Positions 1 to 64,000 of a stretch of DNA of 64,000 nucleotides are shown piece after piece. The stretch is from assembly GCA_017546025.1 (NCBI GenBank), contig JAFYYS010000029.1, forward strand, positions 1 to 64,000. Reading direction: 5' to 3'. The position numbers were made by a program, and so were the translations under genes. Each line of letters opens with the position of its first letter. Within the stretch, counting starts at the first letter, position 1. The notes below the pieces were generated by a model. It was not told the DNA's origin. It ran no database searches and worked only from the letters and a program-made list of their open reading frames with translations. Source of the DNA: Lachnospiraceae bacterium (GTDB lineage: Bacteria > Bacillota > Clostridia > Lachnospirales > Lachnospiraceae).

Positions 1-3000
1 CATCGTGGCGGGATTCGTTCCCCGCTGCGCGTCCACGGCGATGGCCGCCACCTTCGTGCCCTCCGGCACGGTCCACACGCCGTTCACGATGGCCCCGTCG
101 GGCACCCGCTTCCAGAGGTCAGTGTTGAAGAGGTTGTAGTCGCTGTTCCATCCGTCAAAGGATTGCAGGATTCCGTGCGTGTCCGTCGGGTCAATTGAGT
201 TTGCATCGCCGAACTGCAGCCCGGTCTGCGCGGTGTAATACAGCTGCGGCCCGAAGCCCTTGGCGTACAGTTCCGTCATGTCCACGGACACGAGCGTTCC
301 CTGCCACTGGCCTTTTTCGTTCCAGGTCCCGGACCAGCGCTTTTTCGCGGCCAGGCCGGGCTCCTCAATGTCGGTGGGGGCAAACTCCTCGACCGCGTCG
401 TAGAACATGATGCCGCCGATATAGCTGTCGTGCTTGGCGGCCACGGTCATGCGGTAGGTATAGTTTCCGCCCTCGGTCACGGCCACCTGGGTCTCGCCCT
501 CGGTGCCCGTCGCCCAGGCGCCCGTGCTCCCCGCGCGGACGTCCTTCCGGAACTCCACCTGCTCCATGATGTCGATGCCGCCCAGGCCGATGCTGCCGTA
601 CAGGTAGACGAAGCGCGCTTCATCCGTGTCCGGATCCAGATCCGTCATGGCCTGCTTGATTTTATAGGGCGCACCGTTCAGCCAGGTGCCCGCTTCGCTC
701 GGCCACGCGTCCGGATAGCCGATGGACTGGTAATAGCCCCGGTCCTGGACAAGGTTGCCCAGCGTGCCGGGATTGCCCGATTCGAAGGCCGCGTAGTAAT
801 CCACATATTTGCTGCCTTCCAGGTCCGCGTAATCCTCCCATGGCATGTACGCGTCCAGGGACAGGAAGATCCGATCCGTAAAATATCCGTTTGCCCCGGA
901 GTAGCTGCCGGTAACATTCGGCGACAGCGTGCCGCGGACCACCAGCAGGGTCCGTCCGGTGCCCCGGAAGTTGTCGTAGGCCTCTTTTTCGATAATGCGG
1001 TCGCCGCTCCGCAGGCTGACGCTGCTCATATCCGGGGTCATGTTCTCCGGCAGCAGCAGGTACCACGTGCCGGAGGTCTCCGGGATTACCGCGCCTGCCG
1101 CGACCGCTGCGTCATATTCCGCCCGGCTCGACAGGTTGCTCTTCTCGTCGGCGTACATGTACATGCTCGCCTTGATCCGGCGGTTCACCGTATCGTTCTC
1201 CGGCTCGTCCGGCGCGATTCCCGTGTTTCCGTATACGCTGAAGCCGGCGACGGCCAGCGTCGCGCTGCTGCTGTCGCTCGTCTCCTGCGTATGACCGTCG
1301 GCGGCTGCCGCCTCCAGCCAGGCCTCCTGGGAGGGCTGGACCTCATCCGGTCGTGTCGCGCTGTAATAGTACGTAGTTTTCAGCCCGGCGTCGTTGTCAA
1401 CGACGACGTTCGTATAGCCTTGAAGGACCGTCTCCACGACGTCCATCAGATGATTGCTCGGGAGCAACTGCACCGTCGGCCACACAGCAACCTTGCAGGC
1501 CGCCTGGTTGGTCATAACGCGGGTTTTGTAGCCGATGACGCCGTCCGGGAAGGTGATCGTTTTCGTCCCGCTCTTAAGAGACACCGTCTCGAGCAGCGTC
1601 CATTGGCCGCTTGCGTCCTTGACCCAGACCTCCACGTCCGGCTTCGGCAGGCTGCTGTCCGGCTTGTAGCCGAAGGTCGAACCCGGAAGCATGTACTGGG
1701 ACTGGGATGGCTGCAGATATCCGTAGGTAAACATTTCCGGCGCTGCCACGGTGATGCCGGTGAAGCAGTAATCGCCGGCCTGCAGGGCTCCGGCGACATT
1801 CTGAATCGTGAGCGTGTCGTCCGTAGTCTCCATCAGGTAGTTCCAGTTCAGATAATGGGCAGGATTGTATTCCCAGCCCTCCGGGAGGTCCGGGACCTCG
1901 CCGGTCGGGCCCGCGGTATACGCGTAGCCGTACCCGGTGGTCAACACCTCGTATTCAATGGTCACGGGCTGATTGTTCCTAAGCGCACCGATGGCCGTCG
2001 AGTAGGTATGGTTTTTCTTGTGGTAGCTGTTCGTACTGCCGTCCGGCACATCCTTTGCCGGAGTGGTGTGCGTATGGCTCGGATGGGAATCCGTATACTT
2101 GTACACGCCGAAGCTTCCCTCAGGAAACTCCCATTCCGAGTGCAAATAGTTCACCGTGGCGTCTACGCTTTTCGCCGTGACCTCCTGCGGGTCACTTCCC
2201 CTCTCCGGGTCGGACTCAGTCATCGTCCATGTGGCGGCAGCGCTGATTGTGTATGTCTCGTTTGCCTGCATTTGGGCGGTCGGATACGCAACCCAGATAT
2301 CCTGGGCGCGGTTACCGTTTCGGGTGCCCCGGTCATCCCAGTCATAAGTCGTGACCGTCCGGCTGTAGTGCTGTCCGGCCTGCGCGCCGGAATCCTGCGT
2401 GGTGACCGTACCGCCGCCGGCGGTCCTGCCCAGGATGATTCCCGGGATCGTCGTCCCGTTTCCGGCAGCCTCCCCCGCCCACAGGTCCATGTCCAGCCGG
2501 AAATACTGTGACGCGTCGTAGTAGGGCTGGGTTTTCCAGCATACGAAGACATAGCCGTTCGCCGTTTCTGCGCCGCCCGGCAGATTGTCCAGAATATTCG
2601 GAGAAATATTTTCCGATGTGTTGTAGACGGTACCGGTCAGGGACGCGCCGGGCGTCGTGCCGTAGGTAGTCAGCGCGGCCTTGGTGTCGATCACGGCCGT
2701 CAGTTCCTGCGTGTCCATCGTGTCCTTCGTGCCGTCCTTGGCGGTGACCTCCACCGTCACCTTCAGGGAATCGCTCGGCAGCATGTCCACGAGCCTGTTC
2801 GGCTGCAGACCGGTGATCGTGCACTGGAACATGAGGGAGGCCGCCGCGTCGATTGTCACGTCATTGACGATCACGTACCGGCCGTCGCCCGTGTCCTCCC
2901 AGTGCCAGGAACTGCCATCCGTCGGCGTGGACGGAACAGGGAAGGTCATGTTCCCGTATCCTTCGGTCTGAACGCTTCCGTCCGGGCGCGAACTCCGCTG

Positions 3001-3300
3001 ATGGAAGATCTGCTTCGGCGCCGTGATCCGGATTGATCCCGGTTCATGTGCCTCCGCGCCGGTCAGCACGATGTCCATCTGGTACTGAACGGAGAACGTG
3101 TCGCCGTTGTCGTACTCTTTTTTGAGCAGCAGGCGTTCGGGAATCCCGTCGTAGTCGGTCGTCACCCACTTCAGCTTCGCGTCCCGGATCTGGATAGCCC
3201 CTCCGGCATGTGCCACGCGGGGCATAAAAATATTATCGAACATCAGGAACACTAACATTACGGCGAGGGCCATAGCCAATACACGTCTCATTCTGGTCAT
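1..3300 (-). CDS. Very large secreted surface protein, 5' part only (C-terminus beyond left edge)
   Basis: An uninterrupted minus-strand frame of 1100 codons runs from ATG at 3300 to base 1 without a stop. The N-terminus is a classic signal peptide: MTRMRR, then a hydrophobic core, then a probable cleavage site VAHA|GG near residue 32. The rest is hydrophilic, beta-rich-looking sequence with many Thr, Gly, Tyr, Trp and Asp, as in Gram-positive adhesins and isopeptide/Ig-like stalk proteins. I recognise no specific domain, and any sorting or anchor signal lies off the window. The ribosome site GGGGGA sits 8-9 nt before the ATG. Codons look more G+C-rich than in the neighbours, which may mean transfer. 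Secretion is confident; the adhesin role is inferred from size and composition only. Confidence 0.8.
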   Translation of the reverse strand, partial: MTRMRRVLAMALAVMLVFLMFDNIFMPRVAHAGGAIQIRDAKLKWVTTDYDGIPERLLLKKEYDNGDTFSVQYQMDIVLTGAEAHEPGSIRITAPKQIFHQRSSRPDGSVQTEGYGNMTFPVPSTPTDGSSWHWEDTGDGRYVIVNDVTIDAAASLMFQCTITGLQPNRLVDMLPSDSLKVTVEVTAKDGTKDTMDTQELTAVIDTKAALTTYGTTPGASLTGTVYNTSENISPNILDNLPGGAETANGYVFVCWKTQPYYDASQYFRLDMDLWAGEAAGNGTTIPGIILGRTAGGGTVTTQDSGAQAGQHYSRTVTTYDWDDRGTRNGNRAQDIWVAYPTAQMQANETYTISAAATWTMTESDPERGSDPQEVTAKSVDATVNYLHSEWEFPEGSFGVYKYTDSHPSHTHTTPAKDVPDGSTNSYHKKNHTYSTAIGALRNNQPVTIEYEVLTTGYGYAYTAGPTGEVPDLPEGWEYNPAHYLNWNYLMETTDDTLTIQNVAGALQAGDYCFTGITVAAPEMFTYGYLQPSQSQYMLPGSTFGYKPDSSLPKPDVEVWVKDASGQWTLLETVSLKSGTKTITFPDGVIGYKTRVMTNQAACKVAVWPTVQLLPSNHLMDVVETVLQGYTNVVVDNDAGLKTTYYYSATRPDEVQPSQEAWLEAAAADGHTQETSDSSSATLAVAGFSVYGNTGIAPDEPENDTVNRRIKASMYMYADEKSNLSSRAEYDAAVAAGAVIPETSGTWYLLLPENMTPDMSSVSLRSGDRIIEKEAYDNFRGTGRTLLVVRGTLSPNVTGSYSGANGYFTDRIFLSLDAYMPWEDYADLEGSKYVDYYAAFESGNPGTLGNLVQDRGYYQSIGYPDAWPSEAGTWLNGAPYKIKQAMTDLDPDTDEARFVYLYGSIGLGGIDIMEQVEFRKDVRAGSTGAWATGTEGETQVAVTEGGNYTYRMTVAAKHDSYIGGIMFYDAVEEFAPTDIEEPGLAAKKRWSGTWNEKGQWQGTLVSVDMTELYAKGFGPQLYYTAQTGLQFGDANSIDPTDTHGILQSFDGWNSDYNLFNTDLWKRVPDGAIVNGVWTVPEGTKVAAIAVDAQRGTNPATM

Positions 3301-3339
3301 ACAAAAGTATCCCCCTTGAAAAATCTATTTCCGACGCAG

Positions 3340-3369
3340 AAAAAATGCTGCGGCAACCGGCCGCAGCAT
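3340..3369 (-). terminator. Terminator-like hairpin in the leader of the surface-protein gene
   Basis: Perfect 9-bp stem (ATGCTGCGG/CCGCAGCAT on the plus strand, 7-nt loop), followed on the minus strand by six T. It lies about 20 nt after the predicted start site of the promoter at 3396-3424 and about 40 bp before the ATG. It could be an attenuator of the surface-protein gene or a late terminator for nadE, whose stop is about 170 bp upstream. Confidence 0.65.
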
Positions 3370-3395
3370 AAAAACCGCATAGTTTACCACCCATA

Positions 3396-3424
3396 AGTAT
3401 AGCATTCGCGGATGGGTGCATCAA
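3396..3424 (-). promoter_or_regulatory. Sigma-A promoter of the surface-protein gene
   Basis: On the minus strand: TTGATG, 17-nt spacer, TATACT, with an extended -10 TG (TGCTATACT). It is the only good promoter between nadE and the surface-protein gene. Confidence 0.7.
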
Positions 3425-3538
3425 CAGGAAAATATGTAGTATTTTCGCAGTTTAAGTAATCCCCGGGACGGACTCGGCGAAAACAACTCCCAATTGGTTC
3501 GGTTTTCTTCCCGAAAGGATGATTCTTGCCGCACACTT

Positions 3539-5482
3539 TCACTTTTCTAACTCCGAAAGCCACAGTGCCGCCGAAGCGTCGCTCGGCATGCGCCAGTCAC
3601 CCCGCGGGGAAAGCGTCACGGAACCGACCTTCGGGCCGTCCGGCAGACAGCTTCTCTTGAATTGCTGCGTAAAGAACCGCTGGAAGAAATTCTTCGCTGC
3701 CGCGCGGATTTCTTCGTCCGAAAGCTCCGGATATGCCCTTGCGGCAAATGCGACCGTTCTAAGCGGTTCAAACCCGTACCGTAACGTGTAGAAGAGGAAG
3801 AAATCGTTGAGGTCGTATTTTCCGATTTTCTCTTCTGTTTTCTGCGCAATCTGCCCATTCGAACTGGGCGTCAGCTCGGGGGAAATCGGCGTGTCGCAAA
3901 CGTCAAGTATCGCGTCGCGGAGCGCATCGATTCCGCACATGCCCGCGTACGTGCGGCAGATGAACTGCACAAGCGTCTTGGGCACGGAGCTGTTCACCGC
4001 GTACATCGACATGTGGTCGCCGTTATACGTGCACCAGCCGAGCGCAAGCTCCGACAGGTCTCCTGTTCCGACGACAAGTCCCTGCTTCATGTTCGCGGCA
4101 TCCATCAGAATGTAAGTGCGCATGCGTGCCTGGGCGTTTTCATATGTGACATCGCCTTCGCCCTGATAGGTCTGTTCATGGCCGAGCTGCGTGAGGTGCA
4201 GCTTCACACCCTCCTGAATCGGCACTTCGTGAATCTCATCTGCCAGCAGTTCCATGAGCCTCATTGCGTTCTTATATGTCCGCCCCGACGTGTTGCCCTC
4301 GTTCGGCATCGTATAGGTGATGATACGGATATCGGGGACGAGCTTCTTTGCTTCCGCGCACACTAAAAGCGCCAGCGTTGAATCCAGCCCTCCCGAGATT
4401 CCGATTACCAGATTCTTGATTCCCGTGGCACGGACTCGTGTCGCAAGACCGTTCGCCTGAATCTGCAAGATTCGTCTGCACCGGGCGTCTCTTTCGTTGT
4501 CATCGGCGGGCACGAACGGGTTGCGCGCCACCGGATAGGAATACCGGTTCAAAAGCTCCGTCATTTCCTCGCTGCCGACATCATCGGAACCGATTGCCTG
4601 GATGCGGACCGGAACGCGGCGGTACTGCTCCCTCGCGTTCTCAAACGTGTTCTGCCGCCTGCGGTCATGCTGAATGACGCCGAGGTCAATGACGGCCTTC
4701 TCCACATGCGGGCACGTCGGAAAGATGCTTTCGGCGAAAACCGTGCCGTTTTGCGCAATGACCGAATGGCCGGAAAATACGAGATCGGTGCTGCTCTCCT
4801 GCGTCCCCGCGGAAGCGTAAACGTATGCGCAGTAGCAGGCGCCACTCTGCTGCTTCACAAGCTCCCGGCGGTATTCCTGCTTGCCGATCAGTTCATCGGA
4901 AGCTGACAGGTTTGCTATGACATTTGCCTCGGCGAGCGCCGCATGCGTGCTCGGCTTATCAGGCACCCACAGGTCCTCGCAGATTTCAACGCCGAGTACC
5001 GCTTCCGTCACGGAATCCCCGGCCAGAATGTCCGGGCCGAACGGAACATCCTGATCCCCGATGCGGACCGTCTCGCCGCGCAGGTCTTTACCCGAAGCGA
5101 ACCACCGCGCCTCATAAAACTCCGCGTAGGTCGGCATGTATGTTTTCGTAATCAAAGCGCGGACGCTGCCGCTTGAAATGACTGCGCCGCAGTTATACAG
5201 ATTATTCCGAAACCGGATCGGAACCCCGACAACCGCCGTCACGCCTGTTCTTTCGGTCGCCTTCGCAATTTTAAGAAGCGACGCTTCTGCTTCCTCAAAA
5301 AGCAGGTCGCTCAAAAAGAGATCCGCGCACGTGTACCCGGTCACGGAGAGCTCCGGAAAGACAATCACGCCGCTGTCCGCGTTTTCATGAATCACCGTTA
5401 TGATCTGTCCCGTGTTAAATGCGACGTCGCCGACACGTAACTGCGGAACTGCTGCCACGACCTGTATGAATCGATTTTTCAC
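3539..5482 (-). CDS. nadE: Glutamine-dependent NAD+ synthetase
   Basis: Makes NAD+ from deamido-NAD+ using ATP and glutamine-derived ammonia in the cytoplasm. The N-terminal half (about residues 1-290) is a nitrilase-type glutaminase with the Glu-Lys-Cys triad context: FPELSVTGY, LITKTYMPTYAEFYEARWF and GVEICEDLW. The C-terminal half is the synthetase, with the ATP-binding P-loop GISGGLDSTLALLV, then GTGDLSELALGW and TYNGDHMSMYAV. The 647 aa length fits the two-domain family. I chose GTG at 5482, preceded by AAGGA. The frame is open for 24 more codons upstream, but those codons overlap a terminator hairpin, and family members start close to the VPQLRVGD segment. Confidence 0.95.
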   Translation of the reverse strand: MKNRFIQVVAAVPQLRVGDVAFNTGQIITVIHENADSGVIVFPELSVTGYTCADLFLSDLLFEEAEASLLKIAKATERTGVTAVVGVPIRFRNNLYNCGAVISSGSVRALITKTYMPTYAEFYEARWFASGKDLRGETVRIGDQDVPFGPDILAGDSVTEAVLGVEICEDLWVPDKPSTHAALAEANVIANLSASDELIGKQEYRRELVKQQSGACYCAYVYASAGTQESSTDLVFSGHSVIAQNGTVFAESIFPTCPHVEKAVIDLGVIQHDRRRQNTFENAREQYRRVPVRIQAIGSDDVGSEEMTELLNRYSYPVARNPFVPADDNERDARCRRILQIQANGLATRVRATGIKNLVIGISGGLDSTLALLVCAEAKKLVPDIRIITYTMPNEGNTSGRTYKNAMRLMELLADEIHEVPIQEGVKLHLTQLGHEQTYQGEGDVTYENAQARMRTYILMDAANMKQGLVVGTGDLSELALGWCTYNGDHMSMYAVNSSVPKTLVQFICRTYAGMCGIDALRDAILDVCDTPISPELTPSSNGQIAQKTEEKIGKYDLNDFFLFYTLRYGFEPLRTVAFAARAYPELSDEEIRAAAKNFFQRFFTQQFKRSCLPDGPKVGSVTLSPRGDWRMPSDASAALWLSELEK

Positions 5483-5504
5483 CCTGATCACCGTCCTTTT
5501 CCAA

Positions 5505-5546
5505 ACAAAAAAGGCAAAGGAATCTGAAATAAGACTCCTTTGCCTT
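5505..5546 (-). terminator. Intrinsic terminator between the XRE-PRT gene and nadE
   Basis: 11-bp perfect stem (AAGGCAAAGGA/TCCTTTGCCTT), 14-nt loop, then TTTTTTG on the minus strand. It follows the stop at 5591 by about 45 bp. It also lies directly at the predicted start site of the promoter at 5553-5581, so it could be the 5' end of the nadE transcript. Confidence 0.8.
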
Positions 5547-5552
5547 GGTGAC

Positions 5553-5581
5553 ATTATAGCACAGGTTTTCGCGGTTGTACA
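5553..5581 (-). promoter_or_regulatory. Putative nadE promoter
   Basis: Minus strand TGTACA, 17-nt spacer, TATAAT with an extended TGC. The -10 is perfect and the -35 is weak. The terminator hairpin begins about 7 nt downstream, so initiation here would have to read through it. Confidence 0.55.
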
Positions 5582-5590
5582 CCGCTTTCT

Positions 5591-6388
5591 TTACACAATT
5601 CCGCGACGGATGGCGTCGGTGATGTCGTCGCCGTTCACAACGGTCAGGATTTTGGCACCGTACCGTTCTCGAAGAAGCTTGGCTCCGCTTTCGTGAACCT
5701 CCTTCATGCCTTCCTCGTAGCGGTCCACGATGGCCACCACCGCTGCCACTTTGACGTCGGCAATCTCCTTCAGCTTCGCGATGCGTCCGTCGATGGTGCG
5801 CCCGCTGTTGATCAGGTCGTCCACGATGACAATGCGCTCCCCGTCCTCAACCGTGTGTCCGCAAATCATTCGGCCGCGGCTGTCCGGGGTGATTCTGTCG
5901 TGGCAGTAGTTGACCGTCACACCGTATTTACCGGCAAGCGCCGTCGCCGTGGCTGCGGCAAAGCTGATGCCGTGGTAAGCCATTCCGACGATGCAGTCAA
6001 ATTCCACGCCGGACTGTATGATCAGGTCTGCGAAGAACTCGCCGAGCTTGGCAAGATGGATGTTGGTCGTGAAGTGCTCCGTATCGATATAGTAGCCCGC
6101 CTCAAAGCCGTGCAGGTCGAAGCGCCCCTTCCGCAGCACGCCCGCGTCGGCCATCAGCCTTATGAACCGCTCCTTGTCGGAGTAAACCGCAAGCTTGAAG
6201 CCCATCAGCTCGTCGATGGTCACGCCGAACGTGTTCGCGAGAACCGGAAGCATCTCAATGTCCGGCGAGCCGCCGTTCTCCCACTTGCTGACAGCCTGGA
6301 AGGAAACATTTACCGTCTCCGCCAGCTCTTCCTGCGTCATTCCCTTTGCTTTTCTGAGTTTCTTGATTGTTTCGCCGATTGGAATCAT
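5591..6388 (-). CDS. XRE-family HTH fused to an orotate-phosphoribosyltransferase-like domain
   Basis: 265 aa. Residues 1-65 form a helix-turn-helix of the XRE/Cro type (GETIKKLRKAKGMTQEELAE, then FQAVSKWENG). Residues 80-265 are a type I phosphoribosyltransferase fold resembling PyrE: VGMAYHGISFAAA, and the PRPP loop IVIVDDLINSGRT. The Lys/Lys/His residues of the OPRT catalytic loop (RKEAKDHG-like) are not visible; the matching stretch reads CHDRITPDSRGRMICGH. I infer a one-component regulator that senses a PRPP-related or nucleotide ligand, by analogy with PurR of Bacillus, rather than a working OPRT. Start at 6388 has AAAGGAG 6 nt upstream. It has its own promoter at 6444-6472. Confidence 0.85.
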   Translation of the reverse strand: MIPIGETIKKLRKAKGMTQEELAETVNVSFQAVSKWENGGSPDIEMLPVLANTFGVTIDELMGFKLAVYSDKERFIRLMADAGVLRKGRFDLHGFEAGYYIDTEHFTTNIHLAKLGEFFADLIIQSGVEFDCIVGMAYHGISFAAATATALAGKYGVTVNYCHDRITPDSRGRMICGHTVEDGERIVIVDDLINSGRTIDGRIAKLKEIADVKVAAVVAIVDRYEEGMKEVHESGAKLLRERYGAKILTVVNGDDITDAIRRGIV

Positions 6389-6443
6389 TCGTTTCTCCTT
6401 TTCCATTGTTTTGTTCCCTTGCAAGGAGTCATCTGACATGCTC

Positions 6444-6472
6444 ATCATATCTCCGATGTCACGTCCTGACAA
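6444..6472 (-). promoter_or_regulatory. Promoter of the XRE-PRT gene
   Basis: Minus strand TTGTCA, 17-nt spacer, TATGAT, about 50 nt before the ATG at 6388. A good sigma-A match. Confidence 0.65.
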
Positions 6473-6526
6473 TCGGCGCTTCTTTTAGTTTTTCTCTACC
6501 GTCGGTTGAGTGGCAGAGACTTTCCG

Positions 6527-8098
6527 TTACTTCAGCATGCTCTCTTCCCAGCTGTCAAAAGGCTTCAAACCCATAAGCTCCGCGATGGTCGGCGCCACAT
6601 TGGCCAGACCGAAGCTTCCTTCCTTAAGCTCATGCCGTTCGCTCTTATCGCTGATGATAAAGGGCACAGGGTTCAGACTGTGCGCCGTTCTGACCTCAAT
6701 CGCACCCTTCTTATTCTTCTCAAGCATCTGATCGGAGTTGCCGTGGTCAGCCGTCACAACGAGGATGCAGCCCGCGTCGTCGCACGCTTTTTTGATGCGC
6801 GCAAGCTCAAGGTCCACGCTCTCAACGGCAATTTCCGTCGCATGCAGGTTCCCGGTATGACCGACCATGTCTCCGTTCGGGAAATTGCACCGGATGAAGC
6901 CATACTTTCCGCTTGCAATCGCCTCAATGACCTTATCGGCAATCTCGGTTCCCTTCATCCACGGGCACTCGTCAAAGGAGCGCACATTGCTCGGAATCTC
7001 ACAGTAATCCTCGAGTTCCTCCGAGAATTTTTCCGAACGGTTGCCGTTCCAGAAGTATGTCACGTGCCCGTACTTCTGCGTCTCCGAAACCGCGTATTCC
7101 TTTATTCCGTTTGCAATCAGAAGCTCTGTGAGCGTCTCCCTGATCTGCGGCGGATTGACCAGATACCGGTGCGGAATCTTCAAATCCCCGTCGTACTCAA
7201 GCATACCCGCGTATTTCACAGCAGGAACCGTTCCGCGGTCGAACTTATCAAAGCTCTCATCCGTGTCAAATGCCATGGATATTTCCAGTGCGCGGTCTCC
7301 GCGGAAATTATAAAGAATCACGCTGTCCCCGTCTTCCATCGCGCCGACCGGCTTTCCGTTCTCCGCGATGACAAATGCCGGTAAATCCTGGTCAATTGCG
7401 CCGGTCTCTTCACGAAGCGTCTCAATTGCCGTTACGGCGTCGGGGAACTGCCTGCCCTCTCCGTGTACATGCGTATCCCAGCCGGCCTTCACCATCGGCC
7501 AGTTTGCCTGATAGCGGTCCATCGTAATCTGCATACGTCCGCCGCCGGATGCAATCTTCGCATCAATTCCTTCTTTATTTAATTCTACTATTGTAGAATC
7601 CAGCATTTCCACATACTGAAGCGCGCTTGTCGCAGGAACGTCACGTCCGTCAAGAAGAATATGAACCCGTTCCTTCTTTACGCCCTCTTCGGCCGCCTTC
7701 TTCATCATCGCAAGCAGATGCCGAATGTTCGAATGCACGTTGCCGTCGGACAGAAGCCCCAGAAAATGAAGCGTCTTCCCGCCTGCTGCCACAGAGCCGA
7801 CGAGTTCCTTCCAGGTGCCGCTTTCAAATACGGCGCCGCTCTCAATCGACTCGTTCACAAGCTTCGCGCCCTGCGAATAAACCTGCCCGCAGCCGAGCGC
7901 GTTGTGTCCGACTTCGCTGTTGCCCATGTCGTCATCCGAAGGAAGTCCGACTGCCGTTCCGTGCGCTTTGATTGTAAGCCACGGGCATGTTTCCTTCAGG
8001 GCATCAAGCGTCGGCGTCGTCGCCTTTTTCACCATGTTGCCGAGTTCCTCGGGCGTCTCTCCGACGCCGTCCATAATTACCAAAACAATCGGTTTCAT
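6527..8098 (-). CDS. gpmI: 2,3-bisphosphoglycerate-independent phosphoglycerate mutase
   Basis: Interconverts 3- and 2-phosphoglycerate in glycolysis using two Mn ions. The alkaline-phosphatase-superfamily signatures are clear: VLVIMDGVGE at the N-terminus, the nucleophile region DDMGNSEVGHNALG, HILLDGRDVP, NFRGDRA, RCNFPNGDMVGHTG and VVTADHGNSDQM near the end. 523 aa, a typical family length. The start at 8098 has GAGGAG 6 nt upstream. A GTAGAA/TTCTAC palindrome at 7583-7598 lies inside the coding region. Confidence 0.96.
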   Translation of the reverse strand: MKPIVLVIMDGVGETPEELGNMVKKATTPTLDALKETCPWLTIKAHGTAVGLPSDDDMGNSEVGHNALGCGQVYSQGAKLVNESIESGAVFESGTWKELVGSVAAGGKTLHFLGLLSDGNVHSNIRHLLAMMKKAAEEGVKKERVHILLDGRDVPATSALQYVEMLDSTIVELNKEGIDAKIASGGGRMQITMDRYQANWPMVKAGWDTHVHGEGRQFPDAVTAIETLREETGAIDQDLPAFVIAENGKPVGAMEDGDSVILYNFRGDRALEISMAFDTDESFDKFDRGTVPAVKYAGMLEYDGDLKIPHRYLVNPPQIRETLTELLIANGIKEYAVSETQKYGHVTYFWNGNRSEKFSEELEDYCEIPSNVRSFDECPWMKGTEIADKVIEAIASGKYGFIRCNFPNGDMVGHTGNLHATEIAVESVDLELARIKKACDDAGCILVVTADHGNSDQMLEKNKKGAIEVRTAHSLNPVPFIISDKSERHELKEGSFGLANVAPTIAELMGLKPFDSWEESMLK

Positions 8099-8138
8099 AA
8101 ACTTTCTCCTCACATTTTTCACGGTCTGCATTCAAGTG

Positions 8139-8906
8139 TTACGCTTGCGGCTTTTTGGTCAGGTACAAAACATATGTGTCGCGGAATTCAATGCGGTCGC
8201 CGTAGCGAAGCACGGTTTCCTTAAGCGCATGGAAGAATTTGGTTCTCTGCGGCTCCGGAATCGCAAGATGGTCCGAATGCGTGCCGCAGTACTGCACGTA
8301 ATCCTCCGCGTTGAACACGCGCGTTCCGTAAAACTCACGCCGCTCGAAATCCACGTAGCCGTAATCCGTCGCATGTGTGTAATCGAACGGCTCTTTCATA
8401 TCCTTATATAGCTTTTCGGGCCTGTACAAAGCGTCATACACCTTCTGGATGTCGGCATACAGCGCCTCGTTCGGTGTTTTGTAATCGGCGGACGTCAGCA
8501 TCATCGCGAGCACCCCGCCGGGCTTTAACAGTTCAAAGGTTTTGGAAAATGCGACGCGCTCCGGGATCCACTGAATCGTCGCCGCAGAATAAATCATGTC
8601 GAACTTCTGCTCCCCGAAATCGTGGGTGATGAAATCATCGTTCACGATATGGAAATTCGGGTATTTTCCGTATTTCTCATTCATCTTCGCAAAGAAATTC
8701 TCACCGATTTCAATGGCGTTATAATCGCAGCCGGTTGCCAGAACCGGCTCGGTTGCCTGCCCGGTTCCCGGCCCGAGCTCAAGCACCTTTTTGTCAGGGC
8801 CGATGCCCGCGTATGCAATCAGATCCGCGAACAGTTCCGGGCTGTATCTTGGGCGGTACTTATCGAAACGCTCCGGTACGGTGTCAAAAATCTTACGGTA
8901 TTCCAT
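8139..8906 (-). CDS. Class I SAM-dependent methyltransferase
   Basis: 255 aa. Motif I VLELGPGTGQATEPV binds SAM, followed by the acidic YNAIEIGENF and FDMIYSAATIQWIPE (post-motif I/II). The best family resemblance is to UbiE/Methyltransf_11/25-type small-molecule methyltransferases; the substrate is unknown. Start at 8906 has AAGGGGG upstream and removes an implausible 31-residue extension. It ends 40 bp before gpmI, on the same strand. The next gene on the other side (9060) diverges. Confidence 0.85.
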   Translation of the reverse strand: MEYRKIFDTVPERFDKYRPRYSPELFADLIAYAGIGPDKKVLELGPGTGQATEPVLATGCDYNAIEIGENFFAKMNEKYGKYPNFHIVNDDFITHDFGEQKFDMIYSAATIQWIPERVAFSKTFELLKPGGVLAMMLTSADYKTPNEALYADIQKVYDALYRPEKLYKDMKEPFDYTHATDYGYVDFERREFYGTRVFNAEDYVQYCGTHSDHLAIPEPQRTKFFHALKETVLRYGDRIEFRDTYVLYLTKKPQA

Positions 8907-8998
8907 CGTGTCATCCCCCTTTTGCAATGCGTCGTTGCATTTTTCATCAATTGTACCACAACCACGGGCATGCCGCCACCCGAAAACGCAAAAAAGCA

Positions 8999-9028
8999 TT
9001 TACAGATTATGCTGAGATTTGCTACAAT
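8999..9028 (+). promoter_or_regulatory. Promoter of the secreted membrane-anchored protein gene
   Basis: TTTACA, 18-nt spacer, TACAAT with an extended TGC, 32 nt before the ATG at 9060. Confidence 0.65.
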
Positions 9029-9059
9029 TTCAGTAACACTTCGAAAGGAAGGTAATTGT

Positions 9060-10400
9060 ATGAAGAAACCATTGGCTGTTTTGCTTACTTTGATTCTGTT
9101 ACTCTCCCTGACGGCTTCGCTCACATTTGCCGCGGACGCATCATCGCTTCCGGTTACGCTGACGCCGCCGGAGCATATATCCTTAACCTGGCTTGATGGC
9201 AATGACTCGCCGACGACATGCGTTTTTGCATACAGCATACCGACGACACTCTCCCTGTTCCAGAAGTCAATTGACGACGCCGAGGACAAGGATGCCTTCT
9301 TCGCGCAGTACGGCCTTAACGATGCCTGGTTCCTCATCCAGATTGACTGGGCACTCGATGACGTGAACGACTCTGTTTCCGGCTGGCACTACAACAAGTA
9401 CTGGGACGGCGGCGCTGACTGCGATCTCGGCAGAGACTCAGGCTACATGTATCACTACAGTGACTGGGACTGTGTCGATTACAGCATCGGCAATATGACC
9501 GAAACCATTAACGACGCATGGATTCTCCGCGGCGTGTCAATCGGTTCCCTGAACGGAGATCCCGAGAACGGAACCATCGGCATCAAGGACCAGCTCAAGC
9601 CGGAACAGTATACCTATAACTATGAGGATGAAGCTCTCTCCATCGACTTTACCAAGCACACGATGTACGTCCGCGCGCGTTTTGTACTCGTGCTCAGAGA
9701 CCGTGAGGATCAGGACAGCTACTACTTCTCCGCATGGTCTGAAACCGCTAGTTACGGCAAAGACGCCGCCAAGTATGAAGGGATTACCGCGAAAGACCTT
9801 CCCGCACCCGAGATTTCCAATCTCCATATGACCGACAAGGAATTCAACGACAACCCGATTGTCGCTTACACGCTTTCCGTTCCGGACAGCCTGGCGAAGA
9901 TGGCAGTTGAAGCCTCTGCGCACGGCGGCGGCATCTTTATCGAGACGGAAGCCCGCGTGAAGGGTGACACGGATTGGACCGGAATGGGCAACGCCGACTG
10001 GCTGATTACTCCCGGCGAGATGGACTGTGCCCTTGTTTCGCTGATCAGTGAGAATCATCCGTCGATTGCCAAGGATACGCCGATTGAACTCCGCTGCCGT
10101 TACCGCTGCAGCCAGAGCGGCTACGACGATGTATTCTCGGAGTACTCGAAGGTATTGACCTTTGAAACAACGGAAATCGGCAATGACCCGCAGCCGACTC
10201 CGCCCGCAGCAACGGAAACGCCTACCCCGACGCCGACCGTCGAGGAGAAGAAAGATGACCGATGCCCGATCTGCCATTTCTGCCCGCAGCCTCTCGGCCT
10301 TTGCATCTTCATCTGGCTTCTGATCATCATCGTAATCGTTGTTGTCATCATCGTCGTGATTAAGGTGACGAAGAAAGACAAGGACAAAGAAAAACAATAA
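9060..10400 (+). CDS. Secreted cell-surface protein with C-terminal membrane anchor
   Basis: 446 aa. Residues 1-25 form a signal peptide (MKKPLAVLLTLILLLSLTAS, cleavage after TFAA). The large extracellular part, about residues 26-370, is rich in Asp, Trp and Tyr and has no family I recognise. A Thr/Pro stalk (PAATETPTPTPTVEEKKDD) follows. Next is a Cys-rich juxtamembrane box, CPICHFCPQPLGLC, one very hydrophobic helix of Ile/Val, and a Lys/Asp-rich cytoplasmic tail. This stalk-Cys box-helix order resembles surface proteins of Lachnospiraceae (from memory, not checked). GAAAGGAAGG precedes the ATG. It has its own promoter and terminator, so it is monocistronic. Confidence 0.85.
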   Translation: MKKPLAVLLTLILLLSLTASLTFAADASSLPVTLTPPEHISLTWLDGNDSPTTCVFAYSIPTTLSLFQKSIDDAEDKDAFFAQYGLNDAWFLIQIDWALDDVNDSVSGWHYNKYWDGGADCDLGRDSGYMYHYSDWDCVDYSIGNMTETINDAWILRGVSIGSLNGDPENGTIGIKDQLKPEQYTYNYEDEALSIDFTKHTMYVRARFVLVLRDREDQDSYYFSAWSETASYGKDAAKYEGITAKDLPAPEISNLHMTDKEFNDNPIVAYTLSVPDSLAKMAVEASAHGGGIFIETEARVKGDTDWTGMGNADWLITPGEMDCALVSLISENHPSIAKDTPIELRCRYRCSQSGYDDVFSEYSKVLTFETTEIGNDPQPTPPAATETPTPTPTVEEKKDDRCPICHFCPQPLGLCIFIWLLIIIVIVVVIIVVIKVTKKDKDKEKQ

Positions 10401-10411
10401 CCCGTAAACGT

Positions 10412-10450
10412 AAAGGAGGGAGTTCCGATTGGAACCCCCTCCTTTTTTTT
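10412..10450. terminator. Terminator between convergent genes
   Basis: GC-rich hairpin (AAAGGAGGG...CCCTCCTTT with an inner GTTCC/GGAAC) ending in eight T on the plus strand. It terminates the 9060-10400 gene. On the minus strand the T tract is poor. Confidence 0.9.
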
Positions 10451-10454
10451 GCTT

Positions 10455-11150
10455 TCAGATAAACTCGGGTGTGTCAAATACGACACCCTCTTTCAAGAGG
10501 TAATCGATGAACTGCCGGTAATAGCCGGGCACCAGTTCGTCGGTCTCGTCGTGGGCGTGAAGAAGCAGAATGTGGCTGCCCGGATCAACGAGCAAAGGCG
10601 CACCGTTTTGCGGGTTCTTATCCTGAATCCGCTTCCAGACATCGTCTACGGTGAAGCCGGAATTCGGGCGGATGTTGTACTCCGCAAAGTCAAATGTCCA
10701 AAGCGTGTCAATCGCCCGGTTCATACCGCTGTCCTTCCACCACTGATACGGAATCTGCGTGTCTTTCAGCTTATGAAAACCGTTCTCACGGAAGAATGCC
10801 TGCAAAGCCTCCGCGTTGGCGCCGCCGCGGTTTCCGTACGGGAACCGGAAGGGACGGTATTTCCGCTCTACCCCGGCATCCCTGTAAAGCCGGTCGAGAA
10901 GCGTCTCATTTGCCATAATCTCCTGCCTGGCTTCCTCAAGGGAGATCTCGGAGAAGGCCGGATGATGGTAGCTGTGGTTGCCGACAATCATCCCGTGCTG
11001 AAGCGCGTAGACTGCGTTGTCGTAATAACGCCCAACGTTCTCGCCGACGGCGAACATCAGCGCCGTGATGCCCTTTTCGTTCAGGTAATCGACAATTGCC
11101 GGCGTGTTGGCCGAAGCGATATCGTCGATTGTCAGAATTGCATGAATCAT
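10455..11150 (-). CDS. Polysaccharide deacetylase family protein (CE4-like)
   Basis: 231 aa. The NodB-type metal site is visible: ILTIDDIASANT (the TFDD equivalent), then NHSYHHP (HxxxH zinc ligands), RFPYGNRGG and the late ILLLHAHDE. The family removes acetyl groups from chitin, peptidoglycan or similar sugars. No signal peptide is seen, so this one probably acts inside the cell or on an unusual substrate. Start at 11150 follows GGAGG by 8 nt. It is the last gene of the long minus-strand run. Confidence 0.85.
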   Translation of the reverse strand: MIHAILTIDDIASANTPAIVDYLNEKGITALMFAVGENVGRYYDNAVYALQHGMIVGNHSYHHPAFSEISLEEARQEIMANETLLDRLYRDAGVERKYRPFRFPYGNRGGANAEALQAFFRENGFHKLKDTQIPYQWWKDSGMNRAIDTLWTFDFAEYNIRPNSGFTVDDVWKRIQDKNPQNGAPLLVDPGSHILLLHAHDETDELVPGYYRQFIDYLLKEGVVFDTPEFI

Positions 11151-11173
11151 ATTCGGAACCTCCTTTTCGGTTC

Positions 11174-11854
11174 TCAGCCGCCGTTCACGTTACGGATGTA
11201 ATCCTCGGCGGAAATCATCGGGCGCTCGAGCTCCGCAACCGTTTCGGGCGTAAGCGTCAGTTTCGAAGCATACTCTTCGCCGGCCTTCTCGAATTTCGCG
11301 AGAAGCGGGTCGGCGACGATTGCCGCTGCCGGAACGTTCAGCATCGGCGTTTCGGGCACGCAGACGATATCCGGACCGCAGAAGCAGTTCTTACACATAA
11401 GCTTCAGCGCATCGAAATTGCCCTCCCAGTTCGGGAAGCCGCAGCCGCAGATGACAAGCGTGTGGATTTTGGAAAAGTCTGCGAGTGCCTCATGTCTGAC
11501 GGTTCCGTCGTCAAGCTGCTCCATCCGCATCTTCACAAGCGGGATGGTGCGGTCAAGCAGGGCCTTTAAATGGGACGGCATGCTGTAGCAGTAAAGCGGG
11601 AAGCTCCAGATGATAAGATCTGAAGTCCGATAGAGGTCGAGGATTTCGTTCTGGTCGTCCTCGATCAGGCAGTGTCCCTCCATCTGCTGCCAGCAGCCGA
11701 AACAGCCGCGGCACGGAGCGATGTTCTTCTCAATGACATTAATCACGGTCACTTCGTGCTCTCCGCTTCGGTTAAAGCCCCTCAAAAATGCATCGGTCAG
11801 CCGGAAGGTGTCGCTTTGCTTCTTCGGGCTGCCGTTTAATACCAATACTTTCAT
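11174..11854 (-). CDS. Flavodoxin-like NAD(P)H-dependent FMN reductase
   Basis: 226 aa. Starts with the flavodoxin-fold FMN site (MKVLVLNGSPKKQSDT), followed by CRGCFGCW, typical of iron-sulfur-type or thiol-containing flavoproteins of the NADPH-dependent FMN reductase family, and IWSFPLYCYSMPSHLKALLD. Probable cytoplasmic oxidoreductase; electron partner unknown. Start at 11854 has GGAGG 6 nt upstream. The stop of the upstream Nudix-GrpB gene is 16 bp away, so the two are probably co-transcribed. Confidence 0.85.
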   Translation of the reverse strand: MKVLVLNGSPKKQSDTFRLTDAFLRGFNRSGEHEVTVINVIEKNIAPCRGCFGCWQQMEGHCLIEDDQNEILDLYRTSDLIIWSFPLYCYSMPSHLKALLDRTIPLVKMRMEQLDDGTVRHEALADFSKIHTLVICGCGFPNWEGNFDALKLMCKNCFCGPDIVCVPETPMLNVPAAAIVADPLLAKFEKAGEEYASKLTLTPETVAELERPMISAEDYIRNVNGG

Positions 11855-11870
11855 GTCTGTCCTCCTGATG

Positions 11871-12806
11871 CTAGATTCCGAGCTTTTTGTAAATCTGCTC
11901 GATGAAAGGCGACTTGTAGGCGATGTACCCGTCGATGTCATAAGGATACAGCGCTGCGCCCTCTTCCTTCACGCGGCTGTAGCCACGGACGGCCTCCGGG
12001 TCGCTCCGCAGGTAATCGCGGAACGTCATATGCCTCTTTAGCTCCGCCGAATCGGCTGCGCAGACGTACAAATGATGCTTTCGAAGGTGCTCCTTGCCTT
12101 CATAATCGAACGCCTCGCGCCCTCTGATTCCCTGGTCACCGTTATGCTGATAGCCGATGCTTTGAAGCGCCTCAATGACAGGCGGAAGCGCTGCCTCGTC
12201 TTTAATGACAACATCGATATCGATGATCGGCTTGGCGGAAAGGCCCGGAACGGATGTGCTTCCGACATGCTCGACGGAAAGCACAAGACCGTTCAGTACA
12301 CCGTCAAGTTCCCTCTTAATCTTTTGAAAATCATCCGCCCACGCGGGATCATACGGACTGACCTCAACCCTTTTATAGCCTCTCGGACCGGTCTTTAAAA
12401 CCTCCCCGATTCGTACGAAATCCGCACGTTCCTCTGCTGGGTCGTATGTATAATTGTCGGGCACATCGTCAAAGAGCGCAACCCGTTCCATCTCGCTTTC
12501 GGGAAGCGTGCCCAAAGCATGCACATACGCCAGATAGGCTCGGCCGTTATTCTTTCCGACTCCGTCGTCCCAGATCTGCTCATAATCCCAAAGCGGAATC
12601 ATGTAGCAGTCGCGGATGCCGGTCTCCTCCCACAGCTCGCGGAAGGCCGCCGCAAGAGGTGTCTCGCCCGCCTCCACATGTCCGCCTGGGTGCTCAAAGC
12701 TCTGCCTTCTTCTGTGAAAGCTGTACACCCACTGATTCTGATAGCGGGCAAAGATGACGACAAATGCGATGTCGCTCAACTCTCCCGCTTTATAATATCG
12801 TTTCAT
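11871..12806 (-). CDS. Nudix hydrolase fused to GrpB/UPF0157 nucleotidyltransferase-like domain
   Basis: 311 aa in two domains. Residues 1-135 are a Nudix hydrolase with a full Nudix box (GGHVEAGETP...RELWEETGI). Residues 143-311 are a GrpB/UPF0157 domain: VEVSPYDPAWADDF, then EHVGSTSVPGLSAKPIIDI, a nucleotidyltransferase-superfamily signature. Nudix enzymes cleave nucleoside diphosphates linked to X; GrpB proteins have no agreed role, though some resemble dephospho-CoA-kinase partners. The joint looks recent: AGAGG and AAAAGG lie just before the GrpB-like start, but no ATG remains. The ATG at 12806 has GGAGAG upstream. Confidence 0.9.
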   Translation of the reverse strand: MKRYYKAGELSDIAFVVIFARYQNQWVYSFHRRRQSFEHPGGHVEAGETPLAAAFRELWEETGIRDCYMIPLWDYEQIWDDGVGKNNGRAYLAYVHALGTLPESEMERVALFDDVPDNYTYDPAEERADFVRIGEVLKTGPRGYKRVEVSPYDPAWADDFQKIKRELDGVLNGLVLSVEHVGSTSVPGLSAKPIIDIDVVIKDEAALPPVIEALQSIGYQHNGDQGIRGREAFDYEGKEHLRKHHLYVCAADSAELKRHMTFRDYLRSDPEAVRGYSRVKEEGAALYPYDIDGYIAYKSPFIEQIYKKLGI

Positions 12807-12839
12807 GAATCTCTCCTCACATGCATCCTGATTATTTCA

Positions 12840-14846
12840 TCAATCAAACAGCTTCGGAAGCTCCTCCGGTCCGGCGAGAATGTATTCCGCGCCGGCGCTT
12901 TCCAGCTCCTCCCTGCTGCCGTATCCCCACAAAACGCCGACACTCTGAAGGCCGTTGGCCTTTGCGCCGTCGATGTCCTGGTTGCGGTCTCCGACCATCA
13001 GGATTTCGGATTTGTCCACGTCACCGAGTTCTGTAAGCAGATGCGCGATGACGTCGCATTTTCTGCTGATGCGGCCGTCCATCGTTGCCGCGCCGAAATA
13101 ATCGAAGTATTGAATCAAGCCGAAATGTTCCAGAATCCGGACGGCAAATTCGTACGGCTTGGAGGTCGCCAGGGCGACGACTGTGCCATTTTCCTTTAAC
13201 GTTTTCAGAGCCTCGGGAATGCCCGGATAGACGGCGTTTTCAAAGATGCCGGTGTCTTTGAAATACTCGCGGTAATACGAAACCGCACGGTCGGCATCGG
13301 CGTCGGAAAATCCGTAATATTTCTTGAAAGAATCCGCAAGCGGCGGCCCGATGAAGCTGTAGAGCTCGCTCCTATCAGCCACCTCGATGCCGAATTTCTT
13401 AAGCGCGTACATGACCGAATTTGTGATGCCGAGCCCCGGATCGGTCAGCGTGCCGTCGAGGTCTAACAGACAGTACCGGTAACGCTTCTTCGGCTCTTCG
13501 CCGCAAAGCTTTGCCTTCAGTTTCTCCTGCAGCTTTGCATCAATCCCTATAGATTCAAAATAGGCTTCGATTGTTCCGTGCTCCGCCACCAACAAATCCA
13601 TGAAATCGGTCAGGAAGCTTTCCCTCGGAATCACAATGTTCATGTCGATGTCGGGGTTATGAAGTCGGATCAGTCCGAACCGCTCCCTGTTATTCTCCTT
13701 CGTCCGCATGTAATCATAGACGATGTCCTCTTTGCGCACGCCGCACAGCCACAGAAGAAGCGCGGAAATCACGCCAGTGCGGTCCTTACCTGCGGAACAG
13801 TTTTCGATGACACCGCCCTCGGCCTCTGCCATAGTCCTGAAGATCTGCCCGATGGTCTTCGAATGCGCGATTTTCATATAGCTGCCGGGCACGGCTTCGA
13901 CGCTTTCGGGAATGAACGCGCCCTCCTCGATCGGGAGGTTGAAGTAGTGAAACCCTTCCGCATCCGCCAGGCCGTGCGGTCTCGCCTCCACCTCCGAAGG
14001 CACTCTCACATCGATGACCGTCGTGACTCCGATGCTTTTGAGAAATGCGATATCCTTCTTTGAAGGTTCCAGCGCCGCATCGCTTCGGATGTTGACATTG
14101 TTCTTTGTAAACCGCTCCGGCTGACTGTCCTCGCCGAACGCGGGATTCCACGCACCGATCCGATAGCCGCCGAGCTCTCTCGTGTTTCTTGTTGTCTCAA
14201 GAAGCGAGTACGGCGGATTCTCCCAGGCGAGGTCATAGCCGTCCATAATCGAGGTTCCGTTACGCAACGCGTTAAGCTCGCGGAGGCAGGTTTCCGCTGC
14301 CTCGGTGATGAATTCCTCAACCATCTCTGCTGTTAAGAAGAACGCCTCTCCCTCTCCGTCATTTCGGAAGAAGTCGTGCATTGCTTCCACCATCCCTTCG
14401 GGGTAGAATTCGGCAATTTCCGCAAGCTCTTCCGCTTCAAAGCCCTCAGGAACCGTGATGTCATCACTGAGCGCATGAGCCTCCCGGACATACCGGTTTA
14501 AGAGCGCGTAATCGTTATGAAGCCGCTCCATATTTCCGGGGATCTGCGGGTTCCAGTGATACCGGTCATACACGAAATGCCGGTACACAACGTCCTGCAC
14601 AAGATGCAGATAATAGCCGAGATACAAATCATCATTGAGAATCTTCTTCCCGAACTTCGCGCGGAAAGCGTTCAAATCATAAGTCCTCTTGTTGCCGCCC
14701 CAGACGACCGCCCGGAAATGCGCTTTCTGCCGGTCTGCCGAGAAGTCAGGAAGAACGGAACCGAAATTGAGCCGGTTCCGTTCTTTCACGTCGTACTGTT
14801 CACATATTTTCTTTGTCACCGCAAGGTGAATCATTCCTGAAGCCAT
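12840..14846 (-). CDS. Triple fusion: zinc-phospholipase-C-like domain, tyrosine phosphatase, HAD hydrolase
   Basis: 668 aa. Residues 1-200 resemble zinc-dependent phospholipase C / HD-like proteins (ASGMIHLAVTKKI, YYLHLVQDVVYRHF). Residues 205-450 are a PTP-like phosphatase (family Y_phosphatase3) with catalytic loop NCSAGKDRTG, Cys about residue 350. Residues 455-668 are a HAD phosphatase of the PGP/Gph type: LLDLDGTLTDPG, then ATSKP and MVGDRNQDIDGAKANG. All three active-site motifs look intact, so this may be a three-activity enzyme. The substrates are unknown. The start has GGGAGAG upstream; the upstream gap holds GGAAAATGTGAC at 14858-14869. Confidence 0.9.
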   Translation of the reverse strand: MASGMIHLAVTKKICEQYDVKERNRLNFGSVLPDFSADRQKAHFRAVVWGGNKRTYDLNAFRAKFGKKILNDDLYLGYYLHLVQDVVYRHFVYDRYHWNPQIPGNMERLHNDYALLNRYVREAHALSDDITVPEGFEAEELAEIAEFYPEGMVEAMHDFFRNDGEGEAFFLTAEMVEEFITEAAETCLRELNALRNGTSIMDGYDLAWENPPYSLLETTRNTRELGGYRIGAWNPAFGEDSQPERFTKNNVNIRSDAALEPSKKDIAFLKSIGVTTVIDVRVPSEVEARPHGLADAEGFHYFNLPIEEGAFIPESVEAVPGSYMKIAHSKTIGQIFRTMAEAEGGVIENCSAGKDRTGVISALLLWLCGVRKEDIVYDYMRTKENNRERFGLIRLHNPDIDMNIVIPRESFLTDFMDLLVAEHGTIEAYFESIGIDAKLQEKLKAKLCGEEPKKRYRYCLLDLDGTLTDPGLGITNSVMYALKKFGIEVADRSELYSFIGPPLADSFKKYYGFSDADADRAVSYYREYFKDTGIFENAVYPGIPEALKTLKENGTVVALATSKPYEFAVRILEHFGLIQYFDYFGAATMDGRISRKCDVIAHLLTELGDVDKSEILMVGDRNQDIDGAKANGLQSVGVLWGYGSREELESAGAEYILAGPEELPKLFD

Positions 14847-14876
14847 AAACTCTCCCTGTCACATTTTCCAAAAAGC

Positions 14877-15797
14877 TTAACACGAAATCAAAACCGCACG
14901 GCACGGCGCTCCGTCGGCCCCGCCCAGATTAATCGGCGCAGCGCTTAACAGATAGATGCCCTCCGGCACTTCTGAAAGACGGATGCCCTCAAGAAGCGTC
15001 ATGTCCGCCCCGAGCATGCAAAGGTGCACCGCCATCGGCGCGTCCTCCGGCCCGACGGTTTGCGACTCGTTACCGAACAGCAGAAGCTTCGCTTTGGCAA
15101 ATACCATCGCGCCCTCCTCTGTCAGTACTGCCTTCCCTTTAATCAGAATTCTGCGGGAAGCACCGATTGCGGAACCGTCTCCGAAAGCGGCCTCGGCCTC
15201 GCGCGCCGCCTTCAGAATCTTTCTCGCATCCTTCGCGGTAATCTCGCCTTCGTGCTCATAAACATAAGCATAGCCGACCCATTTGGTCAGGTCGACCTCA
15301 TCGATCTTCTTTCCTTCCTCGATGAAATGATACGGCGCATCCACGTGCGTTCCGTTATGCGCGCACATTTTGATTGCGGTCAGGTTGCAAACCGCACCCC
15401 GGCTCTTTTGCATCATCACGATGCGCTCCGGAGAAGGGTCGCCCGGGTAAACCGCACAGCCGAACACCTCCTGGGAGATGTCGTAAACCTTAACAGGTGC
15501 CGTTTCCTTCCCCTTCATCAGTTCAAGAAGCTCCTGATTCTGTTCTAAAAGATCATATACGGCGTCCTCGCTGAGCACGCCGCGCTTCAGACCGGCGGGA
15601 AGTTCACCCTTCTCGTCCATCGCGTAGTCGCTCTTCCAGTCCTTTCCGGTATAGTACCGGTCAAGCTCCCGAATCTTATCCTGATATTCTTCAAACCCCT
15701 CGAGTGCTTCCTCCAGGGCATGTACTCTTTTGCGCGCCTCGTCAAGGATTTCCTCCATTTCGGTGATGCGCTTCACTGCCTTTTCGGTTTTCGTCAT
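14877..15797 (-). CDS. DUF4298-like domain fused to a cyclase/kynurenine-formamidase-like hydrolase
   Basis: 306 aa. Residues 1-90 are helical and charged and resemble the small DUF4298 proteins (ITEMEEILDEA..., YYTGKDWKSDYAMDEKGELP). Residues 100-306 are a cyclase-family metal hydrolase (PF04199) with the signature CAHNGTHVDAPYHF. Such enzymes hydrolyse formamides or other amides; this substrate is unknown. The start has AAGGAGAG 4 nt upstream. It is 30 bp from the next gene and 18 bp from the previous one, within the long enzyme run. Confidence 0.85.
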   Translation of the reverse strand: MTKTEKAVKRITEMEEILDEARKRVHALEEALEGFEEYQDKIRELDRYYTGKDWKSDYAMDEKGELPAGLKRGVLSEDAVYDLLEQNQELLELMKGKETAPVKVYDISQEVFGCAVYPGDPSPERIVMMQKSRGAVCNLTAIKMCAHNGTHVDAPYHFIEEGKKIDEVDLTKWVGYAYVYEHEGEITAKDARKILKAAREAEAAFGDGSAIGASRRILIKGKAVLTEEGAMVFAKAKLLLFGNESQTVGPEDAPMAVHLCMLGADMTLLEGIRLSEVPEGIYLLSAAPINLGGADGAPCRAVLISC

Positions 15798-15815
15798 GTT
15801 CTCTCCTTCTGAGCC

Positions 15816-17792
15816 CTACAGGGTATACTCGGGGGACTTAAGCCGTTCCGTCATTGCCTCTTTACTAAGCGGCCCGTCGAAATAAAAGCCCTGTATTACG
15901 TCAACACCGAGGCGGTTCAGAACTTCAATCTGCGCCTTCTGCTCAACGCCCTCCGCAACGATATCCAGATGGATGTCGTGTGCCATTTTGATGATATAGG
16001 TCAGGATTGTGATATCCCGTGCATTGTCGCGGTCCACAAACCCTTTGTCAATTTTCAACGTATCAAACGGAACCTCTCGAAGGAGGGTGAGCGACGAGCT
16101 CGCGGTTCCGAAATCGTCGATGGAAACCTTATAACCGAGCTTATGAAGCGCCTCCACAAACCGGCAAAGTACGCCGAATGTGAATTCGTCACTGTTCTCC
16201 GTAATCTCAATCTCAATCAGGTTCTTCGGAATTCCTGCCGCGGTAACGACTTCATCAATATGCTTTGCGACTTCCGGATCGGTCAGATTTCTTCTGGAAA
16301 AGTTCACCGAAACCGTCGGCACGGACACGCCCTCCTGAAGCCACCCGGCTATATCGTTGCAAACCGACGTAAGAATGCAAAAGTCGAGAAGACAAATGGC
16401 ATCGTTCTCCTCCATCACGGGGATGAAAATATCGGGTTTGGCATACTGTCCCTTGCGGTTCCAACGGGCCAGAGCCTCCGCTCCGCATACCTTCCCGCTC
16501 CGTATGTCCACCTTCGGCTGATAGAAAGGTCTGAATTCTCCGTTCTTCAGTCCGGCGCGGATGTCGCTTTCGAGCCTCTTCCGCTCTGCGATGGCATCGA
16601 TGTTCTCCTGCGTCAGCCAGACAACATCCTCATTGTCCCTGGACTTCGCCTTGCTGAGCGCATGTCCGCCGAATACAAGGATATCCTCACCGTCAAGGTC
16701 AGTCCGGTCAATATTATATACACCGACATGGGAAGACAGAGAAACACTGCTCTCATGTCCCGTATTATTATCCGTAAAGGAAATCTCCGTTCCCTTTAAG
16801 ACATCCAAAAGCGCATTCAGATTCTTCTTTCGGACAATGGCAACGAACTTGTTGCCGTACTGTCTTCCGAGAATCTCGTCCTTCTGAATCTGCCCTGCCA
16901 AAAGGTTACCGAATCCGGTCAGAATCCGGTTTCCGTTCTCCACGCCGTATACCCGGTTGATGTCCGAGAATTTGCGCAGATCAAAGAATACGGCGGCATA
17001 ATCCTTCAAATCGGGATTGCCCTTCATGGCATTCAGCCACTCCACATAGCCGTGCTCGTTCGCGAGTCCGGTACGCGCCTCGGTTCGGGACGCCTTGACC
17101 AGTTCCTTTTCCTTGTGGACGACATTTTCGAAGAACACCAAAAGAACCGCCAGTCCGACACAGATGTTCATCATGGAGGTACCGTAGTGGAAGATCTGGA
17201 TGATTTCGCCGCAAATCGGGAGAATCAGATAAGAAATCAGAATCAGCTCCTGGCCTAAGCTCATGCTCTTGCGGTTTTCAATGATAACCGTCGCAACAAG
17301 CACTGCGGCAGAAGTCGGGAGCGCCACCGCAAGCCAGTAAAGCGGACCGCGCTGATAGATGTTGTCCGCATCGAAGAAGTAGTACATGTCGGTAAACTGC
17401 GATACCGTTACCAGAATAACGGCCGCTATGACAATCACAAAAACCGTGATGAACCGTTTCCGGCACGGCATGTCATGCCTGAAATCATACCGACCGAAAA
17501 GCCGCAAAGCAACCATCATCGAATAGATCAGCGCAAGCAGCGCAATCAGATAATATACGGCGGCGTTCACCACATGCATGATGATCACATCCACCTTGGA
17601 GGTGCTTCCGCGGTACACGTAGAACAGGTATTCACACCAAAGCATCAGCCCGCACGAGATGCTCGCAGCAAGCAAAACTGCCTTCCGAAAGCGCAAAGGA
17701 TCCCTGCTGAGCGAATATACCAACGCGGTCAACAGACAGAAAACCGCCTCGAAAATCAGGAAAGATATCTGCGTTGTAAACGGGTCAATCAT
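15816..17792 (-). CDS. Membrane-bound GGDEF-EAL protein, probable cyclic-di-GMP phosphodiesterase
   Basis: 658 aa. Residues 1-225 contain about seven hydrophobic helices, a membrane sensor module. Residues 240-400 are a GGDEF domain whose signature is degenerate (the position reads RQYGNKF), so cyclase activity is unlikely. Residues 410-658 are an EAL domain with conserved catalytic residues: AEALARW, the SIDDFGT loop, and EGVE near the end. The likely reaction is c-di-GMP to pGpG. Start at 17792 follows GGAGGA. A TATAAT at 17855-17860, overlapping the upstream stop codon, may give it its own promoter. Confidence 0.92.
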   Translation of the reverse strand: MIDPFTTQISFLIFEAVFCLLTALVYSLSRDPLRFRKAVLLAASISCGLMLWCEYLFYVYRGSTSKVDVIIMHVVNAAVYYLIALLALIYSMMVALRLFGRYDFRHDMPCRKRFITVFVIVIAAVILVTVSQFTDMYYFFDADNIYQRGPLYWLAVALPTSAAVLVATVIIENRKSMSLGQELILISYLILPICGEIIQIFHYGTSMMNICVGLAVLLVFFENVVHKEKELVKASRTEARTGLANEHGYVEWLNAMKGNPDLKDYAAVFFDLRKFSDINRVYGVENGNRILTGFGNLLAGQIQKDEILGRQYGNKFVAIVRKKNLNALLDVLKGTEISFTDNNTGHESSVSLSSHVGVYNIDRTDLDGEDILVFGGHALSKAKSRDNEDVVWLTQENIDAIAERKRLESDIRAGLKNGEFRPFYQPKVDIRSGKVCGAEALARWNRKGQYAKPDIFIPVMEENDAICLLDFCILTSVCNDIAGWLQEGVSVPTVSVNFSRRNLTDPEVAKHIDEVVTAAGIPKNLIEIEITENSDEFTFGVLCRFVEALHKLGYKVSIDDFGTASSSLTLLREVPFDTLKIDKGFVDRDNARDITILTYIIKMAHDIHLDIVAEGVEQKAQIEVLNRLGVDVIQGFYFDGPLSKEAMTERLKSPEYTL

Positions 17793-17855
17793 ATCTCCTC
17801 CTTTATGAAGCTGCGCCTGCTTCACATCCTGATGCCTGCCTTCGGAACGATATCA

Positions 17856-18536
17856 TTATACATCTTTTTTCTGTTTTTTGCTACCGGAAGATGCGAAGAG
17901 AATCTTCGTAATCTCTCTGACATCCCGATGTTTCAGCTTTCGCGGTTCAAAATGAATCACGGAATAAACCGCCTGCAGGACAAGTCCCGCACCGAACGTG
18001 CTGATCAGCGTGCCGATGCCGACCGGTCCGCCGAGAAGCCATCCGAACAGCAAAACGACTGCCCACAAAAGGATTTCCACGATGCCGATCGGAATCTTCG
18101 GCATGCGCTTTCCGAGTCCGACCAAAAGCGCGTCTCTCGGGCCGCAGCCCTGCTCGCTCTTCATATAAATCGCCATGCCAAATGCCATGAAGACAAAGCC
18201 GCACAGCATAATGACGATGCCGAGTATTGTGTTCTTATTCTCCGCAAACGGGTTCAGGCTGTTGAACATCTGCACGAAATTGCCGGTCAGAAGCGCATCA
18301 ATGACCGTGCCGTAACCGATTCGTTCCTTCATGAAGATATCAATGATAAGGACCACGATTGCAATGCACGTCATCGCGATGCCGTAATTAAGCGGCGTAT
18401 GAAGCGAGATGCCCATGCCGAGGCAGTCCCACGGTGCGAGCCCGATGTTTGCAAAAATAGTCAGGTGCACCCCGAAGGCAAATACCAAGAGCCCGATTAC
18501 GATTCTGAACCAGCCGAGAATGATGCTGCGTCGCAT
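17856..18536 (-). CDS. YczE/YitT-family integral membrane protein
   Basis: 226 aa with about five membrane helices. The paired signatures GLAPWDCLGMGIS and GCGPRDALLVGLGKR are those of the YczE/YyaS/YitT family, whose function is poorly known. A basic C-terminal tail follows. The start codon lies inside a GGAAAATGCGACGC word (18528-18541), one of the over-represented motif copies; GGAG is 12 nt upstream. Confidence 0.85.
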   Translation of the reverse strand: MRRSIILGWFRIVIGLLVFAFGVHLTIFANIGLAPWDCLGMGISLHTPLNYGIAMTCIAIVVLIIDIFMKERIGYGTVIDALLTGNFVQMFNSLNPFAENKNTILGIVIMLCGFVFMAFGMAIYMKSEQGCGPRDALLVGLGKRMPKIPIGIVEILLWAVVLLFGWLLGGPVGIGTLISTFGAGLVLQAVYSVIHFEPRKLKHRDVREITKILFASSGSKKQKKDV

Positions 18537-18562
18537 TTTCCTGCGTTACTCCTTTGGTGAAT

Positions 18563-19219
18563 TTACGCCATCCAGTACGTTCCGTCCGGCGCCGGAAACA
18601 GGAATCCGACCTCCTCGGAAAGCGTGTTTCCTGCAAAATCTTTCACGATGACCTTGTTGTAAAACTTATAATCCTCTGTCTCGCATTCGTGCTCATCGTC
18701 CCAGCCTTCCTCGACCCATTCCTCGAGGTAGACCTTGCCGTCCTCGATGAATGTGACGGTCTGGTGCGGTGCGAGCGGGAACGAAATCCGCTCCGGATAA
18801 TAGCACTCGAAAACTGCGCCGTTCTGGCTGAACACGTGAATCGGATTGCCTGCGGCCCGGAGGTTATAAAGCTCGACTTCGTCAAATCCGAACGATGTCA
18901 CTGCCTCCAAAACCTCCTCCGGAAGGTACCGGTAAAGCGTAATCTTATTGCCGCTGTAATTGCCCTGCAGGAAATAATAAAACCCAGCCGCGTACGTCGG
19001 CTCGCTGTAAATAACGTCGTGCTGTTTTTCGAAGGGCTGATAGACCTTTCCGTTCGTGAAATCATAAAAGGTCAGGATGTCACCCGGATGACCGCCGCGC
19101 TCCGCCCACAGAGTCTGGTCATAAAAATCCGTATTGTCGGAATGCGCGAACGCAAGCCGTTCCTGGCCGTAGATTTTCTCGATGTACCGGCCCTCGATTC
19201 TGTCAAATCTTTTAATCAT
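18563..19219 (-). CDS. Hypothetical protein
   Basis: 218 aa, soluble, no signal peptide. Many aromatic and acidic residues (GWDDEHECETEDYKFYN) suggest a beta-propeller- or beta-sandwich-like fold, but I recognise no family. The start at 19219 has AGGGAG upstream and removes a poor 24-residue extension that would overlap the neighbouring GNAT gene. The 13-bp spacing to that gene suggests co-transcription. Confidence 0.7.
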   Translation of the reverse strand: MIKRFDRIEGRYIEKIYGQERLAFAHSDNTDFYDQTLWAERGGHPGDILTFYDFTNGKVYQPFEKQHDVIYSEPTYAAGFYYFLQGNYSGNKITLYRYLPEEVLEAVTSFGFDEVELYNLRAAGNPIHVFSQNGAVFECYYPERISFPLAPHQTVTFIEDGKVYLEEWVEEGWDDEHECETEDYKFYNKVIVKDFAGNTLSEEVGFLFPAPDGTYWMA

Positions 19220-19232
19220 CTTCTGCTCCCTG

Positions 19233-19760
19233 TTAACGCACTTTCTTTGCAAAGAACAGCAGCAAATCGTCATCGTTGACGCACGGCTCATACTGGCCGA
19301 GCTGCTTTCCTTGGTACCAGACGCCGCTGCCGTCCGGAATGTAGCCTCGCTTCACATAGATGCGCTGCGCCGGGCCGTAACCCGAATGTACGCCGACCGC
19401 GAGGAACACATGGTCCGCAAGCTTCGCGGCTTCTGCCTCCGCGACGTCCAAAAGCCTGTTGCCGATGCCCTTGTTGTGGATGTGGAAGAACACGCACAAA
19501 TCGACAATCTCCGGCCAGCCGTTTCCGACGTACGGGCCTTCGCACGGCTTCAACACAAGCGTGCAGATGCCGGCAACCTTCCCTTCGTACTCCGGGATAA
19601 ATACAAGGCGCTCCCCCGCTTCCTGCTCTTTATAATAGTTTTCGTAATTGGCCATATCCGGATGCCAGCCGTAAGACTGATACGTATCGAAAATGGCCTT
19701 TGCATCCTCCGGAACCATGCTCCGGATTCTGATTGTTTCGTCTTCGTAATAAACCTTCAT
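19233..19760 (-). CDS. GNAT-family N-acetyltransferase
   Basis: 175 aa, a single GNAT domain. Motif A, the acetyl-CoA pyrophosphate-binding part, reads HIHNKGIGNRLLDVAEAEA, after the strand IVDLCVFF; the C-terminal Tyr region is RIYVKRGYIPDGSGVWY. Substrate unknown. GAGG precedes the ATG by 5 nt. The next gene is only 7 bp away, so they are translationally close. Confidence 0.85.
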   Translation of the reverse strand: MKVYYEDETIRIRSMVPEDAKAIFDTYQSYGWHPDMANYENYYKEQEAGERLVFIPEYEGKVAGICTLVLKPCEGPYVGNGWPEIVDLCVFFHIHNKGIGNRLLDVAEAEAAKLADHVFLAVGVHSGYGPAQRIYVKRGYIPDGSGVWYQGKQLGQYEPCVNDDDLLLFFAKKVR

Positions 19761-19767
19761 GGTTACC

Positions 19768-20718
19768 TCATTTCAATTCAAAACGGTACACCTTCACCTG
19801 CCGCTTGCCCTCCGCGTACATCTCGTTGTCCTCTGGAATGTCCACGGTCTCAAGATAGGTTCCCCCTGCCAGCTCACAGGTGCGCGCCGACGCATCGTTC
19901 GTCGGAACACAGGTGATGATGACATACGTAAGTCCGTGCTTGCGTGCCTGTTGAAACAGCAGCCCGCATGCCTTCGCCGCATAGTGATGTCCGCGGTACG
20001 GCTCATCGATTTCGTAGCCGATGTTGCCGCCGACGTAAAGTTTCTCGTTATGTCCGATCCGAAGGTCACATTTTCCGACCTTCGTTCCGTCTAAAAGACA
20101 AATGTCAAAGTAGTAGGCGGGCACCCAGTTCTTCTCGGGCTTTGCCTCGCCAAGGCGTGTAAGCTTTAAGAATATCTCGTCCGACTTAAGGTCGCTTACA
20201 TCAAGGAATGTAGGTTCTGCCGGCAGGCTTCTCACCCGGTCACGGTATATGCTGAACCGCACGCCGACGGAGTAAACGAACTCGCCGCTTTCCATCAGCT
20301 TCAGGATGTCCTCTTCCGTTGCCCAGCGCGCCTCGGTGGTCTCACCGGGCTGGGGGACATAATCCCTGCAATCCATATCCCTGCGGAGCAGATAAAGGTC
20401 GAGAAAATAGTTCTTATGCTGATAGGTTGCGAAAAATGTGAGCTCATAGGCCTTACACACGATTCCGGTTTCTTCGCCGACCTCGCGCACGGCCGACTGC
20501 AGCGTGGTCTCGCCCGCGAGCGTACCGCCGCCGACAAATTCCCACTGATTGCCCGCCTTCTTGGCCGGATGACGCTTCTGGATCAAGAACTCGCCCTTCG
20601 AATTCCGAATCCACACCTCAGCGCACACATAGTACTCGCCCTCGCCAAATGCCTCACCGCGCACGTGCGTGCGCCCGAGAGGCTTTCTTTCGCTGTCAAA
20701 CAGGTCCCATAATTCCAT
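19768..20718 (-). CDS. Nudix hydrolase fused to GNAT-like acetyltransferase
   Basis: 316 aa. The N-terminal domain (1-165) is an IPP-isomerase/YfcD-like Nudix hydrolase: MELWDLFDSERKPLGRTHVR, Nudix box GGGTLAGETT...REVGEETGI. The C-terminal domain (175-316) looks like a GNAT acetyltransferase: IGYEIDEPYRGHHYAAKACG, then TCVPTNDASARTCELAGG. Nudix-GNAT fusions suggest coupled handling of one metabolite, but the substrate is unknown. The upstream gap carries GGAAAATGTGAG (20729-20739). Confidence 0.88.
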   Translation of the reverse strand: MELWDLFDSERKPLGRTHVRGEAFGEGEYYVCAEVWIRNSKGEFLIQKRHPAKKAGNQWEFVGGGTLAGETTLQSAVREVGEETGIVCKAYELTFFATYQHKNYFLDLYLLRRDMDCRDYVPQPGETTEARWATEEDILKLMESGEFVYSVGVRFSIYRDRVRSLPAEPTFLDVSDLKSDEIFLKLTRLGEAKPEKNWVPAYYFDICLLDGTKVGKCDLRIGHNEKLYVGGNIGYEIDEPYRGHHYAAKACGLLFQQARKHGLTYVIITCVPTNDASARTCELAGGTYLETVDIPEDNEMYAEGKRQVKVYRFELK

Positions 20719-20743
20719 CGTTTTGCCCTCACATTTTCCAATC

Positions 20744-21922
20744 TTACCGGTGGATGTACAGTCTCGTCATCTCCGGCTCGTCGTCGCCCTGCGCCATGCA
20801 GTGGAACTCCCATCCGTACCGCTCGTAAAAGCCCGTGTGATCCGTCACGAGATATACCGGCGAGATGCCGTGCGCGCGCTGGTCCTCCACGACAAGGTCC
20901 AATAGCCTGCCCGCAATCCCGCGGCCGCGATAGCTTTCCTCGGTGTACACCGCACACACATTCGGCGTCAGGTCCTTGCGGTCGTGAAAATCGTTCTCAA
21001 TCACGCCGACCCCGCCGACGATTGTATCGCCGTCGAGGCACACGTACCAGCCGTACTCGGTCTCACCGTTTAGGTAGGCGTCCATGCACTCGAGATAGGC
21101 CTCCTTGGGCACGCCCCATTTTTCATGGAACCATTGTGCCGCATCGTCCTTGCGCCCCGGGATCTCCCGAAGCGTCTTGTATTGTAATTCGCTCATTGGA
21201 TAATTCTCCTCAATAATCTTTCGCAGTTCGTCCCACTTCATAATCGTCAACACGTCATCGTGGTCGTCCTGCTCGTAGTCGACATCCCCCTTGTACCAGA
21301 CCGGGAACAGCCCCACGCTTCGCGCGCCCTCGACGTCCCACCGGTAGTTGTCGCCGATGTACCACACGTCCTCCGGCTTAAGGTCCGCCTTTTCGAGCGC
21401 CAGCCGGAAAATCCTCGGATTCGGCTTGCGGAACAGATACTCGCTGGTCGGGATGATGAATTCAAAATGATTGTCCGGAAGCACCTTGTTGATACGCTCG
21501 CGCACGATGTTTCCGTCATAGGAAATGTTGCTGAGAACCGCCGTGCGGATGCCCTGCTCCCACAGAAACTGAAGAAGTTCCGGCATGCCCTCCGTCGGTC
21601 TTCCGGGCGACGCCGCATCCCAGAACACGCGGTCAATCTCCGCAGAAGTCAGATCGATCGTGATCCCAAGCGACTCGTAAAGGTACGATGTAAACATGTG
21701 ATTCGGGACTTCCACGCTCTTACTTCCCGGCGTGTTCAGATCCGCGCGCTTCACCTCTTTGATGACCGCGACAGCCTCCGCCTGAACCTGCTCGGGCGTC
21801 AGGTTATAGCGGTTTCTCGTTGCATACTGCATCACCGCCGCCGTGCCGTTAAGGCCGCAGAACGGTCCCTCCGTGATGAGCGTCTGGCCATAGTCAAACA
21901 GAATCATTTTCGGCTTCTTCAT
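20744..21922 (-). CDS. HAD hydrolase fused to GNAT acetyltransferase
   Basis: 392 aa. Residues 1-235 are a HAD-superfamily phosphatase: MILFDYGQTLITEG (motif I), AVLSNIS (motif II), FRKPNPRIF (motif III Lys) and YIGDNYRWDVEGAR (motif IV). Residues 243-392 are a GNAT domain with VYTEESYRGRGIAGRLLDLVV. The GNAT part begins at an internal ATG (21196) preceded by GAGGAG at 9 nt, a relic or active ribosome site. Substrates unknown. Confidence 0.9.
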   Translation of the reverse strand: MKKPKMILFDYGQTLITEGPFCGLNGTAAVMQYATRNRYNLTPEQVQAEAVAVIKEVKRADLNTPGSKSVEVPNHMFTSYLYESLGITIDLTSAEIDRVFWDAASPGRPTEGMPELLQFLWEQGIRTAVLSNISYDGNIVRERINKVLPDNHFEFIIPTSEYLFRKPNPRIFRLALEKADLKPEDVWYIGDNYRWDVEGARSVGLFPVWYKGDVDYEQDDHDDVLTIMKWDELRKIIEENYPMSELQYKTLREIPGRKDDAAQWFHEKWGVPKEAYLECMDAYLNGETEYGWYVCLDGDTIVGGVGVIENDFHDRKDLTPNVCAVYTEESYRGRGIAGRLLDLVVEDQRAHGISPVYLVTDHTGFYERYGWEFHCMAQGDDEPEMTRLYIHR

Positions 21923-21949
21923 TCGCGCTTCGTCCTTTCCGCCAACCGG

Positions 21950-22399
21950 TCATCTCAGGTTGATCAGCCACTCTTCACCGTCCACGATGTATTGAAACTC
22001 CGTGAGTTCCGGATCATCGAAGATCTTCAACAGCTCCGTGAGATCATCCACCGCGGGAATGTTCGCAAGCTCCGCTCGGTCGATCCACGTCATCTCGCCC
22101 TCCTCGGACGAAATGACCTCGCCCGTGAACTGCGTCGCCTCGAACAATAATACAATGTAGCGTCCGCCGTCGATCGGAAACTGCTTGATTCCGACCAGCT
22201 TCGGCTTCTCGATTGTAAGCCCCGTCTCCTCCTTCATCTCGCGCACAACCGCATCGACAAAGGATTCGCCCGGCTCCACGTGACCGCCCGGCAGCGTGTA
22301 CCCCTGCCAGTCCTTCTTCACGCGGTTTTGCAACAGCACGCGGTCGCCGTCCTTGATCAGGCAAAGCACCGCCAGTTCCACTCGTTCCGTTCTGTCCAT
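21950..22399 (-). CDS. Nudix hydrolase (MutT/8-oxo-dGTP diphosphatase-like)
   Basis: 149 aa, a single Nudix domain. Nudix box GGHVEPGESFVDAVVREMKE continuing ETGL, complete and well placed at residues 34-56. It resembles the MutT/NudF-like housecleaning enzymes that hydrolyse damaged nucleotides. The start at 22399 (MDRTERVELAV) has AAGGAGC upstream; the longer in-frame extension has no domain sense. Gaps of 16 and 27 bp link it to its neighbours. Confidence 0.88.
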   Translation of the reverse strand: MDRTERVELAVLCLIKDGDRVLLQNRVKKDWQGYTLPGGHVEPGESFVDAVVREMKEETGLTIEKPKLVGIKQFPIDGGRYIVLLFEATQFTGEVISSEEGEMTWIDRAELANIPAVDDLTELLKIFDDPELTEFQYIVDGEEWLINLR

Positions 22400-22415
22400 A
22401 TTCTGCTCCTTGTAA

Positions 22416-23009
22416 TTAACTCTCGAGAATCGCCTGCACCGCGCTCTCATCCAGTTCGGAAAATGGCACGACTTCCTTCGGGGGAACGCTGTGCTCGTTG
22501 ATGATCTTCTCCATCCAGAGGAGGTTGTACCAGCGGCCGAATTTGTTGCCGCAGCCGTGATAGCGTGCCACCGGCTTGTAGCCGATTGCTTCGTGAAAAT
22601 GCTCGCTGTTTCTCGTGAGGTACGGGTCCTCCTCGTCCATCGGATCCGCAGCGCCGGCATAGAGATTGGTAATGTTCTGAAGCTTCAGAATTGCCTCAAG
22701 CTTTTCGTATAGAAGCTTCCCGATGCCTCTTCTGTGGTAATCGAGGTCGATGTAGATCGAAGTTCCGACTGCCCAGCCGTATGCCGCTCTCTGCGCAAAG
22801 CGGGATGCGTAGATATAGCCGACAATCTTACCGTCCTCCTCCGCCACAATGTACGGATAGTTCACAAGCGTGCTCCGCACGCGCTCCGTAAACTCCTCAA
22901 GCGACGGCACCTCGTACTCGTACGAAATCGCCGTGTTCTTCACATAATAAGCGTAAATCTCAAGAATCTGCGAGGCGTCCTCCACCTTCGCAATACGAAA
23001 TGTGATCAC
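22416..23009 (-). CDS. GNAT acetyltransferase of the phosphinothricin/MnaT type
   Basis: 197 aa. ITFRIAKVEDASQILEIY at the start and YIDLDYHRRGIGKLLYEKLE (motif A) match the PAT/MnaT (YncA) family, which acetylates amino-acid analogues such as methionine sulfoximine or phosphinothricin. A conserved HEAIGYKPVARYHGCGNKFG follows. A GTG start at 23009, with AGGAG 9 nt upstream, gives the family length. Substrate not determined. Confidence 0.87.
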   Translation of the reverse strand: MITFRIAKVEDASQILEIYAYYVKNTAISYEYEVPSLEEFTERVRSTLVNYPYIVAEEDGKIVGYIYASRFAQRAAYGWAVGTSIYIDLDYHRRGIGKLLYEKLEAILKLQNITNLYAGAADPMDEEDPYLTRNSEHFHEAIGYKPVARYHGCGNKFGRWYNLLWMEKIINEHSVPPKEVVPFSELDESAVQAILES

Positions 23010-23057
23010 GATCTTTATCTCCTAACCAAACTTCTTTTGTCTTTCAACGCCGGACTC

Positions 23058-24029
23058 TCAATCGTTCAACTCCGGCACGAACTGCCACATGCGATGCGTA
23101 AGAAGCTCGCCCTTCATGGCCATCAGCGTCTCGCGGTCGATCCAGCGGTACGCGACGGTCTCGCCCTCCTGCAGGACCACGCTGTCCTTGTCGCAGGCCG
23201 TCTCAGCAAGATACTCCGCGTACACCGAGTGCGTCGGCGGATTAACGACTCTTCCGACCTCAGTCAGTCGGTCAGCGGTAATTCCGGTCTCCTCCTTAAG
23301 CTCACGGATTGCACCGTCCAAGGGGCTCTCGCCGCGAAGCGCCGAACCGCCTGCCGATGCCTCCCACATGCTGCCGTAGGTTTTGCGCGGGTCGCGCTGC
23401 ATGATCAGGTACGTGCCGTCCGCATGCTTTACGATAATCTCGCACACAAGGTGGTACACGCCGTCGGCAAATGTCGCCTGCTCGCCGCGCACGAGCGTCA
23501 CGCCCGGAATGATATTAAAGTCGCTGTCATAAGCGTCCCAGAGTTCCATTTTCCGCTCCTTTATGCACTTCCACTCCGACACGAGCCGCTCCGTGCTCCA
23601 CGCCGCATTTGCGGGGCTCGTGGACGGAAGGCAGGTCGCCGGCCGGTGGATTGTCGGTTGAATGAAGCGCTCGTAGTACCGAAGCGCTGTCTTGCCGTTG
23701 ACGTAGATCGCTTCAATCGTTGCTGTTTCCAAAATCACCCGAAGGTCGTTCGGCACGACGTTTCGTATGCTCGCGTCCGAGGAACCCTCGATATCGCACG
23801 AATGAATCACGTCCCAAACCGCGACGTGATTTCTGAGCAAAAACGCCCGTTTTTCTTCGATTGTCCGCGGCACGTCCTCGCCGAACACCGCTGCCGTCAC
23901 ATTCCAGAAACGGTTCTGCGGATGTCCGTAGAAAAATCCTGCCTCCCGCGATTTAACCGACGGAAAGCTGCCGAGGATCAACACTCGGGAATCCCTGTCA
24001 AACACAGGGGAAATCGGATGAACAATCAT
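23058..24029 (-). CDS. Hypoxanthine-DNA glycosylase fused to a Nudix hydrolase
   Basis: 323 aa. Residues 1-150 match the DNA-deoxyinosine (hypoxanthine) glycosylase branch of the uracil-DNA glycosylase superfamily: PVFDRDSRVLILGSFPSVKS, GFFYGHPQNRFW, GSSDASIRNVVPNDL, LPSTSPAN. It removes deaminated adenine from DNA. Residues 161-323 are a Nudix domain (MELWDAYDS, box ASAGGSALRGESP...RELKEETGI). Joining base excision with a Nudix hydrolase suggests purine quality control. Met161 (23549) still has AAAGGAG six nt upstream, so the Nudix part may also be made alone. Confidence 0.92.
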   Translation of the reverse strand: MIVHPISPVFDRDSRVLILGSFPSVKSREAGFFYGHPQNRFWNVTAAVFGEDVPRTIEEKRAFLLRNHVAVWDVIHSCDIEGSSDASIRNVVPNDLRVILETATIEAIYVNGKTALRYYERFIQPTIHRPATCLPSTSPANAAWSTERLVSEWKCIKERKMELWDAYDSDFNIIPGVTLVRGEQATFADGVYHLVCEIIVKHADGTYLIMQRDPRKTYGSMWEASAGGSALRGESPLDGAIRELKEETGITADRLTEVGRVVNPPTHSVYAEYLAETACDKDSVVLQEGETVAYRWIDRETLMAMKGELLTHRMWQFVPELND

Positions 24030-24074
24030 CTTAGCTCCTTACTTCTTTCCGTACTTGCGCTGCAGCTTCTGCGC

Positions 24075-25136
24075 TCACCCTTCGTGGTGAGTTTCCTCCA
24101 GTATCCTGAGTCCTTCCTCGATGTCGTTCCCGAGAACCTCCTGAATTTTTTCGAAATCATGCTCTCTGTGAAGCTGATCCATGGTTTTCAAAAGTTCCTC
24201 TTTCCCGTACTTATTGATGAACATCGCCATCGCCTTGATGGCGTTCACGTCATCGTATTCGTAGAAGCCTTTCCGGCAAGTCGCAAGCGCATCGCACTCG
24301 TAGCAGCCGTCGATGCCCTTTTCCATGCAGCAGGCAGTGTTGGGGCATACCTTTCCGGGATAACGGCATGCGTCGGAACAGGTGTTGTAAGCCGTTCTGC
24401 ATCCTCCGCACCAGTTCATAAAAAAGCAATGGTTACAGGACAGTCCGCATCGGGCAATCGGGTCCGCTCCTTTTCTCGCATTCTGACAAAGCTTATTCTT
24501 GATCCGGCACATAGCTTCGATATGCATGATCCAATGTCTGGAAAAAGGCATCCTAAGAAGTCCGCGTACATCCTTGTCGCACCAGTAATCAATCAGCCAG
24601 ACAGCATCCTCGTCCGTGCTTACGCATTGGCTGTCGCTCACCCGCTTCTTATCCTCGTCAGAGAACTTGCGCTTCAAATCCTTATAGGCGAGGCTTCGCA
24701 GCAGTTCGTCGGTGGAATCCTTCACCGCTTTGCAATACTCAAACAGGGCTTTGACATTTAACTTCTTCGAAAATTCCGCAATTTCCTCGCCCTTAAGTTC
24801 ATTACCCGTGGTGATGATGGGACTGCCCGTTTTCATCTGCCAATCACCTGCGAAAAGCACCTGCTCGTCCCCTTTGATCAGCGTGTGCGCCACGATATCC
24901 TCAATGCGGAAAATGTGCCACATCGAATACGCAAGCGACTTGCTGTGATAACCGTCCGCCCCCGCAAACGGCATTTGGTAAAAGGCTTCCTCCGGATACG
25001 GATTCACGATATACGAAATCTGCGTAAGCAGATCGTTTCGTAAGTCAATCAGTACTTCGATTCCCTCGGCGAAGGTCGCTTCCCTGCCGATGAGCGATTG
25101 CATCTTTTTGTTCTTTTCCGACCAGTCTTTATTCAT
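24075..25136 (-). CDS. DinB-like domain fused to Cys-rich DUF3795-type domain
   Basis: 353 aa. Residues 1-210 look like a DinB/YfiT four-helix protein (LAYSMWHIFRIEDIVAH and FSRHWIMHIEAM carry putative metal-binding His). Residues 230-300 form a zinc-binding Cys cluster (CGLSCNHCFFMNWCGGC, then CPNTACCMEKGIDGCYEC) as in DUF3795. DinB proteins often use bacillithiol-type thiols; the joint function is unknown. The start has GGGG upstream. Confidence 0.8.
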   Translation of the reverse strand: MNKDWSEKNKKMQSLIGREATFAEGIEVLIDLRNDLLTQISYIVNPYPEEAFYQMPFAGADGYHSKSLAYSMWHIFRIEDIVAHTLIKGDEQVLFAGDWQMKTGSPIITTGNELKGEEIAEFSKKLNVKALFEYCKAVKDSTDELLRSLAYKDLKRKFSDEDKKRVSDSQCVSTDEDAVWLIDYWCDKDVRGLLRMPFSRHWIMHIEAMCRIKNKLCQNARKGADPIARCGLSCNHCFFMNWCGGCRTAYNTCSDACRYPGKVCPNTACCMEKGIDGCYECDALATCRKGFYEYDDVNAIKAMAMFINKYGKEELLKTMDQLHREHDFEKIQEVLGNDIEEGLRILEETHHEG

Positions 25137-25192
25137 ATCCGTAATCCCCTTTCATACTGATAATGAACCACTAACCCCGTCCCCAAGGTGCT

Positions 25193-25957
25193 CTACATCT
25201 TCACCGCTTTCGTCGCGATGGAACCGCTCATAAAACCATCCAGCGGAGTGCCACCGCGGTCCTCATAGAACCCGACGATTGCAAAGCCGGCGTCAATCTG
25301 CCCGCCAATCTGGTCCGTAAGCGTGTGCCCCCAGATGTAGCCTTCGGCTTCCGCAATCCGTTTGATTCCGGGATTGTCCAGATGGTCAACATCCGCGTAA
25401 GGCAGCTTGTACTCCACGCTGAGCACGCCCTGCTCGAATTTCACCGGATCAAAGATACACTCGACCCCGTTGCTGAAACCCGCGATGAGAATGCCGCCCT
25501 TCTTAAGAATTCTTGCGCACTCCTTCCACACAGGAAGCACGTTGTCGATATAACTGTTCGACCACGGATTGATTACAAGGTCAAAGCTTTCATCGGAAAA
25601 TGAGGACAGATCCTGCATGTTCCCCTGCACCGTTGTAATCTTCAGCCCGTCCCGTTCGGCAACGTACAAGTCCTTATCCAACTGCGTTCTACTGTTGTCG
25701 AATACTGTCACGCTTGCACCCGTAGCTGCCATAATCGGCCCCTGCTGGCCGCCTCCGCTCGCAAGGCAGAGCACGTTCTTTCCTGCCAGCTCCTTCGGAA
25801 ACCAGTCACGCGGAACCGGCTTCGTCGGTGTCAGCAGGATGCTCCATTGTCCCTGTCTCGCCAGCGCTACTTCCTCGCTCGAGACCGGAACGGACCAGCG
25901 GTCCGCATTTGCAGACCGCTCATCCCAGATTTTACTGTTTTCTTTCAGGAAATCCAT
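25193..25957 (-). CDS. Class I SAM-dependent methyltransferase
   Basis: 254 aa. VLCLASGGGQQGPIMAATGA is motif I with an Ala/Ser-rich variant, followed by VTVFDNSRTQLDKD, NMQDLSSFSDESFDLVINP and ARILKKGGILIAGFS. It resembles small-molecule methyltransferases of the Methyltransf_11/25 group. Start at 25957: the GAGGA ribosome site overlaps a GGAAAATG word. It is 10 bp from the following GNAT gene. Confidence 0.85.
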   Translation of the reverse strand: MDFLKENSKIWDERSANADRWSVPVSSEEVALARQGQWSILLTPTKPVPRDWFPKELAGKNVLCLASGGGQQGPIMAATGASVTVFDNSRTQLDKDLYVAERDGLKITTVQGNMQDLSSFSDESFDLVINPWSNSYIDNVLPVWKECARILKKGGILIAGFSNGVECIFDPVKFEQGVLSVEYKLPYADVDHLDNPGIKRIAEAEGYIWGHTLTDQIGGQIDAGFAIVGFYEDRGGTPLDGFMSGSIATKAVKM

Positions 25958-25967
25958 ATCATTTTCC

Positions 25968-26882
25968 TCATTTCTTCTGATAGTGTCCGGCTACATGAAC
26001 GCCTTTGTATCCGATCTTCCGGTAGAAATCGTTTCCGCCTCCGGTAATCACCTCGGCGCCGAGCGGCCGCAGGACCTGCTCGTGGTGCGCAAGCGCAGCC
26101 GCCGCGAGTCCCTTGTGCTGATGCTCGGGAACCGTGCAGAGAGGCTCCATGTAAGCAAGTTTATTCTCCGGCACCCACCACATTCCGGAAAAGCAGACGT
26201 AATTGTCGTCCTCGTCCGCAATGACGGTGGTATAGTCGTAAGTTGCATGCGGTGCGGGCGCAATCGTTGCGCCGAGCACGTTCTGGTAAAGCTCATGCGG
26301 GCTGATTCCGCCGTTTCTGACCGGCGTCTCCCAGTCCTTGAACTCGCCGTGTTCCGCCTTGTTAAAGCCGTCCCACAGGCATTTTGCGACCTTCAGAGGG
26401 TCGTTGTCTTTCGGCTCCGTAAAATGATACCCCTCCGGAAGCGGGTAATCGAGCGTCCCTGTGCGGAAATCAAAGTACAGGTCCGAATCCTCATAGATAA
26501 GCTGATATCCGCGCCTCTTCGCCGCTTCGATCAAAGCCGTTTGCCGGCTTCCGAGCACGAACTCCGTCGGGTCCTCAAACTTCGGAAACGCCGTGTCCGC
26601 ATACGCAATCATCTCGTCCGCAAGCGCCTCGTAGCCGGGCCGCAGCACAAAATAAAGCTCGTCCGCCGACGTCTCGTAGAAGACAAATGCAACCGGAACA
26701 TCCCCGTCCATCCAGAACCGGTCAAGCCGGTCGTAGGCACGGTCATGCCAGGGTGACGTAATCGCATACTCGAAAAACGGTGCCGCAGGTCCGTTGCTCT
26801 CTTCGTGATTGTAGACCTCCGTCATCAGCTTCCAAACGAGGTTGATGTCCGTCAATATCTGAAATTGTTTTGTCGTGATCAT
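25968..26882 (-). CDS. GNAT-family acetyltransferase (C-terminal GNAT domain)
   Basis: 304 aa. The C-terminal third has a GNAT core: YMEPLCTVPEHQHKGLAAAALAHHEQVL (motif A), then GGNDFYRKIGYK. The N-terminal two thirds resemble a degenerate GNAT or a long substrate-recognition half, as in tandem GNAT proteins. Substrate unknown. GGAGG is only 4 nt before the ATG. Gap of 23 bp to the next upstream gene. Confidence 0.8.
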   Translation of the reverse strand: MITTKQFQILTDINLVWKLMTEVYNHEESNGPAAPFFEYAITSPWHDRAYDRLDRFWMDGDVPVAFVFYETSADELYFVLRPGYEALADEMIAYADTAFPKFEDPTEFVLGSRQTALIEAAKRRGYQLIYEDSDLYFDFRTGTLDYPLPEGYHFTEPKDNDPLKVAKCLWDGFNKAEHGEFKDWETPVRNGGISPHELYQNVLGATIAPAPHATYDYTTVIADEDDNYVCFSGMWWVPENKLAYMEPLCTVPEHQHKGLAAAALAHHEQVLRPLGAEVITGGGNDFYRKIGYKGVHVAGHYQKK

Positions 26883-26905
26883 ACTGCCTCCGTTCTGCGG
26901 AGCCC

Positions 26906-27496
26906 TTAGAATCGGCCCGCACGGTCGTCCATGAAGTACACAAGGTTGATCCGCACTTCATGTCGTTCGATGTCACGGTTTGTGTAGCAGCAGGTGTCGA
27001 AGCCAAGCAGCTGAAAGCCCTGGCTTTTATAGAACGCGATTGCCCTCACGTTGCAGGACTGCGTCTCCAGCATGACCGCCCGGCGACCCTGCGCCTTCGC
27101 GATCTCCTTCGCCTTGTTCATCAGAGCCGTGCCGATGCCCTGACGGTGCAGGGAATCGTCCACCCACAGCTCCGTCACCATCAGACGGTTGCTCCATTCC
27201 TCGGGGCATACCTCGATGCACGCCAAAAGCTTCCGCTCGCCGTTCTCCTCGGAGTACATGCCGTACGCTTCGGCCTTCTCCCAGTGGTCCTGATACAGCC
27301 CATCGGGAAAATCATACTCCTCCGGCGTGTGCGTCACCGGCGTCTCAAACTTCTTCTTAACCAGCTTCGCCTCATAAGCGTCCGGCGTCTCCGTGATCTC
27401 CACGTCGAAATACTCCTCCGTGGTGTAACGAAGCATAATCGGAACTCCCTTCCACTCCTCCTTCGGCAATGCTACAATGTTATGTTCTTTTTTCAT
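26906..27496 (-). CDS. GNAT acetyltransferase resembling streptothricin acetyltransferase
   Basis: 196 aa. CIEVCPEEWSNRLMVTELWV, DDSLHRQGIGTALMNKAKEI (motif A) and MLETQSCNVRAIAFYKSQGF match the Sat/nourseothricin-type GNAT enzymes that acetylate the beta-lysine of streptothricin. Resistance activity is inferred only. It overlaps the upstream isochorismatase gene by four bases (ATGA), so translation is coupled. Confidence 0.82.
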   Translation of the reverse strand: MKKEHNIVALPKEEWKGVPIMLRYTTEEYFDVEITETPDAYEAKLVKKKFETPVTHTPEEYDFPDGLYQDHWEKAEAYGMYSEENGERKLLACIEVCPEEWSNRLMVTELWVDDSLHRQGIGTALMNKAKEIAKAQGRRAVMLETQSCNVRAIAFYKSQGFQLLGFDTCCYTNRDIERHEVRINLVYFMDDRAGRF

Positions 27497-28011
27497 TCTT
27501 CTACCTCAAATGCTTCTTCTATGCTGACTACATCTGCGAAAGTGTCCCATACATCCTCGTTATAGTAACGGTATGTGGTCTCCCCAGTCATATAGTCGTT
27601 GTCAAATGTGGAATTGCAGCCCTCGGGCACGATCACACCGAAGTCGCGGTCAAATGCGGACTTGATCGACGCATCGATGCAGTAGTTGGTCTGAAGGCCG
27701 GCGATGATCACCGTCTCCTCGCCCTTCTCCTCGAGGTATTTGCAAAGCTCCTTGTTGCTGAAACAGCTGTTTACGGTCTTCACGAACACCTTCTCACCGG
27801 GCAACGGCGCGAGCTCTTCGTAGAATTCAAAATCCTCATCGCCCTCGCTCATGCCGCTTCCCTCGCCGGCGTCGTGCCGCACGTAGATGACCTCCACGCC
27901 GCGCGCTCTGGCCTCCGCCAGAAGCTTTTTCATATTGGCCACAAAGCCTTCAAAGTTGTAAAGATCTTCAACTACCAAAGCCTTTTGAAGATCGATTGCA
28001 AGTAAAACCAT
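27493..28011 (-). CDS. Isochorismatase-family cysteine hydrolase
   Basis: 172 aa. The Asp-Lys-Cys triad of the family is visible: LLAIDLQKALV (Asp), VFVKTVNSCFSN (Lys) and VIIAGLQTNYCIDASIKSA (Cys). Members hydrolyse isochorismate, nicotinamide or N-carbamoyl compounds; this substrate is unknown. GGAGG lies 8 nt upstream. The stop overlaps the ATG of the Sat-like gene. Confidence 0.88.
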   Translation of the reverse strand: MVLLAIDLQKALVVEDLYNFEGFVANMKKLLAEARARGVEVIYVRHDAGEGSGMSEGDEDFEFYEELAPLPGEKVFVKTVNSCFSNKELCKYLEEKGEETVIIAGLQTNYCIDASIKSAFDRDFGVIVPEGCNSTFDNDYMTGETTYRYYNEDVWDTFADVVSIEEAFEVEE

Positions 28012-28029
28012 GGTATTTTCCTCCGATTA

Positions 28030-28542
28030 TCATGCGAACAGCGTCTTCACAATCTGCTCCGCGCACTCTGCCGGAGTGTTCACGCTCGTATCGACGCGCA
28101 TCGTGTACTTGATATCCTTGCTCATCAGCTCCGCCTGCTCATCGGACTGGCTCTCATAGCGGTCGCCGCGCTCGATGTTGCGCTGTTTGCAGATATCAAG
28201 CGGGCAGTATACCTCGACGATGCTTAAAGGGCTGTCCTTCATGATTTCCATGAGCTGTTCATAGTGCGGCTTGATTTCATCGCGCTCCACCAGGATGCCG
28301 TCGATCAGCACGTTCTTTCCGAGGTCGGAATAAAGCTTTGCCGTGTGATACATCAGAATAATCACTTCCGAAAGGTATTTCCAATAGTCCTCCTCGAGAT
28401 ACTGCTCGCCGACCATCTCCTGAAAGAGGTCGTTCGCCACAACATAAAAGAATTGGTCTCTGCGCTCCTGAAGCGCTTCGACAATGGATGTCTTCCCGGA
28501 GCTCGTCACTCCGTTTAAGAATATAATCTTACCCTTTTCCAT
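28030..28542 (-). CDS. P-loop kinase, chloramphenicol-phosphotransferase-like
   Basis: 170 aa. The Walker A GVTSSGKTS and the partner residues in IDGILVERDE, then YCPLDICKQRNIERGDR, resemble the chloramphenicol phosphotransferase (CPT) branch of P-loop kinases, enzymes that phosphorylate small hydroxyl compounds. The substrate is not known. The start has AAGGAGA upstream. The 106-bp gap to the next upstream gene contains no clear terminator. Confidence 0.82.
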   Translation of the reverse strand: MEKGKIIFLNGVTSSGKTSIVEALQERRDQFFYVVANDLFQEMVGEQYLEEDYWKYLSEVIILMYHTAKLYSDLGKNVLIDGILVERDEIKPHYEQLMEIMKDSPLSIVEVYCPLDICKQRNIERGDRYESQSDEQAELMSKDIKYTMRVDTSVNTPAECAEQIVKTLFA

Positions 28543-28648
28543 TTCGGGTCTCCTTCATTTGATTTTATTAAAACGCTTTAAGATTCCTGTCGGTATGGGG
28601 CCGATCTTACCGTAATCGCGCATATGATTATTTCCGACTTTTTAAATC

Positions 28649-29515
28649 CTAAACGGCCTGCTCATCCATACCGAAACGCGTACGCGCCATATGGTATGTC
28701 TGCTGCAGGGCAGCGCTCTTATCCTTTACCTGCTCCCACGCCTTTTGCATGTATTCCTCAGCCTCTTCGGGCTTATTCAGGCGCATGCATAACTGGGCGG
28801 CGGCATAGTATTTGCCACTGTACTCTTTGGCAAATGGAGACGTATTCGCAAGCATCCGGCCTACGGTTTCCTTTGCCGCGTCATACTGCTCGTGCAGGAG
28901 CTGATACTCGAAATCAATCATCTCGAGCATCGTAATGTACGGGTCGGCAGTCTCATTTCCGAACTGCTCATGAGCCTCGTTTTTGATGCTCTGCGCTTCC
29001 GCCGCATCCCGAAGACCGCAAACCGCATCCATGCGGACGTTCAGGTACAAAAGAAGCGAAATGCCGCGGTCGATGAAACGGATGCTCCGGTCGCGCACAT
29101 CCTTTGCGTCGGGCAGATTCAAAAGCTCCAGCGCCTTATCGTAATTCTTCAGTTGGTTCTGGTAATCCGCCGAGTACATGACGAAATCCTTAAGGTACAC
29201 ATAGTTAACCTTCTTGCCGCTTTTGACTTCGCTGATGACCTGATCCGCGAGCCCGAGCGACTTCTCGGTATACCCGTTCGTGAGGATTTCCGTCCGGAAT
29301 TCCTCATGCATTTTGCTCTCCGGCCTGTTGCGTTCGCGAAGCAGGGAACCCCGCAGAAGCAGGTACGTTATCGGAAGGGCCACCACCATGATGATGACAA
29401 ATACCACCCCGAATTCCGCGCTGATTTGCGACTTAAACACCCAATAAACCGCGAGGCACACAATCACAACCAACGCATACAGAATACTGAAAGTGTAAAC
29501 AAATACATTTCTCAT
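28649..29515 (-). CDS. Membrane protein with TPR-like cytoplasmic domain
   Basis: 288 aa. Two hydrophobic helices (about residues 5-27 and 35-57) are followed by about 230 residues of helical repeats (YDKALELLNL, YDAAKETVGRM, PEEAEEYMQKAWEQV) that look like tetratricopeptide pairs. No catalytic motif. It may be a membrane-tethered scaffold. The start has GAGGGG upstream. It is the only obvious non-enzyme in this part of the run. Confidence 0.75.
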   Translation of the reverse strand: MRNVFVYTFSILYALVVIVCLAVYWVFKSQISAEFGVVFVIIMVVALPITYLLLRGSLLRERNRPESKMHEEFRTEILTNGYTEKSLGLADQVISEVKSGKKVNYVYLKDFVMYSADYQNQLKNYDKALELLNLPDAKDVRDRSIRFIDRGISLLLYLNVRMDAVCGLRDAAEAQSIKNEAHEQFGNETADPYITMLEMIDFEYQLLHEQYDAAKETVGRMLANTSPFAKEYSGKYYAAAQLCMRLNKPEEAEEYMQKAWEQVKDKSAALQQTYHMARTRFGMDEQAV

Positions 29516-29552
29516 AGCTACCCCTCCGAATGATTGATTTCTTTGCTGTCTT

Positions 29553-30320
29553 CTAACGTCCTTCTTCGGTCACATAATCGGCAAGCGCCAATGCGATATC
29601 GAAATGTCCGACGTCATGCTGTCCGCCGCTTGTGTAGTTCTTGCCGCGGTCGTCCCATTCGGGTGCGTCAAGAAGGTCTCCGCTTGTAAAAAATACATAG
29701 AGGTCAAGTCCGCGGAACGTGCACATCGCCTGCACGCCGGCGCTTTCCATCTCCACGGAAATGCAGCCGTCGGCCTTGCGCTTCGCGAAGTTGTTGCGCG
29801 TCTCGCGGTAGAACGAATCCGTCGTCCATGTCTTTCCGAGCACATGCGGGATTCCGAATTCCTTCATGAAAGCTTCCACCACCGGTGCGTTCGGCATATC
29901 CACATAGTCCGATGCCGGCATGTAATGGTACGAGGTGCCCTCATCGCGGTAGCCCGCCGTCGGTACCATGACCTTTCCATGCGCAATCTCCTTATCTAGG
30001 CAGCCCGCGCCGCCGAACAGAATGAACTTCTTACACTTCAGTTCAAATGTGGCGTCCTCAATCAGTCCCACCGTAATCGGTGCCCCGACGTAGGTTTTGT
30101 AAAAGGCGAAGCGCTTCCCGTTTTTCTCGATCAGGTAAACAGGCGTCTTGCCGGTCGCGCACCAAAGCGCCGCAATCTCGCCGCTCACGAAGTTCTCTAC
30201 GACAAACTTCTCAATTTTGTCGGAAAATGTGATGATGCACGCATCCACCGCAACCGCGTCCTCTTTCACGCCCGGATTGATGATGGCCTCCGACAGGTTG
30301 TCAAATGTATCGGTTATCAT
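29553..30320 (-). CDS. Nucleoside phosphorylase (uridine-phosphorylase-like)
   Basis: 255 aa, PNP/UDP family. KFILFGGAGCLDKEIAHGKVMVPT, the phosphate-binding region, then CISVEMESAGVQAMC, the ribose/catalytic segment, match uridine and purine phosphorylases. It would split nucleosides into base and ribose 1-phosphate. Start at 30320 has GGAG upstream and overlaps the stop of the preceding GNAT gene by four bases (ATGA), so the two are translationally coupled. Confidence 0.88.
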   Translation of the reverse strand: MITDTFDNLSEAIINPGVKEDAVAVDACIITFSDKIEKFVVENFVSGEIAALWCATGKTPVYLIEKNGKRFAFYKTYVGAPITVGLIEDATFELKCKKFILFGGAGCLDKEIAHGKVMVPTAGYRDEGTSYHYMPASDYVDMPNAPVVEAFMKEFGIPHVLGKTWTTDSFYRETRNNFAKRKADGCISVEMESAGVQAMCTFRGLDLYVFFTSGDLLDAPEWDDRGKNYTSGGQHDVGHFDIALALADYVTEEGR

Positions 30321-31129
30321 TTTGCGTCTCCTTTCACCGGCGCAATCGTGCAAAGCTTGCCGCGCAGGATGTAGCCGATCTTCTCGTAGCACGCGTTGGA
30401 CGCCACATAGTCCGCATCCGTATAAAGCATCGGCGTGAAGCCGGCCTCCTTCACAATCATCGTGACGTTATATACGAGATTCTCCGCGAAATGCTTTCTC
30501 CGCGCCTCGACTCTGGTGTACACGAGTCCGATGGCAGCCATGTCGCCGTTCGGGTTCCAGCTGCAGCTTGCAACCGCGCGTCCCGACGCGTCCTTCCAGA
30601 AGTACAGCCCCTTGTTGGCAATTCCGACCTCGGCCTTTTTGCGGTACTCCTCCATCGTCTCGTAGTCCGTGTCGATGTCGTGGTGGAAAAGGTCCATGAA
30701 CTCGACAAGCGCGTCGGCATCCTCCTCCGTGCAGCAGTGAAGGCTGCCCTCACAGGCGTCCTTCGGCGCAATCGGCGCGGGGTTGTCGTACGCGAACATA
30801 TTGGTCTCGATGACAAATGTGATACCGTCCTCCAGAGCCCTCTTCATGAAATACTCTGCAAGCTCATATTTGATGTTGAAACGGTGATTACCGTCCATCA
30901 GGCCGTTCTCCTTGCACAGGCTGTAAGCCTTTTCAAGCTCTTCCTCCGTTGCATCGTCTGCGTTCCAGATCCACACCGGAAACGGGTCGCAGGAAAAGCA
31001 GATGATCAGCCGCTCGTGGTCCGTAAGAAGCAGCGTGTTATTTCCCTTTAACAACCGTCCGAGCACGAAAAATGTGTATTTATCGCTCTGTAATACGGCG
31101 TAGTCTCTCTCATTCGCAAATTTGTCCAT
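30317..31129 (-). CDS. GNAT acetyltransferase (FR47-like)
   Basis: 270 aa. The C-terminal half has a GNAT core: AAIGLVYTRVEARRKHFAENLVYNVT (motif A variant) and PMLYTDADYVASNACYEKIGY, as in FR47-like proteins. The N-terminal half is a variable GNAT-like segment. Substrate unknown. It shares 20 bp with the upstream HAD gene and four bases with the downstream phosphorylase, the most compressed spot of the run. Confidence 0.8.
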   Translation of the reverse strand: MDKFANERDYAVLQSDKYTFFVLGRLLKGNNTLLLTDHERLIICFSCDPFPVWIWNADDATEEELEKAYSLCKENGLMDGNHRFNIKYELAEYFMKRALEDGITFVIETNMFAYDNPAPIAPKDACEGSLHCCTEEDADALVEFMDLFHHDIDTDYETMEEYRKKAEVGIANKGLYFWKDASGRAVASCSWNPNGDMAAIGLVYTRVEARRKHFAENLVYNVTMIVKEAGFTPMLYTDADYVASNACYEKIGYILRGKLCTIAPVKGDAK

Positions 31130-31877
31130 CTTCCAATCTCCTCAAATATGCTGCGACGCCGTCCTCGTCGTTTGAGGGCGCAATGTCGTCCGCGATTTCT
31201 TTGACCTGCGGCAGGGCATTCGCGACTGCAATGCCGAGCCCGCAAAGTCTAATCGGCTCAATGTCGTCGTGGTCATCGCCGAAATAGATTGCCTGATCCG
31301 TCGGAATTCCCGCTGCCGCAAGCATCTGTTTAATGCCGTTCCACTTCGTCGCGGTCCGGCTCATAAACTGTACAAGCTTCTTATCCGCAACCGTGTAATA
31401 TACATCCTCCGGAATAACACCGACTGCATATGCCAGCTCCCCCGGCGTCATATCAGGATGGCTCGCAATCACTTTATAAACGCCTTCCCGCTTTGCGACC
31501 TCCTCAAGCCGGTCGGTCACAATCGGCTGCCAGATTTCAATGTTTGTATTCGAGTACAGCCCGCCGGATGCTTCGATGGAAATCACCGTTCCCGGAATCT
31601 GCGAAAGCTTCTGAAGGATTGCTGTCGCGCTGTCCGTTTGGATTTCGTTCTCGATTGTTCCCTGCGGCGTTATCGTCCGGGCACCGTTTAGTGTCGTATA
31701 CGACGTGACCCCGAGCGTATCCCGGTAATCTGTAATCGCCCGCTCCGGCCGTGCCGATGCGATGAACACGGTTGCGCCGGACTGCTGCCAGTCACGAAGC
31801 ACTTCTTTCGTATAATCCGAAATAGTCTTGTCGGTCCGCAGGAGTGTGCGGTCCAAATCCACAATGATTGCTCTCAA
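31110..31877 (-). CDS. HAD hydrolase, Cof/YidA type
   Basis: 255 aa. IIVDLDRTLLRTDKTIS (motif I), IASARPE (motif II) and AIYFGDDHDDIEPIRLCGLG (motif IV), with a C2-type cap, match Cof-like phosphatases acting on sugar phosphates or flavin phosphates. It starts with TTG at 31877, five nt after GGGGAGAG. Between promoter-like sequence and start lies a CTACA/TGTAG palindrome (31899-31910). Confidence 0.86.
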   Translation of the reverse strand: MRAIIVDLDRTLLRTDKTISDYTKEVLRDWQQSGATVFIASARPERAITDYRDTLGVTSYTTLNGARTITPQGTIENEIQTDSATAILQKLSQIPGTVISIEASGGLYSNTNIEIWQPIVTDRLEEVAKREGVYKVIASHPDMTPGELAYAVGVIPEDVYYTVADKKLVQFMSRTATKWNGIKQMLAAAGIPTDQAIYFGDDHDDIEPIRLCGLGIAVANALPQVKEIADDIAPSNDEDGVAAYLRRLEDGQICE

Positions 31878-31929
31878 TGGTTCTCTCCCCTCGTTATTCT
31901 ACAACTGTAGTCTATCTTGTCTTTTCCGT

Positions 31930-33447
31930 TCAGGTCTGCAGTGTGCAGTGATATCTTGTCACCTCGCCGTCCGGATACTGCTTAACCTCAGCATCGGCGG
32001 CAAATCCGCATCCGCGGTAGAACCCGACACCCTCTTCGTCGGTCTGTGCATAAAGCTTTTTAATCCGGCCGGATTCCAAAGCCTTTCGAATCAGCTTCCG
32101 GCCGATTCCGAAGTGACGGCACCCGGAATCGACGGCGATTCCGACAATCTCCGCACAGGCTTCCTTCACCTCAACCACAAGCATGCCGGCGACATAATGC
32201 TCGGTCCGGTACACATAGATTTCGGTATCCGGTGACTGAAGCAGGGATGTCATCTTTTCGTTGTATTTTCCATAGGCCGGCTCATACATGCAGTGCGCGT
32301 AAAGATTGTACGCTTCCTCCGAAAGCAGCCACTCCCGGTCATTGCACATAACGGCCTCTTCGCGCTGAAGAGCCGAAACATGCGTGACTTCGTTGGCCTC
32401 ATCCGGATACTCCCTGAAAAATGCCATGCCGATTGCCTCGGCGGTCCTGATGGAGGCCTCGTTCGTGTACTTGCAATACGAGTAAAGCGCCGGGTAAGAG
32501 GTGTTGCGAAACGCCCAGTCCCGGACAGCCGCGGCCGCTTCTTTGGCGTAGCCGTTTCGCTGCAGGTCGGCGCGGATATGGTATCCGATTTCCGGAAGCA
32601 TCTCGCCGTCGATGTTTTGCAGCGTCAGCCCGCAATCGCCGATCATCTCGCCGCTGTCCTTCAGGCATACCGCCCAAAGGCCGAAGCCGTACTGCTGATA
32701 GCGCGTCTGATTCCTTGCAATCCAATCGCGGACGCGGGTTTCATCAAACGTATACGGATAATGCTGCATATTGACGGGATCCGCCAACACCTTATATAGC
32801 GCATCGTAATCCGACATGGTCATCTCACGAAGAAACAGCCTTTCCGTCTCAAGCCGGAACGGCGCAACAAACTCCTCCAGTTCCGTGTGCTCCGCAAGTG
32901 CTTTCTTCGTATCGATTCGGTAATCCACCGCCTCGGTATGGTCAAATGTGTCATCGAAGTATTCGCGAATCCGGACGCCGCCGAGCGACTCCATCGTCTT
33001 CCACGACGCGGGGTTGTCGAGGTCGGCATCCATAAACACGGTCTCAATTCCGTGTTGGTTGCAAACCTTCAGCCCGAGGTATAAATTCACTTTGTTATAG
33101 CCTTTGCCGCGCTCGGTCGGGCGGATGCTGTAACCGATATGACCGCCGTACTTTTTGAGCCTTTCATTCAGCGCCAGGCGGATGTTGATTACGCCGACGA
33201 TCTTCCTGTCATTTTCCCGAACAAAGAAGAATTCCCTTGCCGGTACCTTCACCTCGTTCGTCTCCACCACCGTGCGTGCTTCCGTCGACCGAAGCCAAGC
33301 CTCGTAATCCTCGAGATGGTGGTCAAGCCCGCCGGCTCCATTAATATCCGAGCCGTACTCTATAAACTCATTGATATAGGCAATTGCCTCTTCTTTTCGT
33401 TCCAGACTCGGAACTTCCAGATAAAACCGTTCCATTTTTTTCCCCAT
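31930..33447 (-). CDS. Triple GNAT acetyltransferase
   Basis: 505 aa carrying three GNAT-like domains. Domain 1 (about 5-185): GVINIRLALNERL, HIGYSIRPTERGKGYNKVNL. Domain 2 (about 195-362), RimJ/RimL-like: LETERLFLREMTMSDYDALY, IGYHIRADLQRNGYAKEAAA. Domain 3 (367-505): IVGIAVDSGCRHFGIGRKLI, GVGFYRGCGF. Domain 3 starts at an internal ATG (32349) with GAGG five nt upstream. Three acetyl-CoA sites in one chain is unusual; substrates unknown. The start could also be the ATG at 33435. A palindromic operator candidate lies 26 bp upstream. Confidence 0.87.
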   Translation of the reverse strand: MGKKMERFYLEVPSLERKEEAIAYINEFIEYGSDINGAGGLDHHLEDYEAWLRSTEARTVVETNEVKVPAREFFFVRENDRKIVGVINIRLALNERLKKYGGHIGYSIRPTERGKGYNKVNLYLGLKVCNQHGIETVFMDADLDNPASWKTMESLGGVRIREYFDDTFDHTEAVDYRIDTKKALAEHTELEEFVAPFRLETERLFLREMTMSDYDALYKVLADPVNMQHYPYTFDETRVRDWIARNQTRYQQYGFGLWAVCLKDSGEMIGDCGLTLQNIDGEMLPEIGYHIRADLQRNGYAKEAAAAVRDWAFRNTSYPALYSYCKYTNEASIRTAEAIGMAFFREYPDEANEVTHVSALQREEAVMCNDREWLLSEEAYNLYAHCMYEPAYGKYNEKMTSLLQSPDTEIYVYRTEHYVAGMLVVEVKEACAEIVGIAVDSGCRHFGIGRKLIRKALESGRIKKLYAQTDEEGVGFYRGCGFAADAEVKQYPDGEVTRYHCTLQT

Positions 33448-33472
33448 GATTTTTGCATATCTCCTGTCGTTG

Positions 33473-33495
33473 CAATGTGCAAATTTTGCACATTG
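33473..33495. promoter_or_regulatory. Operator-like palindrome upstream of the triple-GNAT gene
   Basis: Perfect inverted repeat with 11-bp arms CAATGTGCAAA/TTTGCACATTG around one T, 26 bp upstream of the start at 33447. It is AT-rich with no T tract, so it is more likely a dimeric repressor site than a terminator. The regulator is unknown. Confidence 0.55.
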
Positions 33496-33520
33496 TGACT
33501 ACCCGGAACATGCAAATCTT

Positions 33521-34963
33521 TCAGTTTGATTCTCTATGATTCAGTTCCTTCAGTTTCTCATCGGTGATTGCCCCGATCTCACCCTTGTCAATCAGGTGCA
33601 TTTTGCCGACCTTCCGGATGCGGTCGCCTTTCACATAGATGGCGCTCATGTCCTCCATCGCAACAATCGGATGCGTCATGGACATCTCCTTCAGTCTCGG
33701 AATGAACCATTCGCCTTCCTGATAGTGCGCCTTAATTGTTATGTTCGTAAGTCCGAGTGCCTCATAAAAATGCGGGTCATCCCAGATATAAGCGACGTTG
33801 CGTCCAAGGTTCATCGAACCCGCGCTTACGCCGAGAATCACGGCCTTGCTCCTATGAAGCTCCGTGTCAATCCCGAGGTCGCGGATCAGCTTAATCTGCC
33901 ATGTCGGTTCGCCGCCCATGAGCCAGATGCAGTCCGCCTCCTGAATAAGCTTTGCTGCCTCATCCTTACCGGTGCGACGGTCAATCACATGCTTTACGGC
34001 AAATGCCAGACCGATCTCCGCAAGCATTTCGTGCATGCCGTCCCGGTCGTCGTCATTCTGCTCGTAATTCTCCGGATCGGCGCTGATAAATACGATCAAA
34101 TCCCGCTTAGGCAGGTTCTCTTTTAAAACATCCGCGAGCGCATCGTTGAAATGCCGGTAGGGGAAGCCGCTGAACAGCCCGAGAAGGGCTGCGTTCATCG
34201 GCTGCATATTATTCCCGATCAGACGTAACATGGCGCATGCGTATTCTTTTGCTGCGCTGATATCATACTCCGGCGTTTCGCCGCGATATTCCGACAGTGC
34301 TTTCCGAAGAAGTTCGTGATGCTTCTCCGGCAGGTTCTTAAGCCCCCACTCGCCGCCTTCATTCTTAGAAAGGACCTTCCCTTCCTGCTGCCAGGCATAA
34401 ACTCGTGCGAGGTTCAAAGTAAGGTACATCGTATCTTCGGCGATATCGTCCTCCGCATCACAGATGTCATTCCATATCGAATCCATATAATCTTCGGCCG
34501 GCACCGCACCGAACACATCCGCAACCGGCTCGCCGTACAAGCAGACGCCTCTTGTGCGGATTACCGTAACATGCGCCGCAAGGTCCTTATCGGTGCCGTT
34601 CATCTTCTTTATGTAGTCGTCCGGATTGTCCCGGTACCACCCGAGATGCATCGCCGAAAAATGTAGCACAAAGGGCGTCGGATACACGAAAGGCTTACAA
34701 ACCTCGCGCTTCACGACGCTCATCTCAATGCCTTTTGCGGGAGCATGCGCGTTCAGGGCGACAACCATGTCCATATACGCACGCTTCGTTTCGTCAGGCA
34801 TATCATTTTCCACAACGACCAGCAGGTCAATGTCGCTTTTTAAAGGGTTGAAGCACCCCATGACCGCCGAGCCGTGCAGGTATATTCCGACAAGGTTATC
34901 GCCGAGAATCCACTTGGACTCCCGGACGAATTCCTCAGTCAGTTTTTCAGCTGATGTGTTCAT
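33521..34963 (-). CDS. ANT(AadA)-like nucleotidyltransferase fused to an S51-type serine peptidase
   Basis: 480 aa. Residues 1-255 resemble AadA-type aminoglycoside nucleotidyltransferases with a DUF4111-like tail: YLHGSAVMGCFNPLKSDIDL (the G-S...D-x-D metal site). Residues 265-480 are a peptidase S51 (dipeptidase E/cyanophycinase-like) domain: DCIWLMGGEPTWQ, then ILGVSAGSMNLG with the nucleophile Ser. I know of no such fusion. ATG at 34963 is chosen over an upstream TTG (34975); the ribosome site is weak. Co-transcribed with the next upstream GNAT gene (15-bp gap). Confidence 0.85.
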   Translation of the reverse strand: MNTSAEKLTEEFVRESKWILGDNLVGIYLHGSAVMGCFNPLKSDIDLLVVVENDMPDETKRAYMDMVVALNAHAPAKGIEMSVVKREVCKPFVYPTPFVLHFSAMHLGWYRDNPDDYIKKMNGTDKDLAAHVTVIRTRGVCLYGEPVADVFGAVPAEDYMDSIWNDICDAEDDIAEDTMYLTLNLARVYAWQQEGKVLSKNEGGEWGLKNLPEKHHELLRKALSEYRGETPEYDISAAKEYACAMLRLIGNNMQPMNAALLGLFSGFPYRHFNDALADVLKENLPKRDLIVFISADPENYEQNDDDRDGMHEMLAEIGLAFAVKHVIDRRTGKDEAAKLIQEADCIWLMGGEPTWQIKLIRDLGIDTELHRSKAVILGVSAGSMNLGRNVAYIWDDPHFYEALGLTNITIKAHYQEGEWFIPRLKEMSMTHPIVAMEDMSAIYVKGDRIRKVGKMHLIDKGEIGAITDEKLKELNHRESN

Positions 34964-34978
34964 CTTCGGTACCAAAAT

Positions 34979-36184
34979 CTAAAAATGTTCCGTGACCCAT
35001 GTAAGCTTCTCCGTGAACACGCGGCGGAGCATTTCCTCGTTCGCGTTCACGGTGACGTCCGTCCGAAGCATCGCCTCGTCGAGGTTCAGGCAGCCTGCTG
35101 CCATCTGCGCAAGCGGACGCACGTTCAGTTCGATGTCCGCCTTCGGCGCCGAATCCTCACCGTCCGCCGCAAACCGCTCTCCGACCAGCTCGACACGGTC
35201 CGGAAGCACGCGGTAGGTGCGGTTGTTCTCCTCGATAATCTCATCCGAAATCTTAATCGTAAAGTCGCAATCCGCAGGCTTTTTAATCGTCTCAAGAAGC
35301 CGCTTCGCATTAATTACGCGAAGCATGAATTCCTGCGTCGGAATCTTCTCGATTTCATATGCATACGGTGAGCGGACAATCCGGATCAGGTCGATGCCCT
35401 TCGGCAGATTCATCGTGATGGTTCCGTAATCGGCTTCGAATCTTGCGAGGAAACCGAGAATCGCGAGGAATCCGTCGCGGCCCGTCCAGGCGCACTCCTC
35501 CACCTGCAGAATCGCCGCCGGGTCATGCCGGATATCCGTAAAGATGATATAGGCAATTGCCTGGCCGTTCTGTTTCATCACATACGAGAACTTCCGGTCG
35601 ATGTAAGGCTTATCCACCTTCAGCTGCTCAAGCATCTGGTCTTCCGTTCTGGCCGCCGCCATATTGAATTTCGGGGCAAATGTGTTGTAAATGTTCATGA
35701 AATCCGTAACCGGATTGCCCATGTTCCATTTGCGCACTTCGCCGTCGAAGCGGTAGCGGCACAGAAGCTTCGGTGCCATCGAATACTTAATCCATGACGG
35801 AAGCACTTCGTAACCAAACTTCCGGTAGAACTCATGCTTGAACGGATATAGCGCCGAAATCACCTCGCCGTTCTTGTATGCCTCGGGCAGAAGCTCCGTA
35901 AAAATCTCACGGACCGCACCCGAATTGCGGTACTCCGGAAGCGTCGCAACCGAACCGATTCCGCCGGCCGGGACAGCTGTTCCGTCCAGATAAAAATTGT
36001 ATTTGAAGTTGATGATACGGGCCATCAGCGTATTGTCGTCGTCAAATGCGCCCCAGTCCTCGACCTTGGCGTTCAACTGACGCTCGCGGTTCGCCTCCAC
36101 GTCATCCACACGCATGTGGAAGCAGTATACGGCGGTAAGGTACGCCTCGTACCGTTCCTCTCCCTCTAACTTCTTAACTCTCAT
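34979..36184 (-). CDS. Eis-family multi-site acetyltransferase
   Basis: 401 aa. An N-terminal GNAT core (GGIGSVATLPEYRNSGAVREIFTE), a second GNAT-like domain and a C-terminal SCP2-like domain give the three-part layout of Eis proteins, which acetylate aminoglycosides at several positions. The sequence YPFKHEFYRKFGYEVLPSWIKY is typical. The free C-terminal carboxylate end (EHF) is kept. Substrate not determined. It is separated from the GNAT gene upstream by 11 bp. Confidence 0.85.
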   Translation of the reverse strand: MRVKKLEGEERYEAYLTAVYCFHMRVDDVEANRERQLNAKVEDWGAFDDDNTLMARIINFKYNFYLDGTAVPAGGIGSVATLPEYRNSGAVREIFTELLPEAYKNGEVISALYPFKHEFYRKFGYEVLPSWIKYSMAPKLLCRYRFDGEVRKWNMGNPVTDFMNIYNTFAPKFNMAAARTEDQMLEQLKVDKPYIDRKFSYVMKQNGQAIAYIIFTDIRHDPAAILQVEECAWTGRDGFLAILGFLARFEADYGTITMNLPKGIDLIRIVRSPYAYEIEKIPTQEFMLRVINAKRLLETIKKPADCDFTIKISDEIIEENNRTYRVLPDRVELVGERFAADGEDSAPKADIELNVRPLAQMAAGCLNLDEAMLRTDVTVNANEEMLRRVFTEKLTWVTEHF

Positions 36185-36195
36185 TTTCTTACTCC

Positions 36196-36663
36196 CTATA
36201 ATTTGTACTGCATAAAGTTACCATTATGCCGGAATCCGTACGCGGTGTACAGCTTCACGCCCATGTCGGACGCCGTTATCTGGACCGCGCCGCAGCCGTA
36301 CGCTCTCGCCTCTTCCACCACGCGGTGCAGAAGCTCCTTCGCGATGCCCATGCGGCGGTACGCCGGGTCGGTATACATGCTCGAAAGCAGTCCGAGCCGT
36401 CCCGTCGGGCAGCTGAAATACGGCGGCTTTTCGACAAATGACATGCCGCTCGTTCCGACAATCTTATCCCCGTCCATCGCAAGCCATGAGACAAATGTGC
36501 CGTCGGCCATATGGCGATGATAGAAGTCCCGAAGCGCCGCCTCAAGGTCAACCTCCGGCGGAACATTTCCTTCCGAGGTGTATTCCTCCGTAAGCTGCGT
36601 AATCCGCATTTTGATAAATGTTCCGAGCTCCGCTTCGGTCATCTTTTTAAACGTGATAGCCAT
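36196..36663 (-). CDS. GNAT-family acetyltransferase
   Basis: 155 aa, a single GNAT domain: GLLSSMYTDPAYRRMGIAKELLHRVVEEA (motif A), ITASDMGVKLYTAYGFRHN. Start at 36663 (MAITFKKMTEAEL) is the family-like N-terminus; a 23-residue upstream extension is out of character. The ribosome site is weak (GGCGGAAAATGTT). Substrate unknown. Confidence 0.85.
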   Translation of the reverse strand: MAITFKKMTEAELGTFIKMRITQLTEEYTSEGNVPPEVDLEAALRDFYHRHMADGTFVSWLAMDGDKIVGTSGMSFVEKPPYFSCPTGRLGLLSSMYTDPAYRRMGIAKELLHRVVEEARAYGCGAVQITASDMGVKLYTAYGFRHNGNFMQYKL

Positions 36664-36676
36664 AACATTTTCCGCC

Positions 36677-37474
36677 TTAAAACAATTCATCCAATAGGAT
36701 GTAATACTTAATCTTCTCCCAATCGGGCTCAATCCCGAGCTTCTTAAACAGGTCTTCCGGGTGAACGTCCGCGTAATAATGGCCGTACGTGCCGTCGGCG
36801 TTGTGCTTCAGGCTCCGGTAACCGAGTGCGATGTCGTACCAGCGGTCTGCGATTCCGGCGTCACCGAGATCGATGAAGCCGCTCACTTTGCCGTCCTCGA
36901 AAAGGACGTTCGGCAGGCAGAAATCGCCGTGCGCGAATACCGGGTCGGGCACCGGCTTGTGGTCATACAGCCACTGCAGCAGTTCCTCCGGATCCTTGAA
37001 TCCGCCCTCGCCGAAGGTCTCCGGCTCAGCGTCGCTGAGGTCCACCAGATTGTTCTCAATGCGGTACTTTGCTTCCGCGAGTTCCGCATCGAAATCAAAT
37101 GTCTTCGGGCAGTCCGAAATGTCCACGCTCCACAGCATCTTCAATGCTTCCGCAAGAAGCGTTACCAACTCCTCCGGACGCGTCATATAATACTCGTCGC
37201 AAGCCATTCTACCGCGCGCCTTGCTCATCACAAGGTACCGGTAACCGTCCTTCACCCCGGTCGCAAGCACCTTCGGCGTCGGGAGCTTGCCGTCAAGCCA
37301 TTTCATAACCTCGACCATCTGCGCTATGTGCGGGCGCTCCTTCTCAACCTTCAAAACAAGGTCGTCGTAAATCCGCACAAGCGAACCCGATTTGCCGAAA
37401 TCATTGGTTCCGTAGGGCTTGCCCTCTGTTAAACTCCGGATGGATTCCGGAAGATTTTTTATCACATCATCCAT
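36677..37474 (-). CDS. APH(3')-family aminoglycoside phosphotransferase homologue
   Basis: 265 aa, matching the APH(3') length of about 264. Kinase signatures: LVLKVEKE (ATP Lys), HGDFCLPNVLFEDGKVSGFI (Brenner motif with catalytic Asp) and IDLGDAGIADRWYDIALGYR (DFG equivalent), and a C-terminal YYILLDELF close to the family end. It would phosphorylate a sugar hydroxyl of an aminoglycoside or a related compound with ATP; real resistance is untested. GGGAG lies 5 nt before the ATG at 37474. Confidence 0.9.
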   Translation of the reverse strand: MDDVIKNLPESIRSLTEGKPYGTNDFGKSGSLVRIYDDLVLKVEKERPHIAQMVEVMKWLDGKLPTPKVLATGVKDGYRYLVMSKARGRMACDEYYMTRPEELVTLLAEALKMLWSVDISDCPKTFDFDAELAEAKYRIENNLVDLSDAEPETFGEGGFKDPEELLQWLYDHKPVPDPVFAHGDFCLPNVLFEDGKVSGFIDLGDAGIADRWYDIALGYRSLKHNADGTYGHYYADVHPEDLFKKLGIEPDWEKIKYYILLDELF

Positions 37475-37509
37475 ATTCACTCCCGTGACCATGAGGCTTA
37501 CGCCTGCTG

Positions 37510-38313
37510 TCACCTATTCTTGTCATAGCACTCCCAAATCGCGAAGAAATCCGCGCTTTGGTCTTTATACGCGGGGTAAAACTCCGCCGCCAGCCGGTCA
37601 TACGCAAGGGCCGCCGCGCAAAGCTGATCCGCGATTCTTCGAAACGTCGCGTCTCCGCTCCTTGCGGGCATCCGTCCCAGTTCCTTCACATACTCTGCCT
37701 CTTCCGCGTAGCCGTAACGGTGATGGTTGGTTCCGTACTTAAGATCCCTCAGCACCATCTGCATCACCAGCGTCTCGTTGCAGTTCATGTTGGCGAGGTG
37801 CGCACTGATCAGATAATCCTTCCGGTATAGTTTCGCAAGCGCCTGAACCTGCACGAACCAGAACCGCCGGATGTTGGCAAGCGGCCAGTTCGGATTCTCC
37901 TCAATAGGGGGAACTTCACCGAGGTCAAGTTTCACATTTTCCGCATAAACGAAAGAAAAACCGAAGTCGTAACGCATGCCGTTTCGGAAAATGATACGGT
38001 ACATCGAGTTTTCCGGCACAAACATCCACCCGAGCGCGGTCTCCTCGTTTACGCCGAAGCGGTCAATCCGCTTCATATATGCTTCGGGGGTGACGGAGCC
38101 GTCTGAAGGGAGGCGCACGTTAAGGGACATGTCCGTGTCGCTGCAGCAGTCGTGATAACCGATTGCAACGGCTTCCTTTGCGGTTTCGTGTAAATCTCCG
38201 CGCCGGATGGTCACAGTTCTTACCTTAATGCTCTCAATTTCGGGGAGGCGAAATATCGCTTCGCAAAATGACACAAATGAAGACTCCATCTGCTTCTTCG
38301 TCAGAGATATCAT
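37510..38313 (-). CDS. Nucleotidyltransferase-like protein
   Basis: 267 aa. The only signature is YHDCCSDTDMSLNVRL, whose S-D-x-D pattern resembles the metal-binding Asp pair of nucleotidyltransferases such as adenylyltransferases acting on antibiotics. The helical C-terminal half also fits. Several AME-like genes lie beside it, which makes the same role plausible, but I could not place it in a named family. GGAGGG precedes the ATG by 8 nt. GGAAAATGTGAA occurs once in the gene and once in the gap upstream. Confidence 0.65.
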   Translation of the reverse strand: MISLTKKQMESSFVSFCEAIFRLPEIESIKVRTVTIRRGDLHETAKEAVAIGYHDCCSDTDMSLNVRLPSDGSVTPEAYMKRIDRFGVNEETALGWMFVPENSMYRIIFRNGMRYDFGFSFVYAENVKLDLGEVPPIEENPNWPLANIRRFWFVQVQALAKLYRKDYLISAHLANMNCNETLVMQMVLRDLKYGTNHHRYGYAEEAEYVKELGRMPARSGDATFRRIADQLCAAALAYDRLAAEFYPAYKDQSADFFAIWECYDKNR

Positions 38314-38346
38314 CCGCCTTCCCTCCTTTGTTTTTCACATTTTCCC

Positions 38347-38886
38347 CTACAGTTCCAATACCGCAGGCATTTCTTCGCCTTCCTCATAATGTTCGGGAAG
38401 TTCCTTAAATCCGAACGAAAGATAAAGCTTCTTTGCCACCTCATTCTCCGGTTCATAGGAAAGCCAGCAGTACTTCGCCTCTCCCATCGGGAAGGTACGG
38501 CAATACTCAAGCGCAAGCCTAAAGGCTTCCCGGCCGTAGCCGTTTCCCTGGTATCTCCGGTCAATCATGAAACGCCAGATACAATAGTTGTTCCTCAAAA
38601 ACCAATCAGCGCTGGGCTCCGTTCCGTCATCTTCACCGACATCATACCCGATCATAATGAATCCGACAGGTTTCTTGCCCTTATAAATCCCGAGAGGAGC
38701 TACCTGCTTTCCTTCGGATGTCATGCAAACGCAGGCGTGAACAAGGCTGTCCTTATTCCTTGCGACATAATTCTGCTGTTCCTTCTTCACGTGAAGGTTT
38801 ATGATTGCTTCAAAATTGTCCCATGTAATCTTCTCAAAATGCAGTGATTCATCAACTGCTTCCTTAGTCTTCTTATTGTTACTCAT
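38347..38886 (-). CDS. GNAT acetyltransferase, spermine/spermidine-acetyltransferase-like
   Basis: 179 aa. NYCIWRFMIDRRYQGNGYGREAFRLALEY is GNAT motif A in the form seen in BltD/PaiA-like polyamine acetyltransferases; SYEPENEVAKKLYLSFGF follows. Start at 38886 with GGAGGA upstream; the frame stays open further upstream but without domain content. Substrate inferred loosely from family look. Confidence 0.84.
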   Translation of the reverse strand: MSNNKKTKEAVDESLHFEKITWDNFEAIINLHVKKEQQNYVARNKDSLVHACVCMTSEGKQVAPLGIYKGKKPVGFIMIGYDVGEDDGTEPSADWFLRNNYCIWRFMIDRRYQGNGYGREAFRLALEYCRTFPMGEAKYCWLSYEPENEVAKKLYLSFGFKELPEHYEEGEEMPAVLEL

Positions 38887-38921
38887 ATAATCCTCCTCCG
38901 CCCGAATCAGGCGGTTTCTTC

Positions 38922-39926
38922 TTATAAATCCACTCCGATGCCCGCGTAGGGAATATGTTCGGTAAGACACGTCGCGTAATCCTCTATATCCTCCGGATCC
39001 ACGTCCTCCCCTTCTCTTGCGGCGCATTCAAACTCATCCACAACGCCCTCGATTAGCACCATATCGATGAAGAGCGGCAGTTTCGAAAGCAGCTCCTCCG
39101 ATACTCCGGTTTCGCTCCGGTAGCCTTCAAGGATTGTCGCAAAATACACGTCCTTCATATACCGGAGACGTTCCTCGCCGCTTTGCATCCACTGACACCA
39201 GCCGACACCGTGCGTCCACAGATGCGCAAGGTCGAACATATACCAGCAGTTGATGCAGTTATCGAAGTCAAATGTGACGATGTCACCATTTGTCATATCC
39301 ACATGATAGTTCCCGTCGCTGAAGTCAAAATGCACGAGACCGTAACTCTCCGCATCCATCGGAAGCGTGGCAAATGCGACGAGTCTTTCCGCTATCGCAG
39401 CCTTCAGCTCCGCATACTCGTCGGATATTACCGTGTTGATACAATCCATATTGTATTTGTCAAAGTATTCCGCTCTGCGGTGTGTCGGCTTGTAAACCTT
39501 TGAAAGCCGGTGAATCGCGCCGATCGTCTTACCCATGTTGTAAAACAGCTCGGTTAAAGGCGCTCCCTCGCGGTAACGGTAGCCGTTATCGGAAAGAAGC
39601 ATTCCCTTTGCGTACTCGAAAAGGCTTACGAAGACGGTTTCTCCGTCCGCGCTGAAGTTCTCCACGAGCCGCCCGTTCTTCGACGGTACCACGTCCGCTA
39701 CGGACGCCCCATTGGCCGCAAGATAATGCACAAATTCGGTCTCCGCGAGGTATTCTTCCTCCGTGCGGTCACCTGTTGCCGAGATACGAAGCACATACTT
39801 CTTCTCACCGTCAAGCGTGCAGATATAAATCAGATTGCGGCCGCCCTCACGACCGGGAGCCGCATGAAACTCATAACCATTCAGTTCGTATAAATCTTTA
39901 GCTTTGTTAAGATAATCCGTTTTGAT
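38922..39926 (-). CDS. APH-family small-molecule kinase lacking a canonical start codon
   Basis: Kinase fold with LVHFDFSDGNYHVDMTNGDI and TFDFDNCINCWYMFDLAH (catalytic and metal Asp), as in aminoglycoside/homoserine-kinase-like phosphotransferases. The conserved N-terminal lobe is fully readable (DYLNKAKDLYELNGYEFH, APGREGGRNLIYICTLDG), but there is no ATG, GTG or TTG before it; GGAGG occurs at about 39927-39931 and the next codons are ATC AAA ACG. The first standard start in frame is GTG at 39794, which would remove the lobe. The frame is continuous with the upstream kinase across one TGA (39951-39953). It may start at a rare codon, be made by readthrough, or be a damaged gene. I place the 5' end at the ATC by homology. 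Confidence 0.7.
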   Translation of the reverse strand: MKTDYLNKAKDLYELNGYEFHAAPGREGGRNLIYICTLDGEKKYVLRISATGDRTEEEYLAETEFVHYLAANGASVADVVPSKNGRLVENFSADGETVFVSLFEYAKGMLLSDNGYRYREGAPLTELFYNMGKTIGAIHRLSKVYKPTHRRAEYFDKYNMDCINTVISDEYAELKAAIAERLVAFATLPMDAESYGLVHFDFSDGNYHVDMTNGDIVTFDFDNCINCWYMFDLAHLWTHGVGWCQWMQSGEERLRYMKDVYFATILEGYRSETGVSEELLSKLPLFIDMVLIEGVVDEFECAAREGEDVDPEDIEDYATCLTEHIPYAGIGVDL

Positions 39927-39950
39927 ATCCTCCGTATTCTGCGGTCCGGG

Positions 39951-40736
39951 TCACATACTCCCGAGAACCGCGTCCAAATCATAGTTTTTTGATTTCAGAA
40001 TCACTGCCTGCTGCGGAAAAACCTCCGTCAAGATCCGCTTCTCCACTGCCATGCGGTGTTCCAGATGCTTCACCAGTCCGTCAAAACCTTTCAACCCACA
40101 GCGTCTGCCGTGCGGACTGTCTTCAAGGAATCCGACCATCAGCGGGAACCACATTTCGACGCCGTTCGCGTCCACCCGTTCCTTGCGGATAACCCGAAGT
40201 GATTCGGCAAGGTCTTCTGCCTCAAGATACAGAATCCGGAAATCCCGCACGTTCATCACGCTCTTAAGCTTTGTGAAAAATGCGACGATTTCTTCGTCGG
40301 TCATCTCATAAAACAGAATCTGGTTCTCCACGATGTTTTGAAACAGCGAGCACTCGAAGATTGCTTTGTCGCCGTCCCAGGCTGCGTAGCGTCTGAGGAT
40401 GATTTCCTCAAATTGCGCCCGGTCCAGCCGGTTGTTGTAAATCTCGTACTGCTCAAGGTCCTTATGGAACCCCGGCACATCGGTAATGATTCTTGTATAA
40501 GTGACGATCCGCCGGTCACCTTCCGTATGCGTGTTTGCAATGATCTCCTCACGGAGTCTGTCATATTTGGCAAGCACCGACTCGTACTGCGCCTCAGTCA
40601 GATAAGCGCACCAGGCGAGTTCCACCGGGTTGTAATCGCCCTCGCGACAGACCCGGTAATCCGGAAGATGTTCCGCAAGCCGTCCAACCAGCGTGCTTTT
40701 GCCCGCTCCCTGGACGCCTTCCACGAAATAATTCAT
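39951..40736 (-). CDS. P-loop nucleoside/nucleotide-kinase-like protein
   Basis: 261 aa. The N-terminal Walker A MNYFVEGVQGAGKSTLVGRL is of the deoxynucleoside/thymidylate-kinase type, with a later ECSLFQNIVENQIL region and RVIRKERVD as the lid Arg. The acceptor substrate is unknown. The ATG at 40736 is preceded by AGAGGTGATT. Downstream it stops with ATG TGA, and the same frame continues as an APH kinase. Promoter and operator candidate at 40792-40841. Confidence 0.82.
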   Translation of the reverse strand: MNYFVEGVQGAGKSTLVGRLAEHLPDYRVCREGDYNPVELAWCAYLTEAQYESVLAKYDRLREEIIANTHTEGDRRIVTYTRIITDVPGFHKDLEQYEIYNNRLDRAQFEEIILRRYAAWDGDKAIFECSLFQNIVENQILFYEMTDEEIVAFFTKLKSVMNVRDFRILYLEAEDLAESLRVIRKERVDANGVEMWFPLMVGFLEDSPHGRRCGLKGFDGLVKHLEHRMAVEKRILTEVFPQQAVILKSKNYDLDAVLGSM

Positions 40737-40791
40737 GAGTGAATCACCTCTTTTCGAAGCATTTCCGCAGAGGTCTCTCCGGCGCATTCAA

Positions 40792-40841
40792 TTCTACAGC
40801 AGTAGAACGCATATCATATCAACCCTGCGAAACCTCTGCAA
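40792..40841 (-). promoter_or_regulatory. Promoter with overlapping TTCTAC-N4-GTAGAA operator candidate
   Basis: Minus strand TTGCAG (40836-40841), 17-nt spacer, TATGAT (40813-40818). The inverted repeat TTCTAC/GTAGAA (40792-40807) falls at the predicted start site. The same palindrome occurs inside gpmI (7583-7598) and partly at 31897-31912. Drives the kinase at 39951-40736. Confidence 0.6.
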
Positions 40842-40850
40842 AAGCTTTTT

Positions 40851-41987
40851 CTACTGCAATTCCTTTACGTAAAGACGGTCGGTTCCGCCTCCGTAATTCA
40901 CGATATCCTTAAGATACCGGTATCCGTAACGCTCATAAAGCCCCGTGTACTCGGTCGGGATGTAGGTCTTCGTAAAGCCCTGCTCCTTCGCGTACGCGTT
41001 GGCCTTCTCAATCAGCTTTTCGCTGATGCGCTGGCCGCGGTACGGTGTCTCAACAAACACACAGGATACCCACGGGAAGATGTCCGGAAGCGGATAATAA
41101 TCCTCCTTAAGAAGCGAAGTCATTCCGACAATCCTGCCATCCTTCACTGCTGCGAACATCGTCTCCCAATCGGTGAACTGCCAGTCACGGACCAGCCCGG
41201 CGATGTGCTCGCGAACCTCGGTCCAGGAACAGTTCTCCACGAAGTGAAGGAACTCTTCCGCGAAGGGTGTACCCTTTTCCACCTTGACAATGGTCAGTTC
41301 GTTTCCTGCTCCGGCGGCTTTGCCTTCACCGCTTTTTTCGGGCATCTCAAGCCCGAAATGCTTCGCAGTCCGTTCTACGGTCTCCTCAACACTCAGCCCG
41401 TCGCCGCGGTCCACGAAAAAGTAGCCGCTTGCTTTGACATCCTCATAGTACTTCGCATTTAACGACATGAGCGTCTCGTTACAGGTTGCCTTTGCCGCCT
41501 CGAAATCGGTCGCGCTGTGAATGAAATCGCTGAAGCCCTGATGATCGGGGCGGTTGCAGTACTCGTCCACAAGGTTGACCGGCTTCTTGATCATGAATGC
41601 GATATGCGACGGGTCGGTTACCATCGCCGCCTGCTCAAGTGTAAGGTGGCAGTCACAGAGAATCGGCTGATCCTTCGAAAGCCTCATCAGGTCAAGCAGG
41701 ATGAAGTCAAGCTGCTCTCTTGTGTTCTGAAGAAGCCACGCCTTGTACTCTTCTACACTCCGTCCGAAGAATTCGTCCGCATTGCGGAAGTCCCTGTTCA
41801 TCGCCGGCTGGAAGGCCGGATCGGACATGGCCTGATGCTCCGGGAAACGCTCGTCAATGTCGTACACCGGGATATTGAATCTCTTTGCGAGTGCCCGCGA
41901 AACGGTCGTCTTGCCGCCGCACGGCGTGCCCGCGATAAAATAAACATTCTTTAAATACTGTTTGATTATATTGTCTTGGAATATCAT
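40851..41987 (-). CDS. P-loop kinase fused to GNAT acetyltransferase
   Basis: 378 aa. Residues 1-220: P-loop kinase with YFIAGTPCGGKTTVSRALA and PVYDIDERFPEH, a small-molecule or tRNA-kinase-like fold. A flexible linker (EKSGEGKAAGAGNE) follows. Residues 238-378: GNAT with CVFVETPYRGQRISEKLIEKA and TGLYERYGYRYLKDI. The fusion suggests ATP-dependent activation and acetylation of one molecule, but neither substrate is known. AAAGGAG precedes the ATG. Confidence 0.88.
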   Translation of the reverse strand: MIFQDNIIKQYLKNVYFIAGTPCGGKTTVSRALAKRFNIPVYDIDERFPEHQAMSDPAFQPAMNRDFRNADEFFGRSVEEYKAWLLQNTREQLDFILLDLMRLSKDQPILCDCHLTLEQAAMVTDPSHIAFMIKKPVNLVDEYCNRPDHQGFSDFIHSATDFEAAKATCNETLMSLNAKYYEDVKASGYFFVDRGDGLSVEETVERTAKHFGLEMPEKSGEGKAAGAGNELTIVKVEKGTPFAEEFLHFVENCSWTEVREHIAGLVRDWQFTDWETMFAAVKDGRIVGMTSLLKEDYYPLPDIFPWVSCVFVETPYRGQRISEKLIEKANAYAKEQGFTKTYIPTEYTGLYERYGYRYLKDIVNYGGGTDRLYVKELQ

Positions 41988-42154
41988 TGTTTTTCTCCTT
42001 TTGATTTCATAGTTTCAACGTCTTTCGGGCATGAAACCATCCATCAACGGTCTCATGCAACTAGATATTCCGAAGTCTTAAAAATGCCACCATTTCCATC
42101 ATCCTTTCCGTTATGCCGAAACTGTCCGGCTGTGTATCATTTGCCATGTATGGT

Positions 42155-42859
42155 TCAGCTCTTACGCTCTCTCGAGCCGGTCTGGCCTTCCTCCATCGCG
42201 TTCAGATGCCGTGCGTCAATCGCATATTCAAGAAGCGGCATCGAAAGCATGCCGGGCCTTCGGTCGAACCGAAGCACCGTGATGCACGTGTGCGGAATGT
42301 GTCCGAACATCATGCAGGCATGCGGGAACGAAAGATTCAGAACATGCGACAGAAGCGCTGTCGAAGAACCGCCGTGGCTGAAGAGGACAAATGTTTTCTT
42401 CTCATCGTCTTCGTTCGTGCAGCGGTAGTAAAGTCCCTCGCGCTTATATCCGAGCGACGCAAGCCACTCATCCACGCCGGCAATGACCGAATCCACATCG
42501 ACCGTTGCCGTATTGTCGGCAAAGTCTTCGAATTCACGCCACTTGGGATCCCGAAGGTCCACGCCCTCATGCATCAGCTTGCCGGAACAGATCCACGGAT
42601 TGCCTTTTCGAAACAGGTCCTCAAGGCACCCGAAACGGATCTCTTTCATGAAGTCAAGCGTCTCAATTTCCTTAAGCCCGGAAAGCTCCGCGAACGGCTG
42701 CGCCGTCTGCTGCGCGCGTCCCTGCGGCGAACAGTAAATCTTCTGAATGCCTTCCTCCATCAGCCGCTTGGCGACTGTTTCCGCCTGTCTGTGTCCAAGC
42801 TCCGTCAGGCAGTCCAAAGCATAATCCGGATCTCCGTGACGCACCAAAATCAACCTCAT
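42155..42859 (-). CDS. Histidine phosphatase superfamily protein
   Basis: 234 aa. RLILVRHGDPDYALD begins with the catalytic RHG; the second His is in FVLFSHGGSSTALL. Resembles small phosphatases of the phosphoglycerate-mutase/CobC type; substrate unknown. The 167-bp gap to the kinase-GNAT gene downstream shows no clear terminator or promoter. Confidence 0.87.
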   Translation of the reverse strand: MRLILVRHGDPDYALDCLTELGHRQAETVAKRLMEEGIQKIYCSPQGRAQQTAQPFAELSGLKEIETLDFMKEIRFGCLEDLFRKGNPWICSGKLMHEGVDLRDPKWREFEDFADNTATVDVDSVIAGVDEWLASLGYKREGLYYRCTNEDDEKKTFVLFSHGGSSTALLSHVLNLSFPHACMMFGHIPHTCITVLRFDRRPGMLSMPLLEYAIDARHLNAMEEGQTGSRERKS

Positions 42860-42902
42860 CTAAATGTCCTCGCGTTTCCTATTTTCAGGTAAGTACTCTG
42901 TC

Positions 42903-43532
42903 TTACAAATCAACATACACGCTTACATAAGGCACCTTCACAGGCTGGCCCTCCTCGAAGATGAACTTCGTAACACCGCCTGAGTGCCCGAAGAAACGCC
43001 AGCGGCGGGACTCTTCAAACCCGCAGCCCATCAGCATGGCATTCAGAAAACCGAGTGCCCCGCCGTGTGACACAACAAGAATGTGCTCTTCCGGGCTTTC
43101 TAAGATTTCCTTACAGAAAGGCTCAAGCCTCTGCCACATTTCCGCATCGCACTCGGAACCTTCAAACGAGCGGAAATACGGGTCATAAACCTTCGGCCAC
43201 GGTTTCGCATGCTCGTTTGCCCACTCGCGGGACTTACCGTTGCCTTCGCCGAGATTCAGCTCGCGGATGACATTCGTCTGAAGAAATCGGGCTTCCGGAA
43301 TGTGAAGCGTTTCATTGATTCCCTCCGCAGTCTGCAGCGCCCGGTTCAAATCGGACGTATACAAAAGCCAGCTGTCATCGCAATGCTCGCGCGTTGCAAG
43401 CCAGCGTCCGATTGCGCGTGCCTGCTCCCTGCCGAGCTCCGTCAGATTCCAGTTTCCCTGTGCGCCGATATAGCCGTTCACATGATGCTCCGACTGTGTG
43501 TGCTGCACGGTAATGATTGTTTTTTTCGCCAT
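42903..43532 (-). CDS. Histidine phosphatase family protein with QHT in place of RHG
   Basis: 209 aa. Same fold as the neighbour, but the N-terminal catalytic box reads ITVQHTQSEHH: the phosphate-binding Arg is replaced by Gln while the nucleophile His is kept. The distal ILVVSHGGALGFLN is intact. I recall this as a recurring subfamily in Firmicutes rather than a broken gene. The tandem pair (43-bp gap) probably arose by duplication or joint selection. GGGGAATC lies upstream of the ATG. Confidence 0.84.
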   Translation of the reverse strand: MAKKTIITVQHTQSEHHVNGYIGAQGNWNLTELGREQARAIGRWLATREHCDDSWLLYTSDLNRALQTAEGINETLHIPEARFLQTNVIRELNLGEGNGKSREWANEHAKPWPKVYDPYFRSFEGSECDAEMWQRLEPFCKEILESPEEHILVVSHGGALGFLNAMLMGCGFEESRRWRFFGHSGGVTKFIFEEGQPVKVPYVSVYVDL

Positions 43533-43577
43533 GATTCCCCTCCGCTGTTTTATTCTTTCATCAGACTACGATGTGTC

Positions 43578-44687
43578 CTATGCTTCCCTCACGAATCCTT
43601 TGTTGTTCCACTGCACGACTGTTTTGTAGCCGAGCTTTTCGTACCACTTCCATTCGAAGGTGTAATGGATATACCCGTAATCGTAGAGTTCTTCCTTAAG
43701 AATCTGCGTCACCTTGCCAACCATGGAAAGCCCGATTCCCCGGTTTCTGTACTCCGGAACCGTCCCGACACATCCGGGTCCGCCGATCTTCCACTTCATG
43801 CCGTTCACGGTATGCTCGCCGAAATCTTCAATCATGCAGAAGCTTGCAATCTTTCCGTCCACGAAACCGCAATAGACACGCGTTTCCTTCGAAAAGAGCG
43901 GAACCCAGCCCGGAATCACCTTTCCGACTGCCTCAAGCAGCTCGTCAAAATCTCCGGTGTAGAACCCGAATGTCACATTTTCCGGGAAGGCTTTTTGATA
44001 GCGTTCCGCGTCATACTCCTGAAGCCGTAGCATCTGCTCCGCTGCAACCCACTCGTTCGGAATCTGTTTCACATAATCCCGTTCGAAGAAGCCCGGCTTA
44101 ATCTCAAGAAACAGCTTCTCGTACTGCTCAGGCGTAACCGTGTCGCTTCGAAGCACCGAGTAATACGCGGTGTCATGAAGTCCGAGGTTGTTCTTCTTCG
44201 CGCCCCGCAGAATTCCGTCAAAGTGCATGCCGGCTTTCTGCATCACACGGCCCGATTTCGCGTTTCGAAGGTCATGCGTTGCGTAGACACGCATCAGGTC
44301 GCTTTCTCCGTCAAAAAGGTACTTGATTACGGCCCGAAGCGCCTCCGGCATGATGCCCTGTCCCCAGTATTTCTTTCCGAGGCAGTAGCCGATTTCGTAA
44401 GAGCATGTCCGCTCGTCACGCTCGACTACCGCGATGTTTCCGATGACACGGTCATCGCCCTTTACGGTGATGCCCCAGTTGTATGTCTTTCCGTCCTCAT
44501 AGAACGAAACCCACTTCTCAAGGAGGCCTCTCGTGAAATCAACGCTTTCGTGCGTCGGCCAGCTTAAAAACCGCGTAACCTCCGGGTCGGAAGCCCAGTT
44601 CTCATACATGTCTTCGGCGTCCTCCACCGTATATCTGCGAAGAATCAGCCGCTCTGTCTCTATTGTCTTGGTACCGATAGTATTCAT
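43578..44687 (-). CDS. Tandem GNAT acetyltransferase
   Basis: 369 aa with two GNAT domains. Domain 1 (1-175) is RimJ/RimL-like: TIETERLILRRYTVEDAEDM, EIGYCLGKKYWGQGIMPEAL. Domain 2 (195-369): GGPGCVGTVPEYRNRGIGLSMVG, FEWKWYEKLGYKT. The start at 44687 lacks a nearby ribosome site; GGAGG lies about 27 nt upstream and an AAGGGG/CCCCTT hairpin sits between. Own extended -10 promoter at 44739. Confidence 0.85.
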   Translation of the reverse strand: MNTIGTKTIETERLILRRYTVEDAEDMYENWASDPEVTRFLSWPTHESVDFTRGLLEKWVSFYEDGKTYNWGITVKGDDRVIGNIAVVERDERTCSYEIGYCLGKKYWGQGIMPEALRAVIKYLFDGESDLMRVYATHDLRNAKSGRVMQKAGMHFDGILRGAKKNNLGLHDTAYYSVLRSDTVTPEQYEKLFLEIKPGFFERDYVKQIPNEWVAAEQMLRLQEYDAERYQKAFPENVTFGFYTGDFDELLEAVGKVIPGWVPLFSKETRVYCGFVDGKIASFCMIEDFGEHTVNGMKWKIGGPGCVGTVPEYRNRGIGLSMVGKVTQILKEELYDYGYIHYTFEWKWYEKLGYKTVVQWNNKGFVREA

Positions 44688-44696
44688 GTCATTTCC

Positions 44697-44712
44697 AAGG
44701 GGTGCACCCCTT
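44697..44712. repeat. Perfect palindrome before the tandem-GNAT gene
   Basis: AAGGGGTGCACCCCTT, 16 bp, between the promoter and the start codon. As RNA it would fold between GGAGG and the ATG. It may be an operator or a spacer hairpin. Confidence 0.6.
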
Positions 44713-44738
44713 ATCCTCCTGTTTTGCCCATTTGATTT

Positions 44739-44747
44739 ATTATACCA
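44739..44747 (-). promoter_or_regulatory. Extended -10 promoter of the tandem-GNAT gene
   Basis: Minus strand TGGTATAAT with no good -35 hexamer. It lies between the ABC-F terminator and the GNAT start. Confidence 0.5.
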
Positions 44748-44776
44748 CAAAAGGGCTTCATATGGAATGAAAACCT

Positions 44777-44790
44777 GTGGCAAATGCCAC
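44777..44790. terminator. Weak terminator after the ABC-F gene
   Basis: GTGGCA/TGCCAC hairpin with a 2-nt loop, starting 9 bp after the stop of the ABC-F gene. T-rich on both sides, longer (six T) on the plus strand. Confidence 0.5.
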
Positions 44791-44798
44791 GTTTTTTC

Positions 44799-46361
44799 TT
44801 ATTCCTGCGTAAACATGCCCCGCTCTTCCGTAAGCCCTTCGGGCGTAAGCCGGATAATCCGGTCGCACACCTCCGAAAGGTACTTACGGTCATGCGAAAC
44901 ACTGATGATCGCACCCGGGAATTCCTTAAGCATCCGTCTGATGACCGGTCCCGAAAGCGGTGAAAAATTCCGTGTGGGCTCATCGAGCAGAAGCACATTG
45001 GCTCCCGACATGCTGAGCTTTAAAAGCAGCACTTTCGCTTTTTGCCCGCCGGACAGTTCCCGAATCGGGTGATCCATTTCATCAAAGGTGTATTTTAAGG
45101 ACCCGAGATAGGTCCGGATGCGCGTCCGCTCCTCTTTGTCACCCGTGGTGTCAAGATAATCCACCGGAGTCACGTTCATGTCTAATAATGCTTCGTAATT
45201 TTGGGGCATGTACTCTGCGTGGATATCTTTTCTTGCGAGGAGCTCCTCTGCCAGTTTGGAAAGAAGCGTTGTTTTTCCGCAACCGTTATGGCCGATCAGG
45301 GCAATCTTTTCCGAACCGCGTACCTTGAGCTCGAGCTGCGTTGCCAGAACGCGGCTGCCGTCTGCCGTACAAAGTTCGGGGAGTTCACACTGAACGACCC
45401 ATTTTCCTGAAGGAACCGCACTGTTTTTATCGCCGAGCCGGAAGTAGATTGCCTCTTCCTGCTCGGGGAATTCGGTCATGTTTTCGTCTTCGCGCTCGAA
45501 GCGGTGCTCAAGCGCCTTGACGTTCTTCATCTTCTTTTTCAGAAGACGGCCGAGCGAGTCATGGAAGTTGAAATTCGCATTGCTGAGCTGCGCATTCACG
45601 GTCTGCTCCATCTTGCGGATCTTCTCATCCCGGATGCGCTTTTCGCGGCGCTCGCTCTGCGCAACCTGCTCCTGCTTCTCGAAGGCATTCAGACGCTCCG
45701 AAACGTACTGCCGGTAAGGCACGTTGGCCACCGTATGGCGGCACACGGTCTTCCTTCTAAGCTGCTCGAAATGGATCACGCGGTTTGCGGTCCGTTCAAT
45801 CAGCGTCTCGTCATGCGAAATGAAAAGCACCGAATGCGGCCAGCCGTTGATGAACGATTCCATCCATTCAAGCGTTTCGATGTCGATGTCGTTTGACGGC
45901 TCGTCGAGCAGCAGAATCGTCGGCTTCTCACAGAGAATCCGCATCATCTGCGCCTTCACGCGCTCTCCGCCGGAAAGCGTCTCCATCGTCTGGTCGCGGT
46001 AGTAAAACTCCGGCTCCACACGAAAATCGGACGCCGTCTTACTGAGCTCCTTCGGGGACATTTCGGCAAATTCCGGACAGTCCGTAAAGAACTCGTAGAC
46101 CGTTTTGCCCTTTTCGTCCTCGGGCAGCTCCTGCGGCAGGTAAGAAAGCTTCTCGCCGCTCATGACCTTTTCGCCTTCAAATTCGGCATAGTCCGCGATA
46201 AGCTCGGGATTGTAAATCCACTTCATCACCGTGGATTTGCCGTTACCCTCTTCGCCTATCATCACGGCGCGGTCGCCGTCGTTAAGGACCAGTGAGAAAT
46301 CCCTGACAATCGTTCGAAGATCTTTTTTATGTGTTACTGTCAAATGTCTGATTTGAAACAT
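44799..46361 (-). CDS. ABC-F ATPase, antibiotic-resistance (ribosome-protection) type
   Basis: 520 aa. Two ATP-binding cassettes: Walker A GEEGNGKSTVMKW and GHNGCGKTTLLSK, signatures LSGGERVKAQ and LSGGQKAKVL, Walker B LLLDEPSNDID and LLLDEPTRNF. No membrane helices; the linker between cassettes is about 70 charged residues, as in ARE ABC-F proteins of the Lsa/Vga/VmlR kind that push lincosamides, pleuromutilins or streptogramins off the ribosome. The drug range cannot be read here. Start at 46361 has GGGGGTGA upstream. The 5' leader holds a small ORF and a terminator, the usual control of these genes. Confidence 0.93.
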   Translation of the reverse strand: MFQIRHLTVTHKKDLRTIVRDFSLVLNDGDRAVMIGEEGNGKSTVMKWIYNPELIADYAEFEGEKVMSGEKLSYLPQELPEDEKGKTVYEFFTDCPEFAEMSPKELSKTASDFRVEPEFYYRDQTMETLSGGERVKAQMMRILCEKPTILLLDEPSNDIDIETLEWMESFINGWPHSVLFISHDETLIERTANRVIHFEQLRRKTVCRHTVANVPYRQYVSERLNAFEKQEQVAQSERREKRIRDEKIRKMEQTVNAQLSNANFNFHDSLGRLLKKKMKNVKALEHRFEREDENMTEFPEQEEAIYFRLGDKNSAVPSGKWVVQCELPELCTADGSRVLATQLELKVRGSEKIALIGHNGCGKTTLLSKLAEELLARKDIHAEYMPQNYEALLDMNVTPVDYLDTTGDKEERTRIRTYLGSLKYTFDEMDHPIRELSGGQKAKVLLLKLSMSGANVLLLDEPTRNFSPLSGPVIRRMLKEFPGAIISVSHDRKYLSEVCDRIIRLTPEGLTEERGMFTQE

Positions 46362-46404
46362 AGAAATCACCCCCTGCGTCCCGGAGCCGGCTATTGCCGA
46401 AGAA

Positions 46405-46438
46405 TAAGAAAAGCCCCGATACCTTTCGGTATCAGGGC
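46405..46438 (-). terminator. Attenuator terminator upstream of the ABC-F gene
   Basis: 11-bp stem (GCCCCGATACC/GGTATCAGGGC, one GU-type mismatch), tetraloop, then TTTTCTTATT on the minus strand, 44 nt before the ABC-F start. It must be bypassed for expression. Confidence 0.85.
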
Positions 46439-46489
46439 ATAGAATACGCAGTAATCGATTGTTGCCTGTCGGCCAATGACCCTACTGTG

Positions 46490-46564
46490 CTATCTTACAC
46501 TTCTCCGGGAGGTATATATAGTATTCGTATGGTTTTCAAGGTGTTTTCGAACGATAATAATCAT
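46490..46564 (-). CDS. 24-residue leader peptide of the ABC-F gene
   Basis: ATG at 46564 is preceded by AAAGGAGGTATACCC, an excellent ribosome site. The peptide starts MIIIVRKHLENH and ends SRRSVR, then TAG. The sequence TATACCTCC near its end (46508-46516) is an exact 9-base complement of its own ribosome site (46568-46576), so translation of the peptide is likely to be autoregulated. Such peptides stall ribosomes under drug and switch off the downstream terminator. Too short for gene finders, but position and signals support it. Confidence 0.75.
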   Translation of the reverse strand: MIIIVRKHLENHTNTIYTSRRSVR

Positions 46565-46611
46565 GGGTATACCTCCTTTCTGCCTTTCGGCGATTCACAG
46601 TTAACGGTTCG

Positions 46612-46627
46612 GTCAGTTCCAACTGAC
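46612..46627 (-). repeat. Hairpin at the 5' end of the ABC-F transcript
   Basis: GTCAGTT/AACTGAC stem with a 2-nt loop, starting at the predicted first transcribed base. A 5' stem-loop can stabilise leader RNA. Confidence 0.5.
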
Positions 46628-46634
46628 AGTGCCG

Positions 46635-46663
46635 ATTATAACGACCGCTGTCACATTTGTCAA
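46635..46663 (-). promoter_or_regulatory. Perfect consensus promoter of the ABC-F gene
   Basis: Minus strand TTGACA (46658-46663), 17-nt spacer, TATAAT (46635-46640). All twelve positions match consensus. It begins 4 bp after the stop of the nuclease-helicase gene. Confidence 0.9.
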
Positions 46664-46666
46664 CAC

Positions 46667-48157
46667 CTAATTTTTGAGAATCGATGCAATCTTCCCGAAC
46701 AGTTCGGGCGCGTTGACTACAATGAGCGCAAGCTTTTCACGGACTCTGGTGACGCCCTGATAGAACAGGTTAGGGTACAGATAATCCGGGTCCGGGTGCG
46801 GAATTCCCTGTAGCATTCCGTCCGCATCGTAGTAGAACGAAGCGTCCATCAGCATCACGACTTTGTCAAATTCCTGCCCGATGACATGCTCGGTATCAAA
46901 GTCCTCCTCGTACGCCGCGTACGGGCTCTGCTCATACTCCGGCTTCGTGTAGTTGATGAAGACATATTCGCGGCTCCGGTAGTACTCAAGAAGATACTGC
47001 GCCTCCTGCGTCGAGTTCGCGTAACAAACATCCACATCGGCGTAGTCCGACTTCAGTTTGCTCTTCTGCTTCAGGTTTCGAAGGCACGTGATAAATGAGG
47101 ACATCTCCACGTTCGTGCGGATCTTCTCCGAGAGCGTGTATTCCGCATCGGGCGGCAACCGGTGAATCCTTCCGGCGATGTCATGCTCCTTCTGCGTGGT
47201 TGTCAGAATCTGCTCGGGGTCGGTCGACCAGACACAGATCTGGCTGTTCTTTCTGACCGAATCCACGATGAAATCGAACTCCTTCGGGAGCATCCGGTGG
47301 GCTTCGTCGACGAGGATATAGTTATAATCCGAAAGAGATGACTTCAGTTCCGAAGACGAAACGATATCTAACTGACCGATTTCCTTCGCAATCCGCTCAT
47401 GTCCCCTGCTGAGCTTTCCGCAGTGTACCAAAAGGGTGTTGCCGGTTCTTGCAAGCGTCTTCGCAAGATCGTAAAGAAGCAGCGTCTTGCCGGTTCCCGG
47501 CTTTCCGGTCAGATGGAAGAATGCACATCCGAGCGCGGCGTCCGCGTCATTCAGAACGTTCTTCTTGATCAGTGCCTGGGCCTGTGTCAGAAAGTACTCT
47601 CCCTGGATGAACCGGGTCGGCGTGTTGACCGGCGAAACAAGATAATCCGAGGCGCGGAACAGGTTGTCAATCGACTCCTCATACCCGTCCGCCACCATCC
47701 GGACAGCCTTGACGACCTCGCCGATTTTCACCGGAACAAGTTCGTCATTTAACGAAAGCTTATAGCAGTTTAACGTATTGGTCACGACCGTATATAACAG
47801 AATCCGCTTCCCGAGATGTCCGAGGTAATACCGGTTCTTGCGAAGCTGGTCCGCAATCTGCTCCTTCGAAACGGAGGACGACTTCAACTCGATGTTCAGG
47901 CATGCCTTCGCCGTGAATTTGATCAGGTCAAATTCCTTGCCGATGTGCGGAATGTGGAAGGAATAAAAGAAGCCGTCCATCTCGGAAACCGTCACGCCAT
48001 TTCGCATGAATTCGTCCGCAAGCAGGCGAAGGGACTCCATCTCATGCTCCTGCGTCCGCTTCGGCTCCAGATAATGCGTACTGTGCCGCTCGATGATATT
48101 GAAAGCTTCTCTTCCCCGGATGCGGGAAAGTCGGTAAATGTTAACCGGTCCGGTCAT
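46667..48157 (-). CDS. Nuclease-helicase: PD-(D/E)XK-like domain plus SF1/DUF2075-type ATPase
   Basis: 496 aa. Residues 60-100 show a restriction-nuclease-like core: EFDLIKFTAKACLNIELKSS. The rest is a P-loop ATPase of the SF1/DUF2075 type: Walker A LTGKPGTGKTLLLYDLA, Walker B YNYILVDEAHRM, CVWSTDPEQIL (motif III region), HVIGQEFDKVVMLMD and GVTRVREKLALIVVN (motif VI with Arg). It could act on DNA or RNA ends and resembles single-gene defence or repair proteins; the role is inferred. ATG at 48157 has GGGAGGGAAG upstream; its own promoter (extended -10) is at 48195. Confidence 0.85.
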   Translation of the reverse strand: MTGPVNIYRLSRIRGREAFNIIERHSTHYLEPKRTQEHEMESLRLLADEFMRNGVTVSEMDGFFYSFHIPHIGKEFDLIKFTAKACLNIELKSSSVSKEQIADQLRKNRYYLGHLGKRILLYTVVTNTLNCYKLSLNDELVPVKIGEVVKAVRMVADGYEESIDNLFRASDYLVSPVNTPTRFIQGEYFLTQAQALIKKNVLNDADAALGCAFFHLTGKPGTGKTLLLYDLAKTLARTGNTLLVHCGKLSRGHERIAKEIGQLDIVSSSELKSSLSDYNYILVDEAHRMLPKEFDFIVDSVRKNSQICVWSTDPEQILTTTQKEHDIAGRIHRLPPDAEYTLSEKIRTNVEMSSFITCLRNLKQKSKLKSDYADVDVCYANSTQEAQYLLEYYRSREYVFINYTKPEYEQSPYAAYEEDFDTEHVIGQEFDKVVMLMDASFYYDADGMLQGIPHPDPDYLYPNLFYQGVTRVREKLALIVVNAPELFGKIASILKN

Positions 48158-48194
48158 AGATTCTTCCCTCCTTCCCTGATAAGTGTGTCAGTAT

Positions 48195-48203
48195 ATTATA
48201 ACA
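48195..48203 (-). promoter_or_regulatory. Extended -10 promoter of the nuclease-helicase gene
   Basis: Minus strand TGTTATAAT (48195-48203) with a weak -35, 38 nt before the ATG at 48157. Confidence 0.6.
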
Positions 48204-48213
48204 TAATCGTGCA

Positions 48214-48247
48214 CAAAAGAAAACAGCCGCCACTTAAGTGACGGCTG
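48214..48247 (-). terminator. Terminator after the nitroreductase gene
   Basis: CAGCCG...CGGCTG with an inner CACTTAAGTG palindrome, then TTTTCTTTT on the minus strand. Confidence 0.88.
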
Positions 48248-48278
48248 CCTGATGGCAATTTACTGCCGATAAGACATT

Positions 48279-48803
48279 CTAAACATAGTATACATAGTTC
48301 TCTTTTCTCGGAGCGGGTGCATTGGCAGGTCCGGCAGCATAACCGAGTGCACAGTGGCCGATGCCTTCATAATCGCCCTCGATTCCGAGCTTCTTAAGAA
48401 GATTCTTGCCGAAATCGGACTCGAATTCTTCCTTCGCGCGGTGAATCCAGATGCTTGCCACACCGAGACTCTCGGCGGCATTCATCAGGTTGCCGAGCAC
48501 AAGCGCGCCGTCATAAATGTGCGTTACGACAGCCTTATTCGCAAGCACGATCAGAATGACGGGAGCGCCGTAGAACGGGTCTCCTCCGGGCATTCCGGCA
48601 ACCTTGCGGTTTTCAACCATCAACTCATCTCTCGTTTCCTTATCAGTCACCGCAATGATGATCGGGCTCTGCCGTCCCATGCCGGTCGCGGCGTAAGTTC
48701 CCGCCTTCAAAATCTCATCAAGGACTTCCTTCGGAACTGCCTTGTCCGGGATGAAATTACGACAACTTCTTCTTGTTTCCAATACCTTCAACGTTTCGTT
48801 CAT
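48279..48803 (-). CDS. Nitroreductase-family FMN protein
   Basis: 174 aa. ETRRSCRNFIPDKAVPKEVLDEIL (FMN phosphate-binding Arg-Ser-x-Arg), then PVILIVLANKA, ALVLGNLMNAAESLGVASIW and HCALGYAAG match the small nitroreductase family. It would reduce nitro compounds, quinones or flavins with NAD(P)H; substrate unknown. It is monocistronic: own promoter at 48867 and terminator at 48214. GGAGGG lies 7-8 nt before the ATG. Confidence 0.9.
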   Translation of the reverse strand: MNETLKVLETRRSCRNFIPDKAVPKEVLDEILKAGTYAATGMGRQSPIIIAVTDKETRDELMVENRKVAGMPGGDPFYGAPVILIVLANKAVVTHIYDGALVLGNLMNAAESLGVASIWIHRAKEEFESDFGKNLLKKLGIEGDYEGIGHCALGYAAGPANAPAPRKENYVYYV

Positions 48804-48866
48804 GTGTAAACCCTCCTTGCAAAAAACCTTAGTTGTTTAGGCTTATGTTCCAACCTCAGCATCATT

Positions 48867-48895
48867 ATTTTACATTTTTCTCCGTTTATGAGCAA
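48867..48895 (-). promoter_or_regulatory. Promoter of the nitroreductase gene
   Basis: Minus strand TTGCTC, 17-nt spacer, TAAAAT, about 60 nt before the ATG at 48803. Confidence 0.6.
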
Positions 48896-49002
48896 TAGAG
48901 AATCCTATCATTTATGCTGTGTAATTATCTATCCTTTCGGAACTGTAATGAGGGATGCCGTTATGGCCTTTTCCATCCAGGTCCTTTTTTATCGGATTAT
49001 TA

Positions 49003-49031
49003 TTGACAGAGCCGCGCCTGTGAGGTAAAAT
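49003..49031 (+). promoter_or_regulatory. Promoter of the lipoprotein metallopeptidase gene
   Basis: TTGACA (49003-49008), 17-nt spacer, TAAAAT (49026-49031): a near-consensus sigma-A promoter. The stretch 48900-49000 before it shows no other feature. Confidence 0.75.
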
Positions 49032-49096
49032 ATATTTACGCCCTGGCCTATCCCAAGCCATCAGAGGCGGAAAACCAATTTACGGAGAGATGAAAA

Positions 49097-50239
49097 ATGA
49101 GAAGAAGAATTCTATGCATCACCATCCTTCTTGTCGCACTCTGCGCAGTCGCCTGCGGTCCGAAGAGAGAGGCAACGGAAGAACCGACGGTTACACCGAC
49201 TACGGCTGCGGTAACCGCCACACCTACAGTTGAGGAATCCACCCCTACCCCCACGGAGGTTCCTTTCACTCCGACTCCCACAGAAGAAGTCATCAACAAC
49301 GACGGGGTTCCGGAAGACAGTGGTTGCTTCCGTATCAAACTGAGCGGAAATAAAGAAGACCATTTTCTTACAACAAGATTCTGCTATATCGAGAGCGAAA
49401 AATACTTCCTGCTTTTAGATAAAGACGTTGATCTTCCCGGAGACTTTACCCAACAGATGGACCTGCTTATAGATGCCCTGGAGGAAGTAACCGGGCTCTC
49501 TTATGTGCCCGACTATAAGCCTGACGGGATGGACTGCAGTACGGTTCGCTTCGGTTACAACCCCTGGAGAGACATGGATTATAAAGATAAAATCCCGATT
49601 TACATTTTTATTGACCGTGAAGGGCAGAACCTGATTTCCTATGCAACCAATATGCACGCTGTTTTCATCAGCGACGAACTGACAAGTGAAGAAGTCTGGA
49701 ATTCCATTCCGTTATTCCGGGATAATCCGAACCGGCGAATGAGCTATATCGATTACTTCCCCATTGCACACGAATTGGCTCACACCATTACGTTACGCCA
49801 CGGATGGTACACCAAAATCATGACTGAAGGTTCCGCGGATTATTTTGCCGAAAAAGCACTGAAGAGTCTTTCCGACAAGTCAACTGATTTCGCGAAAAGC
49901 GTCGAAAACAGATTGTTTTTTACTACCGTTCGGGACAAGATTACAGCGCAAAACGCGGAGAAGATATTCATTGCGGATTATCTCAACCTCTCCCATGCAG
50001 AGCGCGGCGACGAGTACACTCTCGGAAGAATGATCTGCATATACCTTGCGGAAACTTACGGAGATTCTTTCTTCAAGGATTACGCAAAAGCCGTTTCGGA
50101 AGAGGGTTTCCCGATGGAAGCCGGCGGCATATGGTTCAATTATTCCGAGGCAAATGCTATCCGTCAGGCCGAAGTATTCAAGAGCCTGTTCGGTGACGAC
50201 GTCTTCACCAAATTCGGTGAATGGTATCAGAAGCAGTAG
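49097..50239 (+). CDS. Lipoprotein with Pro/Thr stalk and putative gluzincin metallopeptidase domain
   Basis: 380 aa. The signal peptide ends in a lipobox LCAVAC|G at residues 15-21, so it is anchored outside the membrane by a lipid on Cys20. A stalk rich in PTPT repeats (about residues 28-64) follows. The main domain carries FPIAHELAHTITLRHGWYT, a HExxH zinc site, and downstream TEGSADYFAEKAL supplies the third ligand Glu as in gluzincins (peptidase-MA-like). Secreted proteolysis is inferred. Plus strand, own promoter. GGAGAG precedes the ATG by 8 nt. Confidence 0.87.
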   Translation: MRRRILCITILLVALCAVACGPKREATEEPTVTPTTAAVTATPTVEESTPTPTEVPFTPTPTEEVINNDGVPEDSGCFRIKLSGNKEDHFLTTRFCYIESEKYFLLLDKDVDLPGDFTQQMDLLIDALEEVTGLSYVPDYKPDGMDCSTVRFGYNPWRDMDYKDKIPIYIFIDREGQNLISYATNMHAVFISDELTSEEVWNSIPLFRDNPNRRMSYIDYFPIAHELAHTITLRHGWYTKIMTEGSADYFAEKALKSLSDKSTDFAKSVENRLFFTTVRDKITAQNAEKIFIADYLNLSHAERGDEYTLGRMICIYLAETYGDSFFKDYAKAVSEEGFPMEAGGIWFNYSEANAIRQAEVFKSLFGDDVFTKFGEWYQKQ

Positions 50240-50265
50240 TAATTGAAAACCCAATGAAACAAAAC

Positions 50266-50310
50266 AGGGCTGTAACCCGACGGAAAATGTCAGGCTGCAG
50301 CCCTTCTTTC
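50266..50310. terminator. Probable terminator between convergent genes
   Basis: AGGGCTG/CAGCCCT stem with a 25-nt loop that contains GGAAAATGTCA, followed by TTCTTTC and further on TTCTTTTTTG on the plus strand. Long loop, so only moderate confidence. Confidence 0.5.
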
Positions 50311-50326
50311 ATGCTTCTTTTTTGTT

Positions 50327-50977
50327 TCAGCCGGCGGAATAGCCCACGGTTTCCTCCGAAAGAGCCCGAAGCTCCCTGCATTCTTTCTCGATGTCCTCTG
50401 CCCCGAAGATTGCACTCACAAGGGCAAATCCGTCCACGCCGGTTCCGGCAAGTTCCTTCATGTTCCGCTTGTTGATGCCGCCGATGGCAACGACCGGCAC
50501 CGGCACGGCGTCGCAGATTGCCCTGAGAGTTTCCTTCGGAAGCACGCTCACATCGGTCTTCGTCGAAGTCGAGAACATCGCGCCGACACCGAGGCAGTCC
50601 GCACCGTTTTTAACGGCCTCCAAAGCCTCCTCAACCGAGTGCGCCGAAACGCCGATCATCATATTCTCTCCGACTCTTTCCCGAACCTTGGCCGCAGCCA
50701 TGTCCTCCTGTCCGACATGAACGCCGTCCGCATGGCAGGCAACCGCAATATCCACGTTGTCATTGACGAAGAACGGCACGCCGTAACGCTTGCAAAGCGC
50801 CGCAATCGCAATCGCCTCCTGCAAAAACGCCTCCTCGCCGAGCTCCTTCTCACGAAGCTGCACACAGGTTGCACCACCCTTAAGCGCCGATTCCACCTGC
50901 TCGTAAAGGCTCTGCTTTCCCGTCCACGCGCGGTCCGTTACTGCATAAAGCAGCATCGTTTTCTTATCGCACTTCAA
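50327..50977 (-). CDS. thiE: Thiamine-phosphate synthase
   Basis: Joins HMP pyrophosphate and thiazole phosphate to thiamine phosphate. 216 aa TIM barrel: LYAVTDRAW, GGATCVQLREKELGEEAF, FFVNDNVDIAVACHADGVHV, GQEDM, GVSAHSVEEALEA and VVAIGGINKRNM are the family's substrate-binding segments. The start is a TTG at 50977, with AAGGAG six nt upstream; it overlaps the end of thiM by 14 bases, so translation is coupled. Last gene of thiW-thiM-thiE. Confidence 0.95.
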   Translation of the reverse strand: MKCDKKTMLLYAVTDRAWTGKQSLYEQVESALKGGATCVQLREKELGEEAFLQEAIAIAALCKRYGVPFFVNDNVDIAVACHADGVHVGQEDMAAAKVRERVGENMMIGVSAHSVEEALEAVKNGADCLGVGAMFSTSTKTDVSVLPKETLRAICDAVPVPVVAIGGINKRNMKELAGTGVDGFALVSAIFGAEDIEKECRELRALSEETVGYSAG

Positions 50978-51785
50978 CTTTCGCTCCTTCTGCAAGCTGC
51001 TCCGGACTCATTCGGAACACCGCATCAATGATATAATTCCGGTAAGACGAATTGCCGTCCGCCTCCCCGAGCCTGTTATACGCGATCTCACCGGCAAGCC
51101 CCATCACCGTAACCGCCGCGGCTGCCGCCTCAAGCGGGGTGTCGGGATTGGCCGTCACATACGCTGCCGTCAGCGCGGAAAGCTGGCAGCCCGTACCGGT
51201 CACGGCACTCATCATCGGATGCCCGTTCCGGATGCAGTACGCCTTTTCTCCGTCCGTCACGATGTCAATCGCACCGGTAATCGCAATCACCGTTTTAAGC
51301 TTCTTCGCCACGCCTTTGGCAAATACGACCGCGTCGTCAAGGTTCTCCTCACTGACGCTGTCCGCCACGTCGGCATCCACGCCCTTCGTCGTGCCGCTTC
51401 CGTACGCAAGCGTTTTGATCTCGGACATGTTTCCGCGGATGACCGCAAACTTCACATTCTTAACAAGCGAAAGCGCCGTCTCCGTCCGAAGCCTCGACGC
51501 GCCTGCGCCGACCGGGTCAAGAACAACCGGATGCCCGAGTTCGTTCGCCTTCTTTCCTGCAAGAAGCATTGCTTCGATGGTCCGCCTGTTAAGCGTTCCG
51601 ATGTTGATATTCAAGCCGCCGCATACGGCGGTAATCTCTTCGACCTCTTCGGCGTCGTCCGCCATGATCGGCGAGCCGCCGCACGCAAGCAGAATGTTTG
51701 CACAGTCGTTCACCGTCACATAGTTCGTAATGTTATGTACGAGCGGCCGGGTCTTCTTCACATTTGCCATCATCGTTTTCAACAT
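50964..51785 (-). CDS. thiM: Hydroxyethylthiazole kinase
   Basis: Phosphorylates the thiazole alcohol salvaged from the medium. 273 aa: LVHNITNYVTVNDCANILLA at the N-terminus, MADDAEEVEEI, VLDPVGAGASRLR, RGNMSEI and the late VTGTGCQLSALTAAY (anion hole and catalytic Cys) are diagnostic. The start has GGAG upstream, three bp after the thiW stop. The thiazole branch is complete for salvage; no thiD or de novo thi genes are in the window. Confidence 0.96.
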   Translation of the reverse strand: MLKTMMANVKKTRPLVHNITNYVTVNDCANILLACGGSPIMADDAEEVEEITAVCGGLNINIGTLNRRTIEAMLLAGKKANELGHPVVLDPVGAGASRLRTETALSLVKNVKFAVIRGNMSEIKTLAYGSGTTKGVDADVADSVSEENLDDAVVFAKGVAKKLKTVIAITGAIDIVTDGEKAYCIRNGHPMMSAVTGTGCQLSALTAAYVTANPDTPLEAAAAAVTVMGLAGEIAYNRLGEADGNSSYRNYIIDAVFRMSPEQLAEGAKVEVR

Positions 51786-51788
51786 AAG

Positions 51789-52316
51789 CTACTCCTTCTC
51801 TCCGCTGAGGGATTCCTGTACGGTCTTGAGCGCACCCGCCTTCTTCAGGCTGTACACGATTACCGCGGCAATCACCGCGCCGCCGGCCGTGGAAACCAGA
51901 AACGGAACGATGTAAACGTAAAAAGCAAGCTGCGAGGCGTCCTTTCCCATCAGAAGGATAGCAACGGGATAAGCGCACAGGCCGCCGAGAATGCCGGTTC
52001 CGAGCACCTCCGAAACAAGCGTCAGCGGGATGTTCTTCGTCGATTTATAAGCGATTCCGCATAACAGCGCGCCGATCATGCTTCCCGGAAAAGCAAGCAA
52101 AGACCCAAGCCCGGTCAGGTTTCTGATCAGGGACGCGGTAAATGCGACGCCGACCCCGTACACGGGCCCTAACAAAACGGCGCACAAAATGTTGATTACA
52201 TGCTGGATGGGTGCACATTTGCTCCCGAGAACCGGGAAAGAGAACAGACTGCCGACGACTGCAACGGCACAGAACATGCCGGCCAGCGTCAGCTTCAAAA
52301 TGTTGGATTTCTTCAT
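51789..52316 (-). CDS. thiW: Thiazole ECF transporter substrate-binding component
   Basis: 175 aa with about five to six helices: LTLAGMFCAVAVVGSLFSFP, APIQHVINILCAVLLGP, GSLLAFPGSMIGALLCG and ILGGLCAYPVAILLMG. The conserved His in PIQHVIN and the context with thiM/thiE identify ThiW, the S component that imports hydroxyethylthiazole with the shared ECF module. Start at 52316 with GGAG 8 nt upstream. The ribosome site can pair with CTCC 8 nt further upstream. Confidence 0.93.
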   Translation of the reverse strand: MKKSNILKLTLAGMFCAVAVVGSLFSFPVLGSKCAPIQHVINILCAVLLGPVYGVGVAFTASLIRNLTGLGSLLAFPGSMIGALLCGIAYKSTKNIPLTLVSEVLGTGILGGLCAYPVAILLMGKDASQLAFYVYIVPFLVSTAGGAVIAAVIVYSLKKAGALKTVQESLSGEKE

Positions 52317-52508
52317 GATCCAAACTCCTTTCTGCAGGAGCATCGGCTGAACTCAGCGATGCTTCCGAATGATTTCCGGGCATTTCCCCGGATTGGAAGT
52401 TCGGTCGATGCTTACTGGCATCCTCTCACGCCGGAACACGGCTTCCCATCGCTTAGTTCAAGACGCAGGGCGCTCCCCCTCCGTCCGCCGATTCCCTAAG
52501 GAGTCGGA
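52317..52508 (-). promoter_or_regulatory. Structured 5' leader of thiW, riboswitch candidate
   Basis: About 190 nt from the predicted start to the ATG. Stems (plus-strand positions): 52488-52507 5' hairpin; P1 52447-52456/52352-52361 (nine of ten pairs), closing a junction with P2 52365-52369/52400-52404 carrying 52375-52380/52387-52392, P3 52407-52411/52418-52422 and P4 52430-52433/52439-52442. A competing hairpin 52340-52362 uses the 3' strand of P1, and CTCC (52337-52340) can pair with the ribosome site (52325-52328). The TPP consensus (CTGAGA, ACCTGAT, AATGCCAGCG) is not present. Confidence 0.6.
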
Positions 52509-52514
52509 TATCTT

Positions 52515-52543
52515 TTTATACTATTTTTCAACGGAAAATGCAA
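52515..52543 (-). promoter_or_regulatory. Promoter of the thiWME operon
   Basis: Minus strand TTGCAT (52538-52543), 17-nt spacer, TATAAA (52515-52520). It sets the 5' end of the leader near 52508. Confidence 0.7.
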
Positions 52544-52623
52544 GCCCTTACAACATAATCCATTGTAATTCAAAAAGGGATACGATATCTTTATGACAAA
52601 TACTATGTAGAGGAGGGTTTACC

Positions 52624-53802
52624 ATGTTTGATTTCAAGTATTACACCCCTACCAAGGTCGTGTTCGGACGGAATACGGAGCTCAAAGTTGCAGAGCTGAT
52701 TCGCGAATTCGGCGGCAAGAAGGTTTTGATTCATTACGGCGGCGGCAGTGTTGTGCGCACCGGTCTTTTAAAGCGTGTCTGTGACACCCTGGATGCTGCA
52801 GACATCTCCTATGTCACGCTCGGCGGCGCGGTTCCGAATCCGCACCTCGGCCTTGTTTATGAAGGCATCGGACTTTGCAAAAAGGAAGGCGTTGATTTCC
52901 TTCTTGCTGTCGGCGGCGGCAGTGCCATCGACTCCGCAAAGGCCATCGGTTACGGGGTGACCAACGAAGGCGATGCATGGGATTTCTATGATTACAAGAG
53001 AAAGGCAACCGCTTGCCTGCCGCTCGGCGTCATTCTGACGATTGCGGCAACCGGCAGCGAAATGAGCGATTCCTCCGTGATCACGAAGGAGGAAGGACTT
53101 GTTAAGCGCGGCTACAGCAGCGACTACTGCAGACCGAAATTCGCAATCATGAATCCGGAGCTCACGATGACGCTTCCCGATTACCAGACCGCCTGCGGCT
53201 GCACCGATATCATGATGCACACGATGGAGCGTTATTTCACGAACGGCGGGAACATGGAGCTGACCGATGCACTTGCCGAAGGTCTTCTCCGCACGGTTAA
53301 GGAGAATGCCGAGATTCTCGTTAAGGACCCGAAAAACTACGATGCCCGTGCCGAAGTGATGTGGGCAGGAAGCCTTGCGCACAACGGTCTGACCGGCTGC
53401 GGCAACGACGGCGGCGACTGGATGACCCATAAACTGGAGCATGAGCTCGGCGGTCTTTACGACGTAGCACACGGCGCCGGCCTTGCAGCCATCTGGGGCA
53501 ACTGGGCAAGATATGTCATGAACGACTGCCTGCCGCGTTTCAAGCGCTACGCGATTCAGGTCATGGGCGTGAAGGACGAAGGCACAGATGAAGAGATTGC
53601 CCTTAAGGGCATCGAAGCGACGGAAGCATTTTACCGCCGGATCAACATGCCGACCAATCTCCGCGAGCTCGGCGTAAATGCCACCGAGGAAGATCTCGTC
53701 CTGATGGCACACAAGTGCGCTGTCGGCGTAAACGGCGGCATGGGTTCCGCGAAGTTCCTCCGCGAAGAGGATATGCTTGCCATCTACCGGGCGGCGATGT
53801 AA
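52624..53802 (+). CDS. Iron-containing alcohol dehydrogenase (butanol-dehydrogenase-like)
   Basis: 392 aa. NAD(P) site with GGGSAIDSAKAIGYG after the Rossmann core; iron ligands are Asp195 and His199 (CTDIMMHTMERYF), His273 (HKLEHELGG) and His283 (YDVAHGAGLA). Resembles BdhA/YqdH enzymes that reduce aldehydes in fermentation. The start has GAGGAGGG upstream. A weak promoter (TTGTAA, 17 nt, TATCTT) lies near 52564-52592. Terminator at 53866. Confidence 0.93.
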   Translation: MFDFKYYTPTKVVFGRNTELKVAELIREFGGKKVLIHYGGGSVVRTGLLKRVCDTLDAADISYVTLGGAVPNPHLGLVYEGIGLCKKEGVDFLLAVGGGSAIDSAKAIGYGVTNEGDAWDFYDYKRKATACLPLGVILTIAATGSEMSDSSVITKEEGLVKRGYSSDYCRPKFAIMNPELTMTLPDYQTACGCTDIMMHTMERYFTNGGNMELTDALAEGLLRTVKENAEILVKDPKNYDARAEVMWAGSLAHNGLTGCGNDGGDWMTHKLEHELGGLYDVAHGAGLAAIWGNWARYVMNDCLPRFKRYAIQVMGVKDEGTDEEIALKGIEATEAFYRRINMPTNLRELGVNATEEDLVLMAHKCAVGVNGGMGSAKFLREEDMLAIYRAAM

Positions 53803-53865
53803 GGTTTTTCGGCTGCTCAAAGCGGCCGGAACGTTCTTAAGAACGACTCATCCAAAGCGAAATAA

Positions 53866-53906
53866 CGGGGCATACCCAAAAGCTTAACTGCTTCGGGCAT
53901 GCCCCG
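53866..53906. terminator. Bidirectional terminator between alcohol dehydrogenase and arsR
   Basis: CGGGGCAT...ATGCCCCG stem extended by CCC/GGG, loop of about 16 nt. A modest T-rich stretch follows on both strands. The plus-strand tail contains CATTTTCC. Confidence 0.8.
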
Positions 53907-53922
53907 TGTCATTTTCCAAAAG

Positions 53923-54297
53923 CTATTCTTCCTCGATGTGCTCGCGGCCTTCCGCGATGATCGAGCGCACATGGTCGTCGGCGAGGGAATAAAAGATGTG
54001 CTTTCCTTCGCGGCGCCCCTTGATGAGCTTGTTCTGTTTCAGAATCTTCAGCTGGTGCGAGATGGCGGACTGCGTCATGTTGAGCGCTTCCGCGATGTCG
54101 TAAACGCAAACCTCGGCCTCAAACAGCACGAACAGGATGCGGATTCTCGTGGAATCGCCAAACACCTTGAACAGTTCGGCCAGGTCGTAAAGCTCCGTCT
54201 CCGCGGGCATCGATTCCTCGACGAACCGGATCAGGTTCTCGTGCACCTCCGTCGATTCGCAGGTTTCGCATATATTCTTCTCTTCGTAATCCTTCAT
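53923..54297 (-). CDS. ArsR/SmtB-family metal-sensing repressor (CadC-like)
   Basis: 124 aa winged helix. N-terminal Cys pair (NICETCES) as in CadC, recognition helix MTQSAISHQLKILKQ, the alpha-3 motif AEVCVYDI (variant of ELCVCDL with one Cys replaced by Tyr), and a C-terminal alpha-5 DDHVRSIIAEGREHIEE with Asp/His zinc ligands. Likely senses Zn, Cd or Pb and releases the operator at 56620-56647 upstream of the transporter genes. Start at 54297 has AAGGAGA upstream; own TGGTATAAT -10 at 54329-54337. Confidence 0.92.
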   Translation of the reverse strand: MKDYEEKNICETCESTEVHENLIRFVEESMPAETELYDLAELFKVFGDSTRIRILFVLFEAEVCVYDIAEALNMTQSAISHQLKILKQNKLIKGRREGKHIFYSLADDHVRSIIAEGREHIEEE

Positions 54298-54328
54298 AAC
54301 GGTCTCCTTCTTCCCGGGTTCAGCTATC

Positions 54329-54337
54329 ATTATACCA
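54329..54337 (-). promoter_or_regulatory. Extended -10 promoter of the arsR-type gene
   Basis: Minus strand TGGTATAAT with a weak -35, in the 45-bp gap after the ATPase gene. Allows separate expression of the repressor. Confidence 0.55.
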
Positions 54338-54342
54338 CAACT

Positions 54343-56328
54343 CTACACATTATCCACAGCCAATGCGCGAATCGCGTTCAAAACGGCAAGAACCATAACG
54401 CCCACATCGGCGAAGATTGCCATCAGCATGTTTGCGATGCCGAACGCCCCGAGAACGAGGCACAACACCTTCACGCCGAGGGCAAATACGATGTTCTCCT
54501 TCACGATTCTCATGCATTTTCTCGCGATCCGGACCGCCTTCGCAATCTTGAGCGGATCGTCGTCCATCAAAACCACGTCGGCCGCCTCAATGGCCGCATC
54601 CGAACCGAGCGCGCCCATCGCGATGCCGATGTCCGCACGGGACAGTACCGGCGCGTCGTTGATGCCGTCTCCGACAAATGCGAGGACGTCCTTCGCTCCC
54701 TTAGCTTTAAGCAGTTCTTCCACAGCCGTTACTTTGTCAGCGGGCAGCAGCTCGGAACGTACCTCATCGACACCGAGTTCCTTCGCAACCGCTTCTGCAG
54801 CCGATTTTGCATCGCCGGTCAGAACAACCGTCTTGCTGATTCCCGCCTTATGGAGTTCGCGGATGGCCTGAACGGACGTCGGCTTGATGACATCCGAAAT
54901 CAGGATATGTCCGGCATAAGCACCGTCAATGGCAACATGGACAATCGTCCCCGCATGGTGGCACGGAATGTACCCGATGCCGAGCCGCTCCATGAGCCGT
55001 GCATTGCCGGCCGCGACGCTGCGCCCGTCCACCGTGGCAACGACGCCGTTTCCGCCGATTTCCTCAACACCGGAAACACGGTCCTTCTTAATCTCACCGC
55101 GGAATTCGGAAGACTCGTCCACCAGGGAAGCCTCACCGGTCTCGCTGTCCTTGCGCCACAGCTGGCCGGTCACAAAAGCCCTCTGAATGCTTAACGCAAT
55201 CGGGTGCGTCGAGAAGCACTCCGCATGGGCCGCGATTTCGAGAAGTTCGCGGTCATCCATCGTGCTGTGATGTATGCCATTTACCTCAAACACGCCCTTC
55301 GTCATCGTGCCGGTCTTGTCCATGGCAACGATTTCGGTCTTCGAGAGCTGCTCAAGGTAATTCGAACCTTTCACCAAAACGCCCGCGCGGCTTGCGCCGC
55401 CGATGCCCGCGAAAAATGTGAGCGGGATGCTGATGACAAGCGCACACGGGCAGCTGATGACGAGAAATGTCAGGGCGCGGTACACCCACATGCCCCACTG
55501 CGGTGCTTTGCTGAGAATCAGCAGAACAACCGGAGGCAGTAACGCCAGCGCCAGTGCGCTGAAGCACACAATCGGCGTATAGTATCTGGCAAACCGGGAG
55601 ATGAAATTTTCGGAACGGGATTTTCTCGAGGACGAATTCTCCACAAGCTCGAGGATTTTTGAAACCGTCGACTCGCCGAAATCCTTCGTCGTCCGCACAC
55701 GGATCACGCCGGTCATATTGATGCAGCCGCTGATGACTTCGTCATCGACCTCAGCCTCGCGCGGAACGCTTTCGCCGGTCAGTGCGCTCGTGTTGAGCGT
55801 CGTTCTGCCCTCGATGATCACGCCGTCAATCGGAATCTTCTCGCCGGGCTTCACAACGATGATGCTGCCGACCTCAACCTCGTCGGGATCGACCTTTTCG
55901 GTCTCTCCGTCACGCTCTAAATTCGCATAGTCGGGACGGATGTCCATCAAAGCACTGATGCTGCGGCGGCTCTTGCCGACCGCATAGCTTTGGAACAGCT
56001 CGCCGACCTGATAAAAAAGCATAACGGCGATGCCGTCAATGTAATCCCCGTTGCGCTTGATCAGTGCCAATGCAATGACGCCGACGGTCGCAACCGCCAT
56101 CAGGAAGTTCTCATCGAACACCTGCCGGTTTTTGATGCCCTTAAGCGCCTTCTTCAAAATGTCAAATCCGACCGTCAGGTACGGAATCATGTAAAGAAGG
56201 AACCAGACCGGCTCCTTCACCGCCGCGTCGTCCCCTTCCCCCAAAAAGGCGTACAGAATCCGGATTGTGACCAGCAATACGGCGGCAATCAGGATTCGAA
56301 TCAACATCTTCCTCTGCTTTTTGTTCAT
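54343..56328 (-). CDS. P1B-type heavy-metal ATPase (CadA/ZntA-like)
   Basis: 661 aa with no N-terminal HMA domain. Eight-helix layout; actuator TLNTSALTGESV, the metal-binding membrane motif ISCPCALVISI, phosphorylation site MDKTGTMTKG, the His-Pro motif FSTHPIALSI and hinge FVGDGINDAPVLSRADIG. Exports Zn, Cd or Pb at the expense of ATP. The metal-binding HMA domain is encoded separately by the gene just upstream. ATG at 56328 is chosen for the GGAG 6 nt upstream. Confidence 0.95.
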   Translation of the reverse strand: MNKKQRKMLIRILIAAVLLVTIRILYAFLGEGDDAAVKEPVWFLLYMIPYLTVGFDILKKALKGIKNRQVFDENFLMAVATVGVIALALIKRNGDYIDGIAVMLFYQVGELFQSYAVGKSRRSISALMDIRPDYANLERDGETEKVDPDEVEVGSIIVVKPGEKIPIDGVIIEGRTTLNTSALTGESVPREAEVDDEVISGCINMTGVIRVRTTKDFGESTVSKILELVENSSSRKSRSENFISRFARYYTPIVCFSALALALLPPVVLLILSKAPQWGMWVYRALTFLVISCPCALVISIPLTFFAGIGGASRAGVLVKGSNYLEQLSKTEIVAMDKTGTMTKGVFEVNGIHHSTMDDRELLEIAAHAECFSTHPIALSIQRAFVTGQLWRKDSETGEASLVDESSEFRGEIKKDRVSGVEEIGGNGVVATVDGRSVAAGNARLMERLGIGYIPCHHAGTIVHVAIDGAYAGHILISDVIKPTSVQAIRELHKAGISKTVVLTGDAKSAAEAVAKELGVDEVRSELLPADKVTAVEELLKAKGAKDVLAFVGDGINDAPVLSRADIGIAMGALGSDAAIEAADVVLMDDDPLKIAKAVRIARKCMRIVKENIVFALGVKVLCLVLGAFGIANMLMAIFADVGVMVLAVLNAIRALAVDNV

Positions 56329-56347
56329 GAAAACACTCCTTAGAAAA

Positions 56348-56373
56348 CACCGGCCGGTCAGTGCCGGCCGGTG
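56348..56373 (-). terminator. GC-rich hairpin between the HMA gene and the ATPase gene
   Basis: CACCGGCCGG/CCGGCCGGTG, 10-bp stem, 6-nt loop, four T after it on the minus strand. Likely a partial terminator that keeps the small HMA protein in excess over the ATPase, or an mRNA-stabilising stem. Confidence 0.65.
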
Positions 56374-56382
56374 CCGCATTCC

Positions 56383-56601
56383 TTACAGATAAATCTCACA
56401 GTCGTCTTCGACCTTCTTGCAGTTTTTGAGAACTTCCTTCATAACCGCCTTCGCATCGGCACCGTCCTCAAATTCCACATTCATCTTCAGTGCCATGAAG
56501 TTCACAACGGCGTCCTTGACGCCTGCCGTCTTCTTGGCAGCCTCTTCCATCTTGTTGGCGCAGTTTGCGCAATCCACTTCGATCTTGTAACTCTTTTTCA
56601 T
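56383..56601 (-). CDS. Small heavy-metal-binding (HMA) protein
   Basis: 72 aa with one ferredoxin-like HMA fold: YKIEVDCANCANKMEEAAKK, the CxxC metal site with Asp in front as in Zn/Cd-type domains (instead of the Cu-type MTC), and NFMALKMNVEFEDG. It acts as the detached N-terminal domain or chaperone for the ATPase downstream. Start at 56601 has GGAGG upstream; the longer in-frame start overlaps the operator. Confidence 0.9.
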   Translation of the reverse strand: MKKSYKIEVDCANCANKMEEAAKKTAGVKDAVVNFMALKMNVEFEDGADAKAVMKEVLKNCKKVEDDCEIYL

Positions 56602-56619
56602 ATCCTTTATACCTCCGAT

Positions 56620-56647
56620 ATATGAACAATCATTCATTTGTTCATAT
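56620..56647. promoter_or_regulatory. ArsR/SmtB-type operator
   Basis: ATATGAACAA...TTGTTCATAT inverted repeat, overlapping the -10 of the promoter at 56646-56674. It fits the known 12-2-12-type sites of CadC/CzrA proteins, and the repressor gene is in the same locus. Confidence 0.85.
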
Positions 56648-56674
56648 AATACACCGATCTTACTCTTCTGTCAA
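56646..56674 (-). promoter_or_regulatory. Promoter of the metal-efflux operon
   Basis: Minus strand TTGACA (56669-56674), 17-nt spacer, TATTAT (56646-56651); the -10 touches the ArsR operator. Confidence 0.85.
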
Positions 56675-56687
56675 GAGGAAAATGAGA

Positions 56688-56752
56688 CGAATCTTTCAGA
56701 TTTCTCTGATCCCGCCCTTCTCTGTTCGTGGTGGGGCCGGGTCACATTTTCC
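56688..56752. repeat. Inverted pair of the GGAAAATGTGAC word
   Basis: GGAAAATGAGAC (56688-56699) and GTCACATTTTCC (56741-56752) are inverted copies, eleven of twelve bases matching, about 41 bp apart in non-coding sequence. Confidence 0.6.
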
Positions 56753-56780
56753 AGCACCCTGTCCAATCCCCGTAAACGAC

Positions 56781-56807
56781 AAAAAGCGGCACACCCGTGT
56801 CGCTTTT
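56781..56807 (-). terminator. Terminator of cysK
   Basis: AAAAGCG.CAC/GTG.CGCTTTT stem-loop with TTTTTG on the minus strand, about 90 bp after the cysK stop. Confidence 0.75.
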
Positions 56808-56894
56808 CGTCGGCTTATTATGTAATTGGTATGGTTTCGAAATTTCTTTCGTAATCGGTATGATTTAATGATTCCTCGATGGTCGGTTACTCAC

Positions 56895-57830
56895 TTATGC
56901 CTCGGTGAAAAGAGGTGTGGAGTAATAGCGGTCACCGCTGTCAGGAAGAAGGGCAACGATTACCTTGCCGGCGTTCTCCGGTCTCTTGGCAAGCTCGATG
57001 GCGCTGAAGAGAGCAGCACCGGAGGAGATGCCAACCGAAATGCCTTCGGCCTTTGCAAGGAGCTTAGCGGTTTCAAAAGCGTCCTCATTGGCCACAGGAA
57101 GAACCTCGTCATAAACCTTGGTGTTCAAAACATCCGGGACAAATCCTGCGCCGATACCCTGAATCTTGTGCGGGCCGGCATGACCCTCGGAAAGAACCGG
57201 AGAAGTTGCGGGCTCAACAGCCACAACCTTAACGGCAGGATTCTTCTCCTTCAGATACTCACCTACACCGGTAACAGTACCGCCGGTACCGACGCCGCCC
57301 GTGAAGATGTCAACCTTTCCATCGGTATCGTACCAGATTTCGGGACCGGTCGTAGCTCTGTGAGCAGCAGGGTTCGCAGGGTTGATAAACTGTCCGGGAA
57401 TGTAGCTTCCGGGAATCTCCGCAGCAAGTTCTTCTGCCTTGGCGATGGCACCCTTCATGCCCTTTGCGCCTTCGGTAAGAACGATTTCTGCGCCGTAAGC
57501 CTTCAGAATGTTTCTGCGCTCCACGCTCATCGTCTCAGGCATCGTCAGAATAATCCGATAGCCCTTTGCAGCAGCAATTGCAGCAAGACCGATACCGGTA
57601 TTACCGGAAGTGGGCTCGATGATGACACTGCCCTCATGCAGAAGACCCTTGGCCTCCGCATCCTCAATCATCGCCTTCGCGATACGGTCCTTAACACTGC
57701 CGGCGGGATTGAAGTATTCAAGCTTAACGAGTACGGTTGCCTTCAGATCCAGCTTCTTCTCAATTCTCGTAACCTCAACCAGAGGTGTATTTCCAATCAG
57801 TTCAATAGCTCCCTTGTAAATCTTAGACAT
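56895..57830 (-). CDS. cysK: Cysteine synthase A
   Basis: O-acetylserine plus sulfide to cysteine, PLP-dependent. 311 aa: [24 protein letters not shown] (PLP Lys), [32 protein letters not shown] and [10 protein letters not shown] are all in place. Start at 57830 has GGAGGG upstream. Own promoter at 57858, own terminator. It is divided from metY by a palindromic-repeat cluster, and both serve sulfide assimilation. Confidence 0.97.
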
Positions 57831-57857
57831 TTTAAGTGCCCTCCTTGAATTATTATC

Positions 57858-57886
57858 ATTTTATCTTATTCAACTGTTTTCGTCAA
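57858..57886 (-). promoter_or_regulatory. Promoter of cysK
   Basis: Minus strand TTGACG (57881-57886), 17-nt spacer, TAAAAT (57858-57863). Confidence 0.72.
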
Positions 57887-57900
57887 TCTCCGCCTCTCAG

Positions 57901-58290
57901 CGGGTTGCGCCCGGCCGCTGTGCACCATATGGTGCTGCGGCGGGCCAGTTCCGCCGTGTCACCCGTCAAGGTTCCACGCCGGGTCGTCCCGGCCGCTGTA
58001 CACCATGTGATGCTGCGGCGGGCAGTTCCGGTCGACTAACCATCTGCTTCACCCGCACAGTCAGGTGCGTTTCTGCGGAACTCGCTTCGCTCAAACAGTC
58101 CTCGAAACGCCCCATGCGGCTTCGCAGATGTTAAGTCGACAGTTGACGCGCAATCGCGTCAGCCGTCAATCCCCGCCACAGCATCACAGATGCAACACCG
58201 GCCGGGGCAACCCGCTGAATCATCTCATGGGTGACACGGGTTTATTCAATCCCCGCCGCAGCGCCACAGCTGCATCAGCGGCCGGGCGCA
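57901..58290. repeat. Cluster of palindromic (REP/BIME-like) repeats
   Basis: Non-coding, G+C-rich. Four related copies of a roughly 35-bp imperfect palindrome: 57911-57944 and 57989-58022 in one direction (GGCCGCTGT...CTGCGGCGGG), 58171-58206 and 58251-58286 inverted (CCCCGCC...GGCCGG). Also paired are GTGTCACCC (about 57956) and GGGTGACAC (about 58229), and GGGTTGC/GCAACCC next to copies 1 and 3. Not protein coding. It could be a miniature mobile element, a nucleoid or gyrase site, or an mRNA end structure. Confidence 0.75.
58031..58140. repeat. Nested inverted repeat inside the cluster
   Basis: Outer arms GTCGACTAACCATCTGC (58031-58047) and GCAGATGTTAAGTCGAC (58124-58140), fifteen of seventeen matching; inner arms GCGTTTC (58067-58073) and GAAACGC (58104-58110). 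The arrangement resembles a small transposable element with subterminal repeats; no ORF inside. Confidence 0.6.
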
Positions 58291-58358
58291 TCACAGCAGG
58301 GATTTCAGATTTCATAAAGATTGATTGAAGAATCAATCACCATGTTCAGATATGTTGT

Positions 58359-59648
58359 TTATACGTTAGCAGCTGCAGCAAAACCTGCATCGAGGTCGGC
58401 GATCAGGTCGTCTACATGCTCGGTACCGATGGAAAGACGAATGGTGCTCTTGGTAATACCTGTGTCAAGCAGTTCCTCGTCGGAAAGCTGTGAGTGCGTC
58501 GTCGAAGCGGGATGGATAACAAGGCTCTTTACGTCTGCAACGTTAGCAAGCAGGGAGAAGATCTTCAGGGCGTCGATGAAAGCCCAGGCTTCCTTCTGGC
58601 CGCCGCGGATATCGAAGGTGAAGATTGAGCCGCCGCCGTTCGGGAAGTACTTCTCGTAAAGGGCGTGATCCGGATGGTTTGCAACGGAAGGATGGTTAAC
58701 CTTCACAACCTGCGGATGATGGCTTAAGTACTCAACAATCTTCTTTGTATTTTCCACATGGCGCTCAACGCGAAGGGAAAGGGTCTCGATGCCCTGCAGA
58801 AGCAGGAATGCGTTGAACGGGGAAATGCTGGCGCCGGTGTCGCGAAGAAGAATCGCACGGATGTAGGTCGTGAAAGCAGCGGGGCCGACAACGTCGTAGA
58901 AGGAAACGCCGTGGTAGCTCGGGTTCGGAGCGGCGATGTTCGGGTATTTGCCGCTGGCTGCCCAGTTGAACTTACCGGACTCAACGATGATGCCACCGAG
59001 CGTCGTGCCGTGACCGCCGAGGAACTTCGTTGCGGAGTGAACGACGATGTCAGCGCCGTGCTCAATCGGACGGAACAGATAAGGGGTTCCGAAAGTGTTA
59101 TCAACTACAAGCGGAAGGCCGTGACGGTGTGCGATTTCTGCAATCGCATCTACATCCGGAAGGTCGCTGTTCGGGTTGCCGAGTGTCTCGAGGAAGATGG
59201 CTCTCGTATCAGCCTGGATGGCATCCTCAACCTCTTTCAGGTTTCTCGTGTCAACGAAGGTAGCGGTGATATTGTAAAGCGGAAGCGTGTGCTCCAAAAG
59301 GTTGTAGGTTCCGCCGTAGATCGTCTTCTGCGCTACGATATGACCGCCGTTAGCGGCAAGTGCTTCAATCGTGTAAGAGATGGCTGCTGCACCGGAAGCA
59401 ACTGCAAGTGCTGCGCTGCCGCCTTCAAGGGCTGCAACTCTTTCTTCGAGAACGCCCTGCGTCGTGTTGGTGAGACGGCCGTAAATGTTACCGGCATCTG
59501 CAAGACCGAAACGGTCTGCTGCATGTTTTGCATTATGGAATACGTAAGCTGCTGTCTGGTAAATCGGAACCGCTCTCGAATCGGTAGCGGGGTCTGCCTG
59601 TTCCTGTCCTACATGTAACTGAAGTGTTTCAAAACGATAGTTGCTCAT
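58359..59648 (-). CDS. metY: O-acetylhomoserine sulfhydrylase
   Basis: PLP enzyme of the Cys/Met metabolism family making homocysteine from O-acetylhomoserine and sulfide. 429 aa: YGRLTNTTQGVLEERVAALE, ASGAAAISYTIEAL, QKTIYGGTYNLLEHTLP, VVDNTFGTPYLFRPIEHG, HSATKFLGGHGTTLGG with the PLP Lys. Start at 59648 follows AAAGGAG. The leader has a Cys-codon small ORF and terminator, so cysteine level probably controls it. Confidence 0.96.
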   Translation of the reverse strand: MSNYRFETLQLHVGQEQADPATDSRAVPIYQTAAYVFHNAKHAADRFGLADAGNIYGRLTNTTQGVLEERVAALEGGSAALAVASGAAAISYTIEALAANGGHIVAQKTIYGGTYNLLEHTLPLYNITATFVDTRNLKEVEDAIQADTRAIFLETLGNPNSDLPDVDAIAEIAHRHGLPLVVDNTFGTPYLFRPIEHGADIVVHSATKFLGGHGTTLGGIIVESGKFNWAASGKYPNIAAPNPSYHGVSFYDVVGPAAFTTYIRAILLRDTGASISPFNAFLLLQGIETLSLRVERHVENTKKIVEYLSHHPQVVKVNHPSVANHPDHALYEKYFPNGGGSIFTFDIRGGQKEAWAFIDALKIFSLLANVADVKSLVIHPASTTHSQLSDEELLDTGITKSTIRLSIGTEHVDDLIADLDAGFAAAANV

Positions 59649-59718
59649 TGTTATAATCTCCTTTGATTTTCAAGTTTGTTTTTTGGTTTGGTTTTTGTTT
59701 TCGGCTTCAACCGGGCAT

Positions 59719-59755
59719 AAAAAAGGCCCGGGGCTTCATTTCGAATCTCCCGGGC
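59719..59755 (-). terminator. Attenuator terminator upstream of metY
   Basis: GCCCGGG/CCCGGGC stem, loop of 16 nt, CTTTTTT on the minus strand. Its 5' arm GCCCGGGAG (59747-59755) is the exact complement of CTCCCGGGC inside the upstream leader ORF (59834-59842). Confidence 0.9.
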
Positions 59756-59775
59756 TCAGGCATCATAACAATGTG

Positions 59776-59898
59776 TCAACATCGTTCTTCGGTATGTTCG
59801 GAAGCGCAATCGAACGCACCGGCCAATTTTTGTGCCCGGGAGTTAAGCATTCGACAACACCACATGTAAGAAGCATTGGAAGTAATAACTGCGTTCAT
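59776..59898 (-). CDS. 40-residue cysteine-codon leader peptide of metY
   Basis: ATG at 59898 with AAAGGAG 7 nt upstream; st stop TGA at 59776. Two adjacent Cys codons at residues 14-15 (MWCCRM), one at residue 31 and one as the last codon before the stop. The bases coding Ser-Arg-Ala right after the Cys pair can pair with the terminator's 5' arm. A ribosome waiting for Cys-tRNA would leave them free and so prevent termination: classic attenuation. Not detectable by length-limited gene finders. Confidence 0.82.
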   Translation of the reverse strand: MNAVITSNASYMWCCRMLNSRAQKLAGAFDCASEHTEERC

Positions 59899-59907
59899 TG
59901 TGCTCTC

Positions 59908-59943
59908 CTTTCTGAGAACCGAAACCGTTTTGTTCGGTGCTCT
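59908..59943 (-). repeat. 5' hairpin of the metY leader
   Basis: GAGA..ACCGAA / TTCGGT..TCTC stem-loop between the promoter and the leader-peptide ribosome site. Confidence 0.55.
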
Positions 59944-59960
59944 CAATCGATGTTGGTGTC

Positions 59961-59989
59961 ATATTAACACTATTAACCTACTATGTCAA
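59961..59989 (-). promoter_or_regulatory. Promoter of metY with A/T-rich upstream element
   Basis: Minus strand TTGACA (59984-59989), 17-nt spacer, TAATAT (59961-59966). Upstream bases 59990-60018 are runs of A and T on the minus strand, like an UP element. Confidence 0.78.
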
Positions 59990-60015
59990 TAGGTAATTTG
60001 AAATTTTTTATTTTT

Positions 60016-60570
60016 TTATTTGATGTCCTTCCGCCAGGTCGCCGGCTTAAACTCATGAAGGATCGGGAGAAGTCTCTGATCGACGTCAATCTTCAATACG
60101 GAGTTGAAGTTGTTGGTCGCAATCATCTGTCCGGCAAAGCCTACGATTACAACAATCTCCTGATCGGTGAAGTAACCGTGCAGCTTGTCAAACAGCGCAT
60201 CGGAAACAGCCGTCGGATTCTTAACGATCTGCTGTGCAAGGGAAACGAGGACCTGCTCCTTCTCATCGTAAACAAGGTTGTTCGGGTCAAGGCCGAGCCC
60301 CTTCACGTCGCTGATGAAGAACAGCGAGCACAGCTGGCAGGAGTTGGTCGTGGAAATCGCGTGCGCATAAAGGATTGCGTCCTTCTCGCCGATGACCTCA
60401 ACAAGGCGGTTCCAGGAGGTGTACCAACCCATATAGGCATCGTACGTTGCCGCGTCGTTCAAAAGTCCCTTCTTCATATTCGTTACGGCGTTTCTGCCCG
60501 CCAATTCGTCATAGCGCACCTTCTCTGCGCCGGTTACTTCGTTCTGTTCCGTCAAATGAATTCTGGCCAT
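60016..60570 (-). CDS. Carboxymuconolactone-decarboxylase-family (AhpD-like) protein
   Basis: 184 aa, all-helical. TTNSCQLCSLFFISDVK has the CxxC with a downstream SLFF, as in the AhpD/CMD family, whose members are peroxidases or decarboxylases; VGFAGQMIATNNFNSVLKID follows. Redox role inferred. Start at 60570 has GGAGA upstream. It lies between an alcohol dehydrogenase and metY, with an inverted GGAAAATG pair just upstream. Confidence 0.84.
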   Translation of the reverse strand: MARIHLTEQNEVTGAEKVRYDELAGRNAVTNMKKGLLNDAATYDAYMGWYTSWNRLVEVIGEKDAILYAHAISTTNSCQLCSLFFISDVKGLGLDPNNLVYDEKEQVLVSLAQQIVKNPTAVSDALFDKLHGYFTDQEIVVIVGFAGQMIATNNFNSVLKIDVDQRLLPILHEFKPATWRKDIK

Positions 60571-60600
60571 GTTTCTGTTCTCCTTTTTCTTTATTATTGT

Positions 60601-60631
60601 GGAAAATGCGACGCCTTCCGTCCCATTTTCC
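60601..60631. repeat. Hairpin built from two inverted GGAAAATG words
   Basis: GGAAAATGCGACG (60601-60613) and CGTCCCATTTTCC (60619-60631) pair over 12 of 13 positions with a 5-nt loop. Confidence 0.7.
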
Positions 60632-60654
60632 AATTTTATATTCTTCCCAATGGT

Positions 60655-61815
60655 TTAAATTGCCAGCTTCAGGATGTCCTGAATGGCCTCTGCCGTTAAC
60701 GGCAGATAGTGTCCGACGGCTCCGTTTCTCGTGGCACGCTTTGCCATTACCGCAAAGTCGTCCGTGCCGATGCCGAGCCCGGTGAGCGTCGTTTTAAGCG
60801 ACAGCTTCTTAAAGAAACGTTCCAGCTCGTCGGCCAGAATGTATGCTCTCTCCTTTTCGTTATATAGGAAGCTGTCGGCTCCGAACACGCGGGTTGCAAG
60901 GAGCGCCGGCCTCCAGGGCTTCCGCTCCGCCATGTATTTGGTCCATGCGACCAGAACAACGGCCATGCCTTCTCCGTGTGTGATGTTGTACTGCGCGGAG
61001 AGCTCATGCTCAATCCTGTGCGAACCCCAGTCCGCCCGTCGTCCCGCGTCGAGGTAATTGTTGTGTGCAACGCTCGCAAGCCATTGCAGCTCACCTCTTG
61101 CGTTGATATCCGTCGGGTCCTTCAAAAGCCGGTCCGCATTAACCTGCAGGGCACGGATTGCACCCTCAATTAAAAAGTCGGTTGTGTCCGAATGCAGCTC
61201 GTCGGAGAAGTACCGTTCCAGCAGATGAGCCAGAACATCGGCAACTCCGACGGCTGTCTGGTACGCCGGCAGGTTCGCCGTGTACCGCGGATTCATGACG
61301 GCGAACCGGGGAATGATCCGGTCGTCCTCAAATCCGAGCTTCCACTCTCCGTTCGAGAGGATTGCGGCGTTGGAGGTTTCCGATCCGCTTGAAGCGGTTG
61401 TGGCGATGACGCCGATCGGCAGCACCTGCTTCGGAGAAACTCCCTTTTCAAAGAAGTCCCACACATCCCCCTCATAGGGAATGCCGAGGGCAACTGCCTT
61501 GGCCGTATCAATCGAACTTCCGCCGCCGACTGCCAGGACGAAGTCCACCTTGTCCTTCTTGCCCTGCGCAACCAGCTTCCGCACAAGATCGATTCCGGGA
61601 TTGGGGACCACGTCCCCGTTTTCGGAAAATGCTACGCCCAACTCCTTTACGGCAGCCTTAACCGCATCGTAGATTCCGAGTTTCTTAATGAAGTCTCCGC
61701 TGTATACGAGCAGAAGCGATGTTACACCGTGCTCCCGGAGGAGTTCAGCGAGCTTTAGCTCGCTTCCCTCTCCGAACACGATCTTAGCCGGATTGTAATA
61801 TGTAAATCCTATCAT
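60655..61815 (-). CDS. Iron-containing alcohol dehydrogenase
   Basis: 386 aa, same family as the gene at 52624 but clearly diverged. VGGGSSIDTAKAVALG binds NAD(P); TTASSGSETSNAA; iron ligands in VADVLAHLLERYF and HRIEHELSAQYNITHGEGMA. Reduces aldehydes or ketones during fermentation. ATG at 61815; the ribosome site is GAGGAAACGGA and the start lies within a GGAAAATG word. Confidence 0.92.
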   Translation of the reverse strand: MIGFTYYNPAKIVFGEGSELKLAELLREHGVTSLLLVYSGDFIKKLGIYDAVKAAVKELGVAFSENGDVVPNPGIDLVRKLVAQGKKDKVDFVLAVGGGSSIDTAKAVALGIPYEGDVWDFFEKGVSPKQVLPIGVIATTASSGSETSNAAILSNGEWKLGFEDDRIIPRFAVMNPRYTANLPAYQTAVGVADVLAHLLERYFSDELHSDTTDFLIEGAIRALQVNADRLLKDPTDINARGELQWLASVAHNNYLDAGRRADWGSHRIEHELSAQYNITHGEGMAVVLVAWTKYMAERKPWRPALLATRVFGADSFLYNEKERAYILADELERFFKKLSLKTTLTGLGIGTDDFAVMAKRATRNGAVGHYLPLTAEAIQDILKLAI

Positions 61816-61874
61816 TTTCCGTTTCCTCTTTTCGAATCGATATGCTCCGCGTGGAGCGGTCTGATCTGTTCTTA

Positions 61875-62687
61875 TTACTTAAGCGGTACAACGGCACCGT
61901 CGTATTTGCCTTCGATGTACTTCTTAACGTCTTCGCTCTGAAGAACCTCTACAAGAACCTTCAAAGCTTCGTTATCCTTCTTGGCCGCCGTGGTGGCAAT
62001 GATGTTGCCGTAGGTCTGTGCGGCAAGTCCGTCGTTGGCCTCAACAGCAAGTGCCTGGCTTACATGAAGACCGCCTTCAATTGCGTAGTTACCGTTGATG
62101 ACTGCTACATCCACGTCGGGAAGTGCTGCTACAAGCTGCTCCGGAGCAAGCTCTTTAAACTGAATGTTCTTCGGGTTGGAAGCGATGTCGCCGATTGTTG
62201 CGGTGATGCCTGCGCCGTCCTTCAGGGTGATGATGCCTTCCTGTGCGAGCAGCAGAAGTGCTCTTGCCTCATTCGTTACATTGTTGGGAACTGCGATGAT
62301 TGCACCATCCGGAAGGTCCTTTAAATCCTTGGTTCTACCGGCGTAGACTCCGAACGGCTCATAGTGAATTGCACCGATGGAAACGAGGCTGCTGCCATTC
62401 TCTTTGTTGAACTGCTCAAGATACGGAACATGCTGGAAATAGTTGGCGTCAAGGCTGCCCTCGATAACACCGGTGTTCGGGGTAATGGAATCTTCAAGCT
62501 TAACGATTTCAAGCGTGATGCCCTTTTCCTTCAGAATGGGCTTTACGTATTCGAGGATTTCTGCGTGGGGAACAATGTTTGCGCCGACCTTAATGGTCTT
62601 GTCGTCTTTCTTTTCGTCCTTACCGCATGCGGTAAATGCCAGGACAATGATGAGAGTAAGTAAGGTAATGAGTGCTTTCTTTTTCAT
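61875..62687 (-). CDS. metQ: Methionine-binding lipoprotein
   Basis: 270 aa, NlpA/MetQ family. Lipobox LAFTAC at residues 16-21 anchors it outside the membrane. KVGANIVPHAEILEYVKPIL, DANYFQHVPYLEQFN, VPNNVTNEARALLLLAQEG and INGNYAIEGGL are typical ligand-site segments. Captures methionine for MetNI. GGAG upstream. The 103-bp gap to metI is T-rich with only a weak GTCCC/GGGAC stem. Confidence 0.95.
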   Translation of the reverse strand: MKKKALITLLTLIIVLAFTACGKDEKKDDKTIKVGANIVPHAEILEYVKPILKEKGITLEIVKLEDSITPNTGVIEGSLDANYFQHVPYLEQFNKENGSSLVSIGAIHYEPFGVYAGRTKDLKDLPDGAIIAVPNNVTNEARALLLLAQEGIITLKDGAGITATIGDIASNPKNIQFKELAPEQLVAALPDVDVAVINGNYAIEGGLHVSQALAVEANDGLAAQTYGNIIATTAAKKDNEALKVLVEVLQSEDVKKYIEGKYDGAVVPLK

Positions 62688-62790
62688 GATGATGAATCTC
62701 CTTGGTTTTTTTTATTTTGTATGATTTGTTTTTTGTTTTATATAAACGGTCCCTTCGCATTCCGGATATGGTCGGGACGGGTTTATCCTT

Positions 62791-63444
62791 TTAACTCTTC
62801 CGGCGAAGTTTTGCGAGCAGGCCGCCGATAGCCTGGATGAGCATTACCATGATGACCAGAAGGAGTACGGTCGTCCAAAGGACGTCCTTCTGATAGCGGT
62901 AATAGCCGTACTGTAAAGCGATGGCACCGAGGCCGCCGCCTCCAATCACACCTGCCATTGCGGAGTAGCCGAGCACCGTTGCGACATTGATTGCCGCCCC
63001 CTGAAGCAGGGAGGGTGCCGCCTCCGGCAGGATGAAGTGTGTGATGATATGAAAGGGCGAAGCGCCCATGGAAGTTGCCGCCTCAATGATTCCGGGCTGC
63101 ACCTCGCAAAGCGAGGCTTCCACCATTCTTGCCACAATCGGAATGGCTCCGACCGTGAGGGGTACAATTGCCGCCGTCGTTCCGATGGACGAACCTGTCA
63201 CCCATCTGGTGAACGGAATCAGCAAAACGAGTAAAATCAGGAACGGTAAGGACCGCATGACATTTACCACAAAGCCGATTGCGTAATTGACGGCGCGGTT
63301 CTGAAGGAGCCTGTCCTTTGCCGTTGCGTATAACAGGATTCCGAGCGGAAGGCCGACTGCGTATGCAAACAGGGAGGACCAGCCGGTCATCTTAAGCGTC
63401 TCGAAGACACCGTTTTTAATGGCTTCTATGATGTAATCGCTCAT
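62791..63444 (-). CDS. metI: Methionine ABC transporter permease
   Basis: 217 aa, five membrane helices, inner-membrane component. The permease EAA loop reads EAATSMGASPFHIITHFILPEA. The protein order (MetN, MetI, MetQ) and the length fit the MetNI family. ATGA overlap with the metN stop couples translation. Confidence 0.95.
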   Translation of the reverse strand: MSDYIIEAIKNGVFETLKMTGWSSLFAYAVGLPLGILLYATAKDRLLQNRAVNYAIGFVVNVMRSLPFLILLVLLIPFTRWVTGSSIGTTAAIVPLTVGAIPIVARMVEASLCEVQPGIIEAATSMGASPFHIITHFILPEAAPSLLQGAAINVATVLGYSAMAGVIGGGGLGAIALQYGYYRYQKDVLWTTVLLLVIMVMLIQAIGGLLAKLRRKS

Positions 63445-64000
63445 CTCTCCACCTCCGACACTGCCAGGCCCTTGTTCTTGAAGTATTCGATGATGACGGT
63501 CCGGTCGATTTCATTGTCCGGAAGCTCAAGCACCATCTGCCCGTATCCGACGCCGCCCACGCTCTTCGTGTTGGCGCTTAAGATGTTCACCTTGCGTCCC
63601 GTCGATGCGACGAGGTCGGCGATGAACGGTTCCTTGGCGGACAGTCCGTCAAATACGATGCGGATCAGCCGGCTGTTCTCACGTGAAGGATCGAACGGAT
63701 TGCTCGGAAACACAAGCTTCTTGGCTGCCTTTGATTTCGGCGCCCGGAACACTTCCTTCACTTCACCGACTTCCGCAAGATTGCCGTCGTCGATGATGGC
63801 CACGCGGTCACAGATGCGTTCCACAACCGACATCTCATGGGTGATGATGACGATGGTCAGCTTCTGCTCCCGGTTAATCTTCTGCAAAAGCTCCAGAATC
63901 TCGCCGGTAATCTTCGGGTCGAGTGCGCTTGTCGCTTCGTCGCAGAGAAGCACTTTCGGGCTTGCCGCCAGTGCCCTGGCGATTGCCACTCTCTGTCGCT
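63441..64000 (-). CDS. metN: Methionine ABC transporter ATP-binding protein, C-terminal part
   Basis: Partial; the 5' end is beyond the right edge. Visible: the RQRVAIARALA region after the ABC signature, Walker B VLLCDEATSALDP, the H-loop VIITHEMSVVERI, and a C-terminal NIL domain (about residues 95-180 of the visible part) that binds methionine and inhibits the transporter when the cell is full. Walker A is not in the window. Confidence 0.95.
   Translation of the reverse strand, partial: RQRVAIARALAASPKVLLCDEATSALDPKITGEILELLQKINREQKLTIVIITHEMSVVERICDRVAIIDDGNLAEVGEVKEVFRAPKSKAAKKLVFPSNPFDPSRENSRLIRIVFDGLSAKEPFIADLVASTGRKVNILSANTKSVGGVGYGQMVLELPDNEIDRTVIIEYFKNKGLAVSEVER

Follow-up and report, generated by a model that had tools for sequence, protein, structure and literature searches.

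The metY gene of a Lachnospiraceae bacterium, on the minus strand of the 64,000-nt stretch of DNA that was analysed as a whole (the window), is the first gene behind a compact leader region and is followed by cysK. Read 5' to 3', the region upstream of metY contains a dyad over the -35 element, a promoter, a ribosome-binding site, a 40-codon ORF, a GC-rich hairpin, and a run of six T (Table 1). The ORF carries paired Cys codons before a sulfur-amino-acid gene, and it is most likely a decoy whose translation decides whether transcription stops early. A cysteine-sensing transcription attenuator had been proposed here in an earlier note, and the parts on which it was built were recovered in our analysis: the promoter, the 40-residue ORF with adjacent Cys codons, the antiterminator segment (arm A), and a terminator 5' arm (arm B) that is the exact complement of arm A. 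Arm A begins 14 and 17 nt past the starts of the two Cys codons, as had been stated, and the gap between the Cys pair and arm A is 11 nt. The promoter match was weak by itself, with 2 promoter-like sites in the promoter scan compared to 0.9 in shuffled sequences. The fold of the window's leader had a z of -2.94, which was equalled by one of 200 shuffles. The terminator hairpin of the metY leader escaped the simple terminator scan, its loop being longer than the limit of 8 used there. The observation is real and is larger in extent than first noted.

Table 1. Features of the leader region and the genes behind it (positions in the window).
Feature	Position	Strand	Description	Basis
Attenuator locus before metY	59994-59719	minus	promoter, leader ORF, arms A and B, terminator	
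Operator-like dyad, ACCTATTGACATAGTAGGT	59976..59994	minus	overlaps -35; candidate Rrf2-family (IscR/CymR-like) site	
Promoter	59961..59989	minus	TTGACA 59989-59984, 17 nt spacing, TAATAT 59966-59961	consensus of 123 leaders
Shine-Dalgarno of leader ORF	59910-59905	minus	AAGGAG	
Leader ORF	59776..59898	minus	40 codons, MNAVITSNASYMWCCRMLNSRAQKLAGAFDCASEHTEERC, stop TGA 59778-59776	conserved in relatives
Tandem regulatory Cys codons	59854..59859	minus	TGT TGT, then CGA ATG	
H1 5' arm, GUCGAAUGC	59847..59855	minus	candidate protector hairpin; overlaps second Cys codon	fold and complementarity tests
Antiterminator arm A, CTCCCGGGC	59834..59842	minus	inside leader ORF	
H1 inner pairing	59839-59836 with 59822-59819	minus	CCGG with CCGG; would sequester part of arm A	
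Antiterminator arm A2	59822..59824	minus	GGC; partner B2 GCC 59761-59759; 3 pairs only in the window's leader	family helix
Hairpin P3 within antiterminator	59790..59821	minus	59821-59811 with 59800-59790; mutually exclusive with H1	fold, swap test z -6.2
H1 3' arm, GCGUUCGAU	59809..59817	minus		fold
Arm B, GCCCGGGAG	59747..59755	minus	exact complement of A; doubles as terminator 5' arm	
Intrinsic terminator	59719..59755	minus	GCCCGGG 59755-59749 with CCCGGGC 59732-59726, T6 59724-59719	fold -17.4 kcal/mol
metY	58359..59648	minus	O-acetylhomoserine aminocarboxypropyltransferase (homocysteine synthase); first gene	TIGR01326, 607 bits
cysK	56895..57830	minus	cysteine synthase A; next gene downstream of metY	TIGR01139, 454 bits

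The occurrence of the leader in relatives was then considered. In a peptide search of 61 genomes, a leader-like match was present in 16 of the 22 same-genus genomes, own genome included, and two leader types were found in the genus, one before metY and a second before a cystathionine gamma-synthase/lyase-like gene. Both types are carried by the own genome, where the second copy lies just past the window end (C21:66618-66752; L002, L195). A DNA pattern drawn from the interior of the leader ORF (TGTTGTCGAATG, a gap, and TCCCGGRCA) matched at least 119 stretches, while the chance expectation is approximately 1 in 257 billion bases if equal base frequencies are assumed. Together with the earlier loci, these stretches gave a set of 150 distinct leaders. 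Selection for this set demanded the Cys pair, CGN ATG, and arm A; the start, the stop, arm B, the terminator, and the genes were left free. Of the 150 leaders, 149 have a readable ORF that spans the Cys pair; the exception (L007) starts at a contig end. Since the same ORF and arms recur in relatives, a chance origin is untenable.

A covariance model of the leader matched 18 of 22 genus, 48 of 397 family, 19 of 295 order, 11 of 291 class, and 5 of 398 phylum genomes, where the own genome is counted in each sample, some genomes are shared between samples, and the stricter filters of the large scans lose weak matches. The class-level match L213 looks spurious; it and the weak tblastn matches L019 and L022-L026 were set aside as spurious or leaderless. 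By record title, the cultured strains with the leader are Eubacterium ruminantium FB3002, [Clostridium] citroniae WAL-17108, Clostridium fessum, and Clostridium porci. Leader copies were also seen in records titled Phascolarctobacterium (L077), Eggerthellaceae (L108), and Succinivibrio (L139), which represent either horizontal transfer or mislabelled MAGs. Judged from its parts, the same putative switch recurs before many sulfur and uptake genes of gut and rumen Clostridia.

Arm B was complementary to arm A with a score of at least 19 in 145 of the 150 leaders and of at least 17 in 146. Of the five that fell short of 19, L106 and L136 are cut off by the sequence end, L086 scored 17, L061 has arm B nearer than the scanned range, and L155 shows no arm B; when L007, L166, and one copy in L080 were also dropped, 142 leaders were left for the stop-codon geometry. 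Since arm B had been located by its fit to arm A, the pairing was tested separately. De-duplicated sets of 113 and 91 leaders were used, and a hand-picked 50 (A3) and 55 (model alignment A4) were drawn from the 91.

The covariation of the antiterminator was strong for A:B, clear for P3, and modest for A2:B2. In the 113 leaders, pair A7-B2 was standard in 112 compared to 101.1 ± 1.3 with shuffled partners, and pair A5-B4 in all 113 compared to 110.1 ± 0.3; several other positions were invariant and uninformative. In the 55-sequence alignment, 91.0% of the antiterminator pairs (A:B, A2:B2, and P3) were standard, compared to 88.7 ± 0.3 in shuffles and 30-53% when the arms were slid. Twelve pairs had changed on both sides (5.7 ± 1.5 in shuffles), a number reached by none of 500 shuffles. 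Swapping the partners between leaders weakened A+A2:B2+B (z -9.5), P3 (z -6.2), and the terminator helix B:C (z -4.3). RNAalifold of 50 full leaders returned exactly ten A:B pairs, four of them with compensatory change, and A2:B2 at a fixed offset was modestly above the shuffles (best pair 74 of 91 compared to 68.0 ± 1.8). An intrinsic terminator is placed before the first gene, with an antiterminator that excludes it, as the A:B covariation indicates. A leader ORF not conserved in relatives had been named beforehand as an outcome that speaks against the attenuator; the ORF was found to be conserved, and arms A and B covary.

However, one step of the model in the earlier note did not survive. 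It had been supposed that normal translation covers arm A, but in the window's leader the stop codon lies 55 nt beyond arm A and 81 nt from where the Cys pair begins; a stop within 45 nt of the pair was seen in only 3 of the 142 leaders. Coverage of arm A by the ribosome alone as the general way to permit termination was therefore rejected, because the stops lie far beyond arm A. A finishing ribosome leaves arm A behind, so a second structure would be needed to keep it from arm B, and the covering step was replaced by a candidate protector hairpin, H1. What stood of the model was its kind, a ribosome-mediated attenuator with Cys codons before metY.

The stop codon precedes arm B in 142 of 142 leaders, with a gap of 9-69 nt, whereas the other two frames run into arm B in 40 and 31 of the 142. 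A ribosome at the stop codon would therefore leave arm B free, the closest cases excepted. When five leaders with a nearest start less than 15 nt away are left out, the Cys pair follows the start codon by 21-93 nt, and by 30-42 nt in 128 of the remaining 137. With a Cys codon in the A site, a stalled ribosome reaches approximately 12 nt ahead, and it would therefore cover the 5' arm of H1 and not arm A.

H1 pairs the second Cys codon and the following CGA AUG C with a stretch past arm A, and encloses part of arm A (CCGG). At least 5 bases of the Cys-codon region pair beyond arm A in 121 of 143 leaders (fewer than 5 in 22), and at least 5 bases of arm A are paired before arm B exists in 106 of 143. 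The H1 complementarity was -9.48 kcal/mol, compared to -5.86 ± 0.25 kcal/mol for shuffled sequence, and 83% of the cells were paired on the alignment compared to 27-41% when slid. No covariation of H1 was detected by the partner swap (z -0.4) or on the alignment; equally good swapped partners are expected if the 5' arm is nearly fixed. RNAalifold of the H1 region gave four pairs only (UGUC with GGCA) and did not return H1 as a consensus, and no special pairing was seen between region 1 and the stretch nearer the stop codon (z 1.3). Since its complementarity is conserved but does not covary, H1 is likely to act as the protector, with less certainty than attaches to the antiterminator.

To what extent equilibrium folding accounts for the choice between these structures was read from 138 leaders. 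The mean probability of A:B was 0.86 for a ribosome placed on the Cys codons, 0.52 for one placed on the stop codon, and 0.74 in the ribosome-free state, and it was higher in the stalled state than at the stop in 110 of the 138; the corresponding means for B:C were 0.09, 0.34, and 0.17. Before the 3' terminator arm exists, the mean A:B probabilities were 0.97, 0.91, and 0.95, respectively, a small contrast. In the window's metY leader, A:B reached 0.10 in the stalled state and 0.00 at the stop, B:C reached 0.70 and 0.79, and the terminator was thus favoured in both ribosome states; before the 3' arm exists, A:B was 0.90 in the stalled state and 0.78 at the stop. As the ribosome-free family favours A:B (0.74), H1 is not the equilibrium default, and H1 plus the terminator equals the full minimum-energy fold in only 1 of 143 leaders (mean -43.5 compared to -50.7 kcal/mol). 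Equilibrium folding was rejected as a sufficient account, its direction being right on average and not clear for the window's leader. On these models, the switch would have to be kinetic, with the fold chosen during transcription, in the window's copy and probably in the family at large.

Taken together, the leader is very probably a ribosome-mediated transcription attenuator with the availability of charged tRNA-Cys as its signal, as far as can be judged from the DNA. A ribosome would translate the short ORF while RNA polymerase makes the leader. When cysteine is sufficient, the ribosome should pass UGU UGU and halt at the stop codon, which in the window's leader is 55 nt past arm A, and the RNA around the Cys codons would fold behind it into H1 and hold arm A; arm B would then be free, the terminator would form, and metY-cysK would be off. 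When cysteine is short, the ribosome would wait at UGU UGU and cover the 5' arm of H1 but not arm A, so that arm A, with A2 and P3, could pair with arm B, block the terminator, and allow transcription of metY-cysK. Induction of metY by cysteine shortage is the prediction.

The peptide around the Cys codons is unusually conserved, and we considered whether the ribosome might instead be arrested by the nascent chain, as in the TnaC-type systems, with CCRM..SRA..AG stalling it in the exit tunnel on free cysteine or a sulfur compound. In the 45 leaders from the peptide search, in which any Cys or Arg codon was accepted, CGA and ATG were each present in 45 of 45, which would agree with a peptide arrest. 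However, those conserved residues that follow the Cys pair fall on the RNA arms (SRA on arm A; MAG on A2 and H1), and codons are kept where the code is free: TGT was used in 41 and 42 of the 45 at the two Cys positions and CGA in all of them, compared to 24% of the Cys codons and 7.3% of the Arg codons in the window background (44 long ORFs, some possibly not genes). The divergent leaders vary the residues around the Cys codons, and CGA is absent from L265, L269, and L279. Nascent-peptide arrest is therefore regarded as quite improbable. The near-invariance of CGA is nevertheless not fully accounted for by the attenuator model. A conserved reading frame would also be expected if the ORF encoded a small functional protein, but the N- and C-terminal parts vary freely and the conservation follows the RNA arms and codons, which makes a small protein very unlikely indeed. 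Of the ten leader peptides scanned, none matched an NCBIfam family, and Pfam yielded a single match, at chance level (E 0.062).

We also weighed whether the leader might be a riboswitch of a known class (T-box or SAM) in which an ORF is present by coincidence. T-boxes bind uncharged tRNA directly, without translation. The own genome has 10 T-box matches, five of them above the gathering score, although the metY contig, C21, has none, and in Clostridium perfringens sulfur genes are under the control of Cys T-boxes according to the accessible part of that study (PMC2940859). Against this, Rfam returned no family for positions 56500-64000 of the window up to E = 1, including T-box RF00230 and the SAM families, and a known class has next to no probability here.

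A downstream gene was assigned by a simple rule for 140 of the 150 leaders. BLAST clustering of these 140 targets gave 89 MetY/CGS-type enzymes, 37 solute-binding proteins, and 14 others, namely 3 peptidase T-like proteins, 3 amino acid ABC permeases, 2 cysK, 2 iron-containing alcohol dehydrogenases, and 4 singletons (a glycyl radical enzyme, an ABC ATPase, a LysR-like protein, and a probably spurious ORF, L052), the cysK, alcohol dehydrogenase, and LysR labels being assigned by eye. Classification by motif gave 72 MetY, 7 CGS/CGL-like, and 31 solute-binding proteins. A profile scan of 8 target representatives identified a solute-binding protein with a MetQ-like half and peptidase T-like, ABC permease, ABC ATPase, CGS/CGL-like, MetY-like, and (2S)-3-sulfopropanediol dehydratase-like proteins; the LysR-like representative had no profile match at 1e-20. 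cysS was absent among the ten target-cluster representatives. The regulatory Cys codons match the products of the targets, metY-cysK and other sulfur genes.

Some targets stand apart. The glycyl radical enzyme behind the Cys leader L048 is (2S)-3-sulfopropanediol dehydratase-like by a match over its first half only, which scored 703 bits (cut-off 1000). Its place behind a Cys leader hints that sulfonates may be scavenged when cysteine is short. The window itself holds an iron-containing alcohol dehydrogenase (60655-61815), look-alikes of which, identified by eye, lie directly behind the Cys leader in L140 and L159; this suggests a link of that enzyme to sulfur metabolism. The gene family behind L253, L254, L255, L266, and L271 had no NCBIfam match in the four members scanned, and a weak GST C-terminal Pfam match was found in L253 only.

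An adjacent Cys pair was rejected as a strict requirement, since single-Cys leaders exist. Eleven order- and class-level leaders without the pair keep a Cys codon near the site. All 40 fetched model-match regions keep Cys within approximately 5 codons of the R-M step, four after re-framing; these 40 include ordinary CC leaders and known places (L243 repeats L153), and the covariance model favours TGT, so that the retained Cys is supportive and not independent. As side observations, 52 of 142 leaders end in Arg-Cys, and Cys is more frequent from approximately the SRA alanine onward (274 of 2622 residues) than before the pair (14 of 1483), for which H1 may be part of the reason.

The codons just before the Cys pair were tabulated in 87 leaders (the 91 de-duplicated leaders minus four with a start less than 18 nt away). 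Position -1 was Met in 54, Cys in 20, and Trp in 6, and position -2 was Met in 38, Ala in 11, and Cys in 8. Met-rich variants also exist: MCMYMMRM in L253-L255, which belong to the own genus and precede a gene without a clear family, MMYMCMFRM in L270, and MCCMDRM in L273. L270 precedes a MetN-like gene, by a profile match over its 196 available residues, and L273 precedes one as judged by eye. Since Met is enriched beside the Cys pair and Met-rich forms exist, we proposed that these Met codons are regulatory too and that a shortage of charged tRNA-Met would also block termination, which extends the Cys attenuator and does not exclude it. Neither the DNA pattern nor the tested helices demand Met at these positions, although the peptide searches behind part of the leader set held Met there in part; a Met-rich divergent leader before a MetN-like gene (L270), and targets that serve Cys and Met supply alike, are also in its favour. 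However, Cys is present in every real leader read whereas Met at -1 is missing in 33 of the 87, a Met shortage should slow initiation on the leader as well, and the alternating Met-Cys leaders L202, L240, L245, and L267 precede solute-binding protein genes, which are not Met-specific. Dual sensing is thus a possibility to which we would give well under an even chance; it is rather unlikely on the present evidence.

The dyad over the -35 element, ACCTATTGACATAGTAGGT, had one match in the window where 0.01 were expected (up to 3 mismatches). An operator-like element of the loose pattern was present in 128 of 141 leaders, and CTATTGAC in 123 of 141. Exact copies of the pattern CCTANTGACANNGTAGG numbered three in the own genome, one upstream of each Cys leader and one upstream of a cysteine desulfurase-NifU pair. 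With two mismatches the pattern gave 5 matches compared to 27 for the reversed control, and therefore only the exact matches carry weight. The copy at the cysteine desulfurase-NifU pair (C22:12528-12544; about 3029-3045 in L239), at which no Cys leader ORF was seen, lies approximately 1.4 kb from the only Rrf2 gene found in the own genome (C22:13980-14372). This Rrf2 gene scores for both IscR and CymR, below the cut-off in each case, and the IscR and CymR motifs are described as similar in the accessible part of the relevant study (PMC3828012). Since the desulfurase operon has the operator and no leader ORF was seen there, operator and leader are separable. The attenuator is probably joined by a second control, an operator of the Rrf2 type at the promoter. 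That this operator alone regulates, the hairpin being a weak constitutive attenuator, would agree with the operator-like element in 128 of 141 leaders and its three exact genome copies, but would leave the covarying antiterminator and the placement of the stop codons without a role; we consider it improbable to about the same degree as peptide arrest.

The type of switch is already known, whereas the family appears to be new and is absent from Rfam, NCBIfam, and, beyond noise, Pfam. It was not described in the top-ranked open-licence literature, subscription papers being mostly outside that scope, and its absence from the literature is unproven. In the trp/his-type attenuators of enteric bacteria, tandem regulatory codons are combined with mutually exclusive protector, antiterminator, and terminator structures, and the stop codon lies before the terminator. 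The metY leader has the tandem codons, the mutually exclusive antiterminator and terminator segments, with H1 as a candidate protector, and the stop before the terminator in common with them, but arm A and both arms of H1 lie inside its ORF, the ORF goes on for 55 nt past arm A, and its antiterminator is composite (A:B, A2:B2, and P3). Canestrari et al. (2020) reportedly worked on actinobacterial Cys leader peptides. Leader ORFs with runs of Cys codons occur before cys operons in Mycobacterium and other Actinobacteria, and the accessible part of that report states that no conserved terminator hairpins were found (PMC1262725); those runs lie near the stop codon, whereas the metY leader has its Cys pair in the middle of the ORF and, farther on, an intrinsic terminator. 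For the Cys leaders of M. smegmatis, translation attenuation is given in the part of the account available (PMC13236596).

Among the closest published counterparts is the uORFC-8-2 motif, tandem-Cys leaders predicted before cysS in Rhodobacterales and read by their authors as ribosome-mediated attenuation (PMC8632094). As far as the available text of that description goes, it likewise has a short ORF with two tandem Cys codons at approximately positions 14-15, a stem that holds them, as H1 would, and an intrinsic terminator. It differs from the metY-leader family: uORFC-8-2 belongs to the Alphaproteobacteria, lies only before cysS, and uses mostly UGC, whereas the metY-leader family belongs to the Bacillota, lies before many sulfur operons, and uses mostly UGU.

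Most of what is known of cysteine control in Clostridia concerns T-boxes, S-boxes, and CymR-type regulators. The Cys T-boxes of Clostridium perfringens likewise attenuate the transcription of cysteine genes by the state of tRNA-Cys, but the metY leader has no T-box match; the same study, in the part accessible, notes that some clostridia are without certain Cys T-boxes and may use other mechanisms (PMC2940859). A regular leader-peptide attenuator in Firmicutes is represented by the His leader peptides of bacilli, before hisS paralogs, which concern another amino acid and other genes than the metY-leader family; in 2010, the accessible part of that report states, almost no leader-peptide systems were known outside Proteobacteria and Actinobacteria (PMC2965389).

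A broader reading, which we offer tentatively and hold to be slightly less probable than dual sensing itself, is that one homologous cassette over many sulfur operons and several Bacillota families reads Met and Cys by means of the codon run Met-(Met/Cys)-Cys-Cys. The cassette would have one form dominated by Cys and offshoots rich in Met, such as that before metN, and its promoter would be of the Rrf2/IscR type that the cysteine desulfurase operon also has. If this joint reading were true, iron-sulfur demand would set the start of transcription and amino acid supply its completion. The family offers a clean test of the joint reading of Met and Cys supply. The metY leader belongs to a widespread and alignable Cys attenuator with a large set of natural mutations. 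With its help, a sulfur regulon that takes in uptake genes and a sulfopropanediol dehydratase-like gene would be easier to annotate in rumen and gut bacteria from the DNA sequence alone.
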